This document shows, one piece after another, positions 1 to 64,000 of a stretch of DNA of 64,000 nucleotides (position 1 is the first letter of the stretch; each line of letters opens with the position of its first letter). The stretch is from Sphingomonas sp. IW22 (lineage in GTDB: Bacteria > Pseudomonadota > Alphaproteobacteria > Sphingomonadales > Sphingomonadaceae). The translations under genes and the position numbers were made by a program. The notes under the pieces were generated by a model. The model was not told the origin of the DNA. It saw only the letters and a list, made by a program, of their open reading frames with translations, and did no database searches. The stretch lies in the NCBI RefSeq assembly GCF_041321155.1, contig NZ_JBGGWB010000005.1, positions 124,001 to 188,000 on the forward strand, in the 5' to 3' direction.

Positions 1-2
1 CC

Positions 3-86
3 CCTGCCGGGTTCCGCCGCATGGCAGAGGCAGTTGCGATCGAGGCGCTGGCTGCGCCGGTCGCGGGTCGCATCACCGGGCCCTAA
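3..86 (+). CDS. 3' end of an unidentified ORF cut by the window edge
   Basis: A frame open from the first bases ends at TAA 84-86 and gives a 27-residue Ala-rich tail ending in GRITGP. It lies just before the copA remnant on the same strand. No family can be named from so short a piece, and it may be chance. An internal ATG lies at 21. Confidence 0.2.
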   Translation, partial: PAGFRRMAEAVAIEALAAPVAGRITGP

Positions 87-97
87 ATTGACGGGCG

Positions 98-1119
98 ATG
101 GCGTCAACCATTCGCCCCTTTGCCGGTTCAGTCCGATCTGTCGCGCTGATGCTGCTGGCGCTGACCGCCCATTGGCCCGGCTGGACCAGCCCCGTTTCCG
201 AGGGGGCGGCGCCGCCCGAATTCTCGGGCAACGAGATCACCCTGACCGTCGATCACCTCATGCGCCGCGTCGACGGGCGCAGCAGCCATGACATCGGCAC
301 CAACGGCCATGTGCCCAGGCCGCTGATCCGGCTGAAGGAAGGACAGTGTCCGCATCCAAGTCGACAACCGGCTCGATGAGGAAAGGTCGGTTCATTGGCA
401 CGGGCTGATCCTGCCGTTCCAGATGGACGGCGTGCCCGGCGTCAGCTTTATGGCGAACGCCGCCGCTGCCCTGCGGCGCGAACATGGCGGGATGGCGTTC
501 AACCAGGTCATGGTCGACCTGGCCGAAGTGCAGGTGCGCGACGGCAAAGAGGGCTATCGCTGGGAAGGGGCGGCAAGGTTCGGCGCCGACATCCACCGCG
601 TCGTGCTGAAAAGCGAGGGGGAGGGCGATTTCGGCGGTCCGCTGGGCCATGCAGAGGCGCAACTCCTCTATTCGCGCGCTGGATGCCTATGCCAATCTGC
701 AACTTGGCGTGCGCCAGGATCTGGGGGCAGGCGTGCGCCGCAGCTATGCCAGCATCGGCGTGGAGGCGCTGGCGCCCTATTGGTTCGATGTCGAGGGCAC
801 GCTGTTCCTGTCCGACAAGGGTGAATTGTTCGCGCGCGGCGAGGCCTATTACGACCAGCGCCTGACCAACTGATGGGTCCTGCAACCGCGTGCCGAGCTG
901 AACCTGTCGGCGCAGGACGTGCCCGAAACGGGTTTGGGCGCGGGCGTCACCGATGCGGAAGCCGGGCTGCGCTTGCGTTATGAGATTGCCCGCGAGTTCG
1001 CACCCTATGTCGGCCTGTCATGGGAGCGCCGGCTTGGCCGCACCGCCCGACTGACGCGGGCGGCGCGGGAGGATACCGGCGGCCTGTCCTTCGTTGCCGG
1101 GGTGCGCGCGTGGTTCTAG
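98..1119 (+). pseudogene. copA'-'copB deletion-fusion remnant of a copper resistance locus
   Basis: The first part reads like the start of the periplasmic multicopper oxidase CopA (GPLIRLKEGQ-like stretch, then HWHGLILPFQMDGVPGVSF). At about 450 it passes straight into the outer-membrane protein CopB (LRREHGG, EVQVRDGKEGYRWEG, EGDFGG, LAPYWFDVEGTLFLS, LRYEIAREFAPYVG, final GVRAWF). Four defects are visible. Most of copA and the start of copB are missing at the joint. The frame shifts once near 343-348 and again near 678-682. A TGA at 871-873 interrupts copB, which then continues in the same frame to TAG 1117-1119. The normal gene order copA-copB explains the joint as one internal deletion. 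No working protein is expected. The final TAG overlaps the stop codon of the convergent flavoprotein gene through a shared CTAG. Confidence 0.85.
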
Positions 1120-2021
1120 CGCCGAAGCGGCGTCTGTTCATTCAGGTGGTTGCGGATCGTCGTTGACGCCACACCCGCCTGACCCATGGCGTTGGAGATC
1201 TGGTCCAGCCCCAGCACCACGTCCCCGGCGGCGAACAGGCCGGGGACGCTGGTTTGCATATGATCGTCAACGATCAGGCACCCGCCATCCTTGGCATCAG
1301 CGCCCGCCGCGATGGCAAGGTCGGAGCGGATGGTGGAGCCGAGTGCAGGGTACACGCTGTCGAACGTCATCGGCCCTTGCGCCGTCGTCACGCTCAGCCG
1401 GTGACCGGCTATGGCATAGTCTCCGCACGGCCCCTCGACCCGCGCAACGCCGGCCTTGTCCAGCGCGGCTTCGCATTCGGCGTCCAGTTCGTGCCGTTCG
1501 GGCGCGATCAGCGTGACGTCGGCGGTATAGCTTCGCAGGAACAAAGCCTCCCGCATCCCGTGGTCGCCCGTGCCGATTACGCCCACGCGCTTGTCTGTCA
1601 CTTCATATCCGTCGCAAATCGGGCAATAGCGCAGCATGCCGTGAGCCAGCGCCTCGTCATGCAGCGTTTCGGCCATGCCCTTTGGCCGGTGATTGACCAC
1701 GCCGGTTGCCAGCAAAACGGTGCGCGCACGCCATTCACGGTCGTCGCATGCCACGCGAAACGCGTCCTCGCCCGGCTCAAGCGCGGTGACGCGACACATT
1801 TCGCTGACCACGCCGAACGATGCCGCCTGCTCGCGCATCCGCGCCAGCAGGTCGGGGCCGGTGATGCCGCCGGGATAGCCCGCATGATTATGCGTGCGCG
1901 GGATCAGCGCCGCGCGGCTGGACCCGCAATCGAACAGCCGCACCGACAGGTGATAGCGCGCCAGATAGATGGCCGCCGTCAACCCTGCGGGTCCGGCGCC
2001 GATGATGATGCAATCGTCCAT
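1116..2021 (-). CDS. NAD(P)/FAD-dependent oxidoreductase, thioredoxin-reductase-like
   Basis: This 301-residue cytoplasmic flavoprotein has the thioredoxin reductase fold. The N-terminal FAD motif is [15 protein letters not shown] (residues 8-22), a CPICDG disulfide motif sits at residues 133-138 (Cys133 and Cys136), the NAD(P) motif GVIGTGDHG follows near 145, and the C-terminal FAD motif reads GLFAAGDV. The layout matches low-molecular-weight thioredoxin reductases, but CPIC differs from the usual CATC and the true partner may not be thioredoxin. I chose the ATG at 2021 because it places the FAD motif at the very start; an in-frame ATG at 2063 would add 14 residues without family resemblance. 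It is divergent from trmD and convergent with the copper remnant. Confidence 0.8.
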
Positions 2022-2061
2022 GTCCTTGCCTTTCGCGCACGCCCCGACGCATGGAGATGCC

Positions 2062-2796
2062 ATGTTCGCCGCAACCGTCCTAACGCTTTACCCGGAAATG
2101 TTTCCCGGCCCGCTCGGCCTTTCGCTGGCCGGCAGGGGGCTGCGCGAGGAGCGCTGGTCGCTGGAGACGGTCCAGATCCGCGATTTCGCAACCGACCGGC
2201 ACCGTTCGGTCGACGATACGCCTGCGGGTGGCGGGGCGGGCATGGTGCTGCGCGCCGATGTGCTGGCGGCGGCATGCGATCATGTCGGCTATGATCGCCC
2301 GATGCTGGCGATGACGCCGCGCGGCGCGCCGCTCACGCAGGCGCGGGTGCGCGAACTCGCGGCGGGGCCGGGCGTGTCGATCCTGTGCGGCCGGTTCGAG
2401 GGGTTCGACGAACGTCTGTTCGAAGGCCGCTCGATCGAGCCGGTTTCGATCGGCGACTATGTCCTGTCGGGGGGCGAGATGGGGGCGCTGGTCACGCTGG
2501 ATGCTTGCGTTCGGCTGATTCCCGGCGTAATGGGCGCGGCTTCGAGTGGAGACGAGGAAAGCTTCGAAAGCGGCATCCTCGAATATCCGCAATATACCCG
2601 ACCCGTCGAATGGGAAGGGCGCACGATCCCCGAAGTGCTGCGATCGGGGGATCATGCGAGGATCGCGGCCTGGCGAAAGCACATGGCCGAAACCGATACA
2701 CGGCTAAGGAGGCCGGACCTTTGGGAGCGTCACAGTGGCGTTCGGGTCGGTTCTCCCTCTGGCGCGCAGCGAAAAGACTGGGACGAACAGACATGA
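2062..2796 (+). CDS. trmD: tRNA (guanine(37)-N1)-methyltransferase TrmD
   Basis: This SAM-dependent trefoil-knot methyltransferase makes m1G37 in tRNA and so prevents frameshifting. It has 244 residues, the usual family length. The knot motifs are [13 protein letters not shown] (107-119) and [11 protein letters not shown] (129-139), followed by GDEESFESG (about 163-171) with the catalytic Asp region. The start at ATG 2062 gives the typical N-terminus [16 protein letters not shown] and is preceded by GGAG at 2053-2056. The stop TGA overlaps the rplS start (ATGA), so the two genes are probably translationally coupled, as in the common trmD-rplS order. Confidence 0.95.
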
Positions 2797-3182
2797 ACCT
2801 GATCCAGCAGATCGAGGCCGAACAGATCGCCAAGTTCCTGGCGAACAAGAACATCCCCGACTTCCGTCCGGGCGACACGCTGAAGGTCGGCGTGAACGTG
2901 GTCGAAGGCGAACGCCGCCGTGTTCAGAACTACGAAGGCGTGTGCATCGCGCGTTCGAACAAGGGCATGGGTTCGAACTTCACCGTTCGCAAGATGTCGT
3001 TCGGTGAGGGCGTCGAGCGCGTCTTCCCGCTCTATTCGCCGAACATCGATTCGATCGAAGTCGTTCGCCGCGGCGTCGTGCGTCGTGCGAAGCTCTATTA
3101 TCTGCGCGGCCGCACCGGCAAGTCGGCTCGTATCGCCGAACGCCGCGATCCGCGTCGCACCGAAACCGCCGCCGCCGAATAA
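2793..3182 (+). CDS. rplS: 50S ribosomal protein L19
   Basis: This 129-residue protein of the large subunit lies at the 30S-50S interface. The family signature is clear: [16 protein letters not shown], then [32 protein letters not shown] and [19 protein letters not shown] short Ala/Glu tail ends the protein. The ATG at 2793 overlaps the trmD stop. A strong bidirectional terminator follows at 3206-3243. Confidence 0.97.
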
Positions 3183-3205
3183 TCGGCGCGGCCGGACGGC
3201 CAGAC

Positions 3206-3243
3206 AAAAAGGGCGCGGCGGGAAACCCTGCCGCGCCCTTTTT
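3206..3243. terminator. bidirectional intrinsic terminator between rplS and queA
   Basis: The arm AAAAAGGGCGCGGC (3206-3219) continues with GGG, an AAA loop (3223-3225) and CCC. After one bulged T it is closed by GCCGCGCCC (3230-3238) and TTTTT (3239-3243). The A-run on one side and T-run on the other make it work for both rplS (+) and queA (-), which converge here. Confidence 0.9.
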
Positions 3244-3261
3244 CATGTCCGGTCGATGGGT

Positions 3262-4287
3262 TCAGGGCAGCAGTAGCGACGCGTCGCCATAACTGTAGAA
3301 GCGATAGCCGTCGGCAATCGCATGGGCATAGGCCGCCTGCATCCGCTCCAGCCCCATCAGCGCCGATACCAGCATGAACAGCGTGGATCGCGGCAGGTGG
3401 AAGTTGGTCATCAGCCCGTCGATCCCGCGAAAGCGATAGCCCGGCGTGATAAAGATCGCGGTATCGCCCTCAAACGGCCGGATCACTTTGTCCTCACCCG
3501 CCGCGCTTTCGATCAGGCGCAGGCTGGTCGTGCCCACCGCGATGACCCGCCCGCCGCCTGCGCGCACGGCGTTCAGGCGGTCGGCGGTAGCGGCGTCGAT
3601 GCGGCCCCATTCGGCGTGCATCGCATGGTCGGCGGTGTCGTCGGCCTTGACCGGCAGGAAGGTGCCCGCGCCGACATGCAGCGTCAGCGTGGCATGGCCG
3701 ATCCCGGCAGCCTCCAGCGCGGCGAGCAGGCCAGGCGTGAAATGCAGCGCAGCCGTCGGCGCGGCGACGGCGCCGGCTTCCCGTGCGAACATCGTCTGAT
3801 AATCGTCGGCGTCGCGTTCGTCGGTCGGGCGCTTGGCGGCGATATAGGGCGGCAGCGGCATCCGGCCCGCACGCTCCAGCAACAGCTCGACCGGCTCGTC
3901 GCCCGCGAAGTTCAAGGCGAAGCTGCCGTCGGCAGCGCGGTCGCTGGCGGTCGCGGTTACGCCGCTGCCGAAATCAATGGCATCCCCTTCGCGCAGCCGC
4001 TTCGCGTTGCGGATAAAGGCGCGCCAGCGGCGCGGCCCTTCGCGCTTGTGCAGGGTGGCGCCGATCCGGGCATCCCCCCGTGTCCCTTCAAGCTGGGCCG
4101 GAATGACCCGCGTGTCGTTGAACACCAGGCAGTCGCCGGGTCGCAGGCACGTGGGCAGTTCGCTGACGATGGCGTCGCGTGTTTCCGCCGCGTCAAGCAG
4201 CAGCATCCGCGCGGCATCGCGCGGAGACGCGGGGCGCAGCGCGATGCGTTCGGGCGGCAGTTCGAAATCGAATAGGTCGACCTGCAC
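3262..4287 (-). CDS. queA: S-adenosylmethionine:tRNA ribosyltransferase-isomerase QueA
   Basis: QueA transfers and isomerises the ribosyl group of SAM to preQ1 in tRNA to give epoxyqueuosine. At 341 residues it is of normal length. It starts with the typical [19 protein letters not shown] and carries [56 protein letters not shown] and [19 protein letters not shown]. It is the last gene of the minus-strand run xseB-ispA-coaD-PPIase-queA and starts only 6 bases after the PPIase stop. Confidence 0.96.
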
Positions 4288-4293
4288 GTGCGC

Positions 4294-4983
4294 TTACTTC
4301 GTGCCCGGCAGCGTCACTTCCTCCTCACCCTCCGGCAGCGCGGCGGCGGGGGCGGGCGGCTGGTAGGCGGGCGGGTTGTCCGATGCGATCCAGGCATGGA
4401 CAATGCGCGCGGGGTTCGCCGGCGGCTCACCGCGCGGGATCGAATCGACATATTCCATGCCGCCGATCACACGTCCGAACACGCTGTAATCCTTGTCGAG
4501 GCTCAGGCGCGGGGTGAACATGATGAAAAACTGGCTGTTCGCGCTGTCCTCTGCCGCCTTTCGCTGTTCGGGCGTCGCGCCTTCCGGCGCACCCTGACGC
4601 GCGGCAGATACGGCACCGCGCACGTGCGGCAGATAGCTGAACTCGGCGGGCAGGTCGGGCAGGTCCGATCCGCCGCTGCCGTCGCCCTTGGGATCGCCCG
4701 ACTGGGCCATGAACCCTTCGATCACACGGTGGAAGACGATGCCGTCATAGAATTTCTGGCGGGTCAGCGTCTTGATCCGCTCGACCATCTTGGGTGCGAC
4801 GTCGGGACGCAACCAGATCGTCACGCGCCCGCCGGTCGACAGGTCGAGCAGCCACAGATTTTCCTTGTCGGTCGTCGGCGGCGGCGTCTTGCGTCCGGCG
4901 ACCGGGCTTTCGATGAGCTGAGCCGAGGCGGGCGATGCCAACCCCATGCCGACAAGAGCGAGAAGCGAGAGAAGAAAACGCAT
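4294..4983 (-). CDS. periplasmic cyclophilin-type peptidylprolyl isomerase
   Basis: This 229-residue prolyl isomerase has an N-terminal signal peptide (hydrophobic core LLSLLALVGMGLA, likely cleavage after SPASA near residue 21). The cyclophilin core includes FHRVIEGFMAQSGDPKGDGSGG with the catalytic Phe-His-Arg, then SQFFIMF and SVFGRVIGGMEYVDSI. An insertion, RQGAPEGATPEQRKAAED, precedes the SQFFIMF strand, as in several alphaproteobacterial PpiA homologues. The tail is Pro/Glu rich. It acts on folding of exported proteins and lies between coaD and queA in one run. Confidence 0.9.
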   Translation of the reverse strand: MRFLLSLLALVGMGLASPASAQLIESPVAGRKTPPPTTDKENLWLLDLSTGGRVTIWLRPDVAPKMVERIKTLTRQKFYDGIVFHRVIEGFMAQSGDPKGDGSGGSDLPDLPAEFSYLPHVRGAVSAARQGAPEGATPEQRKAAEDSANSQFFIMFTPRLSLDKDYSVFGRVIGGMEYVDSIPRGEPPANPARIVHAWIASDNPPAYQPPAPAAALPEGEEEVTLPGTK

Positions 4984-5054
4984 GGATACCCCGAAGCCGG
5001 TCAGTCGGGCGGGGGTCTAGACCAGAACGCACCCGCTGGAAATGGGTGAGGAGA

Positions 5055-5561
5055 TCAGCTGCCCTTGCGACCGATCATCGCGACGCGGGCGGTCACGTCG
5101 GCGGCGACGGCGGGGCCGACGAAACGGCTGATGTCACCGCCATAAAGCGCGATTTCCTTGACCAGTCGGCTGGCAATGGGTTGCAGCGACACGTCGGCCA
5201 TCAGAAAGACCGTTTCGATGCGGTCGTTCAGCTGCTGGTTCATGCCGGCCATCTGATATTCATATTCGAAATCGGCCACCGCGCGCAGGCCGCGGACGAT
5301 CATTTCCGCCCCCTCACGCTCGGCAAAGTCCATCAGCAGCGAATCGAACGCGACGACATGGATCTCGCCCTCGATCCCGACGACTTCGCGCCGGACCATC
5401 TCCATGCGTTCGTCCAGCGTGAACATCGGCGATTTGGACGGGTTGGTGGTGACGCCGATGACCAGCCGGTCGACGATGCGCGCCGCGCGGCTGATGATAT
5501 CCATGTGACCCAGCGTCACCGGATCGAAGGTGCCGGGATAAACGGCGGTGCGCGTGGTCAT
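5055..5561 (-). CDS. coaD: phosphopantetheine adenylyltransferase
   Basis: CoaD adenylates 4'-phosphopantetheine to dephospho-CoA, the penultimate step of coenzyme A synthesis. It has 168 residues, the usual size. The nucleotidyltransferase motif is YPGTFDPVTLGHMDII at the N-terminus; EFEYEYQMAGMN-like sequence and VKEIALYGGDISRFV follow. The family motif usually read as ISST is ASR here (QPIASRLVKE). The start at ATG 5561 gives the standard N-terminus MTTRTAVYPG. An open frame continues upstream into ispA, but only as a shadow. Confidence 0.95.
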   Translation of the reverse strand: MTTRTAVYPGTFDPVTLGHMDIISRAARIVDRLVIGVTTNPSKSPMFTLDERMEMVRREVVGIEGEIHVVAFDSLLMDFAEREGAEMIVRGLRAVADFEYEYQMAGMNQQLNDRIETVFLMADVSLQPIASRLVKEIALYGGDISRFVGPAVAADVTARVAMIGRKGS

Positions 5562-5574
5562 GTGGCGAAAACTC

Positions 5575-6486
5575 TCAGCGATCGCGTTCAAGCGTGAAGC
5601 GGGCCAGGTCGCGCAGCAGGTCCGCTTCCGCGCCATAATTGTGCAGATGGGCAATCGCCTGATCGACCAGCATTCGCGCCTGTTCACGCGCGCGGTCGAC
5701 GCCCAGCAGCGAGACGAAGGTTTCCTTGCCCGCCGTGCCGTCCTTGCGCAGCGCCTTGCCCACCTTGTTCTCGTCCCCCTCCACATCGAGCAGGTCGTCG
5801 GCAATCTGGAAGGCAAGGCCGATGTCGCGGGCATAGCCCTTAAGTCCGGTGCGCCCCTCTGGCACGACGCGGCCCAGAATCGCGCCAGCCTCCACCGAAC
5901 AGGCGATCAGCGCGCCGGTCTTCATCGCCTGAAGCCGGGTGACGGTGGGCAGGTCGAAGCTGGCGCGTTCGGCCTCAAGGTCCATCATCTGGCCGCCGGC
6001 CATCCCCGCCGGACCCGATGCATGGGCCAGGCATTGGATCAGTTCGGACCGGACGAAGGGGTCGGGGTGCGTCCGCTCGTCCGCCAGCACTTCGAACGCC
6101 AGCGCGTGCAGGCAATCGCCCGCCAGGATCGCGGTCGCTTCGTCGAATACCTTGTGCACCGTGGGTTTGCCCCGGCGCATATCGTCATTGTCCATCGCCG
6201 GCAGGTCGTCATGGACCAGGCTGTAGACATGGATGCACTCAATCGCAGTGGCCACGCGCGCAGCGGCCTGACGATCGACGCCGAACAGCCGGGCGGTGGC
6301 GAATACCAGCAGCGGGCGCAGCCGCTTGCCCCCGCCGATCGCGGCATGGCGCATGGCGCGGTACAGATTGCCGCGGGCATCGTCGGGAATGGGCAGCAGC
6401 GCGTCGAACTGCCGATCCATTTCGGCCATGATCTCGCGCATCGCATTCTGAAGCGCGAGGCTGGGGCTGGCGATAGTCATTCCCAT
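5575..6486 (-). CDS. ispA: polyprenyl synthetase family protein (farnesyl diphosphate synthase type)
   Basis: This class I trans-prenyl synthase condenses isopentenyl diphosphate units to farnesyl diphosphate, the precursor of quinone chains, bactoprenol and carotenoids. The 303-residue protein has both Asp-rich motifs: DDLPAMDNDD near the first third and DDLLD later, plus GGKRLRP. ATG 6486 overlaps the xseB stop (TGATG), which favours coupled translation; a second in-frame ATG at 6480 is possible. The xseB-ispA order is common in bacteria, often followed by dxs, which is absent here. Confidence 0.92.
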   Translation of the reverse strand: MGMTIASPSLALQNAMREIMAEMDRQFDALLPIPDDARGNLYRAMRHAAIGGGKRLRPLLVFATARLFGVDRQAAARVATAIECIHVYSLVHDDLPAMDNDDMRRGKPTVHKVFDEATAILAGDCLHALAFEVLADERTHPDPFVRSELIQCLAHASGPAGMAGGQMMDLEAERASFDLPTVTRLQAMKTGALIACSVEAGAILGRVVPEGRTGLKGYARDIGLAFQIADDLLDVEGDENKVGKALRKDGTAGKETFVSLLGVDRAREQARMLVDQAIAHLHNYGAEADLLRDLARFTLERDR

Positions 6487-6728
6487 CAGCCAGCGAATGG
6501 GGCCGTGCCCGCGACGCGGCCTTCGCCATCGGTACGGATCGCTTCGATCCGCGCCTGTGCCGCATCGAGGCGCGCGGCGCATTGCCGCTTCAACTGGTCG
6601 CCACGTTCGTAAAGGTCGATCGCTTCCTGAAGCGACGCGTCGCCGCTTTCGAGCCGACCGACAATGCGTTCGAGTTCCTTAAGCGCTTCCTCGAACGAAA
6701 GCTCGGCGATGCCCGTTTCCTCTACCAT
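6486..6728 (-). CDS. xseB: exodeoxyribonuclease VII small subunit
   Basis: This 80-residue acidic helical protein is the small subunit of ExoVII, a single-strand DNA exonuclease. The family pattern is [38 protein letters not shown]. The ATG at 6728 gives the expected N-terminus; an upstream in-frame ATG at 6803 would add 25 residues that do not fit. It is divergent from the aldehyde dehydrogenase across about 100 bases that must hold both promoters. Confidence 0.94.
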
Positions 6729-6829
6729 GTCCCCGCTATGCGGCAGGTTGGGGGCCGCTTGCAATGGGGGAGCGGAGCCAATGGGCGCCCGGTTGGTTTT
6801 CACGGAAATGCCATCGTGAAGGGGTCTCC

Positions 6830-8194
6830 ATGTTCGAAACCGTCAATCCCGCCACCGGAGAGCCGCGTCCGCCGATCGAGGAGCTGGACGATAACGCGCT
6901 GGAGGCGTGCATCGCCCGGGCGGCAGCGGCTTTTGCCGAATGGCGCCTGAAGCCGGTCGATGCCCGCACCGCCCTGTTGGGCCGCATCGCCGACGCGTTC
7001 GAGGCGAACAAGGACCGGCTGGCCCGTACCGCGACCGAGGAGATGGGCAAGACGCTGAAATCGGCGGTTGCAGAGGTCGAGAAGTGCATCGCGGGTTTCC
7101 GCTTCTATGCCAGCGATGGGCCATCCTTTCTGGAGGACCGGGAGGTCGTCTATGACGGCGGCCGCGCCATTGCGCGCTGGCAACCGCTTGGGCCCGTACT
7201 GGCGATCATGCCGTGGAACTTCCCCTATTGGCAGGTGGTCCGGTTCCTCGCGCCGACGATCCTGGCGGGGAATGTCGGCTTGTTGAAGCATGCGTCGATC
7301 ACACAGGGCTGTGGCGCGCTGATCGAGGAGATGGTGCAAGCCGCCGGTGCGCCGGAGGGGCTGTTCCAGAATCTGCCGATCAAGTCAGGCAAGGTGGATG
7401 CCCTGATCGCCGACGAGCGAATCGCTGCCGTCACCCTGACCGGCAGCGAGGGCGCGGGGCAGAAGGTAGCCGAAGCGGCTGGACGGGCGTTGAAGAAGGT
7501 GGTGCTTGAGCTTGGCGGGTCGGACCCGTTCATCGTCATGCCCAGCGCCGATCTGGACAAGGCGGCACAGGTCGCGGCCAAGGCGCGCATCCAGAATGCG
7601 GGCCAATCCTGCATCTGCGCAAAGCGCATGATCGTGCATGGCGACGTGTATGACGCGTTTCTGGAGAAGTTCACCGCAGCGATGGCAGCGGCGACGCTGG
7701 GCGACCCGATGGCACCGGACACCGATATCGGTCCGCTGTCGAGCTTCGAGCAGCGCGATACCGTGGTTGAGCAGGTGGCCCGCGCACGCGATCAGGGCGC
7801 ACAGCTATTGTTCGGTGCGCAGAAGCCCGATCTGCCGGGCGCCTATCTGACGCCCGGCATCCTGTGCGATGTCGATCCCGACAGCGAGATTGCCCGCGAA
7901 GAGATGTTCGGCCCTGTCGCGATGGTTTTTCGCGCGTCCGATCTCGACGCTGCCGTCGCACTGGCAAACGATGTGCCGTTCGGCCTGGGTTCTTCGATCT
8001 GGACCGAAGATGCGGAGGAGCGCGACCGCCTGATCCGCGATCTGCAATGCGGCATGGTGGCGGTCAATCAGATGTTGGCGTCGGTGCCGCAGGCGCCCTT
8101 TGGCGGGATCAAGCGGTCGGGCCATGGCCGGGAACTGGGGCCATGGGGCCTGCATGAGTTCATGAATCTGAAGGCGGTGATGCTGACCGAATAG
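6830..8194 (+). CDS. NAD-dependent aldehyde dehydrogenase, succinate-semialdehyde type
   Basis: This 454-residue ALDH superfamily enzyme oxidises an aldehyde to an acid. Cofactor and active-site stretches are visible: [41 protein letters not shown] with the general-base Glu, and [14 protein letters not shown] with the catalytic Cys. The C-terminus has [15 protein letters not shown]. The short form beginning [10 protein letters not shown] is typical of succinate-semialdehyde dehydrogenases of the GabD/Sad type, but the substrate cannot be settled from sequence alone. ATG 6830 follows GAAGGGG at 6818-6824. Confidence 0.85.
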
Positions 8195-8252
8195 ATGCTG
8201 GACCCGATTGGGCGGCCGCGACAAGGCGGGCAGGAAAGACGGAGAGAAAGCG

Positions 8253-8444
8253 ATGTTCGTCAACTTCAACGGCGACTGGCCGCCCCAGCCGGAACCGCCG
8301 CCGCGCCCGACCCCGCCGCGACTGGACAAGCGCGCCCGCACGCGTTTCACCTGGGTTATCGCGTTCAACCTGTTGCTGCTTCTGTTGATGCCGCTGGCGG
8401 GCGTCACGCTGTTCGATGCAGTGGTGGCGCTGTTCCGCGGCTGA
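8253..8444 (+). CDS. small Pro-rich single-pass membrane protein, unknown function
   Basis: This 63-residue protein has a Pro-rich N-terminal stretch (WPPQPEPPPRPTPPRL), a basic patch (KRARTR) and one hydrophobic helix, VIAFNLLLLLLMPLAGVTLF (about 36-55). The basic residues before the helix suggest the N-terminus is cytoplasmic. ATG 8253 is preceded by GGAGAG at 8241-8246. It follows the aldehyde dehydrogenase on the same strand and converges with fadD with only four bases between the stops. I do not recognise a family. Confidence 0.6.
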   Translation: MFVNFNGDWPPQPEPPPRPTPPRLDKRARTRFTWVIAFNLLLLLLMPLAGVTLFDAVVALFRG

Positions 8445-8448
8445 TCCG

Positions 8449-10146
8449 TCAGGGCTGACTTTCTTCCAGCACTTCCTGAAGCAGATCCTTTCGGCTGAGC
8501 TTTCCGATCATCGTTTTGGGCAAGGTCAGCCGCACCACGACCTGATCGACGCGCTCATGCTTGCCCAGTTGCGGGTTCAGCCATTCGCGGATCGACTCGC
8601 CGGTCGCATCGCTGTCGGCCTCCAGCGTGACATAGGCGCGCGGCACTTCGCCCCGATATGCGTCAGCCATGCCGATCACCAGCGCCTCCCGCACGGCGGG
8701 GTGGCGATACAGGATCGCCTCGACCTGGCTGGGGAACACCTTGAACCCGCCGACGGCGATCATGTCCTTCAGGCGGTCGACGATGCGGATGAAACCGTCG
8801 CTGTCGATCTCTCCGACATCGCCGGTGCGCAGCCAGCGCGTGCCATCGTCGTCGGTCACGAACACCTCTGCATCGGCGTCGGGCCGTTGCCAGTAACCGC
8901 ACATGATCTGCGGCCCGGCGACGACGATCTCACCCGGCTCGCCATCGGGGGCAGGACGACTGGGGTCTTCCTTGTCGACCAGCTTGACGCGGGTGGCGGG
9001 AATGGGCTGGCCGATGGTGCCTGATTTGCCCTCTGCCTCATAGGGGTTCGCCGATACCACGCCGGAGCTTTCGGAAAGGCCATAACCCTCGATCAGGGTG
9101 GCGCCGGTCGCTTCCTCGAACCGGGCCTTCAACTCGGCCGGCAGGGGCGCGCCGCCGGAAATGCAGACGCGCAGCGACGACAGGTCGGTGCGGGCCAGCG
9201 CCGGGTGATCCAGCAGCGCCCGGTACATGGTGGGCACGCCGGGAAGGGCGGTGGCGCCCGTGCGCTGGATCGCGGCCAGCACCTGACCCGCGTCGAAACG
9301 CGGCAGCAACACAATCTCGCCGCCGGTCACCACCGTGCGATTAAGGACGCAGGTATTGGCGAACACATGGAACATGGGCAGCGCGCCCAGGATCCGGTCG
9401 GTGACATGCCCCAGTTCCGGGTCCAGCAACGCAACCTGCCGCGCATTGGCCGACAAATTCTGGTGGCTGAGCATCGCGCCCTTTGGCACTCCGGTGGTGC
9501 CGCCGGTATATTGGATCAGCGCCAGATCGCGTTCGGGGTCTAGCGTCGGCGTCGCGCACGCGCCCGGATTGTCGATCAGCGCTGAAAAGGCTGTGATCCG
9601 CGGATCGTCGGGACGCGGTGCGATCTCACGCGATTTGAACCAGCGATACAGCACCGATTTGGCAGGCGGTAGCGCGCCAGCGACCGACCCGACCACCAGC
9701 CGTTCAAGGGCGCTCTTCTCAAGCACGTCAAGCGCCGTGGGCAGCAGGGCAGTGGCCGACAGGGTGAACAACAGCCGCGTACCCGAATCGGCGACCTGAT
9801 TCGCCAATTCATCGACGGTGTAGAGAGGCGAGAAATTGACCGCCGTGGCGCCCAGTTTGAGGATGCCGTAATAGGCGGCCAGATAATGCGGCACATTGGG
9901 CAGGAACAGGCCGATCCGGTCGCCCGGCCCGTAACCCAGCTTCGCCAGTCCGCATGCGACGCGATTGGCGCCATCCAGCGTCTCGGCATAGCTGAACTTG
10001 CGGCCAAGAAAATCGATCAGCGGCCGGGCGCCATGCGCGGCGGCGGACTGCTCGAAAACCTGGACCATCGTTGCCGGCGGAAAGTCGCGATCCCACTGGC
10101 CCGGGTGGCGGTAATGGTCCCGCCAGACCGATTTATCCTCTCTCAT
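8449..10146 (-). CDS. fadD: long-chain fatty acid--CoA ligase
   Basis: This 565-residue AMP-forming acyl-CoA synthetase activates free fatty acids to acyl-CoA for beta-oxidation or lipid synthesis. The ATP-binding signature YTGGTTGVPKGAMLSH, the acyl-adenylate motif GYGLSE, the hinge motif LRTGDVGEIDSDGFIRIVDRLKDMI and the C-terminal catalytic Lys in KTMIGKLSRKDL are all present. Length and motifs match FadD. The start ATG 10146 abuts a palindrome with no Shine-Dalgarno between, so the mRNA may be leaderless or the true start lies a little downstream. A TetR-type repressor probably controls it (see 10147-10183). Confidence 0.9.
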   Translation of the reverse strand: MREDKSVWRDHYRHPGQWDRDFPPATMVQVFEQSAAAHGARPLIDFLGRKFSYAETLDGANRVACGLAKLGYGPGDRIGLFLPNVPHYLAAYYGILKLGATAVNFSPLYTVDELANQVADSGTRLLFTLSATALLPTALDVLEKSALERLVVGSVAGALPPAKSVLYRWFKSREIAPRPDDPRITAFSALIDNPGACATPTLDPERDLALIQYTGGTTGVPKGAMLSHQNLSANARQVALLDPELGHVTDRILGALPMFHVFANTCVLNRTVVTGGEIVLLPRFDAGQVLAAIQRTGATALPGVPTMYRALLDHPALARTDLSSLRVCISGGAPLPAELKARFEEATGATLIEGYGLSESSGVVSANPYEAEGKSGTIGQPIPATRVKLVDKEDPSRPAPDGEPGEIVVAGPQIMCGYWQRPDADAEVFVTDDDGTRWLRTGDVGEIDSDGFIRIVDRLKDMIAVGGFKVFPSQVEAILYRHPAVREALVIGMADAYRGEVPRAYVTLEADSDATGESIREWLNPQLGKHERVDQVVVRLTLPKTMIGKLSRKDLLQEVLEESQP

Positions 10147-10183
10147 TTACACGAGTGTAAGCAGGTTGACGTGCGCGTCAACC
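10147..10183 (-). promoter_or_regulatory. fadD promoter with two perfect palindromes (putative operators)
   Basis: Two perfect inverted repeats lie immediately upstream of fadD. One is TTACAC-GA-GTGTAA at 10147-10160. The other is GGTTGACG-TGCG-CGTCAACC at 10164-10183. Read on the minus strand, TTGACG (10181-10176) and TACACT (10159-10154), 16 bases apart, look like -35 and -10 boxes, so both palindromes overlap the promoter. That is the geometry of repressor sites. The 14-base element has the size and symmetry of a TetR-family site. The binding protein is inferred, not shown. Confidence 0.6.
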
Positions 10184-10201
10184 AGTGTCGCAATGCAACC
10201 G

Positions 10202-10402
10202 TCAGCGGGCGCGCCGCTCGGCCTGATGGATCAGAAACGACAGGGCGAAAACGCCCAGATCCAGCCCGGCTTCCACCTTCAGCGGGCTGCCGTCCGTCGG
10301 CGCATCCAGCGACAAGCGCAGTTCCCCCGCGGGCGGTTTGATCGCGACCAGCACCATGAAGCCCAGAATCGCAAGGGAAAGGCCAAGTCGACGGCGGTGC
10401 AT
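10202..10402 (-). CDS. small membrane-anchored protein, unknown function
   Basis: This 66-residue protein has a basic N-terminus (MHRRRLG), a hydrophobic stretch LSLAILGFMVLVAI (about 8-21), a polar middle and a second weakly hydrophobic segment near 49-58. It lies between fadD and the diguanylate cyclase gene on the same strand, with about 55-60 free bases on each side. No family is recognised. Codon use resembles that of the neighbours, which supports it being real. Confidence 0.5.
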   Translation of the reverse strand: MHRRRLGLSLAILGFMVLVAIKPPAGELRLSLDAPTDGSPLKVEAGLDLGVFALSFLIHQAERRAR

Positions 10403-10462
10403 GGCGTCAGGCTCCGTAGGAACGATCGTCGGGCAGGTGGACCGGGGCGCATTCTACGCGCT

Positions 10463-12150
10463 TCAGGCCGCGACTGCCAGTCCGTTGACGACATGGACAC
10501 GGTCGCGCCCGCTGGCCTTGGCGTCGAACAGCGCCAGGTCGGCGCATTTATACAGTTTTTTCCAGTGAACGTCGCTCGACAGAAAGCCGGTGCAGACGCC
10601 GATGCTGGCGGTCACGGTGATGTCGAACGGCATCCGCGTCGCACGCAGTTCGGCCAGCAGGCGTACCGGGTCGATGGGCGCGTCAGCGTCAGCGACCAGG
10701 GCAAACTCCTCACCGCCCAACCGCGCGACCAATGCGCCTTCGCCAGCGGCGCGGCGCAGCACGCGGGAGACGACGCGCAGCACTTCGTCGCCGCCGTCAT
10801 GGCCCAGCGTTTCGTTGACCGTCTTGAAGTGGTCAATGTCGAGCAGCAGCAATTGCTGACACCCCGCCCGCCCGATGGCGCGGGTCAGGAAGGCGCGGCG
10901 GTTCAGCAGTCCCGTCAGCGGGTCCGTCTCCGCCAGCAACCGGTCAACAGCCGCCTGCGCGACCGCATGGTCACGCTCCGCCGACAGCAGACGGATGCGA
11001 TAGGCGATGGCCAGGCTGGACAGCAGCGCTTCCACGGTCATGGCCACCAACGTCGAATTGTCGAGCCAGAAGTTCCAGGGCAGCAGGGTGAACGCCTGGG
11101 CGATCCGGGCCGACGCCATGACGATCGGCGCCGTCCATGCCAGCGCGAACATCCAAAGATACCGACTCCGTTCGACCCAAGCCCGCCAGACGATGATCGG
11201 CATAAGCGCGATCAGTGCGACACAGGCGATGGAAAACATCAGGTCGAGCATGATGAACCAGCGCGGCGCCAGGACGGCGATGCCGATGCCAATCGCCAGC
11301 AAAGTGGCTGCCAGACCATCGGTGATGCGGCCCAGTGGCCCCTCGAACACGCGGCGCTCGAAATAGGTGCGGGCGAACAACAGCGCCATCGCAGCCGACG
11401 CCGCCAGGGTCAGATAGTTGATGCGCATCCGGTGGGTATTGTCGATGCCTGGCGCCGCCCAGGCCAGAAAACCGGAACTGGACATCGCATAAAGCAGCAA
11501 CATGAACAGCATAAGGCAGTATGCGAGCTGGAAATCGTACTTCAGCGCCCCCCACAGCGCGAAGTTGTAGATCAACAGCGCCAGCGCCAGCCCGCCAAAC
11601 CCGGCGTAGATGGTCGCCATCCACAGGTTTGACCGGTCGCTTTCGTGCTGATCGGACAGATGCACGCCGTTCAGAACGCCGCGCCGATTGGCCGCACCCT
11701 CGATCCGCCAGACGATCCGGGTAACGGGCGCGGTGTAGGCGGGTACGGCGAATTGCAAAATCGAACCCAACTGCACGTGACGCGACAGGCTGCGCGAATC
11801 GGCGTCGAACCATGCGACATGACCGTCGGCGTGGATGACCCCGATGGTCATTCCCTTCCGCCAGGTGTTCGCCATCCTGAGCCGCAGATCGCCGTCCGCC
11901 GCCTCTTTGCTAACGGGCAGGGAAACCGCCAGAAGTCGCCCGGCCCGTATTTGCTCTGCGATCGACCGCAATCCAGCGCGATCCGGCCAGTGATCAGGTC
12001 GCGGAAATCCTGTCCGGCGCGGGCCGGCGCGACGCAGACCTGCACGCGGGTGCCGATCACGCCAGCGGTCGAACGCGCCGGTCCGATCACAGACAGCAGA
12101 CCCGCCACCGCCACGACCATCGCGGTCATCCAGATGAAGATGCGTCCCAT
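10463..12150 (-). pseudogene. membrane diguanylate cyclase (7TM-GGDEF) split by a frameshift
   Basis: The gene begins at ATG 12150 with a signal sequence (FIWMTAMVVAVAGLLSVIG) and an extracytoplasmic stretch ending GDFW. The rest is in another frame from about 11928 on (AVSLPVSKEAADGDL...). One base seems lost in the TGGCGG context. Rejoined, it gives about 562 residues: a periplasmic domain, seven hydrophobic helices (7TMR-DISM arrangement), then a GGDEF domain with LLLLDIDHFKTVNETLGHDGGDE and an intact GGEEF. The RxxD inhibitory site five residues before GGEEF is absent. The product would make cyclic di-GMP. The downstream 502-codon frame is intact, so either the mutation is recent or the base is a sequencing error. 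It is also possible that translation restarts and yields a truncated enzyme. Confidence 0.75.
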
Positions 12151-12247
12151 CTAGGGTTGTTGATCGCTCAAGATGGCAAATTTCTCGTTAACGGTTTTAC
12201 CGCTGTCGATTGTTGACCCGTGGCGTTCCGCGACCGACAAGCCGCGC

Positions 12248-12595
12248 ATGGCGATCGAAATCTACGGCATCAAAAATTGCGATACGATGAAGAAGGCCCG
12301 CGCCTGGCTGGACGCGGCGGGGATCGAGTATCGGCTCCACGACTATAAGGTCGAGGGCGCGGACCCGGACCGACTGAAGCAATGGGCCGGGGTTGTGGGC
12401 TGGGAAAAGCTGCTCAACCGCGCGGGCACAACCTTTCGCAAATTGCCGGAGGACGATCGTGCCGTTGCCGATGCCGACGGCGCCATCGCGCTGATGGTCG
12501 CGCACCCGTCGCTTATCAAGCGACCGGTGGTCGAGTATGACGGCGGCGTGCTGGTCGGCTTTTCGGGCGATAAGTGGGACGAAATGTTGCGCTGA
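12248..12595 (+). CDS. ArsC/Spx-family (YffB-like) protein
   Basis: This 115-residue protein has the ArsC-related thioredoxin fold: IEIYGIKNCDTMKKARAWLD with a single N-terminal Cys, then YRLHDYKVEG, LLNRAGTTFRKLPEDD and HPSLIKRPVVEYDGGVLVGF. The Arg after the HPSLIKRP stretch matches the family. A true arsenate reductase role is unproven. Without ars genes nearby, a YffB-like reductase of unknown substrate is more likely. ATG 12248 is chosen because it starts the fold directly. Confidence 0.85.
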   Translation: MAIEIYGIKNCDTMKKARAWLDAAGIEYRLHDYKVEGADPDRLKQWAGVVGWEKLLNRAGTTFRKLPEDDRAVADADGAIALMVAHPSLIKRPVVEYDGGVLVGFSGDKWDEMLR

Positions 12596-12667
12596 CACCC
12601 CGGCCAGCGTTTGCGGCGGGGGCAAGGCGCGGTTATCACGCGACTTTCCATCCAAAGGGGAACACCG

Positions 12668-13108
12668 TTGGCCGCCTATGTCCGTCAAGCGCCGCCGCGC
12701 TGGTTCGGAATCGTCGTCGCCCTGTTGGTCCTGTGGGGTCTGGCCGGGATATTCGCCTTTTACAGCGACGTGTCGATGAACGAGGCGCGGTTGGCGGCGA
12801 TGGACGCATCCGACCGGCAATTTTATCTTGGCCGGCCGGGCTGGTTCATCTGGGTTTATGGCGTCGCGACCTGGGCCGCCCTGTTCGGCGCGGTTGCGCT
12901 GTGGCTGCGGCGCCGGATTGCGCGCCCCCTGTTCCTGCTGTCGCTCGCCGCGGTGATCGTCCAGTTCGGCTGGGTTTTCATCGCCACCGACCTGATCGCC
13001 GCGAAAGGTGCGGCCACGGTCGTGCCGTTCCCCCTGCTGATTCTGGCTATCGCGATCTTTCAGCTTTGGCTGGCCACGCGGGGCTGGCGGCGCGGGTGGC
13101 TTCAGTAA
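12668..13108 (+). CDS. four-helix inner-membrane protein, unknown function
   Basis: This protein of about 146 residues has four hydrophobic helices: [56 protein letters not shown] and [17 protein letters not shown] soluble loop ([20 protein letters not shown]) lies between the first two. I chose TTG 12668 because AAGGGGA sits about 6 bases before it; an in-frame ATG at 12611 lacks such a site. Similar small membrane proteins are common in sphingomonads, but no function is known to me. Confidence 0.65.
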
Positions 13109-13151
13109 TCGGGCTTGGCCCCGGCGCGCGTGCGGCGTAGAGCGCGGGCCC

Positions 13152-14006
13152 ATGTCCACGACCTTTACCCTGGATACCGCGACCAGTCGCGCCAACCCCA
13201 CACCCAAGCCGATGCGTCGGCTGACCGTACCTGCGATTCAGAAGCGCAAGGGCGGCGAGCCGATCGTCATGCTGACCGCATATACTGCGCGCATGGCTCA
13301 GCTGATGGACGCGCATTGCGACATGCTCCTGGTTGGCGACAGTCTGGGGCAGGTGATCTATGGCCTGCCGTCCACCTTGTCGGTGACCATCGACATGATG
13401 ATCGCCCACGGAGCGGCGGTGGTGCGGGGCAGCTATCATTCGGTGGTCATCATTGACATGCCGTTCGGCACCTATGAAGCCTCTCCAGAACAGGCATTTG
13501 CCAGTGCCGCGCGGATCATGGCTGAAACCGGCGCGGCGGGCGTGAAGCTGGAGGGCGGGGAAGCGATGGCGGAGACCGTGGCGTTCCTGACGCGTCGCGG
13601 CATCCCGGTCGTCGGCCATGTCGGCCTGACGCCACAGGCGGTCAACGCGCTCGGCGGATACGGCGCACGCGGCCGCGATGAGGCTGAGCAGGCCAAAATC
13701 CTGGCCGACGCCCGCGCAATCGCTGATGCGGGTGCCTTTTCACTGGTGGTGGAGGGGGTGGTCGAGCCGCTGGCCATCGCCATCACGCAGGGCGTGGGCG
13801 TTCCGGTGATCGGCATCGGCGCGTCGGCGCAGTGCGATGGTCAGGTGCTGGTGGCAGAAGACATGCTGGGCATGTTCGACCGCACCGCGCGCTTTGTGAA
13901 GCGTTATGACGATATGGCTGGCCGCATTTCCGCCGCGGTTGAACGCTATGCGGGCGAGGTGCGGGAACGCGCCTTTCCCGGAGCCGAACAGCTCTATTCG
14001 ATCTGA
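13152..14006 (+). CDS. panB: 3-methyl-2-oxobutanoate hydroxymethyltransferase
   Basis: PanB adds a hydroxymethyl group from methylene-tetrahydrofolate to 2-oxoisovalerate, the first committed step to pantothenate. The 284-residue protein has the family motifs [28 protein letters not shown] with the metal-binding Asp, [33 protein letters not shown] and [17 protein letters not shown]. The N-terminal 20 residues are a non-conserved extension. panC and panD are not in the window. Confidence 0.95.
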
Positions 14007-14068
14007 CACCATTTCGTTTCGCCACGGTCGCGGCTAAGGTCCGCGCCCGCATATCCACGGAGCTTGTC

Positions 14069-14776
14069 TTGGCGCTTACCCCCCAGAATAACGAAGTCTT
14101 CATGCGCGAGGTCGACGAGGAGCTTCGTCGCGACCAGCTGATGGGCTTCTGGACGCGCTATGGCCGCATCGTCATCGTGCTGATCGTTGTCGCGCTGGCC
14201 GCGTTCGGCGGCTGGCTTTACTGGCAGCACCGGCAGAATATGCAGGCGGGCGAACAGGGCGTCGCCTATGCCAAGGCGCTGGAGGATCTGGGCGCCGGTC
14301 GCGACGCGGCGGTCAAGACGCAGCTGGCCGAGCTGGCCAAGAGCGATGGCGAGGGTTATCGCGCCATGGCCCGCTTTCTGGAAGGTGACGTCCTGCTCAA
14401 GGGCGACAACCTGAAGGGCGCGGCCGCCAAATTCGCCGAAATTGCCGCTGATAAGTCTCTGCCGCAGCCTTATCGCGATCTGGCGTTGGTCCGTCAGACC
14501 GCTGCAGAATATGATACGCTGCCACCCGCGCAGGTCGTCGACCGGCTCAAGGGGCTGGCCGTGAAGGACAGCGCGTGGTTTGGCAGCGCTGGCGAGATGG
14601 TCGCCGTGGCCTATATCCGCATGAACAAGCGGGCCGAGGCGGGCCAGCTGTTCGGTGAAATCGCGGGCACGGAAACCGTGCCTGAAACCATCCGTCAACG
14701 TGCGGTTCAGATGGCCGGTCTACTTGGCGTCGATGCCGTGACCGAACCGGCTAAGGAAAAGAAGAAGGCCGAATGA
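14069..14776 (+). CDS. TPR-like membrane protein (YfgM family)
   Basis: This 235-residue protein has a cytoplasmic N-terminus (FMREVDEELRRDQLMGFW), one transmembrane helix (IVIVLIVVALAAFGGWLYW, about 34-52) and a long helical periplasmic part built like tetratricopeptide repeats. It matches the YfgM/TPR_21 family, which contacts SecYEG and periplasmic chaperones. TTG 14069 is preceded by GGAG (14059-14062). The stop overlaps the bamB start (ATGA), and YfgM-BamB-Der is the classical gene order, which supports the call. Confidence 0.85.
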   Translation: MALTPQNNEVFMREVDEELRRDQLMGFWTRYGRIVIVLIVVALAAFGGWLYWQHRQNMQAGEQGVAYAKALEDLGAGRDAAVKTQLAELAKSDGEGYRAMARFLEGDVLLKGDNLKGAAAKFAEIAADKSLPQPYRDLALVRQTAAEYDTLPPAQVVDRLKGLAVKDSAWFGSAGEMVAVAYIRMNKRAEAGQLFGEIAGTETVPETIRQRAVQMAGLLGVDAVTEPAKEKKKAE

Positions 14777-16095
14777 ACAACAAGCTGACGCTGCCCATGG
14801 CCGTGCTGGCGCTGACCGCGCTGAGTGGTTGCGGCATCTTCAAGGGCGGCGACAAGAAGACGCCGGTCCTGGGTGATCGCGTGCCGATCCTGGTCGCCGA
14901 AAGCGGGACCGAGGTGGATCCGGCGCTGGCCGAACAGCCGGTGCTGCTGCCCCCCGCCGTCGCTAACGACGCCTGGACCCAGCCGGGTGGCAGCGCGTCC
15001 AAGTCGATGGGGCATCTGGCGCTGGGCGATCAGCCGACCCGCGCATGGTCGGTCCGCATCCCCGGCGGCAATACCCGCGTCCGGTTGGGCGCGGCGCCTG
15101 TGGTGGCGAATGGGCGGCTTTACGTCGTCGATGTCGACGGCGCGGTCCATTCGATCGACGCCGCTACCGGTTCAACCGTGTGGCGTGTCCCGACGGCAAA
15201 GGGTGACGGCAATGCGCCTGCGCGCTTCGGCGGCGGCGTCAGTGTCGAGGGCGACCGCCTTTACGCCACCAACGGCTTGGGCGATGTCGTCGCGCTGAAC
15301 GTGGCCGATGGCAGCGAGATCTGGCGTGCCAAGCCCGGCGGGCCGCTGCGCGGTGCGCCCGGCGTTGCGCTGGGCAACGTGTTCGTCATCAGCCAGGACA
15401 ACCAGCTGTTCGCGCTTGGCGCGAATGACGGCAAGACCGTCTGGACCCAGTCGGGCAGCCTTGAGACGCAGGGTGTGTTCGGCGTTGCCGCGCCCGCCGT
15501 AGCGCAGGGCACCGTGGTGGCCGGCTATTCGTCGGGCGAACTCAACGCCTATCGTTACGAAAACGGCCGCACGCTGTGGGGCGACAGCCTGTCGCGCACC
15601 AGCATGTCGACGTCGGTGTCGGCGCTGGCCGATATTGATGCGGAGCCGGTGATCGATCAGGGCCGCGTCTTTGCGGTCGGGCAGGGCGGCCGCATGGTCA
15701 GCCTTGAGATCGTCAGCGGACAGCGGCTGTGGGAACAGAATATCGCCGGCATCTCCACCCCTTGGATCGCGGGCGAGTGGCTGTTCGTCGTCGATAACGA
15801 GGGGCGCGTGCTGGCCATGGCGCGCAGCACGGGCCGTGTCCGCTGGATCGGCAATCTGGGCCGTTGGCGCAACGAAAAGAAGAAGAAGGGTGCGGTGGGC
15901 TGGGTCGGTCCGGTGCTCGCCGGAAACCGGCTGTGGTCGCTGAGTTCGGAAGGGACGGTCGCCGCGATCAACCCCGCCGACGGCAGCGTGTCCGCGCGGA
16001 TCGAGACGAAGGGGACGTTCACCCTGTCGCCCGTCGTTGCGAACAACACGCTCTACACGCTCAGCGACGAAGGTGAATTGAGCGCCTATCGCTAA
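14773..16095 (+). CDS. bamB: outer-membrane protein assembly factor BamB (lipoprotein)
   Basis: This 440-residue beta-propeller lipoprotein of the BAM complex helps fold outer-membrane proteins. The lipobox LSGC is at residues 17-20, so Cys20 would be acylated. PQQ-like repeats follow, each with the pattern of a strand plus GS.VWR or G..LW: STVWRVPT, SEIWRAKPGGPLRGAP, KTVWTQSG, RTLWGDSL, RLWEQNIAGISTPWIAG and RVRWIGNLG. The start ATG overlaps the stop of the YfgM-like gene. Confidence 0.93.
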   Translation: MNNKLTLPMAVLALTALSGCGIFKGGDKKTPVLGDRVPILVAESGTEVDPALAEQPVLLPPAVANDAWTQPGGSASKSMGHLALGDQPTRAWSVRIPGGNTRVRLGAAPVVANGRLYVVDVDGAVHSIDAATGSTVWRVPTAKGDGNAPARFGGGVSVEGDRLYATNGLGDVVALNVADGSEIWRAKPGGPLRGAPGVALGNVFVISQDNQLFALGANDGKTVWTQSGSLETQGVFGVAAPAVAQGTVVAGYSSGELNAYRYENGRTLWGDSLSRTSMSTSVSALADIDAEPVIDQGRVFAVGQGGRMVSLEIVSGQRLWEQNIAGISTPWIAGEWLFVVDNEGRVLAMARSTGRVRWIGNLGRWRNEKKKKGAVGWVGPVLAGNRLWSLSSEGTVAAINPADGSVSARIETKGTFTLSPVVANNTLYTLSDEGELSAYR

Positions 16096-16119
16096 GTTTT
16101 CGATGCGTTACAGGATGGT

Positions 16120-16149
16120 CCCGTTCCCGCCATGACCGGCGGGGGCGGG
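16120..16149. terminator. GC-rich hairpin between bamB and der
   Basis: The arms CCCG-TT-CCCGCC (16120-16131) and GGCGGG-GG-CGGG (16138-16149) flank a 6-base loop. No T-run follows, so it may be a weak terminator or an mRNA-stabilising structure between bamB and der. Confidence 0.4.
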
Positions 16150-16214
16150 ATTGTCGTTTGTGGCGCCGTTCCGCTAAGTCCGTTTCCTGTTTTGCCCTGT
16201 CACGAAAGTCCGTC

Positions 16215-17561
16215 ATGCCGCTTCCCACCGTCGCCATTATCGGGCGCCCCAATGTCGGCAAGTCGACGCTGTTCAACCGCCTGGTCGGCAAGCGGCTGGC
16301 GCTGGTGGACGACCAGCCGGGCGTGACGCGCGATCGGCGCGAGGGCGACGCGACGCTGCTCGGCTGCGATTTCCGGGTGATCGACACGGCCGGGTTCGAG
16401 GATGAGGATGCGGCCTCCCTGCCCGGGCGCATGCGCCAGCAGACCGAGGCGGCGTTGCGCGAGGCGGATGTTGCGCTGTTCTTGGTCGATGCGCGTCAGG
16501 GGCTGACCCCCCTAGACGAGGAAGTGGCCCGATGGCTGCGCGTTGCCGACCTGCCAGTGATCCTCGCCGCTAACAAGGCCGAAGGGCGGCTGGCCGAATC
16601 GAGCATCTATGAAGCGATGGCGTTGGGCTTTGACGATCCCATCGCACTGTCCGCTGAACATGGGGAGGGGATGGCCGACCTGTTCGACGCGCTGCGCCCC
16701 TTTATCGACCGCCCCGATCTGGAGGCGGAGATCGAGGACCCCGATTCGCCCGACGCACCGCTGAAGCTTGCCATTGTCGGGCGGCCCAATGCGGGCAAGT
16801 CGACGCTGGTCAACCGGCTGCTGGGCGAGGATCGCCTGATTACCGGGCCGGAAGCGGGCATCACCCGCGATTCGATTGCGGTCGACTGGGAATGGCAGGG
16901 GCGGCGCGTGCGCCTGATCGACACGGCGGGGATGCGCAAGCGCGCCAAGGTGCAGGACAAGCTGGAAAAGCTGTCGGTCGCCGATGCGTTGCGTGCGGTC
17001 GATTTTGCCGAAGTCGTCGTCCTGCTGCTCGATGCGACCAAGGGACTGGAAGGACAGGACCTGAAAATCGCCGACAAGGTGATTTCGGAAGGGCGGGCGA
17101 TCATCATCGTCCTGAACAAATGGGACGTGGCCGAAAACGCATCCTCGCTGTTCAACGGGATCAAGGCGGCGCTTGACGACGGACTGGCACAGGTAAAGGG
17201 CGTGCCGCTGCTCACTGTGTCGGCGGTGACGGGCAAGGGGCTGGACACCATGCTGAAGGTCGCGTTCGAGACGCGTGAGGCCTGGAGCCGCCGCGTGTCT
17301 ACCGGCTCCCTCAACCGCTGGTTCGAACGCGCGATCGAGGCGAATCCGCCACCCGCGCCCGGCGGCAAGCGCATCAAGCCGCGCTACATCACCCAGAACA
17401 ATACCCGCCCGCCCAGCTTCGTCCTGTTTGGCACGCGCGTCGATCTGCTGCCCGAAAGCTATCGTCGCTATCTGGTCAACGGATTGCGGCGGGAGTTCGA
17501 TTTCGGCGCGGTGCCAGTACGCCTGCACTTGCGCGCACCGAAGAATCCGTTCGATCCATGA
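16215..17561 (+). CDS. der: ribosome biogenesis GTPase Der (EngA)
   Basis: This 448-residue protein has two tandem GTPase domains and a KH-like C-terminal domain, the hallmark of Der, needed for 50S assembly. The first P-loop is GRPNVGKS with DTAGFED, the second is GRPNAGKS with DTAGMRKRAK; the base-recognition motifs are ANKAEG (an unusual variant of NKxD) and LNKWDV. The ATG at 16215 gives the normal N-terminus MPLPTVAIIGRPNVGKS. The stop overlaps the next gene's start. Confidence 0.96.
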   Translation: MPLPTVAIIGRPNVGKSTLFNRLVGKRLALVDDQPGVTRDRREGDATLLGCDFRVIDTAGFEDEDAASLPGRMRQQTEAALREADVALFLVDARQGLTPLDEEVARWLRVADLPVILAANKAEGRLAESSIYEAMALGFDDPIALSAEHGEGMADLFDALRPFIDRPDLEAEIEDPDSPDAPLKLAIVGRPNAGKSTLVNRLLGEDRLITGPEAGITRDSIAVDWEWQGRRVRLIDTAGMRKRAKVQDKLEKLSVADALRAVDFAEVVVLLLDATKGLEGQDLKIADKVISEGRAIIIVLNKWDVAENASSLFNGIKAALDDGLAQVKGVPLLTVSAVTGKGLDTMLKVAFETREAWSRRVSTGSLNRWFERAIEANPPPAPGGKRIKPRYITQNNTRPPSFVLFGTRVDLLPESYRRYLVNGLRREFDFGAVPVRLHLRAPKNPFDP

Positions 17562-17761
17562 GATCGCTGGACGCGCGGGGCCTTCGCTGTCCGTGGCCGG
17601 CGCTGCGGGCCGCGCGGGCATTGCGAGAGGGCGGGGCGGTCGAAATCCTGGCCGACGACCCCGCCGCCGCACGCGAGCTGGCCGCGCTTGCCGCGGTGCA
17701 AGGTCTTGAATTTCTGGTAATCGATACGGATCGCTATCGCATCGGCGCGGGCGGTTCGTAA
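17558..17761 (+). CDS. TusA-like sulfurtransferase-fold protein
   Basis: This 67-residue protein has the TusA/SirA layout: LDARGLRCPWPALRAARAL with the CPxP motif (Cys11), then EILADDPAAARELAALA. TusA carries persulfide sulfur for tRNA thiolation and other pathways. The ATG overlaps the der stop, so it is translated with der. The short basic C-terminus (DRYRIGAGGS) is less conserved. Whether it is a true TusA or a related carrier is open. Confidence 0.8.
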   Translation: MRSLDARGLRCPWPALRAARALREGGAVEILADDPAAARELAALAAVQGLEFLVIDTDRYRIGAGGS

Positions 17762-17830
17762 CCGCTCCTTTACTGTCCTGCCGCTACGATCGGTCAATCA
17801 CCCTGAGGGGCGCAGGGCAGGAGATAGGGA

Positions 17831-18253
17831 ATGACGACGTCGGTCGATGACCGATCGCTGGTGAACTGGCCGAGCTATGCTCAGACGCGGGCGGAGCTTG
17901 GCGCGAATTTCGCCCGTATCCTCGGTTATTTTCGCGAAGACGGGATGAAGTCGGTCGCTGCGGTCGAAGCCGCGATGCGCGCGCGTTCGGCGGCCGGGCT
18001 GGTGGTACCGGCTCACACGCTGAAGGGGGAGGCGCGGCAATTCGGCGCCGAACCGCTGGGGGACCTTGCCGAAGCGATTGAAATGACCGCGCGCGACTGC
18101 GTGGAGCAGCATGACGCACCTGATGCGCTGCTGGAACAGGTCGTGGCGCTGCGCCCGCTGTTCAACCGCACGCTGACGGCACTGGAGCGCGAAGCGAACC
18201 CGCTGGTTGCGCGCAAACCCGCAGGCGGGTTCGGGCGGCGCGTCGCTCTGTGA
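17831..18253 (+). CDS. histidine phosphotransfer (HPt) domain protein
   Basis: This 140-residue cytoplasmic helical protein has the HPt signature AHTLKGEARQFG, with phosphoacceptor His62. Such proteins pass phosphoryl groups between histidine kinases and response regulators. No kinase lies next to it, so its partners are unknown. In related alphaproteobacteria the relay protein ChpT is different, so this is not ChpT. It is convergent with the thiolase gene, 19 bases apart. Confidence 0.8.
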   Translation: MTTSVDDRSLVNWPSYAQTRAELGANFARILGYFREDGMKSVAAVEAAMRARSAAGLVVPAHTLKGEARQFGAEPLGDLAEAIEMTARDCVEQHDAPDALLEQVVALRPLFNRTLTALEREANPLVARKPAGGFGRRVAL

Positions 18254-18272
18254 CGCACCGCCCGGTCGGGCG

Positions 18273-19448
18273 TTAGAGAACCTCGAACAGGCCGGCGGCG
18301 CCCATGCCGCCACCCACGCACATCGTCACCACGACATATTTCGCGCCGCGCCGCTTTCCTTCGATCAGCGCGTGGCCGGTCATGCGCGCGCCCGACATGC
18401 CATAGGGGTGCCCGATGGAAATGGCACCGCCATTGACGTTCAGCAGCTCGTCGGGGATGCCCAGCTTGTCGCGGCAATACAGCACCTGCACGGCAAACGC
18501 CTCGTTCAGCTCCCACAGGCCGATATCGTCCATCTTCACGCCGAACCGGTCGAGCAGCTTGGGAATGGCATAGACCGGGCCGATGCCCATCTCGTCCGGC
18601 TGGGTGCCGGCGACAGCCATGCCGACATAACGGCCAAGCGGCGTCAGTCCGCGCTTTGCCGCGACGCTTTCTTCCATCAGCACGCTGGCCGACGATCCGT
18701 CCGACAACTGGCTGGCATTGCCCGCCGTGATAAAGCCGCCGGGGATGACGGGCTGAAGGGCCGCCAGACCTTCTGCACTGGTGTCGGGGCGATTTCCCTC
18801 ATCCTTGTTCAGCGTGATTTCGCGCTGGGTGACTTCCTTTGTTTCCTTGTTGACCACGTTCATCGTCGCGGTGACGGGGACGATCTCGTCATCGAACTTG
18901 CCCGCTGCCTGGGCAGCGGCGGTGCGCTGTTGCGACTGGAGGCCATAGGCGTCCTGCGCCTCCCGGCTGATGCCGTAACGCTTGGCCACCGTTTCGGCGG
19001 TCTGCAGCATCGGCATGTACACGTCCTTGTGCATCGCCAGCAATTCGGGATCCGGCGCGATCCGCATCTGGGGCGTCTGGACAAGGCTGATGGATTCGAC
19101 GCCGCCGGCGACGACCACGTCCATATTGTCGACCATGATCTGCTTCGCGGCGGTGGCAATGGCCATCAGGCCGCTGGCGCATTGGCGATCGACCGACATG
19201 CCCGCGACCGTGACGGGCAGTCCGGCGCGCAGACCGACCTGGCGTGCGATATTGCCTGCCTGATGCCCCTGTTGCAGCGCGGCGCCCAGAATGACGTCGT
19301 CGACCTCTGCCCCCTCGATACCGGCGCGATGCACGGCAGCCTCGACCGATTTCGCGCCCAGCGTCTGGGCGGGCAGGTTGTTGAACGCGCCGCGATAGGC
19401 GCGGCCGATGGGCGTGCGAGCGGTGGAAACGATGACGGCGGAGCGCAT
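18273..19448 (-). CDS. acetyl-CoA C-acyltransferase (thiolase)
   Basis: This 391-residue thiolase cleaves or forms 3-ketoacyl-CoA. The nucleophile Cys is in [16 protein letters not shown], the second active-site block is [17 protein letters not shown] (His), and the second Cys is in [35 protein letters not shown] is the typical start. Sequence suggests the FadA/AtoB class without settling degradative versus biosynthetic use. It lies just downstream of a MaoC hydratase in the same direction, which fits fatty acid degradation. Confidence 0.9.
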
Positions 19449-19468
19449 GATGATTCCTTTTGCTTTGT

Positions 19469-19921
19469 TCAGACGAAGAGCTGGCTGAGCCATTCGGCGA
19501 CGAGGGCGGGCTTTTCCTCGCCCTCGATCTCGACCGTGAATTCGGTTGTCTGCTGCCATTGGCCGGGACGTTTTTCGGTCAGGTCGAGCAGCTTGAAGTG
19601 CCCGCGCACGCGAGCGCCCGATCGCACCGGTGTCAGAAAGCGGACGCGGTTGCCGCCATAGTTGACGCCCATCCGCACCCCGTCGATCGCCAATCCCGGC
19701 GTCCGTTCGGCCAGCATCGGCATCAGCGAAAGGGTCAGGAAACCATGGGCGATCGTGCCGCCAAATGGCGTCTGTGCGGCGCGATCTTTATCCACATGAA
19801 TGAACTGATGGTCGCCCGTCGCGTTGGCAAAGGCGTCGATCATGTTCTGATCGACCGTCACCCAGTCGGAAACGAGCGTCGTTCCCACCTGGCTGGCGCG
19901 TTCGCTGATGGTGACAGCCAT
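19469..19921 (-). CDS. MaoC-like (R)-specific enoyl-CoA hydratase
   Basis: This 150-residue single hotdog domain has the hydratase-2 signature [15 protein letters not shown] (catalytic Asp and His) followed by [14 protein letters not shown]. It would hydrate trans-2-enoyl-CoA. It is the first gene of a two-gene minus-strand pair with the thiolase, 20 bases apart. ATG 19921 gives the family N-terminus; upstream in-frame sequence has no resemblance. Confidence 0.85.
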
Positions 19922-20013
19922 TCCCTCTCCGTGGCGTTTGGCGCATATCGCGCAGCACAATCTAATGGCCACGCGGGGACGCTCGCAAGGCTTTCTTGAC
20001 CGGAAACACGAAA

Positions 20014-23000
20014 ATGCAGATGGCCCTAACGTCACTCTCCCGCGATGCACTGGCAAAACTGCACCGCGCGAGCGAACCCGATGTTCTAAAAACGCTGATT
20101 GAGCGTGCGCGGCTCAGCACTGATTCGCGCGAACGGGTGCTGGATCATGCCGCTGGGCTGATCGCGGACCTGCGCGCGGCGCAGAACCGGGGCTGGGTGA
20201 ACCAGTTTCTGCAGGAATATCGGCTAAATTCGTCGGAGGGCGTGGCCCTGCTGAGCCTGGCGGAGGCGTTTCTGCGCGTGCCGGACCCTGAGACCGCCGA
20301 TTTGCTGATCGCCGACAAGCTGGGCGATGCCGATTGGCGTTCGCACACGGGCAAATCCAATTCGGCGCTGGTCAATTCCGCGACATGGGGCCTGGTCGTC
20401 GGTCGCGCGCTGGTGGGTGAGGGGGCCAATGGCGCACTCAAGCGACTGCTCAGCCGGGCGGGCGAGCCGTTCGTGCGTCAGGCCGTCGGCGCCGCGATGC
20501 GGATGATGGGCGAAGTGTTCGTCATGGGCCGTACCATCGACGAAGCGATGAAGCGGATGCGCAAGCCCGAAAATCGCGGCTTCACTGCCAGCTTCGACAT
20601 GCTGGGGGAGGCGGCGCGCACCCGTGCCGATGCCGAGCGCTACTTCGAAGCCTATTTCAACGCGATCCGTGCCGTCGGCAGCGATCCGAAATCGGGCCAT
20701 TCGATCAGCGTCAAGCTGTCGGCACTGCATCCGCGTTACGAAGTCGCCCAGTGGGACCAGTGCGTGCCCGAACTGACCGACATGCTGGCGCAACTGGCAT
20801 CGGAGGCCGCGTCGCAGGGCATTGCTCTGACCGTCGATGCAGAGGAAAGCGACCGGCTGGAAATGTCGCTCGACATCATCGGCAATGTCGCCCGCCGCCC
20901 CGAACTGCGCGGGTGGGACGGTTACGGCATGGCGGTGCAGGCCTATGGCAAGCGCGCGCGCCCGGTCATCCGCTGGGCCGACGATCTGGGCCGGGTGATG
21001 AACGTGCGGCTGGTCAAGGGCGCCTATTGGGATACCGAGATCAAGCGCACCCAGGTCGAGGGGCTGGACGATTACCCGCTGTTCACGCGCAAGTCCGCGA
21101 CCGACGTGTCCTATCTGGCCTGCGCGCGCGACATGCTGGAGGCGGCGCATATCCGTCCCGCCTTTGCCAGCCACAATGCGCTGACCGTTGCCACCATCCT
21201 CGAATGGGCGGGCTCGTCGCGCGATTTCGAGTTCCAGCGCCTGCACGGCATGGGCGAGGGTCTGTACGAACGGCTGGTCCGCGAACAGGGCTATCACTGC
21301 CGCATCTATGCTCCGGTCGGCGGGCACCGCGACCTGCTGGCCTATCTGGTCCGCCGTCTGCTGGAAAACGGCGCCAATTCCTCCTTCGTCCACCAGCTGG
21401 CTGACGAGCATCTGAGCGACGAGGAATTGCTGGCCGATCCTGTTGAAAAGGTGATTGCCGCGGGTGGCGCGCGCCATGCATCGATCCCGCTGCCGATCGA
21501 CCTGATGGGCGCGTGGAAGAACAGCCGCGGGATCGACCTGGCCGACCGCGCGATCCTGGCCGACACGACCAAGGCGATTGCCGACACGCCGATCGACAAT
21601 CGCGGCACCGATGCGGTCCACGCCAACCCCCGCCGCGCCAGCGGTCGCGGCAAGCGCGCGATCGAGGCGTGGACGACGTCCGACAATGCGGTGCACGACT
21701 CGGTGACGCGCGCGCAGGCCGCGTACCCGCAATGGGACCGCCGCCCTGTGGAAGAGCGCGCCGCGATCATGGAGCGCTATGCCGACCTGCTGGAGGAAAA
21801 CCGCATCGAATTGATGGCGCTGTGCGTCAAGGAAGCGTTCAAGACGATCCCCGACGCGCTCGGGGAAATCCGCGAGGCGGCCGATTTCTGCCGCTATTAT
21901 GCGATGCAGGCGCGTGGCCTGTTGCCGCCACGCGTGCTGCCGGGGCCAACCGGGGAGCGCAACGAACTGCGCATGGAAGGGCGCGGCACCTGGGCCACGG
22001 TGTCGCCGTGGAACTTCCCGCTGGCGATCTTTACCGGCCAGAATGTCGCTGCGCTGGTGACGGGTAATACCGTCGTGGCAAAGCCCGCGCCGCAGACGCC
22101 GATGATCGCGCGCCGCGCCGTCGACCTTGCCTATGAAGCGGGTGTGCCGCGCGACGCGTATATCATGGTGACCGGCGGCGCCGATGTGGGGGCGGAACTG
22201 ATTTCGGACCGTCGCATCGCGGGCGTCGCCTTCACCGGATCGACTGCCACGGCCAAGCGGATTGCGCACAGCGTGCTGGCCGACGACGAACGCCCGATCA
22301 TTCCGCTAATCGCGGAAACGGGCGGCGTGAATGCGATGATCGTCGATTCGACCGCGCTGCCCGAACAGGTGGTGATGGACGTGATCACCAGCGCCTTCCG
22401 CTCGGCGGGACAGCGTTGTTCGGCGCTGAGGCTGTTGTTGCTGCAGGAAGAGGTCGCGCCGACGATCCTTGAGATGCTGCGCGGTGCCATGGACACGCTG
22501 ATCGTTGGCGACCCCGCCGATCCGGCGACCGACGTGCCGCCCGTGATCGACCGCGACGCATATGACCGGCTGATGGGCTATCGCGAGACCAAGCGCCCGC
22601 GCTGGATCGCGACGGTCGACGTGCCGGAGGACGGGCTGTTCGTGCCGCCGACGCTGATCGGCCTCGATTCGATCGAGGATCTGGACCGCGAATGGTTCGG
22701 CCCGCTGCTGCACGTCGCCACGTGGAAGGCAGGCGCGCTGGTCGACACGATCGAGCGGGTGAACGCCAAGCGGTTCGGCCTGACCATGGGGCTGCACAGC
22801 CGCATCGCGCGCTCGGCCGAACTGGCGGAGCAACATGCGCGGATCGGCAACCTGTACGTCAATCGTTCGATGATCGGCGCGATTGTCGGCTCTCAACCCT
22901 TTGGCGGGGAGGGCATGTCGGGCACCGGGCCGAAGGCGGGCGGGCCGAATTATCTGCCGCGCTTCTGTGCAGAGCGGGCTGTGTCGGTCGATACGACCAG

Positions 23001-23049
23001 CGCAGGCGGCAATGCGACGCTGCTCAGCCTGGACGAAGGGGGTATCTGA
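20014..23049 (+). CDS. putA: bifunctional proline dehydrogenase / L-glutamate gamma-semialdehyde dehydrogenase
   Basis: This enzyme of about 1011 residues oxidises proline to glutamate in two steps with a channelled intermediate. The N-terminal PRODH barrel has GVALTVDAEESDRLE-like sequence, VRLVKGAYWDTEIK, ASHNALT and YAPVGGHRDLLAYLVRRLLENG. The C-terminal ALDH domain has VSPWNFPLAIFTGQ, TGSTATAKRIA, ETGGVNAMIVD (general base) and SAGQRCSALRLLLLQ (catalytic Cys). It lacks the N-terminal ribbon-helix-helix DNA-binding domain of enterobacterial PutA and so is the non-repressor form. ATG 20014 is preferred over TTG 19996 because GGAA lies 9 bases upstream of it. Confidence 0.95.
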   Translation: MQMALTSLSRDALAKLHRASEPDVLKTLIERARLSTDSRERVLDHAAGLIADLRAAQNRGWVNQFLQEYRLNSSEGVALLSLAEAFLRVPDPETADLLIADKLGDADWRSHTGKSNSALVNSATWGLVVGRALVGEGANGALKRLLSRAGEPFVRQAVGAAMRMMGEVFVMGRTIDEAMKRMRKPENRGFTASFDMLGEAARTRADAERYFEAYFNAIRAVGSDPKSGHSISVKLSALHPRYEVAQWDQCVPELTDMLAQLASEAASQGIALTVDAEESDRLEMSLDIIGNVARRPELRGWDGYGMAVQAYGKRARPVIRWADDLGRVMNVRLVKGAYWDTEIKRTQVEGLDDYPLFTRKSATDVSYLACARDMLEAAHIRPAFASHNALTVATILEWAGSSRDFEFQRLHGMGEGLYERLVREQGYHCRIYAPVGGHRDLLAYLVRRLLENGANSSFVHQLADEHLSDEELLADPVEKVIAAGGARHASIPLPIDLMGAWKNSRGIDLADRAILADTTKAIADTPIDNRGTDAVHANPRRASGRGKRAIEAWTTSDNAVHDSVTRAQAAYPQWDRRPVEERAAIMERYADLLEENRIELMALCVKEAFKTIPDALGEIREAADFCRYYAMQARGLLPPRVLPGPTGERNELRMEGRGTWATVSPWNFPLAIFTGQNVAALVTGNTVVAKPAPQTPMIARRAVDLAYEAGVPRDAYIMVTGGADVGAELISDRRIAGVAFTGSTATAKRIAHSVLADDERPIIPLIAETGGVNAMIVDSTALPEQVVMDVITSAFRSAGQRCSALRLLLLQEEVAPTILEMLRGAMDTLIVGDPADPATDVPPVIDRDAYDRLMGYRETKRPRWIATVDVPEDGLFVPPTLIGLDSIEDLDREWFGPLLHVATWKAGALVDTIERVNAKRFGLTMGLHSRIARSAELAEQHARIGNLYVNRSMIGAIVGSQPFGGEGMSGTGPKAGGPNYLPRFCAERAVSVDTTSAGGNATLLSLDEGGI

Positions 23050-23055
23050 TGATGG

Positions 23056-23090
23056 TGCCGCCGCCCCGGTCGCAAACCGGGGCGGCGGCA
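23056..23090. terminator. perfect 14-bp hairpin between convergent putA and argG
   Basis: The arm TGCCGCCGCCCCGG (23056-23069) is exactly complementary to CCGGGGCGGCGGCA (23077-23090), with the loop TCGCAAA. It fills the 45-base gap between two convergent genes. There is no T-run on either side. Confidence 0.55.
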
Positions 23091-23094
23091 ACGA

Positions 23095-24315
23095 TCAATG
23101 CTGGCCGCGCTGGCCCAGCAGGCGCAGGCGAAGCGCGTTCAGCTTGATGAAGCCCGCCGCGTCGCGCTGGTCATAGGCGCCGGCATCGTCCTCGAACGTC
23201 ACGACCTTTTCGCTGTACAGCGTGTGCGGCGACTTGCGCCCGACGATATAGGCGCCGCCCTTGTACAGCTTCAGGCGCACGGTGCCGGTCACCTTGTCCT
23301 GGCTGTGGTCAATGGCGGCCTGAAGCATCTCGCGTTCAGGCGCGAACCAGAAGCCGTTATAGATCAGCTCGGCATAGCGCGGCATCAGCTCGTCCTTCAG
23401 ATGCGCGGCGCCGCGATCCAGCGTGATCTGTTCGATCCCGCGATGCGCGGCGGCATAGATGGTGCCGCCCGGCGTCTCGTACATGCCGCGCGACTTCATG
23501 CCGACGAAGCGGTTCTCGACCAGGTCGAGGCGGCCGATGCCATGCTTGCGGCCCAGTTCGTTCAGCGCCGCCAGCAGCGTGGCGGGCGACATCGCCTGAC
23601 CATTCAGCGCAACACCGTCGCCGCGTTCGAAATCGATCTCGATGTATTCAGGCGCGTCGGGCGCATCTTCCGGATTGACGGTGCGCGAATAGACGTAATC
23701 GGGCACTTCGTCCCACGGATCCTCAAGCACCTTGCCCTCGGACGAGGTGTGGAGGAGGTTGGCGTCGGTCGAAAACGGGCTTTCGCCGCGCTTGTCCTTG
23801 GGCACCGGAATCTGGTGCGCTTCGGCAAAGGCGATTAGGGCGGTGCGGCTGGTCAGGTCCCATTCGCGCCACGGCGCGATCACCTTGATATCGGGATTGA
23901 GGGCATAGGCCGACAATTCGAAGCGTACCTGATCGTTACCCTTGCCGGTCGCGCCATGCGCAACGGCGTCGGCGCCGACTTCCTTGGCAATCTCGATCAG
24001 CCGCTTGGAAATCAGCGGCCGTGCGATCGAGGTGCCGAGCAGGTACAGCCCCTCGTACAGCGCGTTGGCGCGCATCATCGGGAACACGAAATCGCGGACG
24101 AATTCCTCGCGCAGATCGTCGATATAGATATGCTCGGGACGCACACCCATCAGCTCGGCCTTGGCGCGCGCGGGCTCCAGCTCTTCACCCTGACCCAGAT
24201 CCGCGGTGAAGGTCACGACCTCGCAATTATAGGTCTGTTGAAGCCATTTCAGGATCACGCTGGTGTCGAGGCCACCTGAATAGGCAAGGACAACGCGTTT
24301 GATCTGATCGGACAT
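23095..24315 (-). CDS. argG: argininosuccinate synthase
   Basis: ArgG joins citrulline and aspartate with ATP in arginine synthesis. The 406-residue protein has the ATP-pyrophosphatase motif AYSGGLDTS near the start, then [27 protein letters not shown] and [21 protein letters not shown]. Length and motifs match the family throughout. It is the last gene of the minus-strand run trmB-MATE-argG. Confidence 0.97.
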
Positions 24316-24348
24316 GGGCAGGCTCCAAATGGGGGACGCGGGCGGCCT

Positions 24349-25659
24349 CTAGGGCGCGGCGCGCGCGGGGGCAAGGCGGCGCATCAACCGCGGCCAGAAC
24401 AGCCCCAGCGCAATCGCGCGCCAGCCATAGCCCGCCAGCAGCGCAATCCACACGCCCACCTCGCCCCAGGGGCGCAGCGCCAGGTCGGTCAGCACATAGG
24501 CGGCGGTGGAGGCCAGCGCCGCATCGCGCAGTGCCCGCCCTTCGGTGGCGCCGATGAACACGCCGTCCAGCAGCCATGCGGGTGTGCCGATCAGCGGCAC
24601 CAGCGCGACCAGCGGCAACAGGCCGGCGGCAATGGCACGCACCTCCGCACTGGTGGTCAGCAGCGCGACGAACGCCTCTCCACCCGCCGCGATCAGCACG
24701 GCGAAGAGGATGGCGGTGCCAAGGCAGAACTCGCCCACCAGCCGCGTCGCGCGCAGCATCGCGGCCCGGTCGCGCGCACCGATTGCCGCGCCCACGCGCG
24801 CTTCGGCAGTGAAGCAGAATCCGTCGAGGATAAAGGCGCTGACGGCGACGAACTGCATCAGGACCTGCTGTGCGGCCAGCGTCTCCGCACCCAGCCGTGC
24901 ACCCGCATTGGTGAACCACCCGAACAAAGTCAGCAGCGCGACGGTGCGGATCATCAGGTCGCGATTGACAGCGAACAGCCGCGCCAGCGCCGCGCGGTCG
25001 AACAGGGCTGCCGCCGTTCCCCGCCAGCCCGCGCGTGTGACCCACAGCGCTGCCGCGACCGCAATCCAGTCGGCGCAGGCGGTGCCCAGCCCAACGCCGC
25101 GCACGCCCATGTCCAGCTGCCACACGAACAGCATCGTCAGCGCGATGTTCGCGGCGTTCAGGATCAATTGCACCACCAGCGCCGCACGCGTGCGCCCGAC
25201 GCCGAGCAACCAGCCATTGGCCGCATAAAAGGCAAGCGCGGCGGGCGCGCCCAGCAAGCGCGCCTCGACATAGGTGCGCGTCGCCACGTCCAGCGCGCCG
25301 CCGCCCGCCATCAATGCCAGCGCCGCTGGGACCAGCAGCGATTGAAGGATCAGCAACACCGCGCCCAGTAACCCGCCAAGCATCAATCCGCGCCTGAGCA
25401 GCGCGGCAATCTCTGCCCCGTCATTCGCGCCCACCGCCTGCGCGGTCAGGCCCGTCATGCCCATCCGCAGAAAGCCGAATGCCCAGAACAGGAAATTGAC
25501 GATGGTCGACCCCAGCGCCACCGCTGCCAGCGCGGTCGCTTCGCCGGTGCGCCCGATCACCGCCGTATCGACGATGCCGACCAGCGGAATCGAAGCCTGC
25601 GCCACCATTATCGGCCAGGCTTGCGACAGGATCGCTCGGCGGGTTGGGGCAGCGGACAT
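24349..25659 (-). CDS. MATE family efflux transporter
   Basis: This 436-residue protein has about twelve hydrophobic helices. The family features include the N-terminal AWPIMVAQASIPLVGIVDTAVIG and a second, repeat-related half with similar spacing. It exports cationic or other compounds using an ion gradient, and it resembles the DinF-like branch. ATG 25659 follows trmB at 76 bases and argG follows 33 bases after its stop. Confidence 0.9.
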   Translation of the reverse strand: MSAAPTRRAILSQAWPIMVAQASIPLVGIVDTAVIGRTGEATALAAVALGSTIVNFLFWAFGFLRMGMTGLTAQAVGANDGAEIAALLRRGLMLGGLLGAVLLILQSLLVPAALALMAGGGALDVATRTYVEARLLGAPAALAFYAANGWLLGVGRTRAALVVQLILNAANIALTMLFVWQLDMGVRGVGLGTACADWIAVAAALWVTRAGWRGTAAALFDRAALARLFAVNRDLMIRTVALLTLFGWFTNAGARLGAETLAAQQVLMQFVAVSAFILDGFCFTAEARVGAAIGARDRAAMLRATRLVGEFCLGTAILFAVLIAAGGEAFVALLTTSAEVRAIAAGLLPLVALVPLIGTPAWLLDGVFIGATEGRALRDAALASTAAYVLTDLALRPWGEVGVWIALLAGYGWRAIALGLFWPRLMRRLAPARAAP

Positions 25660-25735
25660 GGCCGGCCGCGTTATCGGGCCGCTTATGCCCGGTAAAGCAC
25701 GACGCGCCGGCGCCGCCGCGACTTACCGGCTGGAG

Positions 25736-26416
25736 TCAGAGCCGCACATACCGGAAATACCAGACCTCATGCCCCTTGGTGCGTGCCTTGCGCTCATAGC
25801 GGGTTTCCGGCCAGTCGGCGGGCCGCGTCAGGAAATCGGCGGCGGTGCGCGCGGTCCATTCAAAGTCGCGGCGCTGGTTCATCACCATCATCGACCAGCG
25901 ACAATAAGTCGGGTCGTCGGTGCCCAGCCGGAATTCGGCGCCGGGCTTCAGCTTTGCGGCGATCAGGTCCAGCGGGCCGTGATTGACCATGCGCCGCTTG
26001 GCGTGGCGCGCCTTGCGCCAGGGATCCGGGTGCAGCAGGTACAGCCGCGACAGGCTGGCGTCGGGTATCCGTTCCAGCACCTCCAGCGCGTCGCCCATGT
26101 GCAGGCGCACATTGCCAAGGTTACGGTCGCGGATGTGTGCCAGCGCCCCGACGACGCCGTTCAGGAACGGTTCGCAGCCGATAAAGCCATGATTGGGCAG
26201 TGCCGAAGCCTGTCCGGCCAGATGCTCGCCCCCGCCAAAGCCGATCTCGAATTCGATCGGACGGTCGTCGCCGAACAGGTCCGCAGGGTCCAGCGGCCCT
26301 TCCGCCGGGACTTCCAGTTTCGGCAACAGGTCCTCGACCAGCGCGGCCTGCCCTGCGCGCAGCTTGTGCCCCTGGCGGCGGCCATAGAGACGACGGATGG
26401 TAGCGGGATCGTTCAT
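25736..26416 (-). CDS. trmB: tRNA (guanosine(46)-N7)-methyltransferase
   Basis: TrmB makes m7G46 in the variable loop of tRNA. The 226-residue protein has the SAM-binding stretch IEFEIGFGGGEHLAGQ, GCEPFLNGVVGAL and the family motif LYLLHPDPWRKARHAKRRMVN. ATG 26416 begins MNDPATIRRLYGRRQGHKL, the typical basic N-terminus. It is divergent from the SDR gene at 26521. Confidence 0.94.
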   Translation of the reverse strand: MNDPATIRRLYGRRQGHKLRAGQAALVEDLLPKLEVPAEGPLDPADLFGDDRPIEFEIGFGGGEHLAGQASALPNHGFIGCEPFLNGVVGALAHIRDRNLGNVRLHMGDALEVLERIPDASLSRLYLLHPDPWRKARHAKRRMVNHGPLDLIAAKLKPGAEFRLGTDDPTYCRWSMMVMNQRRDFEWTARTAADFLTRPADWPETRYERKARTKGHEVWYFRYVRL

Positions 26417-26520
26417 TGGGCGACGCCTGTGCCGCCCATGCGCGCCGATGTCGAGAGGGGGCTTTCAAACGCGCCCGGACTGCCCACTTTCCGAGCGTTC
26501 AATCGAAAGGACTGGTTTCC

Positions 26521-27294
26521 ATGAAGAGCAGCGGCAACACCATTCTGGTCACGGGCGGCGGTTCGGGCATCGGCGCGGCTCTGGCGCAAAGGCTGGCGGC
26601 GCGCGGCGACACCGTGATCGTTGCCGGGCGTCGGCGCGAGGCGCTGGAAGAAGCGATTACGGGGCGCGAGCGGATGCACGCAATGACGCTCGACATCGAC
26701 CACGCGGCCGCGATCGAAGACTTCGCCGCGCGCCTGATCGCAGAGCATCCCGCGCTGAACGCGGTCATCCACAATGCCGGGATCATGAGGTTCGAGACGC
26801 TGGATGCGCGTCGCGACCTGTCGGATGCGGAAGCGACGATCGCCACCAACCTGCTGGGGCCGATTCGCCTGACCAATGCGCTGATCGACCATCTGGTGAC
26901 CAAGGACGATGCGGCGATCGTCACGGTCACGTCGGGCCTCGCCTATGTCCCGCTGGTCGCGACGCCAACCTATTCGGCGACCAAGGCCGCGATCCACAGC
27001 TATACCGTCAGCCTGCGTGAGGCGCTGGAAGGCAGGGTCGAGGTGATCGAGATCGCGCCCCCCGCCGTCCGCACCGACCTGACCCCCGGTCAGAAAGATC
27101 GGGAAGGCTATATGCCGCTCGACGCATTTGCCGATGAAGTGATGGCGCTGCTGCAAGGCAATCCCACGCCGGCGGAAGTGCTGGTCGAGCGGGTTCGCGC
27201 GCTGCGCAATGCAGAGGCGGATGGCGCGTTCGATCAGCGGCTGAAGATGATCAACGATTTCGCGCGCGCCGAGCGGGAGCGCAGCGGCAGCTGA
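26521..27294 (+). CDS. short-chain dehydrogenase/reductase (DltE-like)
   Basis: This 257-residue classical SDR has the NAD(P) motif TGGGSGIGAALA, the NAG stretch VIHNAGIMR and the catalytic TVTSGLAYVP plus YSATKAAIH (YxxxK). The C-terminal half resembles DltE-type oxidoreductases. ATG 26521 is preceded by AAAGGA (26506-26511). The substrate is unknown and no pathway neighbour helps. Confidence 0.85.
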   Translation: MKSSGNTILVTGGGSGIGAALAQRLAARGDTVIVAGRRREALEEAITGRERMHAMTLDIDHAAAIEDFAARLIAEHPALNAVIHNAGIMRFETLDARRDLSDAEATIATNLLGPIRLTNALIDHLVTKDDAAIVTVTSGLAYVPLVATPTYSATKAAIHSYTVSLREALEGRVEVIEIAPPAVRTDLTPGQKDREGYMPLDAFADEVMALLQGNPTPAEVLVERVRALRNAEADGAFDQRLKMINDFARAERERSGS

Positions 27295-27364
27295 CCAGCT
27301 TTTCTTTCCGCGGGGATAGCCGACGATCTTTGCGGCGGCGCAGCATCGGGACTATTTGACGGGC

Positions 27365-28273
27365 ATGACCCGCCAACCTCCCGATGCCGCCGCCCGTTCG
27401 ACCCGCACGGGTTTGATGCAGGCGGCGGGCGCCTATCTGATCTGGGGGCTGCTGCCGCTTTATTTCCTTTTGCTCAAAACGGTCGACGCCGGTGAGATCG
27501 TGGCCAACCGCGTCATCTGGTCGCTGGCGTTGCTGTTCGGCATTGTTGCACTGACGCGGCGGGGCGGGCGACTGTGGCTGGCGTTGACCAGTGGGCGGAC
27601 GTTGCGACTGCTGGCGCTGAGTGCTGCGCTGATTTCGGTCAACTGGCTGGTCTATATCTGGTCGGTGCAGCACGCGCATGTGCTGGAGGCGAGCCTGGGT
27701 TATTTCCTGAACCCGCTGGTCAATGTCGTCCTTGGCGTGCTGGTCCTTCGCGAACGGCTGAGCCGCCCGCAAATGGCGGCGGTCGCGCTGGCGGCGCTGG
27801 GTGTGCTGGTACTGGCGCTGCAGGCGGGGGAGGGGCTGTGGATCAGCCTGACGTTGGCGATCAGCTTTGGCCTGTACGGACTGGTGCGAAAGGTCGCGCC
27901 CGTCGAGTCGATCGAGGGGCTGACGATCGAAACGCTGGTGCTGACGCCCTTTGCCATCGCCTATCTCGTCTGGCTGGACGGGCAGGGAGTGCTGGCATTC
28001 GGCGGTGACGTGACGACGACGACGCTGCTGGCGGTGGCGGGGGTCGTGACCGCCATCCCGCTGCTGTTGTTCGCGGCAGGCGCGCGGCGATTGCCCTATT
28101 CGGTCATCGGACTGCTGCAATATCTGGCGCCGACCTTGCAGTTCCTTCTGGCGATCACGCTGCTGGGCGAACAAATGACGACAGCGCACGCCATCTGTTT
28201 CGCGCTGATCTGGGCAGGGCTGGCGGTGTTCGTGATGGGCAGTATTCGCCGCCCGCGCGTCGCACCCGTTTGA
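27365..28273 (+). CDS. rarD: EamA-family transporter RarD
   Basis: This 302-residue protein has ten hydrophobic helices in two EamA repeats. GAYLIWGLLPLYFLLLK near the start and LGYFLNPLVNVVLGVLVLRERL are typical of RarD. The family has been linked to drug/metabolite export, but its natural substrate is unclear. I chose ATG 27365 over TTG 27356. Confidence 0.88.
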   Translation: MTRQPPDAAARSTRTGLMQAAGAYLIWGLLPLYFLLLKTVDAGEIVANRVIWSLALLFGIVALTRRGGRLWLALTSGRTLRLLALSAALISVNWLVYIWSVQHAHVLEASLGYFLNPLVNVVLGVLVLRERLSRPQMAAVALAALGVLVLALQAGEGLWISLTLAISFGLYGLVRKVAPVESIEGLTIETLVLTPFAIAYLVWLDGQGVLAFGGDVTTTTLLAVAGVVTAIPLLLFAAGARRLPYSVIGLLQYLAPTLQFLLAITLLGEQMTTAHAICFALIWAGLAVFVMGSIRRPRVAPV

Positions 28274-28306
28274 GAAGTCGCGCGCGCTGGTTTAAGGGCG
28301 CGCGCC

Positions 28307-30037
28307 ATGACGCTTTACGCACGCTTCACCGCCCATCTCGACCAGATCCTCGACGCGCTGACTGCTGACGGGACGCTGCCCGGCGACATCAACCGCCGCG
28401 CCGTCACCGTCGAGCCGCCCCGCGACGCCAGCCATGGCGACCTGGCCACCAACGCCGCCATGGTGCTGGCCAAGCCCGCAGGCACCAATCCGCGCGCGCT
28501 GGCCGAATCGATCGCCAAGCGGCTGGAGGCGCTGCCGGAGGTCGCCTCGGTCTCGGTCGCCGGACCTGGCTTCATCAATATGACGCTGACCGACGGGACG
28601 TGGCGCGACGAATTGCAGGCGATCCATGCCGCCGGCGATGGCTATGGCCGGTCCGATGCGGGCGCGGGCGTGACGGTGAATGTCGAATATGTCTCCGCCA
28701 ACCCGACCGGACCGATGCACATGGGGCATTGCCGCGGCGCCGTGGTGGGCGACGCGCTGTCCAGCCTGCTGGAGCATGTCGGGCACAAGGTGGTGCGCGA
28801 ATATTATGTGAACGATGCGGGTGGGCAGGTCGACGTCCTCGCCCGGTCGGCGCATATCCGTTACCGCGAGGCGTTGGGCGAGGACGTGGGGGCAATCCCC
28901 GAAGGGCTGTATCCCGGCGATTACCTTGTGCCGGTGGGGCAGGCGCTGGCCGCCGAATATGGCGACCGTTATGCCACGGCGCCCGACAGCGAGTGGCTGG
29001 CCTTGTTTCGCACGCGCGCCGTCGCGGCGATGCTGGAGCTGATCAAGGCCGATCTGGCGCTGTTGGGAATCCATCACGACGTGTTCGCGTCCGAGGCGGA
29101 ATTGCAGGCGGCCGGCAAGCCCGAAGCGGCTGAGGCGTGGCTGCGCGAACGCGATCTCGTTTACGACGGCGTGCTGGAAGCCCCCAAGGGCGAGACGCCT
29201 GAAGATTGGGAGCCGGTCGAGCTGCCGCTGTTCCGCTCGACCCGGTTCGGTGACGATCAAGATCGCCCGATCAAGAAGTCGAACGGCGCTTGGACCTATT
29301 TCGGGGCCGATCTCGCCTATCATTTCCAGAAGGCACAGGGCGCGGACCAGTTGATCGACATCTGGGGCGCGGACCATGCCGGGACCGTCAAGCGCATCGT
29401 CGCGGCGGTGCAGGCGCTGACCGAGGGTAAGACTCGCTTCGATGTGAAGCTGGTGCAGATGGTCCGCCTGTTACGCGCGGGCGAGCCGGTGAAAATGTCC
29501 AAGCGGTCGGGCAATTTCGTCACGCTGGCCGATGTCGTGCGCGAAGTGGGCAAGGACGTGGTTCGCTTCACCATGCTGACGCGCAAGGCCGACGCGCAGA
29601 TGGATTTCGATTTCGCCAAGGTGGTCGAGGCGTCGAAGGACAATCCCGTTTTCTACGTCCAGTACGCCCATGCACGCGTTCATTCGCTGCGCCGCCGTGC
29701 TGGCGAGGCGGGGATCGAACCGACCACCACGCCCGATCTGTCCCGCCTCGACACGGTGGAACTGGCGCTGGTGAAACGCATGGCCCAGTTCCCGCGCATG
29801 GTGGAGGGCGCGGCGCAGGCGCGTGAGCCGCACCGTATCGCCTTCTACCTCTATGACCTGGCAGCGGAGTTTCATGCAGCCTGGAACGCGGGCAATGACG
29901 ACCCGTCGCGCCGCTACGTGATCGCGGGAGATGCGCCGCTGACGCAGGCGCGTCTTTATCTGGCCGACGCGATCGGGCAGATCATCCGTTCGGGCCTGGC
30001 CATCATGGGTGTCGAGGCCGTCGAGGAGATGAAATGA
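28307..30037 (+). CDS. argS: arginyl-tRNA synthetase
   Basis: This class I aminoacyl-tRNA synthetase has 576 residues. The HIGH-type motif is ANPTGPMHMGHCRGAVVGD, the second is VKMSKRSGNF (KMSKS type), and the tRNA-binding DALR C-terminal domain is present. The N-terminal additional domain (Arg-tRNA-synt_1c N) starts at residue 1. Its stop overlaps the start of the SPOR gene by four bases (ATGA), indicating one operon argS-SPOR-nagZ-scpA-scpB, possibly continuing to tatABC. Confidence 0.97.
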   Translation: MTLYARFTAHLDQILDALTADGTLPGDINRRAVTVEPPRDASHGDLATNAAMVLAKPAGTNPRALAESIAKRLEALPEVASVSVAGPGFINMTLTDGTWRDELQAIHAAGDGYGRSDAGAGVTVNVEYVSANPTGPMHMGHCRGAVVGDALSSLLEHVGHKVVREYYVNDAGGQVDVLARSAHIRYREALGEDVGAIPEGLYPGDYLVPVGQALAAEYGDRYATAPDSEWLALFRTRAVAAMLELIKADLALLGIHHDVFASEAELQAAGKPEAAEAWLRERDLVYDGVLEAPKGETPEDWEPVELPLFRSTRFGDDQDRPIKKSNGAWTYFGADLAYHFQKAQGADQLIDIWGADHAGTVKRIVAAVQALTEGKTRFDVKLVQMVRLLRAGEPVKMSKRSGNFVTLADVVREVGKDVVRFTMLTRKADAQMDFDFAKVVEASKDNPVFYVQYAHARVHSLRRRAGEAGIEPTTTPDLSRLDTVELALVKRMAQFPRMVEGAAQAREPHRIAFYLYDLAAEFHAAWNAGNDDPSRRYVIAGDAPLTQARLYLADAIGQIIRSGLAIMGVEAVEEMK

Positions 30038-30789
30038 TGGCGCCTGTCGCCGGCGATCGCGTGCTGACGGATGAAGAGCGGCTCCCCTGGCTGGAAACGG
30101 TTGAGGAGACGTTTGTGGAACGCGCGCCGATGGGCCGCGTGGTCGTGATCGTCATTGCCGCGCTTTTGCTCGTCGGTGCGGCGGTCGGGGCACTTTACTG
30201 GTTTCAGGACCGTCCCGCGACCGGTGACGGTTCGGGGCAACTGATCGCCGCGCCGCCGGGCGACTACAAGATCAAGCCGGAAGAGCCCGGCGGCATGCAG
30301 GTCGCGGGAGAAGGCGACAGCGTGTTCAAGGCCAGCGATGGCGGCGAGATCGCCAATGGCTCGGTCGACCTGTCCGCCATTCCCGAAGCCCCGCTGGCAA
30401 CCGGTCCCCGGCCGGCGCCAGCCGCGATGTCGACGCCCAAGCCAGCCGCGACCCGCGTTTCCGAAGCCGTGCCGCCGCCATCCGGTCGTCTGGAGGCGGA
30501 AAAGCGCAACGTCGCTGTGGCAAAGGCACGGCCTGCCCCCGGCGGCGCGACCGGCGCGTTCGTCCAGATCGGCTCCTTCCCCAGTTCCGCCGCCGCGAAC
30601 ACCGCTTGGAAGCAGCTTTCGGGGCGTTTCAGCTATCTGGCCGCGCTGGGCCAATCGATACAGGTGGCTGAGGTCAATGGCCGCACCGTCCATCGCCTGC
30701 GCGTCGGCACCGGCAGCAATGCAGAGGCGCGGCAGGTGTGCGGCAAGCTGAAGGTCGCGGGCGAACCCTGTTTCGTCGTGGCGCAATAA
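30034..30789 (+). CDS. single-pass membrane protein with SPOR domain
   Basis: This 251-residue protein has a cytoplasmic N-terminus, one transmembrane helix (VVVIVIAALLLVGAAVGALYW, about 36-56), a long Pro/Ala-rich linker and a C-terminal SPOR domain (GAFVQIGSFPSSAAANTAWKQL onward). SPOR domains bind denuded peptidoglycan at the division septum. The position between argS and nagZ is typical of alphaproteobacteria and suits a cell-wall role. Confidence 0.9.
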   Translation: MMAPVAGDRVLTDEERLPWLETVEETFVERAPMGRVVVIVIAALLLVGAAVGALYWFQDRPATGDGSGQLIAAPPGDYKIKPEEPGGMQVAGEGDSVFKASDGGEIANGSVDLSAIPEAPLATGPRPAPAAMSTPKPAATRVSEAVPPPSGRLEAEKRNVAVAKARPAPGGATGAFVQIGSFPSSAAANTAWKQLSGRFSYLAALGQSIQVAEVNGRTVHRLRVGTGSNAEARQVCGKLKVAGEPCFVVAQ

Positions 30790-30833
30790 GGCGGGGGCTT
30801 TCGCGCCCGCCAAAGCGCGGCTAACCCGGCACC

Positions 30834-31838
30834 ATGCTGCCGGTCATCTATGGCTTGTCGGGCCTGACGCTCACGCCCGACGAGCGTGCCTTTTTCCGTG
30901 ATGCCGATCCGCTCGGCTATATCCTGTTCGGCCGCAACGTGAGCGACCGCGCGCAGTTGCGGGCGCTGACCGACGATCTGCGGGCCCTGTCCGGGCGCGA
31001 TGACCTGCCCATCCTGATCGATCAGGAAGGCGGGCCAGTCGCGCGGATGAAGCCGCCGGAATGGCCCGCTTTTCCCGCCGGTCCCGCCTTTGCCGCGCTG
31101 TGGAACGTCGCGCCCGCCTCCGCGATCGAAGCGGCGCGCGTCAATGCCCATGCCATCGGCCTGATGCTGAGCGAGGTCGGCATCACCGTCGACTGCCTGC
31201 CGCTGCTCGATGTGACGATGGCCGACACGACCCCCGCAATCGCCAGTCGCGCTTATGGCAGCGAGCCGATGCAGGTTGCCGCGATCGGGCGTGCTGTACT
31301 GGACGGGTTGCAGGCGGGCGGCGTGGTCGGCGTGGTCAAGCACATGCCTGGCCATGGGCGCGGCCGTGTCGACAGTCATTACGAACTGCCGCGCGTCGCC
31401 GCCAATGCGGACGCGCTGGCCATCGACATCGAACCCTTCCGCACACTGTCGCACGCGCCGATGGGCATGACCTGTCACTGCGTGTTCGATGCATGGGACG
31501 CAGAGCGCCCCGCGACGCTGTCGCCCACCGTGATCGAGGATGTGATTCGCGGCCAGATCGGCTTTGATGGCCTGTTGATGACCGACGATATCGACATGAA
31601 GGCGTTGAGCGGTACTGCCGGGGAGAAGGCGGGGGCCGCGTTGGCGGCAGGGTGCGATGTTGCCCTAGATTGCTGGGCGCGGATGGACGAGATGGTCGAG
31701 ATCGCCGGCAGGCTGACCCCCGCCGGGGAAAAGGTGATCGCGCGGCTGGATCGGGCCATGGCGATGCGCGTGGCACCGTCGGGGGACATGGCCGAGCTGA
31801 TTGCCAAGCGCGACGCGTTGCTGGCGCTGGCGACCTGA
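30834..31838 (+). CDS. nagZ: beta-N-acetylhexosaminidase NagZ
   Basis: NagZ is a cytoplasmic family 3 glycosidase that removes GlcNAc from muropeptides during peptidoglycan recycling. The 334-residue protein has IDQEGGPVARMKPP, the motif KHMPGHGRGRVDSHYELP (His/Asp acid-base dyad) and LLMTDDIDMKALSG with the nucleophile Asp. The length matches the family. It lies in the argS-scp run. Confidence 0.94.
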   Translation: MLPVIYGLSGLTLTPDERAFFRDADPLGYILFGRNVSDRAQLRALTDDLRALSGRDDLPILIDQEGGPVARMKPPEWPAFPAGPAFAALWNVAPASAIEAARVNAHAIGLMLSEVGITVDCLPLLDVTMADTTPAIASRAYGSEPMQVAAIGRAVLDGLQAGGVVGVVKHMPGHGRGRVDSHYELPRVAANADALAIDIEPFRTLSHAPMGMTCHCVFDAWDAERPATLSPTVIEDVIRGQIGFDGLLMTDDIDMKALSGTAGEKAGAALAAGCDVALDCWARMDEMVEIAGRLTPAGEKVIARLDRAMAMRVAPSGDMAELIAKRDALLALAT

Positions 31839-31881
31839 CCATCCCGTTGCGTTGGGCACCCGGCCCGTGCCAATCACGCAC

Positions 31882-32616
31882 ATGGCCGATGGCGACGCCG
31901 AAACACTGACGATTTCCTTGGAAAGCTGGGAGGGGCCGCTCGACCTGCTCTTGGGTTTGGCGCGAACGCAAAAGGTCGATCTGAAGGCGATTTCGATCTT
32001 GCAACTGGTCGAACAATATCTGGCCTTCATCGCCTCTGCCCGCGCGCTCAAGCTTGAGGTCGCGGCCGATTATCTGGTGATGGCGGCGTGGCTGGCCTAT
32101 CTGAAATCGGCGCTGTTGCTGCCGCGCGATCCCGAAGAAACGCCAAGCCCCGAAGAACTTGCGCTGCGGCTGACGCTGCGGCTGGAGCGGCTGAACGCGA
32201 TGCGAGAGGCAGGGGCAAGGCTGATGGCGCGCGATCGCATGGGCCGCGACGTGTTCCCGCGCGGTGCGCCCGAGGGGTTGCGGACGATCCGCCATACGCG
32301 TTGGGACGCCAATCTCTACGACCTGATCGCCGCCTATGGCCGGGTCAGCGCCCGGTCGCGACCGGTACTGCATGTCGTGCGCCAGCGGCCGGTGATGACG
32401 CTCGACACGGCCCTTGCGCGCGTGTCGGCGATGCTGGGCGAAACGCTGGACTGGACCGCGCTGTCGCATTTCCTGCCCGATGGGGGTGAGGCGCTGTGGC
32501 GGCGCTCGGCGCTGGCGTCGAGCTTTCTGGCGGCGCTGGAACTGGCGAAGCAGGGCCGGGTGGAACTGGAACAGGCCGGCCCATTCGCGCCGCTTTACCT
32601 GCGAGCGCTGGCATGA
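31882..32616 (+). CDS. scpA: segregation and condensation protein A
   Basis: ScpA is the kleisin subunit that links SMC dimers. The 244-residue protein has the N-terminal helix stretch WEGPLDLLLGLARTQKVDL, then ADYLVMAAWLAYLKSALLLP, and a winged-helix C-terminus (SFLAALELAKQGRVELEQ). ATG 31882 is chosen over an upstream in-frame ATG at 31801 that lies within nagZ. The stop overlaps the scpB start (ATGA). Confidence 0.93.
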   Translation: MADGDAETLTISLESWEGPLDLLLGLARTQKVDLKAISILQLVEQYLAFIASARALKLEVAADYLVMAAWLAYLKSALLLPRDPEETPSPEELALRLTLRLERLNAMREAGARLMARDRMGRDVFPRGAPEGLRTIRHTRWDANLYDLIAAYGRVSARSRPVLHVVRQRPVMTLDTALARVSAMLGETLDWTALSHFLPDGGEALWRRSALASSFLAALELAKQGRVELEQAGPFAPLYLRALA

Positions 32617-33191
32617 ATCGCCCCGATGAGACGGTCCGTGCGGTCGAAGCGATCCTGTTCGCCGCCACCGCGCCGCTTACGGTTGCGGAAATACGAGCGC
32701 ATTTGGGCGACAAGGCGGATATTGCCGCTGCGCTGAGGGTGTTGGAGGCGGATTACGCCGGGCGTGGTGTCGCGCTGGTTCGGCGCGGTGATCATTGGCA
32801 TTTCCAGACGGCGGGCGACCTGGCGCACATCCTGCGCCGCGACCGGGAGGACAGCCGCAAGCTGAGCCGCGCGGGGATCGAGACGCTGGCGATCATCGCC
32901 TATCACGAGCCCGTCACCCGCGCCGAGATCGAGGCGATCCGCGGGGTTCAGGTGGCCAAGGGTACGCTCGACGTGTTGATGGAGGCCGGCTGGGTGCGCC
33001 CCGCCGGTCGTCGCGAAGTGCCCGGACGACCATTGATGTATGCGACGACGCCGGGCTTCCTTGACCATTTTGGACTGGGCAGCCGACGCGACCTGCCGGG
33101 GATCGATGATCTGCGCGCTGCGGGCCTTCTCGATCCGGTCGACCTGGCATTCGAACAGACAGCGGTGGAAAAGGACGACGAGGCAGACTAG
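32613..33191 (+). CDS. scpB: segregation and condensation protein B
   Basis: ScpB is the dimeric winged-helix partner of ScpA in the SMC complex. The 192-residue protein contains RAVEAILFAATAPLTVAEI, the second winged helix SRAGIETLAIIAYHEPVTRAEIEAIRGV, and RPLMYATTPGFLDHFGL. The ATG at 32613 overlaps the scpA stop. The C-terminal tail is acidic. Confidence 0.93.
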   Translation: MNRPDETVRAVEAILFAATAPLTVAEIRAHLGDKADIAAALRVLEADYAGRGVALVRRGDHWHFQTAGDLAHILRRDREDSRKLSRAGIETLAIIAYHEPVTRAEIEAIRGVQVAKGTLDVLMEAGWVRPAGRREVPGRPLMYATTPGFLDHFGLGSRRDLPGIDDLRAAGLLDPVDLAFEQTAVEKDDEAD

Positions 33192-33218
33192 ATAGGTCGG
33201 ACCTCGAGGAGATTCGTC

Positions 33219-33440
33219 ATGGGTAGTTTCAGCCTGGTCCATTGGCTGGTGTTCGGCGTCATCGCGATCCTGCTGCTGGGTGGCGGCCGGTTCTCGAACC
33301 TGATGGGCGACGTTGCCAAGGGCATCAAGAACTTCAAAAAGGGCATGGCCGAGGAAGAGGCCGAGCCGACGCGCATCGAGGCACAGCGCGCGGCAGAGCC
33401 CGCTTACAAGACCGAAGAACAGGTGCGCGAACAGCGCTGA
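33219..33440 (+). CDS. tatA: Sec-independent translocase subunit TatA
   Basis: This 73-residue protein has a short N-terminus, a transmembrane helix ([17 protein letters not shown], about 6-22), an amphipathic helix ([17 protein letters not shown]) and a charged tail. It forms the Tat translocation pore. The helix pattern and the following tatB-tatC identify it as TatA rather than TatE. Confidence 0.94.
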
Positions 33441-33524
33441 CGCGACCGAGCCGGCCACGGGCATCCGCCCGGCGGCCGGTTTTGTTTTCCGATGCACGCG
33501 CCAAGGCGGGATTGACGGAGCGAG

Positions 33525-33920
33525 ATGCTCGATTTCAACATGAGCGAGATGATGGTCGTCGCCATCGTCGCGTTGCTCGTCATCGGTCCGAAGGACCTGC
33601 CAAAGGCCATGCGCTTCGTCGGCTGTTGGGTCGGCCGCGCGCGTGGCGTCGCCCGCCAGTTCCGGTCCGGCTTTGATTCGATGGTGCGTGAGGCCGAATT
33701 GGCCGAAATGGAAAAGAAATGGGCCGAGGAAAATGCCCGCATCATGCGCGAGCATCCGTCCGAGCCCGATCAACCGCCGGTTACGTCGGACCCTGTCGCC
33801 TTGCCCGCGCCGGATGAGTCAGGCGACCAGCCGCCCGTAACGGTCGAGCGGCCCGCGATCCACGACGATCCCGCGCCGCCGGCCGACCCGGTCACCGCTG
33901 ATCCAAAGGCGCAGTCGTGA
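33525..33920 (+). CDS. tatB: Sec-independent translocase subunit TatB
   Basis: This 131-residue protein has the TatB layout: MLDFNMSEMMVVAIVALLVIGP with a helix and a Pro near residue 22, then KDLPKAMRFVGCWVGRARGVARQF, and a long acidic, Pro-rich tail. TatB with TatC binds twin-arginine signal peptides. The stop overlaps the tatC start by four bases. Confidence 0.93.
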   Translation: MLDFNMSEMMVVAIVALLVIGPKDLPKAMRFVGCWVGRARGVARQFRSGFDSMVREAELAEMEKKWAEENARIMREHPSEPDQPPVTSDPVALPAPDESGDQPPVTVERPAIHDDPAPPADPVTADPKAQS

Positions 33921-34687
33921 ACGACATCGACGACACCCAGGCCCCGTTGCTCGAACATCTGGTCGAGCTGCGCCGCCGCATGCTGTTGTGCGTGGTGACG
34001 GTCTTCGTCGCCTTTGGCGTTTGTTACGGCTTTGCAGAAAATATCTTCGCCTTCCTTGTCCAGCCGCTGCTGGCCGCCGGGCAGGACAAGGTGATCTTCA
34101 CCCAGCTGTTCGAAGCATTTTTCGTTCGGGTGAAGGTGGCGTTTTTCGCCGCAATGATGATTTCCTTCCCCGTGCTGGCGATCCAGTTGTGGCGGTTCGT
34201 GGCGCCGGGGCTTTACCGCACGGAAAAGCGCGCGTTGCTGCCGTTTCTGCTGGCGACGCCGGTGCTGTTCACCATGGGCGCGGCGCTGGCATATTATGTG
34301 ACGATACCCGTCGCTTTGCATTTTCTGCTGGGATTTGAGGGTAATTTCGGCGGTATCCAGCAAGAGGCACTGCCGTCTGTCGGAAATTACCTGTCGTTCA
34401 TCATGCAGTTCCTGTTCGCGTTCGGCATTTCGTTCCTGCTGCCGGTGTTGCTGATGCTGCTGGAGCGCGCCGGCATTGTCACGCGCAAGCAACTGATTGG
34501 TGCGCGGCGCTATGCCATCGTTGCGGCGTTCGGCATTTCGGCGGTGCTGACCCCGCCCGACATCGGATCGCAGTTCCTGCTCGCGATCCCCATGATCCTG
34601 CTCTACGAACTGGCGCTGATTGGCATCTGGTTCACCGAGCGCAAGCGCGCCAAGGAAGCAGAGACGGAAGCAGGCGCGGCGGCCTGA
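33917..34687 (+). CDS. tatC: Sec-independent translocase subunit TatC
   Basis: This 256-residue protein has six transmembrane helices and the signature LLEHLVELRRRM at the start, the FFVRVKVAFFAAMMISFP stretch and GAALAYYVTIPVALHFLL. TatC is the receptor for twin-arginine signal peptides. A strong hairpin follows at 34691-34730. Confidence 0.95.
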   Translation: MNDIDDTQAPLLEHLVELRRRMLLCVVTVFVAFGVCYGFAENIFAFLVQPLLAAGQDKVIFTQLFEAFFVRVKVAFFAAMMISFPVLAIQLWRFVAPGLYRTEKRALLPFLLATPVLFTMGAALAYYVTIPVALHFLLGFEGNFGGIQQEALPSVGNYLSFIMQFLFAFGISFLLPVLLMLLERAGIVTRKQLIGARRYAIVAAFGISAVLTPPDIGSQFLLAIPMILLYELALIGIWFTERKRAKEAETEAGAAA

Positions 34688-34690
34688 TGT

Positions 34691-34730
34691 AAAAAGGGCC
34701 GCGGACCCGTGCTGGATCCGCGGCCCATTT
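34691..34730 (+). terminator. intrinsic terminator after tatC
   Basis: GGGCCGCGGA (34696-34705) pairs with TCCGCGGCCC (34717-34726) around an 11-base loop. An A-run (34691-34695) precedes and ATTTCTCT follows. It also lies just past the stop of the minus-strand entericidin gene, so it can serve both. Confidence 0.75.
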
Positions 34731-34746
34731 CTCTACCCGTCCGGGT

Positions 34747-34872
34747 TTAGTCGGCGACGTCTTCGACAGCCGAACCAGCCGACTGGACGTCGCGGCCGAC
34801 GCCTTCGACCGTGTTGCATGCGCTGACCATCAGCGCACCCGCGAACATTGCCAGACCCAAAAGCTTACGCAT
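34747..34872 (-). CDS. entericidin A/B family lipoprotein
   Basis: This 41-residue protein starts MRKLLGLAMFAGALMVSACN. The lipobox VSAC predicts a 23-residue mature lipoprotein NTVEGVGRDVQSAGSAVEDVAD-like in composition. Entericidins are small stress-linked outer-membrane lipoproteins. The ATG at 34872 follows GGAGG on the minus strand. It converges with tatC. An EcfG-like promoter lies upstream at 34906-34930, which fits stationary-phase or stress induction. Confidence 0.85.
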   Translation of the reverse strand: MRKLLGLAMFAGALMVSACNTVEGVGRDVQSAGSAVEDVAD

Positions 34873-34905
34873 CCCAACCTCCATCATAAGAACCTGTCGC
34901 TGCAA

Positions 34906-34930
34906 AATGCGGCGCGCGCGATTTCGTTCC
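34906..34930 (-). promoter_or_regulatory. EcfG-like promoter of the entericidin gene
   Basis: On the minus strand GGAAC (34930-34926) is followed after 16 bases by CATT (34909-34906). The EcfG consensus in alphaproteobacteria is GGAAC-N16/17-CGTT, so one of nine positions differs. The distance to the start codon, about 35 bases, is plausible. The ecfG gene itself lies 3.5 kb away. Confidence 0.4.
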
Positions 34931-34976
34931 GCGTGCGAAGCAGATGCTTGAAAGCGTTGACGATTTCGAAAAGGTA

Positions 34977-35025
34977 AAGGCCCGGAAACGTCGCCGGGGG
35001 GGTAGGGTCGACGTTTCCGGGCCTT
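34977..35025. terminator. 17-bp perfect hairpin downstream of the phyP-like gene
   Basis: The arm AAGGCCCGGAAACGTCG (34977-34993) is exactly complementary to CGACGTTTCCGGGCCTT (35009-35025), with a 15-base G-rich loop. On the minus strand the stem is followed by TTTACCTTTTCG, so it probably terminates transcripts of the histidine kinase that ends at 35122. It lies in the 249-base gap before the entericidin gene, where I see no further gene. Confidence 0.6.
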
Positions 35026-35121
35026 CATGTCATGAACGGCGAGAGCGGGGGGGCAAAAGGTCGCCGTTCGGGAAGCAGAACGTGCGCTCACGGTCACGGT
35101 TCCAGCGGCCGACGACTTTTT

Positions 35122-36738
35122 TCAGCTCGTGCGCATAACAGGCAGCGTGATCTCATATGCGCCGGCGAGGGGATCATGATGCAGCGGCGCCCGCAACTGG
35201 CGGGCCAGCCCGGTGACGACCCGCCCATAGCGATTGGCGAGCAACGCTTCCAGCGCCTCGGTCTGGATCAACGAGGCGGAAACGATGCGCAGGCGCCCCG
35301 TTCCTGACCCGTCGTCCTGCTCGCGCAATGAGATGCGGACCTGTGTTTCCGGGCTTGCGGTCATCGCCAACTCAAGCAGTTCAGTTACCAGAAACGCGAC
35401 GGCGACGGCCGTGTCCTGCGACACTGCCATAGGTTCGACGTCAAGCGTCACCGAAAAGCGATGCGCCGGTTCGGGCGCTCCCGCGCGGATGCCCGCAGCG
35501 AGTTCGCCAAGAACCGAACGCAGCTCTACCCCACGATTTTCCTCAAGCTCGGCAAAGTGATAGCGGTGCACGACCGCCAGCGCATCGACGCGCCGCTGGA
35601 TCGATGCATAGGCGGCGGCGGCCTCTGGCGTCGTGGCGCCGCGCGCGTGGAAATTGATCAGGCTGGCAATCACCTGAAGGTTGTTCTTGACGCGATGATG
35701 CACCTCACGCGTCAGCTTGGTCTGCCGCAACAGGCCCTCCGCAAGTCCCGCCTCATGCGCGACGACCGTGCGCGTCAGCGTGCGGAACGTGTCGCCCAGC
35801 TGGCGGATCTCTTGCGCGGGTACGGCGCCGTAATGGACCGGACCGAGCACGGTACCCGGCGCATAGGCGCTGACACTGGCGCGCAGTCGCCGCAACGGGC
35901 GGATCAGCAGTCGGTCTACGACGAACCAGGCGATGCCCGCCGCCAGCAGCCACATCAGGAGCGGCAGCAACGTCGTGACCACCAGCGGCGACGTGATCGG
36001 CGCGCCGCGCATCGTCATTTCGACGACGAGGCCCCGAACGCCCAATGGGGTGGCGGCGGTTTCGATGCGGCTGAGGATGCCGATTCCCGGTAGCGTGGCG
36101 AGATCCAGTTCGCCGTCGTCGCTGCGCAGCGTAATGCCATGGTCGGGAACGATCCCGCCCGGCCGCGCCATCGCCGCAAGGAATTGGCGGGGGAAATAGG
36201 CGGTGGCGACGCTGTCGCCGGTCGGGGTTGCAACCGACAGCGCCAACCCCTCATTCACGATTTGCGACCCGATTGCCTCGTTCCCACCGCGCGGCGGCGG
36301 CGCGACGGCTACACCCGATGGGAGGGGCGCGCCGCAAAGCAGACGGCCGTTCGCGTCAATGATAGCGAATTGCGCACCGGCAGCACGTTGCTGAGCAAAG
36401 GCGCCAGTCGCGCGGGCACAGGCGGGAGCATCGTTGGGATCGGCGGCCAGTGCGTCCATTGCCAGACGCAGGGCGTTCATGTCGCCGTTCAACTCGACGG
36501 TCAGCGCCCGTGCACTTTCGCCCAGCGCCATTCTCAACTGGGTGCGCGCTTCAAGATCGGCGGTTCGGGTCGTTTGCAGGGAGGCAAGCAGCGCGATGAA
36601 AGCCAGCGGCAGCAGCGCGCCACCCAAAATCAGGAAAACTCGCGCGCCCGTCGGCAGCCGGGCCAGCCAGCGCTCTCGCAATTGGGGATCGGTGCTGTCG
36701 TCGGAACTCGGCAAGCCAGGCGCATCGGAATTAGTCAT
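35122..36738 (-). CDS. phyP: PhyP-like sensor histidine kinase with degenerate ATPase domain
   Basis: This 538-residue inner-membrane sensor has a first helix FLILGGALLPLAFIALLASL (about 35-54), a periplasmic region of about 200 residues, a second helix (LLPLLMWLLAAGIAWFVV) with a HAMP-like linker, and a HisKA_2 dimerisation block EVHHRVKNNLQVIASLINFH whose His is the expected phosphosite. The ATPase part is degenerate. Where the N-box should be, it reads FLVTELLELAMTAS, and no DxGxG motif is visible. In Sphingomonas sp. Fr1, PhyP, a kinase-like protein of the same locus, acts as a PhyR phosphatase, which this fits. The gene symbol is by position and architecture. Confidence 0.75.
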   Translation of the reverse strand: MTNSDAPGLPSSDDSTDPQLRERWLARLPTGARVFLILGGALLPLAFIALLASLQTTRTADLEARTQLRMALGESARALTVELNGDMNALRLAMDALAADPNDAPACARATGAFAQQRAAGAQFAIIDANGRLLCGAPLPSGVAVAPPPRGGNEAIGSQIVNEGLALSVATPTGDSVATAYFPRQFLAAMARPGGIVPDHGITLRSDDGELDLATLPGIGILSRIETAATPLGVRGLVVEMTMRGAPITSPLVVTTLLPLLMWLLAAGIAWFVVDRLLIRPLRRLRASVSAYAPGTVLGPVHYGAVPAQEIRQLGDTFRTLTRTVVAHEAGLAEGLLRQTKLTREVHHRVKNNLQVIASLINFHARGATTPEAAAAYASIQRRVDALAVVHRYHFAELEENRGVELRSVLGELAAGIRAGAPEPAHRFSVTLDVEPMAVSQDTAVAVAFLVTELLELAMTASPETQVRISLREQDDGSGTGRLRIVSASLIQTEALEALLANRYGRVVTGLARQLRAPLHHDPLAGAYEITLPVMRTS

Positions 36739-36858
36739 TGGCAGATAGGCTAGCCCGTTTCGACCTCTGGGGGAATTGCTGTTGCAGCATATGGCGCATC
36801 ATTGGCGAGGGGGCCTGTCATGCGCCATGGTTCACCGCAATGCGCCCATGGTTCAAAT

Positions 36859-36880
36859 GCGGGAGGAATGTTGCTCCCGC
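36859..36880. terminator. short hairpin between nepR and the phyP-like gene
   Basis: GCGGGAG (36859-36865) pairs with CTCCCGC (36874-36880) around GAATGTTG. It lies just beyond the nepR stop on the minus strand. No T-run follows, so the effect is uncertain. Confidence 0.3.
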
Positions 36881-36907
36881 TGAAACATGTCGTGGTCGTT
36901 CGAACGA

Positions 36908-37048
36908 TCAGTCGAGCTTTTTTAGCAGTTCCAGAAGCTCATCAGGCACCTGTTCCTGAACGGCTTCGCGATAGACCGCGCGAAGTGCATCACCCACATT
37001 CTTTTCCTTATTCTGACCCTGCTTGGCCGGCTTCTTTTCCGAACGCAC
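36908..37048 (-). CDS. nepR: anti-sigma factor NepR
   Basis: NepR holds the sigma factor EcfG inactive until phosphorylated PhyR binds it instead. The core NVGDALRAVYREAVQEQVPD and ELLELLKKLD are the two helices of the family. I chose GTG 37048, which gives 46 residues and has AGGGGGAA directly upstream. The frame is open further up to 37306, but an EcfG-like promoter at 37164-37188 would place those codons outside the transcript. It is divergent from phyR, as in other sphingomonads. Confidence 0.88.
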   Translation of the reverse strand: MRSEKKPAKQGQNKEKNVGDALRAVYREAVQEQVPDELLELLKKLD

Positions 37049-37163
37049 GATTTCCCCCTGCTCCCCACGATGCCCTGGTCGGATCGCGGGTACGACAAAA
37101 TCCCGAGGTGCCTGAATCGCACCCCGATTCCCGATGCGCGCTAGCACATGTTCGGAGCGATGA

Positions 37164-37188
37164 AACCAAAGAGCGCCTCGTTGGTTCC
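37164..37188 (-). promoter_or_regulatory. EcfG-like promoter upstream of nepR
   Basis: On the minus strand GGAAC (37188-37184) is followed after 16 bases by GGTT (37167-37164), one base away from the EcfG consensus CGTT. It would let EcfG drive its own inhibitor. No GGAAC element was seen before phyR or ecfG. A weak housekeeping-like pair, TTCACC 37221-37226 and TACTAT 37243-37248, precedes phyR. The rest of the 256-base gap looks unoccupied. Confidence 0.4.
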
Positions 37189-37304
37189 GTGCGTCGAGGC
37201 ATTTTCGGGGGGAGGGGTCCTTCACCTGTCGCGCCATCGTACTACTATCGGGTTTCGCCGTCCCAAATTTGAACGGGGCGGCCGTGAAGGAGACAAGAAC
37301 TATC

Positions 37305-38111
37305 ATGTCGCTTGGCCAGCAGCTTGCCCCGCATCTTCCCTTCTTGCGCCGCTATGGCCGCGCACTGACGGGCAGCCAGACCGAGGGTGACCGTTATGTT
37401 CGTGCAACGCTGGAAGCGATCGTCGCCGCGCCGGAGGAATTTCCCCGCGACGTTGATCCGCGGCTGGGCCTGTATCGCACCTTCCAGGCTATCTGGGGTT
37501 CGACCCAGATCGACGAATTCGGTGGCGAGGATGTCGATCCGTCGAGCGATCAGGAAGCAATCGCGCGCGCCCGTCTGGCCCGCATCGCCCCGCTGTCGCG
37601 GCAGGCGCTGCTCCTGACCGCGATGGAGGGCTTTACCGTCGAGGATACGGGCTATCTGATCGACGTCGACACCGCCGAAGTCGATCGCCTGGTTGCCGAG
37701 GCGCTGGCCGAGATCGAGCAGCAGACCCGTGCGCGTGTACTGGTGATCGAGGATGAGCCGATCATCGCGATGGATATCGAGACGATCGTGCGCGACCTGG
37801 GCCATGAAGTGACCGGCGTTGCCGTGACGCGTGACGAAGCGGTCGCGCTTGCGATGGACGACCGTCCTGGCCTGGTGTTGGCGGACATCCAGCTCGCTGA
37901 CGACAGCTCGGGTATCGACGCAGTGAAGGACATTCTGGCACAGTTCAACGTGCCGGTGATCTTTATCACCGCGTTCCCCGAACGTCTGCTGACGGGCGAG
38001 CGGCCTGAGCCGACCTTCCTGATCACCAAGCCGTTCCAGCGTTCGACCGTCAAGGCGGCGATCAGCCAGGCGCTGTTCTTCGATCAGTCGACGGTTCCGG
38101 CCGCGGCCTGA
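37305..38111 (+). CDS. phyR: general stress response regulator PhyR
   Basis: PhyR is the anti-anti-sigma factor of the alphaproteobacterial general stress response. The 268-residue protein has an N-terminal sigma-like domain (about 1-140, LAPHLPFLRRYGRALTGSQ... GFTVEDTGYLIDVD) and a C-terminal receiver domain starting RVLVIEDEPIIAMDIE, with the phosphoacceptor Asp in LVLADIQLADDSSG and the Lys in LITKPFQ. Phosphorylation exposes the sigma-like part, which binds NepR. ATG 37305 is preceded by GAAGGAGA. Confidence 0.96.
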   Translation: MSLGQQLAPHLPFLRRYGRALTGSQTEGDRYVRATLEAIVAAPEEFPRDVDPRLGLYRTFQAIWGSTQIDEFGGEDVDPSSDQEAIARARLARIAPLSRQALLLTAMEGFTVEDTGYLIDVDTAEVDRLVAEALAEIEQQTRARVLVIEDEPIIAMDIETIVRDLGHEVTGVAVTRDEAVALAMDDRPGLVLADIQLADDSSGIDAVKDILAQFNVPVIFITAFPERLLTGERPEPTFLITKPFQRSTVKAAISQALFFDQSTVPAAA

Positions 38112-38171
38112 AGTATCGCAGCTTCGTAAAAAAGATACGGAGCCAAAACGAACCTGGGGGGTTTAACCGTC

Positions 38172-38309
38172 ATGGCTGATCCAAACGAGCAAGTGCATCT
38201 CGACACCGATCGCGCCCGCGGCGGTTCGACCCCCCATATGACGCGTTACATCCTGCCCATTTCATTGGTGCTGGTAATCGCGATCTTTGCCTATTTGGTA
38301 TTGGCCTGA
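38172..38309 (+). CDS. 45-residue single-pass membrane protein between phyR and ecfG
   Basis: The ATG at 38172 opens a 45-codon frame to TGA 38307-38309. The first half is polar (MADPNEQVHLDTDRARGGST) and the second is one helix, YILPISLVLVIAIFAYLVLA (about 26-45), reaching the last residue. GGGGGG lies about ten bases upstream. It sits 60 bases after phyR and 107 before ecfG, on their strand. The polar N-terminus and C-terminal anchor suggest a tail-anchored membrane peptide. No family is recognised. Confidence 0.6.
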   Translation: MADPNEQVHLDTDRARGGSTPHMTRYILPISLVLVIAIFAYLVLA

Positions 38310-38416
38310 CGCTGGTCAGCGCCGTACCAGGCGGGTCGGGGGTGGTCATGGGTGCGTCGCTTCCCTATGTTCGCGCCCCGGGCCGCGTATCAAATGGCCC
38401 TGCCGAACGGAGCCGC

Positions 38417-39055
38417 ATGTCGCATATTGACGATCAGCAAGCGGACGCGTCCGAAACGGTTGTGCACGAGCATGTCTCGCTGTCCGACCCAGAGTTCAAG
38501 GCGCAGCTTACCCAGGTTATTCCGCACCTTCGCGCGTTTGGCCGCTCCCTGTCGGGCAGCCGCGACACCGCGGACGATCTGGTGCAGGAAACCCTGTTGA
38601 AGGCATGGGCGGCGCGCAAGCGCTTCCAGGCGGGCACCAACATGCGTGCGTGGACCTTCATCATTCTGCGCAACCTGTATCTCAGCCAGATGCGCCGCGC
38701 CCGGTTTAAGGGCGCGTGGGACGATCTGGTTGCCGATCGGCTGCTGGCGGCGCCTGCCAGTCAGGATCGTCATGTCGAATTGACCGACATGCAGCGCGCA
38801 TTGTTGCACCTGCCACGTCCGCAGCGCGAAGCACTGATCCTCGTTGGCGCCGGTGGCTTTGCCTATGAAGAGGCGGCCGAAATCTGTCAGGTCGCAGTCG
38901 GCACGATCAAGAGCCGCGTGGCGCGCGGTCGCGTGGCGCTGGAGAACCTGTTGAGCGAGGGCGATCTGCCCAGCCGTGCGTTGCACGACGCGGGCGACCG
39001 CAGCGCGCTCGACACGATCATGGGTGAGGTCGAAGAACTCAGCCGCTCGCGCTAG
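38417..39055 (+). CDS. ecfG: RNA polymerase sigma factor EcfG
   Basis: This 212-residue ECF sigma factor directs the general stress regulon. Region 2 is visible as PHLRAFGRSLSGSRDTADDL, VQETLLKAWAARKRF and MRAWTFIILRNLYLSQMRR; region 4 as LPRPQREALILVGAGGFAYEEAAEICQ with VGTIKSRVARGRVAL. The placement beside phyR and nepR supports EcfG over another ECF factor. ATG 38417 is chosen over GTG 38342 and ATG 38348 because MSHIDDQQADASE gives the normal short N-terminus. A strong terminator follows. Confidence 0.94.
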   Translation: MSHIDDQQADASETVVHEHVSLSDPEFKAQLTQVIPHLRAFGRSLSGSRDTADDLVQETLLKAWAARKRFQAGTNMRAWTFIILRNLYLSQMRRARFKGAWDDLVADRLLAAPASQDRHVELTDMQRALLHLPRPQREALILVGAGGFAYEEAAEICQVAVGTIKSRVARGRVALENLLSEGDLPSRALHDAGDRSALDTIMGEVEELSRSR

Positions 39056-39079
39056 AAACAACTGAGCCATAACGAAACG

Positions 39080-39112
39080 GGGGCCTGCGCACATGATGCG
39101 CTGGCCCCTTTT
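39080..39112. terminator. intrinsic terminator after ecfG
   Basis: GGGGCC-T-GCGCA (39080-39091) pairs with TGCGC-T-GGCCCC (39097-39108) across a CATGA loop, followed by TTTT (39109-39112). It ends ecfG transcripts. It also lies beyond the minus-strand ORF that stops at 39137. Confidence 0.85.
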
Positions 39113-39136
39113 CCATATGCTCGACTGGCGCTGCTC

Positions 39137-39304
39137 TCAGGCGTACCGATCGAGCGCTTGTAGAAGTTTTGCCATATCCTGCGGCACTGCACGTTCACGG
39201 CGGTAGGCACCTTGTAGCGCAGAGGACAGGCAATCTGCTGCACCCGGCATCGCAACATGCAGGCTGCGAACTTCTTTGCGGGTATCAGGCGGTGCTTGTG
39301 ACAT
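39137..39304 (-). CDS. NepR-like small protein, convergent with ecfG
   Basis: ATG 39304 to TGA 39137 encodes 55 residues. The C-terminal half reads SALQGAYRRERAVPQDM then AKLLQALDRYA. Aligned by eye with the NepR of this window, ten of 25 positions are identical, with one two-residue gap, including AL, the Tyr, VP, LL and the final LD. This is the NepR pattern of two helices joined by a VP turn. The first 20 residues (MSQAPPDTRKEVRSLHVAMP) are unrelated. No clear Shine-Dalgarno is seen. It may be a second anti-sigma factor or a decayed copy. It is the only gene-like feature in the 320 bases between ecfG and glnE. Confidence 0.55.
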   Translation of the reverse strand: MSQAPPDTRKEVRSLHVAMPGAADCLSSALQGAYRRERAVPQDMAKLLQALDRYA

Positions 39305-39309
39305 ATGGT

Positions 39310-39324
39310 TGTAACGCGGTTACA
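39310..39324. promoter_or_regulatory. palindrome TGTAAC-GCG-GTTACA upstream of the NepR-like ORF and glnE
   Basis: A perfect 6+6 inverted repeat with a 3-base centre lies five bases upstream of the NepR-like ATG (39304) and about 50 bases before glnE. Such symmetric sites are typical operators of dimeric repressors. Which gene it controls, if any, is unknown. Confidence 0.4.
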
Positions 39325-39375
39325 GGCTGATCGTTGCTTGACAGGGAAAGGAAAGGTCCTTCCACCCTCGCGGGG

Positions 39376-42051
39376 ATGACAGCGACCATAAATCCTGAAC
39401 GTCTGGCCGACGCGCTGGATCGCGCCCGTGCCGAATCCCCCTTTCTGCGTCTGGCGGCCGAGCGGGAGCCGGCGATTGCCGATGACCTGCAAGGCGCGCT
39501 TGCCGATCCACTGACCCACGCCTTTGCCGGGCTGGACGAGCGACCTGTGGCGGAGCGGCTGCGGCTGGCGCGGTGGCGGCTGGCGCTGATGGTCGCCGTC
39601 GCCGACCTGTCGGGCGCTTGGCCGCTGGAGAAGGTGGTCGCCACGCTCAGCGATTTTGCCGACCGGGTGCTGCATCAGGCGATCGTAACCGCGATTCGGG
39701 AGCGCACGCCCGATGCCGAACCGCGCGGCTTCGTCGCCATCGCGCTGGGCAAGCAGGGTAGCCGTGAGCTGAACTATTCGTCGGACATCGACCCGATCCT
39801 GCTGTTCGACCCCGAAACCCTGCCAACCCGCCCGCGTGAGGAGCCGCAAGAGGCCGCGGTTCGTATCGGCAAGCGGGTGGTCGAGGTGCTTCAGGCCCGC
39901 GATGGCAATGGTTATGTTTTGCGCGTCGACCTGCGCCTGAGGCCGTCGAGCGAAGTCACGCCGATCGCCCTGCCGGTAGAGGCGGCGATCGGATATTATG
40001 AGTCGGCGGCGCTGCCGTGGGAGCGTGCCGCCTTCATCCGCGCGCGCGCCTGTGCTGGCGACGTGCCGTTGGGGGAACGGTTCCTGACCGCCATTCGCCC
40101 GTTCGTCTGGCGCCGCAGCCTCGATTTCGGGGCCATCGCCGAAATTCGCGGCATCACCACCCGCATTCGCGATCATCATTCGCGCGGACAGGCGTTCGGT
40201 CCCGGCTATGATCTGAAGCGCGGTCGCGGCGGCATTCGAGAAATCGAGTTCTTTGCCCAGATCCATCAGCTGATCCATGGCGGCCGCGACCCGGCATTGC
40301 GTGCGCCGGCGACACTTGATGCGCTGGCGGCGCTGGCGGCAGCGGGGCGGATCGACGCGGATGAAGCGGTCGCGCTGGGCGATGCGTATCGCCTGCTGCG
40401 CACGCTGGAGCACCGCGTGCAGATGATCGACGACCGGCAGACCCATGCCCTGCCCGACGGGGAGTCGCTGGACCGAGTCGCGCGGCTGCATGGCCTGAGC
40501 GACGGCGCGTCGCTGCTCGACCTTGCGCGTCCGCATGTCGAGCGGGTGGGAGCGATTTACGACGCGATCGAACCGGAAAGCAGCGACCGGCTGCCCGACG
40601 GTGAGGAGAGCCTGTCGACGCGGCTGGCGGGCGCGGGCTTTGGTGAACCCGAACAGGCAGTCCGGCGAATCGCCGAATGGCGGGCGGGCGCCTATCCTGC
40701 GCTCCGCAGCCCGGCGGCGCGGGAGGCGCTGGAAAAAACCTTGCCCGACCTGATCGTGGCACTTGGCGGGGCACCCGATCCCCATGGGGCGATGTTGCGG
40801 CTGGACCGCATCCTTGCGCGGCTGCCTAGTGCGATCAATTTCTTCCGCCTGATCGACGCACAGCCGCATCTGGCGCGATTGCTGGCGACGGTCCTCAGCC
40901 TTGCGCCGACACTGGCCGACGCGCTGGGACGCCGGGTGGAGATGCTGGACGGCCTGATCGACGCCAGCGCGCTGGAGCCGGTGGGCGACGTGGCTGAACT
41001 GGCTGCCGCGATGTGCGCGGGGCGGCTAGATTACGAACAGCGGCTCGACCATGTCCGCCGCGTCGTCGCCGAAACGCGATTTGCACTGGGCGTACAGATC
41101 GTCGCGGGCGCGCGCGATCCGCTGGAGGTCGCGGGCGGCTATGCCCGGCTTGCCGAAGCCGCGATCGAAACGCTGGCTGCTGCCACGGTCGCGGAATTTG
41201 AACGCGCGCATGGGCGTGTGGCGAACAGCGAATTGCTGATCCTCGCGCTTGGGCGGCTGGGCGGGGGCAAGCTGACCCATGCCAGCGATCTGGATCTCGT
41301 CTATCTCTTCACCGGCGACCACAGTGCCGAAAGCGACGGCAAGCGGCCCTTGGGGGCGGTTCATTACTATAACCGCCTGGCGCAACGGGTGACGGCGGCG
41401 CTGTCGGTGGCGACGGCATCCGGCCCACTTTATCCGGTTGATACGCGGCTGCGCCCGTCGGGTAATCAGGGGCCGCTGGTGGTCTCGCTCGAAGGGTTTC
41501 GGCGCTATCAGCGGGAAAGCGCCTGGACGTGGGAGCATATGGCGCTGACCCGCGCCCGCCCGGTTTTCGGCTCAGACGAAGCACGTCAAAAGGTTCAGGC
41601 GATCATTGGCGAGGTGCTGGCCGGTGCCCGTCCCGACCGCGATGTCGCGGCCGACGCGCGAACGATGCGGGATGAGATGCGGACGCACAAGCCCGCGCAA
41701 GGGCCGCTGGATGCCAAGCTGCTCGACGGCGGTCTGGTCGATCTGGAATTCGCGGTGCATGTGCGGCAGCTGGTCCATCGCAGCGGCTTCAACCCCGATC
41801 TGGCGACGGCGATCGATGCGTTGGCGGCGGCGGGGTTGATCGATGCCGAGTTGCGGGCGGCACATGACATGCTGACGCGGCTGATCGTAACGATGCGGCT
41901 GGTCGCGCCCGACGCGCAGGAACCGCCGCCCCCGACCAAGGCCCTGATTGCACAGGCGCTGGATCTGCCGGACTGGGATGCGGTGACCGCCACGCTGGAC
42001 GCCACCCGCGAACGGGTGTGCGCGGCGTGGATGGCAGCGGCAAAGGAGTGA
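39376..42051 (+). CDS. glnE: bifunctional [glutamine synthetase] adenylyltransferase/deadenylylase
   Basis: GlnE adenylylates or deadenylylates glutamine synthetase in response to nitrogen through PII. The 891-residue protein holds two nucleotidyltransferase domains: ALGKQGSRELNYSSDIDPILLF near residues 120-145 and ALGRLGGGKLTHASDLDLVYLF near residues 625-645, separated by helical regions. The second carries the canonical GG.LT..SDLD motif. ATG 39376 is chosen because the in-frame ATG at 39334 adds only unrelated residues. The bcp gene starts three bases after its stop. Confidence 0.95.
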   Translation: MTATINPERLADALDRARAESPFLRLAAEREPAIADDLQGALADPLTHAFAGLDERPVAERLRLARWRLALMVAVADLSGAWPLEKVVATLSDFADRVLHQAIVTAIRERTPDAEPRGFVAIALGKQGSRELNYSSDIDPILLFDPETLPTRPREEPQEAAVRIGKRVVEVLQARDGNGYVLRVDLRLRPSSEVTPIALPVEAAIGYYESAALPWERAAFIRARACAGDVPLGERFLTAIRPFVWRRSLDFGAIAEIRGITTRIRDHHSRGQAFGPGYDLKRGRGGIREIEFFAQIHQLIHGGRDPALRAPATLDALAALAAAGRIDADEAVALGDAYRLLRTLEHRVQMIDDRQTHALPDGESLDRVARLHGLSDGASLLDLARPHVERVGAIYDAIEPESSDRLPDGEESLSTRLAGAGFGEPEQAVRRIAEWRAGAYPALRSPAAREALEKTLPDLIVALGGAPDPHGAMLRLDRILARLPSAINFFRLIDAQPHLARLLATVLSLAPTLADALGRRVEMLDGLIDASALEPVGDVAELAAAMCAGRLDYEQRLDHVRRVVAETRFALGVQIVAGARDPLEVAGGYARLAEAAIETLAAATVAEFERAHGRVANSELLILALGRLGGGKLTHASDLDLVYLFTGDHSAESDGKRPLGAVHYYNRLAQRVTAALSVATASGPLYPVDTRLRPSGNQGPLVVSLEGFRRYQRESAWTWEHMALTRARPVFGSDEARQKVQAIIGEVLAGARPDRDVAADARTMRDEMRTHKPAQGPLDAKLLDGGLVDLEFAVHVRQLVHRSGFNPDLATAIDALAAAGLIDAELRAAHDMLTRLIVTMRLVAPDAQEPPPPTKALIAQALDLPDWDAVTATLDATRERVCAAWMAAAKE

Positions 42052-42054
42052 AGA

Positions 42055-42516
42055 ATGGCACTGAGTGAAGGCGATGCGATTCCCGACGTGACGGTCGCGC
42101 TGCCCCATGGCGGCACGCGGCGCCTGTCGGCACAGGGCCGGGCGCTGGTCGTCTATTTCTATCCCAAGGACGACACGTCGGGTTGCACCAATGAAGCGCG
42201 CGACTTTTCCGCGGCGATGGCCGATTTCGGCGCGGCCGGTGTCGACGTGCTGGGTATTTCCAAGGATTCGCCCGAGCGCCATGTGAAGTTCGCCGCCAAG
42301 CACGAACTGTCGGTGCCGCTGGCCACCGACGCTGACGACAGCGTTTGCGAGGCGTTCGGGGTGTGGGTCGAAAAAAGCATGTACGGCAAGAAATATATGG
42401 GGATCGAGCGCGCCACCTTCCTGTTCGGGGCGGATGGCCGGCTGGTCCGCGCATGGCGCAAGGTGAAGGTGCCCGGCCATGTCGCACAGGTGCTGGAGGC
42501 GGCGCGCGCGCTGTGA
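42055..42516 (+). CDS. bcp: thioredoxin-dependent thiol peroxidase (BCP-type peroxiredoxin)
   Basis: This 153-residue peroxiredoxin reduces hydroperoxides. The peroxidatic Cys is in YPKDDTSGCTNEARDFS. The rest, DVLGISKDSPERHVKFAAKH and VWVEKSMYGKKYMGIERATF, is characteristic of the BCP/PrxQ group. The stop TGA overlaps a GTG that starts the next gene. Confidence 0.93.
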   Translation: MALSEGDAIPDVTVALPHGGTRRLSAQGRALVVYFYPKDDTSGCTNEARDFSAAMADFGAAGVDVLGISKDSPERHVKFAAKHELSVPLATDADDSVCEAFGVWVEKSMYGKKYMGIERATFLFGADGRLVRAWRKVKVPGHVAQVLEAARAL

Positions 42517-43331
42517 GCCAAAGCATTGCCCAGGCCGCGCGCGTGGTGCTGACCACCGCTGACCCGCGCGCCAAGGTCAAGGCCGCGCGGGCGGCGGCGC
42601 GCGCATGGCGGGCGGGACAGCTCGACCACCGGTTCGACGTGGCGATGCCCGACCGGCCCGCACGCCCCGATGCGCCCGAATTGCTGCCGCCCAATCGTCT
42701 GCCCAGACGGGGTAAGGGCGGATCGCCGCGTGGTCGCGTGGCGCTGATCCACGCATTGGCGCACATCGAATTTGTCGCGATCGATCTGGCGTTCGACGCG
42801 GTGGGGCGCTTTGGTGGCCAATTCCCGCGCGGCTTCGTCGATGATTGGATCGCAGTGGGCGCGGATGAGGCGATGCACTTCGCGCTGGTCGACCGGCGGC
42901 TGCGTCAGCTGGACAGTTTCTACGGCGCGATGGCCGCGCATGACGGATTGTGGGACGCTGCGTTCGCGACGCGCCATGACGCGCTGGGGCGGCTGGCGGT
43001 GGTGCCGATGGTGTTGGAGGCGCGGGGGCTGGACGTCACGCCGCAGACGATCGAGCGCTTTGCCAACGTGGACGACATTCCCACCGTGCGCATCCTGCAA
43101 CGCATTCTGACCGACGAAGTGCGCCACGTCCGCGCGGGAACCCGCTGGTACCAATGGGGCTGCGAACAGGATTCGCAGGACCCGGCAAGCCATTGGCAAT
43201 CCTTGGTCCGGCGGTACTTCCGGGGTGCCGTTAAGCCACCGTTCAACGACTCGGCGCGCGCCTCTGCCGGTCTAACGCGTGATTTCTATGCGCCTCTTGC
43301 CCATGCGGATGCAGGCGGACACACCTGCTGA
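42513..43331 (+). CDS. ferritin-like DUF455 protein
   Basis: This 272-residue protein belongs to the DUF455 ferritin-like family. ALAHIEFVAIDLAFDAV supplies Glu and His of a di-iron type helix pair, VGADEAMHFALVDRRL a second helix, and ILTDEVRHVRAGTRWYQW another with ExxH. It probably binds metal, but the reaction is unknown. GTG 42513 overlaps the bcp stop. A link to bcp and oxidative stress is only suggested by position. Confidence 0.85.
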   Translation: MSQSIAQAARVVLTTADPRAKVKAARAAARAWRAGQLDHRFDVAMPDRPARPDAPELLPPNRLPRRGKGGSPRGRVALIHALAHIEFVAIDLAFDAVGRFGGQFPRGFVDDWIAVGADEAMHFALVDRRLRQLDSFYGAMAAHDGLWDAAFATRHDALGRLAVVPMVLEARGLDVTPQTIERFANVDDIPTVRILQRILTDEVRHVRAGTRWYQWGCEQDSQDPASHWQSLVRRYFRGAVKPPFNDSARASAGLTRDFYAPLAHADAGGHTC

Positions 43332-43421
43332 CGTCACGGCGCGGGTGGGGCTGCGAACCGGACGGTCAATCAGCGGACGGGCATCCCGCCTGACACCGCG
43401 TTCGTGGGTCGCAAGCACATT

Positions 43422-44576
43422 ATGACAGATGTTACGAGCGAGATGAACGGACAGAGCGAACGATCCGATCCATTGTTCCGTACTCGCCAGTTTATTTTCC
43501 ATGATGGCCGCAAGGCGCGGCGGGTGAAGCTGACGCCGCTGAATCAAGCGATGGCAGCGGGCGTGGCGGCAGTTGCGCTGTCGCTGACAGGCTATGGTGC
43601 GGTGCAGGTCGCCGACGCCGGCGCGCCCGACAGCAAGGTCGTGGCGATGCAGGCTGAAGTGGCCCGGATGCGCGCCGATGTCGCTGCAGTCCGCGACGCC
43701 GCCAAGGCGCAGGCGCTGCGCGTCGAGAAGCGTCAGGCACTGATCGCCGCCGTCCTGAGCGGAAAGGGTGATCCCGATCAGCTCGCCGCGCTCGCCGACG
43801 CACCCGAAGCGCGGGCGCAGGCGGTGGCGCAACAAATTCTCGCGCCGCTTCAGCGGGTCGAGGCGCGCCAGGTCCAATTCGCGATGGCTGCGCAGCAGGC
43901 GACCGACGCCCGCATCGCAGCCACCGCGCGTCAGCTGAAGAAGCTGGGTATGAAGCCCGACCGCGTGCTGGCCCGCGCCGGCATGGGCGGCCCCTATCTA
44001 CCGCTCGACAGCAAGGAAGGCGCCGAAGCCGCAGTCGAGGTTAATGCCGACGCGCAGTTCCGTTCGTTGTTCCAGAGCTGGAAGAAGCTGGACACGCTGG
44101 AACAGGCGGTGATTTCGATCCCGTCGCTCCAGCCGGTCGAAAACGTCGCGCTGACGTCCAGCTTTGGCGTTCGTTCGGACCCGTTCCGCGGTACGGCGGC
44201 GATGCATGCCGGGGTCGACATTCCGGGCCCCGTCGGCACCCCCGTATATGCAACCGCCGACGGTATCGTTGCGCGCGCGCAGCGGGCAGGGGCCTATGGC
44301 AATCTGGTCGAGATCAACCATGGCAAGGGCATCCAGACCCGTTACGGCCACCTAAGCAAGATCGTGATCGGCGACAATGTCCGCGTAAAGCGTGGGCAGC
44401 TGATCGGCCTGATGGGTTCGACCGGTCGTTCGACCGGCAGCCATCTCCACTACGAAGTCCGCATCGGCGGCCGCCCGGTGAACCCGCTTCCCTATATGCA
44501 GACTGCCGATATTCTGCTAGGCGCGCAGGACAAGGCGCTGCGTCAGCGCGCCGCGGTCGGCGGACCCGCCAACTAA
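43422..44576 (+). CDS. M23 family metallopeptidase, membrane-anchored
   Basis: This 384-residue protein has a cytoplasmic N-terminus, a hydrophobic segment (AMAAGVAAVALSLTGYGAV, near residues 44-62), a helical coiled-coil-like stretch (VARMRADVAAVRDAAKAQ onward) and a C-terminal M23 peptidase domain. Zinc ligands are visible as HAGVDIPGP (HxxxD) and HLHYEVR. It would cut peptide cross-links in peptidoglycan. ATG 43422 is preferred to GTG 43404. Confidence 0.9.
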   Translation: MTDVTSEMNGQSERSDPLFRTRQFIFHDGRKARRVKLTPLNQAMAAGVAAVALSLTGYGAVQVADAGAPDSKVVAMQAEVARMRADVAAVRDAAKAQALRVEKRQALIAAVLSGKGDPDQLAALADAPEARAQAVAQQILAPLQRVEARQVQFAMAAQQATDARIAATARQLKKLGMKPDRVLARAGMGGPYLPLDSKEGAEAAVEVNADAQFRSLFQSWKKLDTLEQAVISIPSLQPVENVALTSSFGVRSDPFRGTAAMHAGVDIPGPVGTPVYATADGIVARAQRAGAYGNLVEINHGKGIQTRYGHLSKIVIGDNVRVKRGQLIGLMGSTGRSTGSHLHYEVRIGGRPVNPLPYMQTADILLGAQDKALRQRAAVGGPAN

Positions 44577-44657
44577 GACCGCCGTTGAGTTTCGTGAGGT
44601 AGGGGAGGAGAGGGGTCGTCCATTGTCGGCGACCCCCACTTCCCTTATCTCCACAAC

Positions 44658-45002
44658 ATGACCGACACATCCATTGTTCGCGAGATCGCGCTCAGCCCGT
44701 CAGCAGCAGCGCGCGTTGCCGCAATTGCCGAGCGTCAGCAAAAGCCCGCCATCCTGCGATTGTCGGTGGAAGGGGGCGGTTGTTCGGGGTTTCAGTACCG
44801 ATTCGGCTTGGCCGATACGGTTGATGCTGACGATTCGATTGCCGAAACCGATGGCGTGAAGCTGGTGGTCGACTCGATCAGCCTCGACCTGGTGCGCGGC
44901 GCGGAGGTCGACTTCGTCGAATCGCTTGGCGGCGCGGCATTTCGTGTGACCAATCCCAACGCGGCGTCGGGCTGCGGTTGCGGCACCAGCTTTGCGGTCT
45001 GA
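44658..45002 (+). CDS. erpA: iron-sulfur cluster insertion protein (ErpA/IscA type)
   Basis: This 114-residue A-type carrier passes Fe-S clusters to target enzymes. The three conserved Cys are in GGGCSGFQYRF and SGCGCGTSF. The length and C-terminal SGCGCG match ErpA/IscA. The xth gene starts 7 bases after the stop. Naming ErpA rather than IscA is based on the single free-standing copy here and is uncertain. Confidence 0.88.
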   Translation: MTDTSIVREIALSPSAAARVAAIAERQQKPAILRLSVEGGGCSGFQYRFGLADTVDADDSIAETDGVKLVVDSISLDLVRGAEVDFVESLGGAAFRVTNPNAASGCGCGTSFAV

Positions 45003-45009
45003 CGCACCT

Positions 45010-45780
45010 GTGAAAATTGTCAGCTATAACGTCAACGGGATCAAGGCCCGTCTGCCCCGCCTGCTGGAGTATCTGGACGAGCAGAAGCCCGATATTCTGT
45101 GCCTTCAGGAGCTGAAATCCAGCGACGAGACTTTCCCCGAAGCCGACATTCGCGCCGCCGGTTACGGCGCGGTGTGGCATGGGCAAAAGGGGTTCAACGG
45201 CGTCGCGATCCTGGCACGCGGGACTGATCCGGTTGAGCGTCGTCGCGGGCTGGACGGCGAGCCGGAGGACGAACATAGCCGCTATGTTGAGGCGGAGGTG
45301 GACGGCCTGGTCGTGGCGTCGATCTACCTGCCCAATGGCAACCCGCAGCCGGGACCGAAATTCGATTACAAGCTGCGGTGGATCGAACGATTGTCGACGC
45401 ACGCACGCGCGTTGCTGGGCGAAGAACGTCCGGTCGTGCTGGCTGGCGACTATAACGTCATTCCCAATGACGATGACGTGTTCTCCGTTCGCGCGATGAG
45501 CGACGACGCGTTGATGCAGCCCGAATCGCGGCAGGGTTATCGCCGGTTGCTGGCCCAGGGTTGGACCGATTCGCTGCGGACCCGGTTCCCGGGCGGCGGC
45601 GTCTGGACTTTCTGGGATTATCAGGCAGGCGCGTGGCAGCGCGACGCCGGGTTCCGCATCGACCATCTGTTGCTCAGCCCGCTGGCCGCAGACCGGCTGG
45701 CGGACGCGGGCGTCGACAAGGAATATCGAGGTCGCGAAAAGGCCAGCGACCATGCGCCGACCTGGGTGCGACTACGCTGA
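45010..45780 (+). CDS. xth: exodeoxyribonuclease III
   Basis: This AP endonuclease and 3'-5' exonuclease of base-excision repair has 256 residues. Catalytic stretches include SYNVNGIKARL, LCLQELKSSDETFP (metal-binding Glu), VLAGDYNVIPNDDDV, FRIDHLLLSP and the final SDHAPTWVRL (catalytic Asp-His). GTG 45010 replaces the TTG at 44992 because it gives the standard MKIVSYNVNG start. Confidence 0.94.
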   Translation: MKIVSYNVNGIKARLPRLLEYLDEQKPDILCLQELKSSDETFPEADIRAAGYGAVWHGQKGFNGVAILARGTDPVERRRGLDGEPEDEHSRYVEAEVDGLVVASIYLPNGNPQPGPKFDYKLRWIERLSTHARALLGEERPVVLAGDYNVIPNDDDVFSVRAMSDDALMQPESRQGYRRLLAQGWTDSLRTRFPGGGVWTFWDYQAGAWQRDAGFRIDHLLLSPLAADRLADAGVDKEYRGREKASDHAPTWVRLR

Positions 45781-45973
45781 GCGACGCCTGCCGTAGCGTC
45801 AGTCAGGGTTGGCGGATTTTGCCAAGCTACGGCGGAAATTGCCGACTACATGTGTAATCGACTGCAGTGGTGCTGGTAAGTCATTGAAACGCGGTCGTAC
45901 GAAAACTGGCACGCGCAATGCAAATCATCTGGTGTCGCCAGCCCCCGCGGCGACAATGGAGGAGGAGCAATTC

Positions 45974-46240
45974 ATGTCGACCATCAACCGCACCCGCACG
46001 GCCATTCTGGTTGCCGCCGCCGCATTCGGTGTTACCGCTACTCAGCCTGCCCTTGCCGCAGAAGACACCAAGCCTGCTGCTGCCCCTGCGGCAGCCGCCG
46101 CGGCGCCCTATACCGTCTCCGACAATACGCGCATCTGTGTTCGCGAAACGCTGACCGGTTCGCGCGTGCCGCGCATGATCTGCAACACGATGAAGCGCTG
46201 GAAGGATCAGGGCGTCGATCCCTTTGCCGGCCGCCGCTGA
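45974..46240 (+). CDS. small secreted basic protein, unknown function
   Basis: This 88-residue precursor has a signal peptide (TAILVAAAAFGVTATQPALA, cut near residue 29), an Ala/Pro-rich spacer and a short basic domain with two Cys (ICVRETLTGSRVPRMICNTM and KRWKDQGVDPF). GGAGGAG lies nine bases before ATG 45974. The pattern TGSRVPRMICNT is seen in small sphingomonad hypotheticals, but the function is unknown. The 193-base upstream gap shows no further gene. Confidence 0.65.
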   Translation: MSTINRTRTAILVAAAAFGVTATQPALAAEDTKPAAAPAAAAAAPYTVSDNTRICVRETLTGSRVPRMICNTMKRWKDQGVDPFAGRR

Positions 46241-46285
46241 CCCATCTGCGCCGCTCCGGGGCCGTTCACCCCGGAGCGTGCGCGG

Positions 46286-47431
46286 TTACAGCGATTTGCC
46301 GAAGATGGTGTAGCGCTTGTTGATTCGGCTTTGAATCGCGTCGGCGATGGCGATCATTCCCTGATTGTCGTCCAGGATCCAGCCGATCTCACCGCGCGAA
46401 GCCCCGTAGCGCGACACCGCATCGCGGCGGATATATTCGATCATCATGAAGGCCAGTTGGCTGGCCAGCCGCGACGCCTGAAGCCGCTTGACCACGCCCA
46501 TCAGCGGCACCCGCATCGTTCGCGCCTTTGGCCGACGCAGCCACCACAGCAGCTTCGCCCAGCCGAACGGGAACAGGCGACCGCCCAGCGGCGCAATCGC
46601 TTCGTTCAGGTCGGGGAGAGTGATCATGAAGGCGACCGGCTCGCCATCGACCTCCGCAATGCGGATCAGGTCGTTGAAGACGATGGGCTTCAGCTTCTTG
46701 CCCACATCGTCGATCTCCGGCTGGGTCAGCGGCACGAACCCCCAGTTATCGCCCCATGCATCGTTCAGGATGGACAGGATGATTGCGGCTTCCTCTTCGA
46801 AGCGCGATTTGTCGACCTTACGGATGTTGATGCGGGCATTGCGCTCACCGGCGGCGACGATGCGCTGGACGATGGGCGGGAACTCTTGTGTGATGTCCAG
46901 GTCATAGGTGACCAGTTCCTTGGCGGGACTATAGCCCGCCGCCTCAATCCACGCGCGATATTCGGGGCGGTTATGCCCCATCATCACGGTCGGCGGATGA
47001 TCGAACCCTTCCGTCAGCAGCCCCGGTTGTTCCCAGATCGAAAGGCTGATCGGGCCGAGCGCGCGCGTCAGCCCCTTGTTGCGCAGCCAGGTCTCGGCCG
47101 TGGCGATCAGCGCGGCGGCGGTTTCGGCGTCCTCGGCCTCGAACAGGCCCCACTGTCCGCAGCCCGGCCCAAAGCCGCGATCGGCGGGCATGGTCAGTGC
47201 CAGCGTGTCGACATGCGCCGAAATGCGCCCGACGGCCCGGCCGTCGCGTTCGGCCAGGAACAACTGCGCCTCGGCATGGCTGAACCAGCCGTTCCGCTTG
47301 GGGTCGATGGTTTCGGCCACTTCGCTGCGCAACGGCGGCACCCAATTCGGGTCGTCGGCATTCAGACGATAGGCGAGGTCGATGAACGTGCGGGTGTCGG
47401 CCTGAGTGGCGACGGGGCGGACCTGTATCAT
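46286..47431 (-). CDS. GNAT-like N-acetyltransferase family protein
   Basis: This 381-residue protein begins with QVRPVATQADTRTFIDLAYRLNADDPNWVPPLR and shows GFGPGCGQWGLFEAEDAETAAAL, LGPISLSIWEQPGLLTEGFDHPPTVMMG, and GEIGWILDDNQGMI at the end. This is a large GNAT-type protein that is common in alphaproteobacteria and without a known substrate. The ATG at 47431 gives the family start. It is divergent from the desaturase gene. Confidence 0.75.
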   Translation of the reverse strand: MIQVRPVATQADTRTFIDLAYRLNADDPNWVPPLRSEVAETIDPKRNGWFSHAEAQLFLAERDGRAVGRISAHVDTLALTMPADRGFGPGCGQWGLFEAEDAETAAALIATAETWLRNKGLTRALGPISLSIWEQPGLLTEGFDHPPTVMMGHNRPEYRAWIEAAGYSPAKELVTYDLDITQEFPPIVQRIVAAGERNARINIRKVDKSRFEEEAAIILSILNDAWGDNWGFVPLTQPEIDDVGKKLKPIVFNDLIRIAEVDGEPVAFMITLPDLNEAIAPLGGRLFPFGWAKLLWWLRRPKARTMRVPLMGVVKRLQASRLASQLAFMMIEYIRRDAVSRYGASRGEIGWILDDNQGMIAIADAIQSRINKRYTIFGKSL

Positions 47432-47498
47432 GCCGCTTGCGTTCCGCGTGCGTGGCGCGCTGTCAAGCGATTGCGCGCCCACATACTGCCACTATCTC

Positions 47499-48617
47499 AT
47501 GCCAATGACTGCGCCCATGAACATGATGACCGTGAATCAGATCGACGCCGCCGGTGTGGCGTCGAAGCGGATGACGGCCCCGGTTCGCGACCGGTTGGCC
47601 GAGGACAAGGCGATGCTGCGAAGCGCCGCCGAGTTGACGCGCGACCTGTTGAAGCCGCGGCCCGCGGTTTACTGGACCGACCTGATCGCATCGTGCGTCG
47701 TCGGTTATGGCGCGTTGTTCGCGTCGATGACGCTGGCGGCGAGCGGCTGGGCTGTCGTGGGGTTCGTGGTGGCGGTGTTGGCGCTGTACCGTGCGGCCAG
47801 CTTCATCCACGAAGTCAGCCATATGAAGCATTCGGCGCTGCCCGGCTTCCGGCTGGGCTGGAATGTGCTGGTCGGCGTGCCGCTGATGGCGCCGTCCTTC
47901 ATGTATGAGGGGGTGCATAACCTGCATCACCAGCGCACGCGTTACGGCACGGTCGAGGACCCTGAATATCTGCCGCTGGCGCATATGAAGCCGTGGAGCG
48001 TGCCGCTATTCGTGCTGGTGGCGGCGCTGGGGCCGATCGGGTTTCTGATCCGGTTCGGCATCCTGACCCCGCTCAGCCTGTTCAGCCCGGCGTTGCGCCG
48101 CGAAGTGGAAGCGCGCTTCTCGGCGCTGGCAATCAACCCCGATTTCCGCCGCCGCCCCGCCGAGGGAGAGGCGCGCAAGCTGTGGTGGCGATATGAAATC
48201 GCCGCCAGCGCCTGGGCCATCGGCATCGTCGCGGCGACGGTCGCCGGGATCGTCCCGATCAACGCGTTCCTGATCTACCTTGCCGCGATTTCGCTGCTGA
48301 TGGTGGTGAATCAGGTCCGCACGCTGGTCGCCCATCTGTGGGAGAATGAGGGAGAGGTCATGTCGGTGACCGCGCAGTATCTGGATTCGGTCAACGTGCC
48401 GCCGCCGGGTATGCTGCCCTTCCTGTGGGCGCCGGTGGGCCTGCGTTACCACGCGCTGCACCACCTGTTGCCGGGTCTGCCCTATCACTCGCTCGGCGAG
48501 GCGCATCGCCGCCTGTCGCGGGCGCTGGAGCCGCAATCGCCCTTCCACGCCGCCAATCATCGCGGGCTGCCGGGCCTGCTGCTCCGGCTGGTGCGCGGCA
48601 CGTTCGGTCTTCGGTAA
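47499..48617 (+). CDS. membrane fatty acid desaturase
   Basis: This protein of about 372 residues has the three histidine boxes of membrane desaturases: HEVSHMKH, HNLHHQ and HALHH. Four hydrophobic helices separate them. It would insert a double bond in acyl chains and so adjust membrane fluidity. Several ATG codons lie close together (47499, 47505, 47517, 47523 and 47526), so the exact start is uncertain. Confidence 0.88.
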   Translation: MPMTAPMNMMTVNQIDAAGVASKRMTAPVRDRLAEDKAMLRSAAELTRDLLKPRPAVYWTDLIASCVVGYGALFASMTLAASGWAVVGFVVAVLALYRAASFIHEVSHMKHSALPGFRLGWNVLVGVPLMAPSFMYEGVHNLHHQRTRYGTVEDPEYLPLAHMKPWSVPLFVLVAALGPIGFLIRFGILTPLSLFSPALRREVEARFSALAINPDFRRRPAEGEARKLWWRYEIAASAWAIGIVAATVAGIVPINAFLIYLAAISLLMVVNQVRTLVAHLWENEGEVMSVTAQYLDSVNVPPPGMLPFLWAPVGLRYHALHHLLPGLPYHSLGEAHRRLSRALEPQSPFHAANHRGLPGLLLRLVRGTFGLR

Positions 48618-48628
48618 TGATTTGAACA

Positions 48629-48655
48629 GCCGTTCCGGTCGCTGACCGGGGCGGC
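48629..48655. terminator. hairpin between the convergent desaturase and lptG
   Basis: GCCG-TT-CCGGTC (48629-48640) pairs with GACCGG-GG-CGGC (48644-48655) around GCT. It ends one base before the lptG stop codon. There is no T-run. Confidence 0.5.
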
Positions 48656-49756
48656 TTATTCCTCCGTCCGGATCAGCACGGCTTCGCCGATCAGGAAGAA
48701 CAGCAGGAACGGCGCCCATGCCGCCAAAAAGGGCGGATAGGCACCCAAATTGCCCATCGCCAGCGCGAAATTGTCCGCGACGAAATAGGCGAAGCCCAAC
48801 CCCATTCCGATCACCGCGCGCACGAACAGCTTGCCAGACCGCGCCACGCCGAACGCGGCCACCGCGCCCAGCAGCGGCATCAGGATCGACGAGAGCGGCC
48901 CCGACAGCTTGTGCCACAACGCGCCCTCCAGCGCCTTGGTCGGGCGGCCCGCAGCCTCCAGTTCGTCGATGGCGGTGGCCAGCGCCGTAAAGGACAGGCC
49001 ATCGGCATCGACACTCGCCAATGTGAACTGATCGGGGCTGATGCCGTCGCCGACATGCGCGGTGCCCAGATTGTCCAGCCGACCCGCCGTCACGTCAAAG
49101 CGCTTTGCCCCCTCGACCCGCCAGCCCTGTCCCTCACGCTGGCCCGATGTCGCCGTCAGGACCGAGCGCAACGTGCCGCCGTCGCGGACATACAGGGTGA
49201 TCCCGCCCAGCCGCGCCGCATCGCCGCGCCCCTGGACCTGGCGCACATTCATCAGGTTGTTACCCTCACGCACCCAGACATTGGCGCGTTCGCCCCGGTC
49301 GATGGGGAGGGGCCCGTAATCAACCCGCTGCCACTGGTCGAGCGTCGCGGTCGCGCGCGCCACGACTCGTTCGTTAAAGGCAAAGCTGACAGCCGCCACG
49401 CCCAGCGCGGTGACGATCAGCGGCGCCAGCACCTGATGCGCCGAAAGTCCGGCGCCCTTCATCGAGACGACTTCGCTGTTCTGGTTCAGTGTCGTCAGCG
49501 TGATGATCGTGCCCAGCAGCACCGAAAAGGGCAGGAACCGCGCGATGATCTCTGGCGTGCGCAGGCTAACATATCGCCACACCTCAGACTGGCCATTGCC
49601 CTCATAGGCAAGGATGCGGCCGCTTTCCGACAACAGGTCCAGCGCCTGCAACACCAGCACCAGCGCCGCCAGAATGGCGAAGGTGCGCAGCAGGAACATC
49701 TTTCCCATGTAAAAGGCGACGGTGCGGGAAGGGAAAAAGGACGGACCCATGCTCAT
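48656..49756 (-). CDS. lptG: LPS export ABC transporter permease LptG
   Basis: LptG is the second permease of the LptB2FG transporter that lifts lipopolysaccharide from the inner membrane. The 366-residue protein has three helices at each end around a large periplasmic domain. The N-terminal SRTVAFYMGKMFLLRTF and C-terminal GMGLGFAYFVADNFALAMG are characteristic. The start ATG overlaps the lptF stop (ATGA). In sphingomonads glycosphingolipids stand in for LPS, so the true cargo may differ. Confidence 0.9.
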   Translation of the reverse strand: MSMGPSFFPSRTVAFYMGKMFLLRTFAILAALVLVLQALDLLSESGRILAYEGNGQSEVWRYVSLRTPEIIARFLPFSVLLGTIITLTTLNQNSEVVSMKGAGLSAHQVLAPLIVTALGVAAVSFAFNERVVARATATLDQWQRVDYGPLPIDRGERANVWVREGNNLMNVRQVQGRGDAARLGGITLYVRDGGTLRSVLTATSGQREGQGWRVEGAKRFDVTAGRLDNLGTAHVGDGISPDQFTLASVDADGLSFTALATAIDELEAAGRPTKALEGALWHKLSGPLSSILMPLLGAVAAFGVARSGKLFVRAVIGMGLGFAYFVADNFALAMGNLGAYPPFLAAWAPFLLFFLIGEAVLIRTEE

Positions 49757-50943
49757 GCCCTGCGCCGCCGTCCGGGCAGGCGGCGCGCGATCATCGCCAC
49801 CAGCTTTCCGGCCCAGCGCTCCAATGCCCCGATCGGCTGGCCGCCGGGAACGAATGCAATCTGGTAATACATCCACAGGATCAGCGCGGCGAAGATCGCG
49901 AACGGCACCCACAGGGCGATCAGCGGGTCGATCCGGCCCAGGCCGCCGACTGCTTCGCCATATTCATTGACCTTGTGATAGGTCACGATCATCACGATCG
50001 ACAGGAACACGCCCAGCGCCGACGACGACCGTTTTGGAGGTACGCCAAGGGCCAGTGCCAGCAACGGCAACAGGAACATCGTCGCCACTTCGACCATGCG
50101 GAAATGGAATGCCGCGCGGCTGGTGTCGCGCACCTCCTCCGGCACGCCCGGATCGTGGCCCAGCACCACCAGTTCGGGGAGCGTGCGTTCCAGATTGCGG
50201 TCGCCGCGCGCACGAAACTGTCCAAACTCCGGCAGGGGAATGGGTAGGTCGTGGCTGGTAAAGGTCAGCACGCGTGGCTGGACATAATCCGGCGAGTTAT
50301 GGACGAGTGCGCCGCGGGTCAGGCGAAAGATGATCGTGTTCGGATCGTCGGTACGAAAGAACTGGCCCTTTTCCGCCGTCGCCGCGTACCAGCTGCCGTC
50401 CTTAGAACGGAAATTGACGAAGATGCCCGACAGATCGGCGCCATTGTCGCGGCTTTCCTCGATCCGCATCGTCATGTCGTCGCCGAAGCTGGTGAACTCC
50501 CCCACCTTGATCGAGGCGCCCAGTGCGCCCGAACGCAGCTCGAACCGCAGTTCCTCATACGCATATCGCGCCGTCGGCTGGACAAAGCCGACGATCGCTA
50601 GGTTCAGCGCCGCGAGGATGATGGTATAGATATATGGGACGCGCAGCAGCCGCGAGTAGCTCATGCCCACGCCGCGCAGCACGTCCAGCTCGCTGGAGGA
50701 CGCCAGTTTGCGGAACGCCAGCAAAATGCCCAGCATCAGGCCGATGGGGATACCCAGGCCCAGATATTCGGGCAGCAGGTTCGCGAGCATTTTCCACACG
50801 ACATTCACCGGACCGCCTTCGGTCGCGACGAAATCGAACAGGCGCAGCATCCGATCCAGCACCAGCAGCATCGCCGCGATGACCAAAGTCGAAAACAGCG
50901 GCACCGCGATCAGGCGAGCCATGTAACGGTCGATCGAGGCCAT
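49753..50943 (-). CDS. lptF: LPS export ABC transporter permease LptF
   Basis: LptF is the partner of LptG. The 396-residue protein has DRYMARLIAVPLFSTLVIAAML at the N-terminus, YLGLGIPIGLMLGILLAFRKLASSSELDVLRGVGMS, and the periplasmic beta-jellyroll before three further helices. Its stop overlaps the lptG start, so both subunits come from one transcript. Confidence 0.92.
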   Translation of the reverse strand: MASIDRYMARLIAVPLFSTLVIAAMLLVLDRMLRLFDFVATEGGPVNVVWKMLANLLPEYLGLGIPIGLMLGILLAFRKLASSSELDVLRGVGMSYSRLLRVPYIYTIILAALNLAIVGFVQPTARYAYEELRFELRSGALGASIKVGEFTSFGDDMTMRIEESRDNGADLSGIFVNFRSKDGSWYAATAEKGQFFRTDDPNTIIFRLTRGALVHNSPDYVQPRVLTFTSHDLPIPLPEFGQFRARGDRNLERTLPELVVLGHDPGVPEEVRDTSRAAFHFRMVEVATMFLLPLLALALGVPPKRSSSALGVFLSIVMIVTYHKVNEYGEAVGGLGRIDPLIALWVPFAIFAALILWMYYQIAFVPGGQPIGALERWAGKLVAMIARRLPGRRRRA

Positions 50944-51022
50944 GAGAGGGGGTCGGGTGCCTTTGCGGTTCGCGCCTTCGGACGGGCCTTTCTGCGTCTA
51001 TACGCACGCCCGGCGCCGCTTG

Positions 51023-52978
51023 TCAGCCCCCGGCGGCGTCCGCCACTGCCGCTTCCAGCGCGGCGAGGGTGAAGGGCTTGCGCAGAACATGCTCGCCGCC
51101 GAGCGCACCCTCGTCCAGATCGCTGGCAAAGCCGGTGACGAACAGCGCCTTCAACGCAGGCCGCTCCGCCCGCAACGCTGCTACCACTTCGGGGCCGGTG
51201 CGACCCGGCATCACCACGTCGGACAGAACCAGATCGACAGACGCCATGTCGCGCAGCGCGGCATTGGCGGCCAGCGGATCGGCGCAGGGCACCGGCCGGT
51301 GGCCCAGCTCACCCAGGGCGGCAACGGTGGTTTTCAGGACGCGGGGGTCGTCCTCCACCACTAGAATGTCGAGCCCTCGTGCGCCAGAGACGATCGTGCA
51401 GCCCTCGTCTGTCGCGATTTGGGCCGGCGGGGCGGCGACGTGGCGGGGCAGGTAGAGCGTGACCGTCGTGCCGCGTCCAGGCGCGGAGGCGATCGTGATG
51501 TCCCCGCCCATCTGCCGAACCGAGCCGAAGACCTGACTGAGGCCAAGGCCGGTGCCCTTTCCGACCGGCTTCGTCGTGAAAAAGGGCTCGAACACGCGCG
51601 CCTGAACCTCAGGGGTCATGCCGTGGCCGCTGTCTGTGACCGAAATGGCAACGTGATCGCCGCCGGTGCAGGCGCCGACCTGTTCCGGTTCAAGTGTGAT
51701 CGTGGCCGTCGTGATGGTCAGCGTGCCCCGGCCGTCCATTGCGTCACGTGCGTTCACCGCGAGATTGAGCAGTGCGTTTTCGAGCTGGTGGCGGTCGGCC
51801 CAGATCGCCCAGTCCCCATGTTCGCGGCGCGTTTCGATCCGCACCGCATCGCCCAGTGTGCGGTCGAGCAACGGCGCCATGCCCGCGACCAGAGCGCCGG
51901 GGTCGAGCGGCTCCGGCGCCAGCGCCTCCTCGCGCGCAAAGGCCAGCAATTGCCGCGTCAGCGCCGCCGCGCGATTGGCGCCCTCGGTCGCCAGATCCAG
52001 ATGGCGGACCGTCTGGGCATTGTCGCCCGCATGGCGCCGCGCCAGCTCGACGCTGCCCAGAACCACGGCCAGCATATTGTTGAAATCATGGGCGATGCCG
52101 CCGGTCAGCTGGCCGATCGCTTCCATCTTTTGCGCCTGTGCCAGCCGTGCTTCGGCGGCGGCGCGCTCGCCCTGCTCGGCGATCAGGCTGGCGGTGGCGG
52201 TCACGACGGCGGCTTCAAGCTCGATGGCGCGTGCGCGTTCGTCGGCGGCTTCCGCATCGGCGGCCTTGCGCGCCCTGATCGCCTGAACCAGGCTCCAGCC
52301 AAAGAACAGGCCAACAGCCAGCAGCGCCAAACCGGCCACCAGCAGAGCGCCGGCCAGCCGGTTGGTGCGGACCACTGTCGCATCCATTTCGACCGAGCGG
52401 GTGTCCAGCAGCGCGCGTTCGCCCGCGGTCAGCTCCTCCATCAACGTCTCTATGCGGGCCAGTGCGGCGCTGTCGCGCGCGTCGTAATAGGCGGACAGCG
52501 ACTGGTTATGGCGGGCATAGTTGCTGAACAGCGCGATGCGCGACAATTCGTCGCTACGCTCGGCATAGGCGCGCCGCAGCGCCTCGACGCGGCGGCGCTG
52601 CGGCGGATTGTCGATGACCAGATGCCGCAGCATCGCGATCTGACGGTTGGCGCGGGCCCAATCGCGTTCGTACCGTACGCCCAGCAGCTTGTCGCCGCTG
52701 ATGACGAAACGCCCCAGCGCCGCCTCTGCCCGGGCAAGGCTTTCACCGACCGATCGGGTGAGGACCATCACCTCGAAACTGTGCGACCGCCGTTCGATTG
52801 CCCGATCGCGCGCGACGTTCGAACCGTTGACGGTACGCACCAGTCCGAACGCGACACCAAGGCCGAGCACCAGCACCAGTGCCAGCACCCAGCCACGCCA
52901 ATCATCCTTTAACCAGCGAGGTATCCCCACCCTCACTACGCCCAGCCCCCCGGTCGAGCGATCAGTCGATGACGCCAA
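51023..52978 (-). CDS. hybrid histidine kinase with CHASE3-like sensor and receiver domain
   Basis: This 651-residue protein has an N-terminal helix (GWVLALVLVLGLGVAFGL), a CHASE3-like helical sensor (RRSHSFEVMVLTRSVGESL onward), a second helix (AGALLVAGLALLAVGLFFGW), the HisKA block GQLTGGIAHDFNNMLAVVLG (His phosphosite), an ATPase domain with NLAVNARDAM, SDSGHGM-type (VTDSGHGMT) and GTGLGLSQVFG, and a C-terminal receiver whose Asp is in VDLVLSDVVMPG. It reads as a complete hybrid kinase. The ATG at 52978 lies inside the end of spt, overlapping it by 17 bases; a later start is possible. Confidence 0.85.
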   Translation of the reverse strand: MASSTDRSTGGLGVVRVGIPRWLKDDWRGWVLALVLVLGLGVAFGLVRTVNGSNVARDRAIERRSHSFEVMVLTRSVGESLARAEAALGRFVISGDKLLGVRYERDWARANRQIAMLRHLVIDNPPQRRRVEALRRAYAERSDELSRIALFSNYARHNQSLSAYYDARDSAALARIETLMEELTAGERALLDTRSVEMDATVVRTNRLAGALLVAGLALLAVGLFFGWSLVQAIRARKAADAEAADERARAIELEAAVVTATASLIAEQGERAAAEARLAQAQKMEAIGQLTGGIAHDFNNMLAVVLGSVELARRHAGDNAQTVRHLDLATEGANRAAALTRQLLAFAREEALAPEPLDPGALVAGMAPLLDRTLGDAVRIETRREHGDWAIWADRHQLENALLNLAVNARDAMDGRGTLTITTATITLEPEQVGACTGGDHVAISVTDSGHGMTPEVQARVFEPFFTTKPVGKGTGLGLSQVFGSVRQMGGDITIASAPGRGTTVTLYLPRHVAAPPAQIATDEGCTIVSGARGLDILVVEDDPRVLKTTVAALGELGHRPVPCADPLAANAALRDMASVDLVLSDVVMPGRTGPEVVAALRAERPALKALFVTGFASDLDEGALGGEHVLRKPFTLAALEAAVADAAGG

Positions 52979-54230
52979 CCGCGCGGCCGGCGGTCGCGAA
53001 CATCTGTGTAATCGCCTCGATCTGTTCGGGGCGATGTTCGGCGCACAGCGAGCAGCGCAGCAGGAACGTCCCCGCCGGCGTCGCGGGCGGGCGCGCCATG
53101 TTGACGTACAGGCCCGCCTCCAGCAGCGCCTGCCACATCACCACCGCCTGCTGCTGATCGGTCAGGATGACGGCGATGATCGCGCTGTCTGCCTGTTCGG
53201 TACCCAGTTGGAAGCCGAGCGCCTTAAGATTGGCGTGCAGTGTGCGCGCGTTCGACCACAGCCGGGCGCGCTTTTCGGTGGCGGTCATCAGCTTGGTGAT
53301 CGACGTCGCGGCCGTGGCCACGACGCTGGGCGGCAGCGACGCAGTGAAGATATAGGGGCGGCAGGCCAGCCGCATCACTTCGAACTTGGGGTGGTTCGAC
53401 ACGCAGAAACCACCGACCGTACCGACCGATTTCGAAAAGGTGCCGATCACGAAGTCGATGTCGCGGCCCAGCTCAAGGCCCTGTTCCTCATATACGCCGC
53501 GACCATGTTCGCCGAAGAACCCCATCGAATGGGCCTCGTCCGACAGCGTCATTGCGCCATGCTTGCGCGCGACGGCGACCATCTCCTTGAGCGGCGCGAT
53601 GTCGCCGAGCATGGAATAGACGCCCTCCAGCACCACCAGCTTGCCGGCGTCGGTGGGCAGGCGGCCCAGCCGCTTGTCCAGGTCCTCCACCGAATTGTGG
53701 CGGAAACGCACGATTTCGGCATTGCCCAGCGCGCAGCCGTCGTAGATCGACGCATGGCTGTCGGCGTCGAGGATGATGTAGTCGCCCTTGCCCGCAATGG
53801 TCGAGATGATGCCCAGATTGGCCTGATAACCGGTCGAGAACACCATCGCGTGATCGGCGCCGTAGAATGCGCGCAGGGCGTCCTCCGCCGCGATATGGTC
53901 GCGGAAGGTGCCGTTCAGCATCCGGCTGCCATTGGTGCCCGAACCGAACTGGTCCAGCGCCGCCTTGCCCGCCGCAATGACATCGGCATCAAAGGTCATG
54001 CCCATATAGTTATAGGTGCCGAGCAGGATCGTGTCCTTGCCGCGAATCACCGCTTCGGTGGGCGATTTCACTTCGTCCATCACGATGGCGAACGGATCGC
54101 GCACGCCGGTCGCGAGCAGCGCCTCGCGCTCCGCGATCAGCGCGTCGAATTTGGAGAACAGGTCGCGCGCGGGCGCCGCTTCGGGCGCGTCGGCGGGCAG
54201 GGGGTGCGCGGTGGCTGCGGCTTCGGTCAT
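52962..54230 (-). CDS. spt: serine palmitoyltransferase (alpha-oxoamine synthase)
   Basis: SPT condenses serine with an acyl thioester to 3-ketodihydrosphingosine, the first step of sphingolipid synthesis. The 422-residue PLP enzyme has YNYMGMTFDADVI, GTNGSRMLNGT, LDADSHASIYDG, the aspartate motif TLSDEAHSMGFFGEHGRG and the PLP Lys in GTFSKSVGTVGGF. The related KBL/AONS enzymes are alternatives. The adjacent acyl carrier protein 7 bases upstream and the CerR-like gene make SPT by far the best call. Confidence 0.93.
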   Translation of the reverse strand: MTEAAATAHPLPADAPEAAPARDLFSKFDALIAEREALLATGVRDPFAIVMDEVKSPTEAVIRGKDTILLGTYNYMGMTFDADVIAAGKAALDQFGSGTNGSRMLNGTFRDHIAAEDALRAFYGADHAMVFSTGYQANLGIISTIAGKGDYIILDADSHASIYDGCALGNAEIVRFRHNSVEDLDKRLGRLPTDAGKLVVLEGVYSMLGDIAPLKEMVAVARKHGAMTLSDEAHSMGFFGEHGRGVYEEQGLELGRDIDFVIGTFSKSVGTVGGFCVSNHPKFEVMRLACRPYIFTASLPPSVVATAATSITKLMTATEKRARLWSNARTLHANLKALGFQLGTEQADSAIIAVILTDQQQAVVMWQALLEAGLYVNMARPPATPAGTFLLRCSLCAEHRPEQIEAITQMFATAGRAVGVID

Positions 54231-54237
54231 GGCGTCC

Positions 54238-54483
54238 TCAGTCGGCCTTCAGCTTCTGCACCGCATCGACCAGCTGACCGATATTTTCGATTTCGGCCTG
54301 CATGTTCATGGTGATCAGGATGTCGAATTCATCCTCGATCGCGGCGACGAAATCCATGACGGTCAGGCTGTCCCATTCCAGATCGCCGGCAAAGGTCGTC
54401 GCTTCGGTCAGGGCCACGCCCTTTTTGTTGAAGGGTTCGATCTGCTTCGCGACGGTATCGAAAACGGCCTGGCGGTCGGACAT
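54238..54483 (-). CDS. acyl carrier protein for sphingolipid synthesis
   Basis: This 81-residue carrier has the attachment motif EWDSLTVMDFVAAIEDEF with the Ser that takes 4'-phosphopantetheine. Dedicated carriers next to spt supply acyl chains to SPT in bacteria such as Caulobacter. It starts at ATG 54483 and ends 7 bases before spt. The acidic middle with DILITMN is normal for the family. Confidence 0.88.
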   Translation of the reverse strand: MSDRQAVFDTVAKQIEPFNKKGVALTEATTFAGDLEWDSLTVMDFVAAIEDEFDILITMNMQAEIENIGQLVDAVQKLKAD

Positions 54484-54550
54484 GGAACGGTCTTTCAAAG
54501 GGTCGATGGAGCCGCATGTGACAGGGCAATGCGGCGGCTTTTCGGCGGGC

Positions 54551-55449
54551 TTATAGCAGGCCCTCGGCGCGATACCACTCAGCGGTGGCGGCAAGCCCGG
54601 CTTCGGTCGCGATCTGCGGCCGCCACAGGGCGGGCGGAGGGCGCCGGTCGGCACGGACCACCCAGTCGGGATGGCTGAAATAAGCGGCGCGGTCGGGCGT
54701 CAGCTTGGCCCGGTCCCCCTGCACAGCGCGCGCGACACGCGCTGACAGTGCCAACAGCGCGCCTGGGGTCGAAATCGGCACGACGCGCCGCCCAACCGCC
54801 CGGCCCAGCGCATGAGCAAATTCGACATGCGACCAGCCGAGCGGCGTTTCGTCGTCGGCCTCGTAAACGGCGCGCCCGTTGGTGCCGGCCAACGCGAGCA
54901 GCAATTCGGCCAGATCGTCGGCATGCAGCGTCGAGAAGCGCCCCGGCGGCGGCAGCGGCACCACGCCGCGCCGCGCCAGCCGGAAGATCTCGAGCATCTC
55001 ATGGTCGCCGGGACCGTAAATGGCGGGCGGGCGCACGATCGCCCAGTCGCGGTCGCTGGACTGGACGGCGGCGTCGCCCTCCGCCTTGGACCAGCCATAG
55101 TCCGACAGCTGGGGTTCGCGCGCCGACAGCGACGAGACATGGACGAAACGCGTAACGTCGGCGTCGCGTGCGGCGGCCAGCGTGGCGCGGGTGCCACCGA
55201 CATTGCCCGCCACGAACCCGGCGCGGTCGCGCGCATTCACTACGCCCGCTATATGGATCACCGCATCGGCACCGCGCGCCAGTTCGGCCAGTGCGTCCGG
55301 CGTGTCGAGCGCCCCGCGCACCCATGTCACGCCCGTGCGATCCGGCTGGTCGCGGCGCGTCAGGGCGCGAACACTGTGCCCCTTCGCCAAGGCGCGATCG
55401 ATCAGCCGCTTCCCGACAAAGCCGGTGCCCCCGGTGACTGCCAGCACGC

Positions 55450-55453
<4 letters not shown>
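54551..55453 (-). CDS. NAD-dependent epimerase/dehydratase family protein, probable CerR
   Basis: This 300-residue extended SDR has the NAD motif VTGGTGFVGKRLIDRAL, the catalytic stretch SLSAREPQLSDYGWSKAEGD (YxxxK) and RPPAIYGPGDHEM. Its start overlaps the proB stop by four bases (ATGA). In Caulobacter the spt cluster includes CerR, a reductase of this family that acts on the oxidised long-chain base or ceramide. The position right upstream of acp-spt suggests the same role here. The reaction is inferred. Confidence 0.75.
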
Positions 55454-57668
<2,215 letters not shown>

Positions 57669-57843
57669 CTAGCGCAAAGGGGGCGGGGCGTCACCCCGCT
57701 TGCGGTTTGATGGGTTAAGGCCCATATGCGGATGGCTACAGTCGCAAATCGACGGTTCTTGGCTTTGCGGCTCGTTCCTTCTTTCCCTGCACCGCGGCAA
57801 GAATGCCCTGTGTTCATCGCGGGGCGCCAAGAAGGAAAATACC

Positions 57844-58056
57844 ATGAGCACGACCGGAACCGTCAAGTTTTTCAACGCCGACAAGGGCTATGGCTTCATC
57901 GCCCCCGACAATGGCGGCACCGACGCCTTTGTCCACATCAGCGCTGTCGAGCGTTCGGGCATGGCGACCCTCCAGCAGGATCAGCGCGTGGCGTATGAGC
58001 TGGAGCAGGACCGCCGCGGCAAGATGGCGGCGGTGAATCTGCGCGCTGCCGACTGA
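57844..58056 (+). CDS. cold-shock protein
   Basis: This 70-residue CSD-fold protein binds single-strand nucleic acid. The RNP motifs are GTVKFFNADKGYGFIAPD and DAFVHISAVERSG. The ATG at 57844 follows AGGAAAA. The 184 bases between obgE and this gene include GGGGCGGGGCGTCACCCCGC near 57678-57700, which can fold in the leader region, and there is no other gene in the gap. Confidence 0.93.
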   Translation: MSTTGTVKFFNADKGYGFIAPDNGGTDAFVHISAVERSGMATLQQDQRVAYELEQDRRGKMAAVNLRAAD

Positions 58057-58117
58057 CGTTCAGGGCGCGGCGGCCATCCCGGTCGCCGCGCTACCCGTTA
58101 CGGAAAAGGAAGCGCAC

Positions 58118-58309
58118 ATGGCCAATAATGCCACTTTCTATCGCGATCGCGCCGAGTTCGAGCGACAGAACGCTACCGCTTCCACGCTTGAGAATGTTCG
58201 GGAACGCTGCGAACGCGCAGCCGCTTCCTGGGACGCCATGGCCGTTCGGGCCGAGCGCGTCGAGCGCGACCGCATGAACGCGCGCAAGGAATCGCCGTCG
58301 CAGGTCTGA
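58118..58309 (+). CDS. small charged helical protein, unknown function
   Basis: This 63-residue protein is mostly helical and rich in Arg and Glu (DRAEFERQNATAST, LENVRERCERAAASWDAMA, RAERVERDRMNARKE). GGAAAAGGAAG precedes ATG 58118. It follows the cold-shock gene and converges on the TetR gene with two bases between the stops. No function is known to me. The clean Shine-Dalgarno and codon use support it. Confidence 0.6.
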   Translation: MANNATFYRDRAEFERQNATASTLENVRERCERAAASWDAMAVRAERVERDRMNARKESPSQV

Positions 58310-58311
58310 TC

Positions 58312-58887
58312 CTATCCCTGTGATCTGACCAGCGCTTCCAGTGCCAGTCGCCGGGTCGTGTCGCGCGGCAGCCCCAGCGCCCGCGTCATCGATCCGCCAA
58401 GCAGCGCATCGCCCAGCGCCATCAGCACCAGTTGCAGCGTATCGGCATGGATCGGCTTGTCGGGCCGGGCCGATGCACTCAAATCGTCGACCAGCCGATG
58501 GATCGCCTCCAGAATCGGGTCCAGCGCGTCTTCGTTGCCGGTCAGGATCATCCAGCTGGCCAGCGCGCCTGCGCCTTCGGTATCGAACGCGTCGAAGGTC
58601 AGGTCGACCACCTCCCGCGGCTCCTGCCCGCCGATTCGCGCGCGAATGGCCGCTTCTCCGATTTTCGCGGTGATCGTGTCCGCCATCATCCCGGCCAGCG
58701 CCTTTTGCAGGCCCGATGCCGATCCGAAATGATGCAGCAGATTGGCGTGAGTGCGGCCGATTCGCGTCGCCACCGCCTTAAGCGTCACAGCCTGTGGTCC
58801 CGCTTCGATCAACAGATCGCGGGCGGCGATCAACGCGGTTTCGCGAGATGCTTCGGGTGACAGGCGGCGGCGGACGGCTATTGACAT
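58312..58887 (-). CDS. TetR/AcrR family transcriptional regulator
   Basis: This 191-residue repressor has an N-terminal helix-turn-helix: TALIAARDLLIEAGPQAVTLKAVATRIGRTHANLLHHFGSAS, split here only by length. The C-terminal ligand domain is ordinary. ATG 58887 is chosen because the next possible start (58917) adds an unrelated MEEIWILLTP. No Shine-Dalgarno precedes either. It is divergent from the hydrolase gene, 43 bases apart, so it probably controls that gene and itself. Confidence 0.85.
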   Translation of the reverse strand: MSIAVRRRLSPEASRETALIAARDLLIEAGPQAVTLKAVATRIGRTHANLLHHFGSASGLQKALAGMMADTITAKIGEAAIRARIGGQEPREVVDLTFDAFDTEGAGALASWMILTGNEDALDPILEAIHRLVDDLSASARPDKPIHADTLQLVLMALGDALLGGSMTRALGLPRDTTRRLALEALVRSQG

Positions 58888-58895
58888 GGGTGTAA
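58881..58895. promoter_or_regulatory. imperfect palindrome at the TetR start, similar to the fadD element
   Basis: On the minus strand the sequence is TTACAC-CCA-TGTCAA, which shares the left half TTACAC with TTACAC-TC-GTGTAA at fadD (10147-10160). Its right half is only a partial match. A second short inverted repeat, AAATC-CA-GATTT, lies at 58899-58910. Either could be the operator in the 43-base divergent gap. Confidence 0.3.
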
Positions 58896-58930
58896 GTAAA
58901 ATCCAGATTTCTTCCATTAGGAGGATTTGG

Positions 58931-59776
58931 ATGGCGAAGGCAAAGACTCCCGCCGATTTGACGATTACGCCGCGCGACCTGCGTTTCGGGCGGAAGGATG
59001 CGCCAGAGCGGTGGTGGCTGAACGGCGACCCGATCGCTACGGCATTTTACAACGCCCTGTCGGTTACTTTCCCCAAGGGAGAGGCGTTTTTCATCGACAG
59101 CGTTCGTCAGTTCCGCGACGGCAGCCCGCCACGCCTGGCTGCCGAGATTCAAGCGTTCACCAAGCAGGAAGTCATCCACACCCGCGAACATGTCGCGTTC
59201 AACCGGCATGTCACTCGACAGGGTTATGACGTGTCGCGACTGGAACAGCGGGTCGAGGATGAAATCGCGCTGACGCGTGACAGGCCGCCGATCGGTGCTT
59301 TGGCCGCGACCATGTGCCTCGAGCATTTCACCGCTATCCTGGCGCACGAGCTCGTCGCCGATTCGCGCCATTTGTCAGGCGGCGACGCGGAGGCGGCGGC
59401 TTTGTGGCGGTGGCACGCGATCGAGGAGATCGAGCATAAGGGCGTCGCTTACGACACATGGCTGCACGCCACGCGCGACTGGCCGCGCTTTCGCCGCTGG
59501 TGGGTCAAGACGCTGGTGATGCTGATTACCACGCGCAAGTTTCTGGTGGGGCGCTGGGTCGGGATGCTCGACCTGTTGGCGCAGGACGGGCTGACTGGCT
59601 GGCGGGTGAAGGCGCGGCTGCTGCACTATGCGCTGGTGCGACCGGGTATGGCGCGCAAGGTGCTGGGCGCGTGGCTGAGTTTCTTCCTGCCCGGATTTCA
59701 CCCGTGGAACCACGACGACCGCGCGCTGATCGGCCGCGTCGACAGCGAATTCGCAATGGCGCGCGTGGCGGGCTGA
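58931..59776 (+). CDS. metal-dependent hydrolase family protein (PF10118 type)
   Basis: This 281-residue protein matches the predicted metal-dependent hydrolase family. Conserved His and Glu appear in FPKGEAFFIDSVR, KQEVIHTREHVAFNRHV, TMCLEHFTAILAHEL and WRWHAIEEIEHKGVAYD, an ExxH-rich pattern similar to ferritin-like di-metal enzymes. The substrate is unknown. ATG 58931 is preceded by AGGAGG (58918-58923). The divergent TetR gene suggests induction by a small molecule. Confidence 0.75.
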   Translation: MAKAKTPADLTITPRDLRFGRKDAPERWWLNGDPIATAFYNALSVTFPKGEAFFIDSVRQFRDGSPPRLAAEIQAFTKQEVIHTREHVAFNRHVTRQGYDVSRLEQRVEDEIALTRDRPPIGALAATMCLEHFTAILAHELVADSRHLSGGDAEAAALWRWHAIEEIEHKGVAYDTWLHATRDWPRFRRWWVKTLVMLITTRKFLVGRWVGMLDLLAQDGLTGWRVKARLLHYALVRPGMARKVLGAWLSFFLPGFHPWNHDDRALIGRVDSEFAMARVAG

Positions 59777-59804
59777 CGAGCGCGCAGGGCGATCGTCAGC
59801 CCGC
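59768..59804. terminator. 12-bp hairpin between the hydrolase and the acetyltransferase
   Basis: GCGGGCTGACGA (59768-59779) is exactly complementary to TCGTCAGCCCGC (59793-59804). The first arm includes the TGA stop of the hydrolase gene. It separates two convergent genes and has no T-run. Confidence 0.5.
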
Positions 59805-59808
59805 AGCG

Positions 59809-60345
59809 TCAGGCGGCGAGGGCGAGGGGGTTGGCCGCGCGCCATTCGTGCATGACGCAATCGACGTCGCTTCCCCGCGCAAGGCAGGGGCGCCGCCGGA
59901 TCTCGCCCGTCGGGCGGAAGCCCAGCCGCGCGAGCACGCGTGCCGAAGCGGGATTGTCGGTGAAATGCCCCGCGACCAATTGCGGGATGCGCAGGCTGTC
60001 GGAAAGCGTGGCGAGCAGCGCAGCGCCCGCTTCGGTCATCAGCCCGCGACCGCGCGCCTCTGGTGCCAGCCAATAACCCAGTTCGCGCTGACCCCGCTCG
60101 TCGCGATGCACTCCAATGCCGCCGACCAGCGCAACCGCCGGGCCGATATGCTCGAAGATCAGGAAACGCGGCTCGTCGATCTTCTCCGGCAATGCCAGAA
60201 AGGCCTGTGCGTCGCTCAGGGCATAGGGCCATGGTGCGCGGCTGAGCATCGTGACGATGCCGGGATCGGCAATCGCCCGGGCAAGCACGGGGGCGTCCTC
60301 GGCCCAGCCGGGCCGCAATGTCAGGCGTTCGGTTCGCACGAACAT
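59809..60345 (-). CDS. GNAT family N-acetyltransferase (RimJ/RimL-like)
   Basis: This 178-residue acetyltransferase starts FVRTERLTLRPGWAEDAPVL and has GYWLAPEARGRGLMTEAGAALL (acetyl-CoA binding loop) and NPASARVLARLGFRPTGEI. It may acetylate a protein N-terminus or a small molecule; the substrate is not evident. It lies downstream of rpmA beyond a terminator and converges with the hydrolase gene. Confidence 0.85.
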   Translation of the reverse strand: MFVRTERLTLRPGWAEDAPVLARAIADPGIVTMLSRAPWPYALSDAQAFLALPEKIDEPRFLIFEHIGPAVALVGGIGVHRDERGQRELGYWLAPEARGRGLMTEAGAALLATLSDSLRIPQLVAGHFTDNPASARVLARLGFRPTGEIRRRPCLARGSDVDCVMHEWRAANPLALAA

Positions 60346-60411
60346 GGGCACTCTCCTCGATTCGGCCGCGCCGCCTGGTGGCGATGCGGGCTGGGGCGAG
60401 GGGAGCAAAGA

Positions 60412-60440
60412 AAAAGGGAGCCGGGGCGGACCCGTCTCCC
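60412..60440 (-). terminator. intrinsic terminator of rplU-rpmA
   Basis: On the minus strand GGGAG-A-CGGG (60440-60431) pairs with CCCG-G-CTCCC (60425-60416), followed by TTTTTCTTT. The position is about 70 bases past the rpmA stop, and the T-run is correct for the minus strand. Confidence 0.8.
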
Positions 60441-60510
60441 TTCTCTAGTGGCTGGTTCCGTCGATCGGAACCCGGGTCAGCCCTGGTGGGCAACCCGGCC
60501 GGTTACCCGA

Positions 60511-60780
60511 TTATTCGGCGGCTTCCGCCATCGGCTGGACCGCGCAAAAGGTGCGACCAAGGCGACCCTTGGAGAACGCGACCTGGCCTTCGGTCAGCGC
60601 GAACAGCGTGTGATCCTTGCCGATGCCGACATTCGGGCCCGGATAATATTTCGTACCGCGCTGGCGAATGATGATGTTGCCCGGAATGACATGCTCGCCA
60701 CCGAACTTCTTCACGCCAAGGCGCTTGCTTTCCGAATCGCGACCGTTGCGCGACGAGCCGCCAGCTTTCTTATGTGCCAT
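60511..60780 (-). CDS. rpmA: 50S ribosomal protein L27
   Basis: This 89-residue protein reaches the peptidyl-transferase centre with its N-terminus. The sequence [18 protein letters not shown] and [23 protein letters not shown], with [18 protein letters not shown], is fully typical. The start MAHKKAGG needs no N-terminal cleavage. It follows rplU after a 25-base gap. Confidence 0.97.
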
Positions 60781-60805
60781 TGCCTATACTCCTCGTGGCT
60801 CGCGA

Positions 60806-61111
60806 TCAGGCTGCGTCGCCGATCGACACGATCTTCAGGATCGTGTGATTCTGGCGGTGGCCGTTCTTGCGGCGATAGTTGTGACGGCGACGCTTCTTGA
60901 AAACGATCACCTTTTCGCCCTTTGCCTGGGCGATGATCTCGGCGGCCACGGTCAGGCCAGCGGCCGACTTGAGGTCGCTGCCTTCGCCGGCGAGCAGAAC
61001 GTCGTCCAGCGTGACCGAATCACCGGCCTCGCCGCCGATCTTCTCGACGACGATCTTGTCTCCTGCGGCAACGCGATACTGCTTGCCGCCCGTGCGCACG
61101 ACTGCGAACAT
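60806..61111 (-). CDS. rplU: 50S ribosomal protein L21
   Basis: This 101-residue protein binds 23S r[23 protein letters not shown], the central ITAQ-like [28 protein letters not shown] and the C-terminal TILKIVSI are diagnostic. It forms the rplU-rpmA pair; in many genomes obgE follows, but here obgE lies about 3 kb away on the same strand and further downstream. Confidence 0.96.
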
Positions 61112-61179
61112 GGCCTAAAATCTCTTTCAGCAATACGATGTCCCGCACTGACCCAGGGGCCATGCGAGAGTGAAGGCGT

Positions 61180-61208
61180 CCGCTATGCCACGAACGCGAT
61201 TCTGTCAA
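61180..61208 (-). promoter_or_regulatory. putative rplU promoter
   Basis: A perfect TTGACA -35 box lies at 61208-61203 on the minus strand. The -10 region at the right distance (TAGCGG at 61185-61180, or CATAGC two bases nearer) is weak. This leaves a leader of about 70-90 bases before rplU. Confidence 0.35.
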
Positions 61209-61233
61209 CCAAGGATGGCGAATTCGTTACGTA

Positions 61234-61614
61234 TTAATGGCGGTGAACCGGCTTCAGCCGGTAACCGCCGCCCGATACGCGGTCGAAGAGCCCTCCGATC
61301 GCCGGATGTTCGACAGGCTCGTCGCTTTCATCGGTGATCAGATTCTGTTGGCTGACATAAGCGACATAGGATGATTCGCCGTTTTCCGCCAGCAAATGGT
61401 AAAATGGCTGATCCTTTCGCGGGCGCACCGCTTCAGGAATTGCCTCATACCATTCCTCTGTATTGGCAAAGACGGGGTCCACGTCGAACACCACGCCGCG
61501 AAAATCGAACAGCCGGTGCCGCACGACATCGCCCACATTGAAGCGCGCATGCGCGACAGGGGGCATTGCCATGGCGGCGTCGAGGGGGAGTGCGGGGGTG
61601 TTCGGTCGATCCAT
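61234..61614 (-). CDS. hspQ: heat shock protein HspQ
   Basis: This 126-residue HspQ/YccV-like protein binds hemimethylated DNA in E. coli and helps Lon degradation. The signature is [35 protein letters not shown] and [24 protein letters not shown]. The C-terminal [15 protein letters not shown] is normal. ATG 61614 is chosen over 61647. Confidence 0.9.
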
Positions 61615-61738
61615 AAAAATGAATCTAGTGGCAATTCGCGTTCGCACAAGCAGGGGCTTGCAGAGCCGGAATCATTCAGCTAACGGCGCCTCCTCATCCG
61701 ATCGACCGGCCGCTTGCGGCTTATACGGATACCCTCGC

Positions 61739-61829
<91 letters not shown>

Positions 61830-61891
61830 AGACTTTCCTAACCGATTGTCTTTCCTCGACTTTTTGAAACAGCGTCGCTTTCCACCGTCCC

Positions 61892-61915
61892 GGTGCTACA
61901 AAGTGGTGCTACAAA
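61892..61915 (+). repeat. tandem direct repeat before the integrase gene
   Basis: GGTGCTACAAA occurs at 61892-61902 and again at 61905-61915, two bases apart, ending just before the integrase ATG (61916). The 13-base period and position suggest binding sites for the integrase or its repressor, or an overlap with its ribosome-binding region. Confidence 0.5.
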
Positions 61916-63118
61916 ATGCGGTTAATGACGCATGTTCGAGTGTCGAGTGATGGCGGATTTGAAGTCCGTATTGTGGTGCCCGCTACCCTTCGAACGACGA
62001 TCGGAAAGACGAACCTGACCCGACGCCTCGGGAGGGTTTCCAAATCGGATGCCAATCGACTGGCGGCCCCGGTCATCCAACATTTTCGTGATCTGATTGA
62101 GCGAGCGAAAGCTGGGCCGCTCGACGAACCGTTTCCCTTGCCTGCTATCGCTTCGGTTCCGTCGAAGGCCGTCCGCCGACATGCTTCCTCGCCGAACCTG
62201 ATGGCAATCTTTGAGGGATACCTACGCGAGCGCCAACCGTCGCCCGCGACCATCAAGCGTTGGCGTCCCGTGATTACCCATCTGGTCGAGTATCTCGGGC
62301 ATGACGAGCCGCGCCGTATCAGCGCCGATGACATTATTGGTTGGAAGGAGGCGCTCGCTCGTCAGGGAGTAAGTGGTCGGACGATCCGTGAAGTTTATCT
62401 TGCTTCCGTCAAGGTTGTGCTCGCATGGGGCGTCGAAAATCGAAAGCTGGACGCTAACCCCGCTGCTGGGGTGTCAGTGCGCGTGCCGAAGCGGCACCGC
62501 CCGCGAGGCCCCAGCTTCACCTCTGCGGAGGCGCGCACGATATTGTCGGCATCCCTGTGTAGGGACCATGGCAAGATAAGTCCTGAACACGCACTCGCTC
62601 GACGCTGGATTCCGTGGATTTGCGCCTACACCGGCGCGCGTGTTGGCGAGATTGCGCAAATGCGCGGTTGCGACATTGCCGAGGTCGAAGGTTTCTGGGT
62701 GATGCGGATCACGCCGGAAGCTGGTTCAACCAAAAGTGGACAGGCGCGTATGGTGCCGCTGCATCCGCATCTGGTCGAGCAGGGTCTGCCTAGGATTGCC
62801 CAAAAAGCAGGCGAGGGGCCAATCTTCTTTGATCCGGCGCGCGGTAGAGGTGGGTCTGCTGGCAACGCCCATTATCGAAAGGTCGGCGAGCGCTTGGCCG
62901 CGTGGGTGCGCGACCTCGGCGTCGATGACCCTCATGTCCAACCCAATCATGGCTGGAGGCACTTGTTTAAGACGGTTGCGCGGCGTGCTGGGATAGCGCC
63001 AGAAGTCCGTGATGCTCTTCAGGGGCACGCCCCCCGCAGCGTTGGTGAATCCTATGGGGACTGGCCGGTTGACGTTCTCGCAGCGGCGGTTGGAACCTTG
63101 CCGCGCTACGACCTATGA
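61916..63118 (+). CDS. tyrosine-type site-specific integrase
   Basis: This 400-residue phage-type integrase has an N-terminal arm-binding part, a SAM-like core (LMAIFEGYLRERQPSPATIKRW) and a C-terminal catalytic domain. Catalytic residues are in CAYTGARVGEIAQMRG (Arg), GSTKSGQARMVPLH (Lys), HGWRHLFKTVAR (HxxR), LQGHAPRS (His) and ESYGDWP (nucleophile Tyr). It lies immediately downstream of tRNA-Ser, the usual attachment site, and points away from it. Its base composition is visibly less GC-rich than the core genes. Confidence 0.92.
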   Translation: MRLMTHVRVSSDGGFEVRIVVPATLRTTIGKTNLTRRLGRVSKSDANRLAAPVIQHFRDLIERAKAGPLDEPFPLPAIASVPSKAVRRHASSPNLMAIFEGYLRERQPSPATIKRWRPVITHLVEYLGHDEPRRISADDIIGWKEALARQGVSGRTIREVYLASVKVVLAWGVENRKLDANPAAGVSVRVPKRHRPRGPSFTSAEARTILSASLCRDHGKISPEHALARRWIPWICAYTGARVGEIAQMRGCDIAEVEGFWVMRITPEAGSTKSGQARMVPLHPHLVEQGLPRIAQKAGEGPIFFDPARGRGGSAGNAHYRKVGERLAAWVRDLGVDDPHVQPNHGWRHLFKTVARRAGIAPEVRDALQGHAPRSVGESYGDWPVDVLAAAVGTLPRYDL

Positions 63119-63127
63119 GTTCACGAT

Positions 63128-64000
63128 TTATCTGTATTCGTTGCGTTTGCGCCGTCGTTCCCCCGGCATGGTGCGGTCCATCCGAACAAACCAGCTTGCG
63201 TCGTTATAGCTCAATAGATGTGGGGCCACTGGTTTGATTGAAAGATAAGCCCCAAGTTCGCTGGGGGACATTACTTTGGACTTCAGGGAACGAAGTGGCT
63301 CTTTTTTCGCAAGGCTTTTGCAAGCGAGCAGCAGTGGGCGGTCGGTGGTGAGAAAACAAATGGCTCCATGGCGTTCAGCCGTGCGAATATGCCATGCGTC
63401 TTGATCGCATTTCTTGCCTAGTTGTTCGCGCAGAAGTGCGTAGAGATCATGAAAAAGTTGATCGTCAGATTGAGCTAACCGCCGCCGCTGCTGCTGCTCC
63501 ACAGTGGGAAGATTCATCCAAGACGGTCCCAAGGTGGCGGGTGCGGAGCCGTCCACACTTTCGAGTTTGAGGCCAGAGAAGAGGGAGTAGTCGAAGTAGC
63601 CGTAGCCTCGATAGCGGCCAACCGGCTGCCTGAACCGCTCATCGTCGAGTTCAGCCGACTGGCAAAGCTCAAGAACTCCTTGACGCGCTAGGTAAGCGAT
63701 GCCGGTAAGAAAGGTGGCATTGCGGTATTTCTCCGTATCGTTCCTCGCGCCGTATACCGGAACACGAGCCTGATACCCGGTATGCCCAACTCGGTCGCCC
63801 CAGTGAACAGCACCGGTAGTTATCCACCGCGTCTCATGCGTGATCGCCAAGTCTAGGACAGTGTTATCAACGAGAACGCGGATTGGTGGCAAGCCGCTTT
63901 GTCGCATACGGGCGTCATGGGTCGCACGGTTGAGGTGAAACTGGGCGAGGCGAGGATACAGCTTGAACCGTAGCCGTTCTGGAAGGCTTCGTAATCGGGC
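63128..64000 (-). CDS. PIN-like domain protein, 5' end beyond the window
   Basis: The frame from ATG 63907 encodes 259 residues, and it stays open to the window edge (another 31 codons, LPERLRFKLYPRLAQFHLNR-like), so the real start may lie outside. Features of a PIN-type nuclease are an early Asp in RVLVDNTVLDLA, a late Asp pair region (KKCDQDAWHIRTAERHG) and ICFLTTDRPLLLACKSL. PIN proteins are RNases, often toxins or defence nucleases. Its place next to an integrase points to cargo of the element. Function is otherwise unknown. Confidence 0.6.
   Translation of the reverse strand, partial: ARLRSLPERLRFKLYPRLAQFHLNRATHDARMRQSGLPPIRVLVDNTVLDLAITHETRWITTGAVHWGDRVGHTGYQARVPVYGARNDTEKYRNATFLTGIAYLARQGVLELCQSAELDDERFRQPVGRYRGYGYFDYSLFSGLKLESVDGSAPATLGPSWMNLPTVEQQQRRRLAQSDDQLFHDLYALLREQLGKKCDQDAWHIRTAERHGAICFLTTDRPLLLACKSLAKKEPLRSLKSKVMSPSELGAYLSIKPVAPHLLSYNDASWFVRMDRTMPGERRRKRNEYR

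Follow-up and report, generated by a model that had tools for sequence, protein, structure and literature searches.

The closest described system is that of Sphingomonas melonis Fr1 (PMC6599016, as far as the accessible part of that paper goes). In this strain gene #1448, located beside ecfG (#1447), encodes NepR2, a member of the EcfG regulon that acts negatively on the response; its stress-induced rise was slightly under the cutoff of the authors. Fr1 NepR2 bound to PhyR in co-immunoprecipitation. Residues L31 and F35 (the latter corresponding to Tyr in NepR) are needed for its function, and the replacement of R32 with Ala is tolerated. On co-expression, NepR2 and EcfG proved unstable, whereas NepR with EcfG did not; according to the same part of the paper, a NepR2-EcfG complex was not obtained and is probably not formed, and the authors read NepR2 as a PhyR antagonist. 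A similar antagonist-like role has also been proposed for a Methylobacterium paralog (PMC4814048, accessible part).

The locus analyzed here lies in a 64,000-nt stretch of the Sphingomonas sp. IW22 genome (the window) and, according to family matches, is a general stress response locus. It comprises nepR (nepR1; 36908..37306, minus strand, ORF as listed with a provisional start), encoding the anti-sigma factor (PF18557, 36.8 bits, and a match to 2lfw_B); phyR (37305..38111, plus strand), encoding the response regulator with a sigma-like domain, the expected partner of NepR2; a gene for 45 amino acids with one hydrophobic stretch (38172..38309, plus strand), in the position of Fr1 #1446; and ecfG (38417..39055, plus strand), encoding the general stress response sigma factor and recognized by its ORF and sigma-70 domains. 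The ORF of interest, nepR2 (39137..39304, minus strand, 55 codons and a stop codon; delimited by the ORF list, the alignment of relatives and profile matches), is tail-to-tail with ecfG and head-to-head with glnE (39376..42051, plus strand; NCBIfam NF010706, 752 bits with the cut-off 724), from which it is separated by 71 bases. The start codons of ecfG and glnE were picked by eye. Hence nepR2 lies between ecfG and glnE on the opposite strand, as a Sphingomonas NepR2 should. The earlier note, made from the letters of this DNA, described a 55-codon minus-strand ORF convergent with ecfG and carrying the pattern AL...Y, VP, LL..LD; both the ORF, at exactly these coordinates, and the pattern were confirmed, and, as the note had said, no Shine-Dalgarno sequence was seen before the ATG when the sequence was read by eye.

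The link to Fr1 was made with a 47-residue fragment of Fr1 NepR from 2lfw, searched in 295 genomes of the genus. All 47 residues were matched in two genomes of the 295, G379 and G259. In G379, the ORF between ecfG and glnE carries L31, R32, F35 and M46, as numbered in the accessible part of PMC6599016, and the NepR2 ORF of G259 has L31, R32 and F35, but V46; both belong to the NepR2 family and have the same promoter (see below). The ORF studied here shares 15 of 54 aligned residues with the Fr1-like NepR2 of G379 (30% identity in a second alignment), and its L30 and Y34 align with L31 and F35 of that protein. Judged by its sequence, it is an ortholog of the known NepR2 of S. melonis Fr1 (PMC6599016, accessible part). 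The identity of the gene as NepR2 is thus already known, and, as far as the literature searched shows, the additions of the present analysis are the genus-wide conservation, the linkage to glnE, the profile, and the promoter-to-ATG layout.

Relation to NepR itself is visible at one level of comparison. The Pfam NepR model (PF18557, cut-off 25.7 bits) does not match the ORF even at the E-value limit of 10, and the NCBIfam scan gave nothing useful; PAC4, a sub-threshold match in these scans (E 0.11), was rejected. PF18557 has a single match (E <= 0.01) in each of 36 out of 37 same-genus genomes, and the one in the own genome is nepR. Similarly, a profile of NepR proteins from 40 relatives gives the ORF E 0.5, the second rank among 1228 ORFs, with 2 of 1000 shuffles of the ORF scoring higher. 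When families are compared, the picture is different. The best match of the NepR2 profile among 177,635 PDB sequences is Fr1 NepR (2lfw_B, E 5e-4), its second match in the own genome is nepR (E 0.001), and the hhalign comparison of the NepR2 and NepR families yields 97.1% and a score of 51.5, the best of 200 column shuffles being 16.4. In this family-to-family alignment the ORF is identical to the local NepR at 32% of 31 columns, a value similar to the 10 of 25 positions counted by eye in the earlier note, and a gap of two residues falls between the Tyr in helix 1 and the VP turn. The AlphaFold model of the ORF, of modest confidence (mean pLDDT 71.2, pTM 0.35), has helices at 22-37 and 42-54. 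So of the NepR profile check suggested in the note, the single ORF fails with both the Pfam model and the local NepR profile, while the family profile shows the homology; the description of the ORF as NepR-like holds for the two-helix core, and at the sequence level homology to NepR is seen only between the families.

The NepR2 profile, built without the ORF, places it first (E 5e-15, 50.9 bits) among the 1228 ORFs that the window contains at a minimum length of 25 codons, followed by nepR (E 2e-5); shuffling the ORF 1000 times gives no more than 9.0 bits. With two of the nearest relatives, L004 and L157, also left out of the profile, the E-value of the ORF is 9e-15. A search with the single protein in the own genome and 60 relatives gave matches with E <= 1, mostly weak, in 40 of the 61 genomes. 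Thirty places (the own one included) were fetched from this search; 23 immediately precede glnE and are on the other strand, and at 20 of these ecfG is within the fetched stretch of ~3 kb. The seven places lying elsewhere than at glnE are likely chance matches. Without L017 (no ORF) and L014 (start unclear), the 23 glnE places form an alignment of 21 rows, including the own ORF, in which D24, L30 and L48 (ORF numbering) are invariant. In a search of 197 genomes of the order with a profile of these rows, 17 same-genus genomes are listed with matches at E <= 1.2e-9; the profile itself includes sequences from some of them (own genome, G008, G010), and the listing leaves out 60 genomes that had no match.

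A larger sample, the best 80 of at least 573 loci found with the EcfG protein (hereafter, named loci; mostly Sphingomonas, also Stakelama and Hephaestia), has a minus-strand ORF after ecfG marked by the NepR2 profile in 70 cases, 64 of them strong (E <= 3e-7) and six weak (6e-4 to ~0.1). A second alignment combines 60 of these 70 loci (promoter-to-ATG spacing 8-10, E < 1e-6) with the own ORF and seven earlier loci. Conservation of the ORF beside ecfG in relatives, which the earlier note had proposed as a check, is borne out by the strong match in 64 of the 80 named loci. Moreover, dN/dS is below 1 in all nine close pairs (0.10-0.65, seven under 0.3; the pairs, which are not all independent, were chosen at 74-99.5% DNA identity with a minimum of 48 codons). 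Since strong matches follow ecfG in 64 of 80 relatives and dN/dS is below 1 in nine pairs of nine, these sequence comparisons make decay of nepR2 unlikely. A chance ORF or a decaying nepR copy in this strain would agree with the missing Shine-Dalgarno sequence and with the lack of a Pfam NepR or NCBIfam match, but the frame is intact, the residues and the promoter are conserved, the family score is high, and dN/dS in the relatives is under 1, and we consider such an origin highly improbable. The suggestion that the missing Shine-Dalgarno sequence leaves room for decay is contradicted by the conservation, the dN/dS values and the promoter layout; according to the sequence evidence, nepR2 is a real gene.

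Where ecfG and glnE are apart, nepR2 stays with glnE and not with ecfG, as is seen from the strong NepR2 matches beside glnE and away from ecfG in L103, L124 and L125 (E <= 2e-17) and from a weak one beside glnE in L154 (E 0.076). In the deposited genome of S. melonis AS2.3, nepR2 also adjoins glnE rather than ecfG, and therefore AS2.3 differs from Fr1. Thus, the placement beside ecfG given in the earlier note is true for this genome, while in the genomes with ecfG and glnE apart the gene is found at glnE. Among the other named loci without a marked ORF after ecfG, L115 and L117 gave no nepR2 and seemingly lack the gene. In L163, L164 and L170 a promoter of similar type precedes a diverged ORF, L163 and L170 having spacings of 10 and 11 and L164 a GTG start.

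Several observations concern individual records. Diverged NepR2-like ORFs with a longer inter-helix stretch are present in L133, L143, L163, L164, L166 and L170, identified via the promoter or by profile matches that were very weak; they have an R-R-hydrophobic start (e.g. RRIIRV in L143, L163 and L170). In L147 (a record titled Sphingomicrobium metagenome assembly), a 29-codon nepR2-like stub lies behind a promoter-like match at ~4127-4441, which may reflect decay or an assembly error. The record of L142, titled Bacillus sp. 2B10, contains Sphingomonas-type ecfG, nepR2 and glnE, and is likely mislabelled or contaminated.

Upstream of nepR2, on the minus strand, there is an EcfG-type promoter, GCAAC-N16-CGTT-N8-ATG (pattern match G000:C5:163302-163337:-), conserved in relatives. 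Its -35 box GCAAC (39333..39337) is 16 bases before the -10 box CGTT (39313..39316), which in turn ends 8 bases before the ATG. According to the accessible part of PMC7083833, Sphingopyxis EcfG has the consensus GGAAC-N16-CGTT; its two commonest -35 boxes are GGAAC and GCAAC, and the choice between these two seemingly has no effect on transcription in vitro. As far as the DNA sequence goes, the promoter pattern in this genome is consistent with EcfG-dependent expression of nepR2.

The pattern G[CAG]AAC-N16-NGTT-N8/9-ATG occurs 88 times across the 80 named loci, whereas base shuffling of all 80 leaves 0.5 matches (mean of 10 rounds). The exact pattern, mostly in the form G[CA]AAC-N16-CGTT, stands at nepR2 in 61 of the 70 loci that have a nepR2 call. 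This count is independent of the start codon choice; a separate per-locus listing chose starts with the help of the promoter match. Of the nine nepR2 loci without the exact pattern, five have a near form (a spacer of 17 or a GTG start) and L143 has spacing 10, spacings of 10 or 11 being seen in some diverged relatives (L143, L163, L170); in L168 the exact promoter pattern is further upstream of nepR2. The other 27 occurrences are elsewhere, 23 of them, by position, in the nepR-phyR gap (~2000-2290 of the named loci), where the EcfG-like pattern recurs. In L129 and L141 it is present in this gap on both strands (GGAAC...GTTTC and its complement), and could serve nepR and phyR at once.

The most frequent -35 box at nepR2 is GCAAC (40 of 67 loci with a promoter match), followed by GAAAC (27), while GGAAC is not found in these loci. 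Overlap of the box with a TTGACA-like glnE box, seen in a few loci, was considered as the reason for this preference and dropped, since GTCAA is present within 12 bases before the nepR2 -35 box in only 10 of 60 loci.

In ECF promoters, transcription usually begins at a distance from the -10 box that would place the start of the nepR2 message at or next to the A of its ATG. A Shine-Dalgarno-like word is found at nepR2 in 6 of 60 loci. Of 59 nepR2 ATGs, 48 are preceded by C and 9 by T (57 of 59 together), compared with 32% and 11% (43% together) for all ATGs of the named loci. Leaderless transcripts are known from S. meliloti, with 171 mapped, all beginning with AUG (PMC3616915, accessible part). 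Since in 61 of 70 loci 8-9 bases separate the EcfG-type promoter from the ATG, the nepR2 mRNA is probably leaderless, and the same position of the promoter would explain the missing Shine-Dalgarno sequence. No report of leaderless nepR2 was found in the open-licence literature searched.

That the EcfG regulon in general has the leaderless layout is not supported by a test in the own genome: the pattern G[GCA]AAC-N16-CGTT-N0-30-ATG has 22 matches there and the reversed-pattern control has 9, with spacing 8 in two matches (nepR2 included) and spacing 9 in none.

The same promoter-to-ATG layout as that of nepR2 precedes the 45-aa gene before ecfG (GGAGC-N16-GGTT-N8-ATG). When the 80 named loci were searched, this small gene was found in 57, of which 47 had the 8-9 spacing; a search for that spacing alone found the gene in 55 of the 80, its ATG being preceded by C or T in 47 loci and by G in 8. 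No description of this shared layout turned up in the open-licence literature searched. In Fr1, gene #1446, whose number places it between those of phyR and ecfG, is listed among the top EcfG-regulated genes with log2 ratio -6.2 (PMC6599016, accessible part). Alternatively, nepR2 could be translated from a longer leader without a Shine-Dalgarno sequence or from an upstream start, the spacing being a by-product of the packing of two divergent promoters. This would fit the nepR2-glnE gap of only 71 bases in this genome, the spacing of 8 or 9 rather than a single value, and the GTG starts at that place in L121, L122 and L133. However, the 8-9 spacing is kept in eight loci where the gap to glnE exceeds 100 bases (103 to 156), 47 of 57 loci show it at the small gene preceding ecfG as well, and C or T before the A fits an initiator; hence, we rate translation from a longer leader as unlikely. 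Extending the leaderless reading, one may tentatively suggest, at somewhat less than even chances, that nepR2 and the small gene before ecfG both give leaderless EcfG transcripts across Sphingomonas, and that the layout is under selection for Shine-Dalgarno-independent translation of the feedback arm, possibly favoured under stress.

In Fr1, EcfG-dependence, the negative effect, PhyR binding, and the need for Leu and Phe have been shown by others (PMC6599016, accessible part), while orthology, conservation and promoter layout are computed here; by analogy, this strain is expected to behave like Fr1. In the proposed mechanism, stress would free EcfG, which would then transcribe nepR2, using the divergent promoter that precedes glnE. 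Transcription would start at or next to the ATG, giving a leaderless message. The product, apparently a shortened NepR of two helices with a linker two residues shorter than that of the local NepR, would bind PhyR via the residues that NepR uses (L30 and Y34 here) and might compete with NepR for PhyR, so that NepR could retake EcfG and the response would be damped. From the Fr1 data, NepR2 of this strain is predicted to bind PhyR and to lower the stress response. Taken as a whole, the explanation of the ORF as nepR2, providing EcfG-driven leaderless negative feedback via PhyR binding, appears to us a likely one.

A further control layer of the stress response, foreseen in the earlier note, is borne out by the family link to NepR and by Fr1 NepR2, while a second anti-sigma protein is not supported as worded there, as the Fr1 ortholog binds PhyR and the complex with EcfG was not obtained (PMC6599016, accessible part). 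NepR2 could still be a true second anti-sigma factor holding EcfG, like both NepR proteins of Sinorhizobium meliloti: its family is homologous to NepR over the two helices, and both S. meliloti paralogs bind the sigma factor (PMC4814048, accessible part). On the other hand, Fr1 NepR2 with EcfG was unstable and PhyR was bound (indirect data; PMC6599016, accessible part), two PhyR-binding Methylobacterium paralogs bound no EcfG in the two-hybrid tests described in the accessible part of PMC4814048, and the inter-helix linker is shorter in NepR2, which may be relevant here. Direct holding of EcfG thus seems to us improbable, and action via PhyR is the preferred reading.

With these data NepR2 gains a genus-wide family and a profile that finds its genes where the Pfam NepR model does not, and the absent ribosome-binding site of nepR2 gains a testable reason. 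If leaderless translation is true, negative feedback of the stress response would be wired through a distinct translation mode.

In comparison with known systems, NepR2 has in common with NepR (PF18557; 2lfw) the two-helix core and the L/Y/VP/LL pattern, while its linker is two residues shorter, the Pfam model does not detect it, and it has its own conserved stretch before helix 1 (V..PR..D), absent from the NepR alignment. MexAM1_META2p0735 of Methylobacterium extorquens (PMC4814048, accessible part), likened by description only, is a NepR paralog with an EcfG-type promoter, PhyR binding and a negative effect. The nepR2 gene of Sphingopyxis granuli TFA (accessible parts of PMC7083833 and PMC11165598) also encodes a NepR-like protein, has an EcfG-type promoter and provides negative feedback. 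However, it is located upstream of ecfG1, overlapping it in one operon (PMC7083833), so that, to judge from its location, two distinct genes bear this name. The closest system is NepR2 of S. melonis Fr1 (PMC6599016, accessible part), which has the same place, family, key Leu and aromatic residue, and EcfG-type promoter as the ORF described here. The latter differs from Fr1 NepR2 by Y34 in place of F35 and Q31 in place of R32, and from the Fr1-like protein of G379 by a linker one residue longer.
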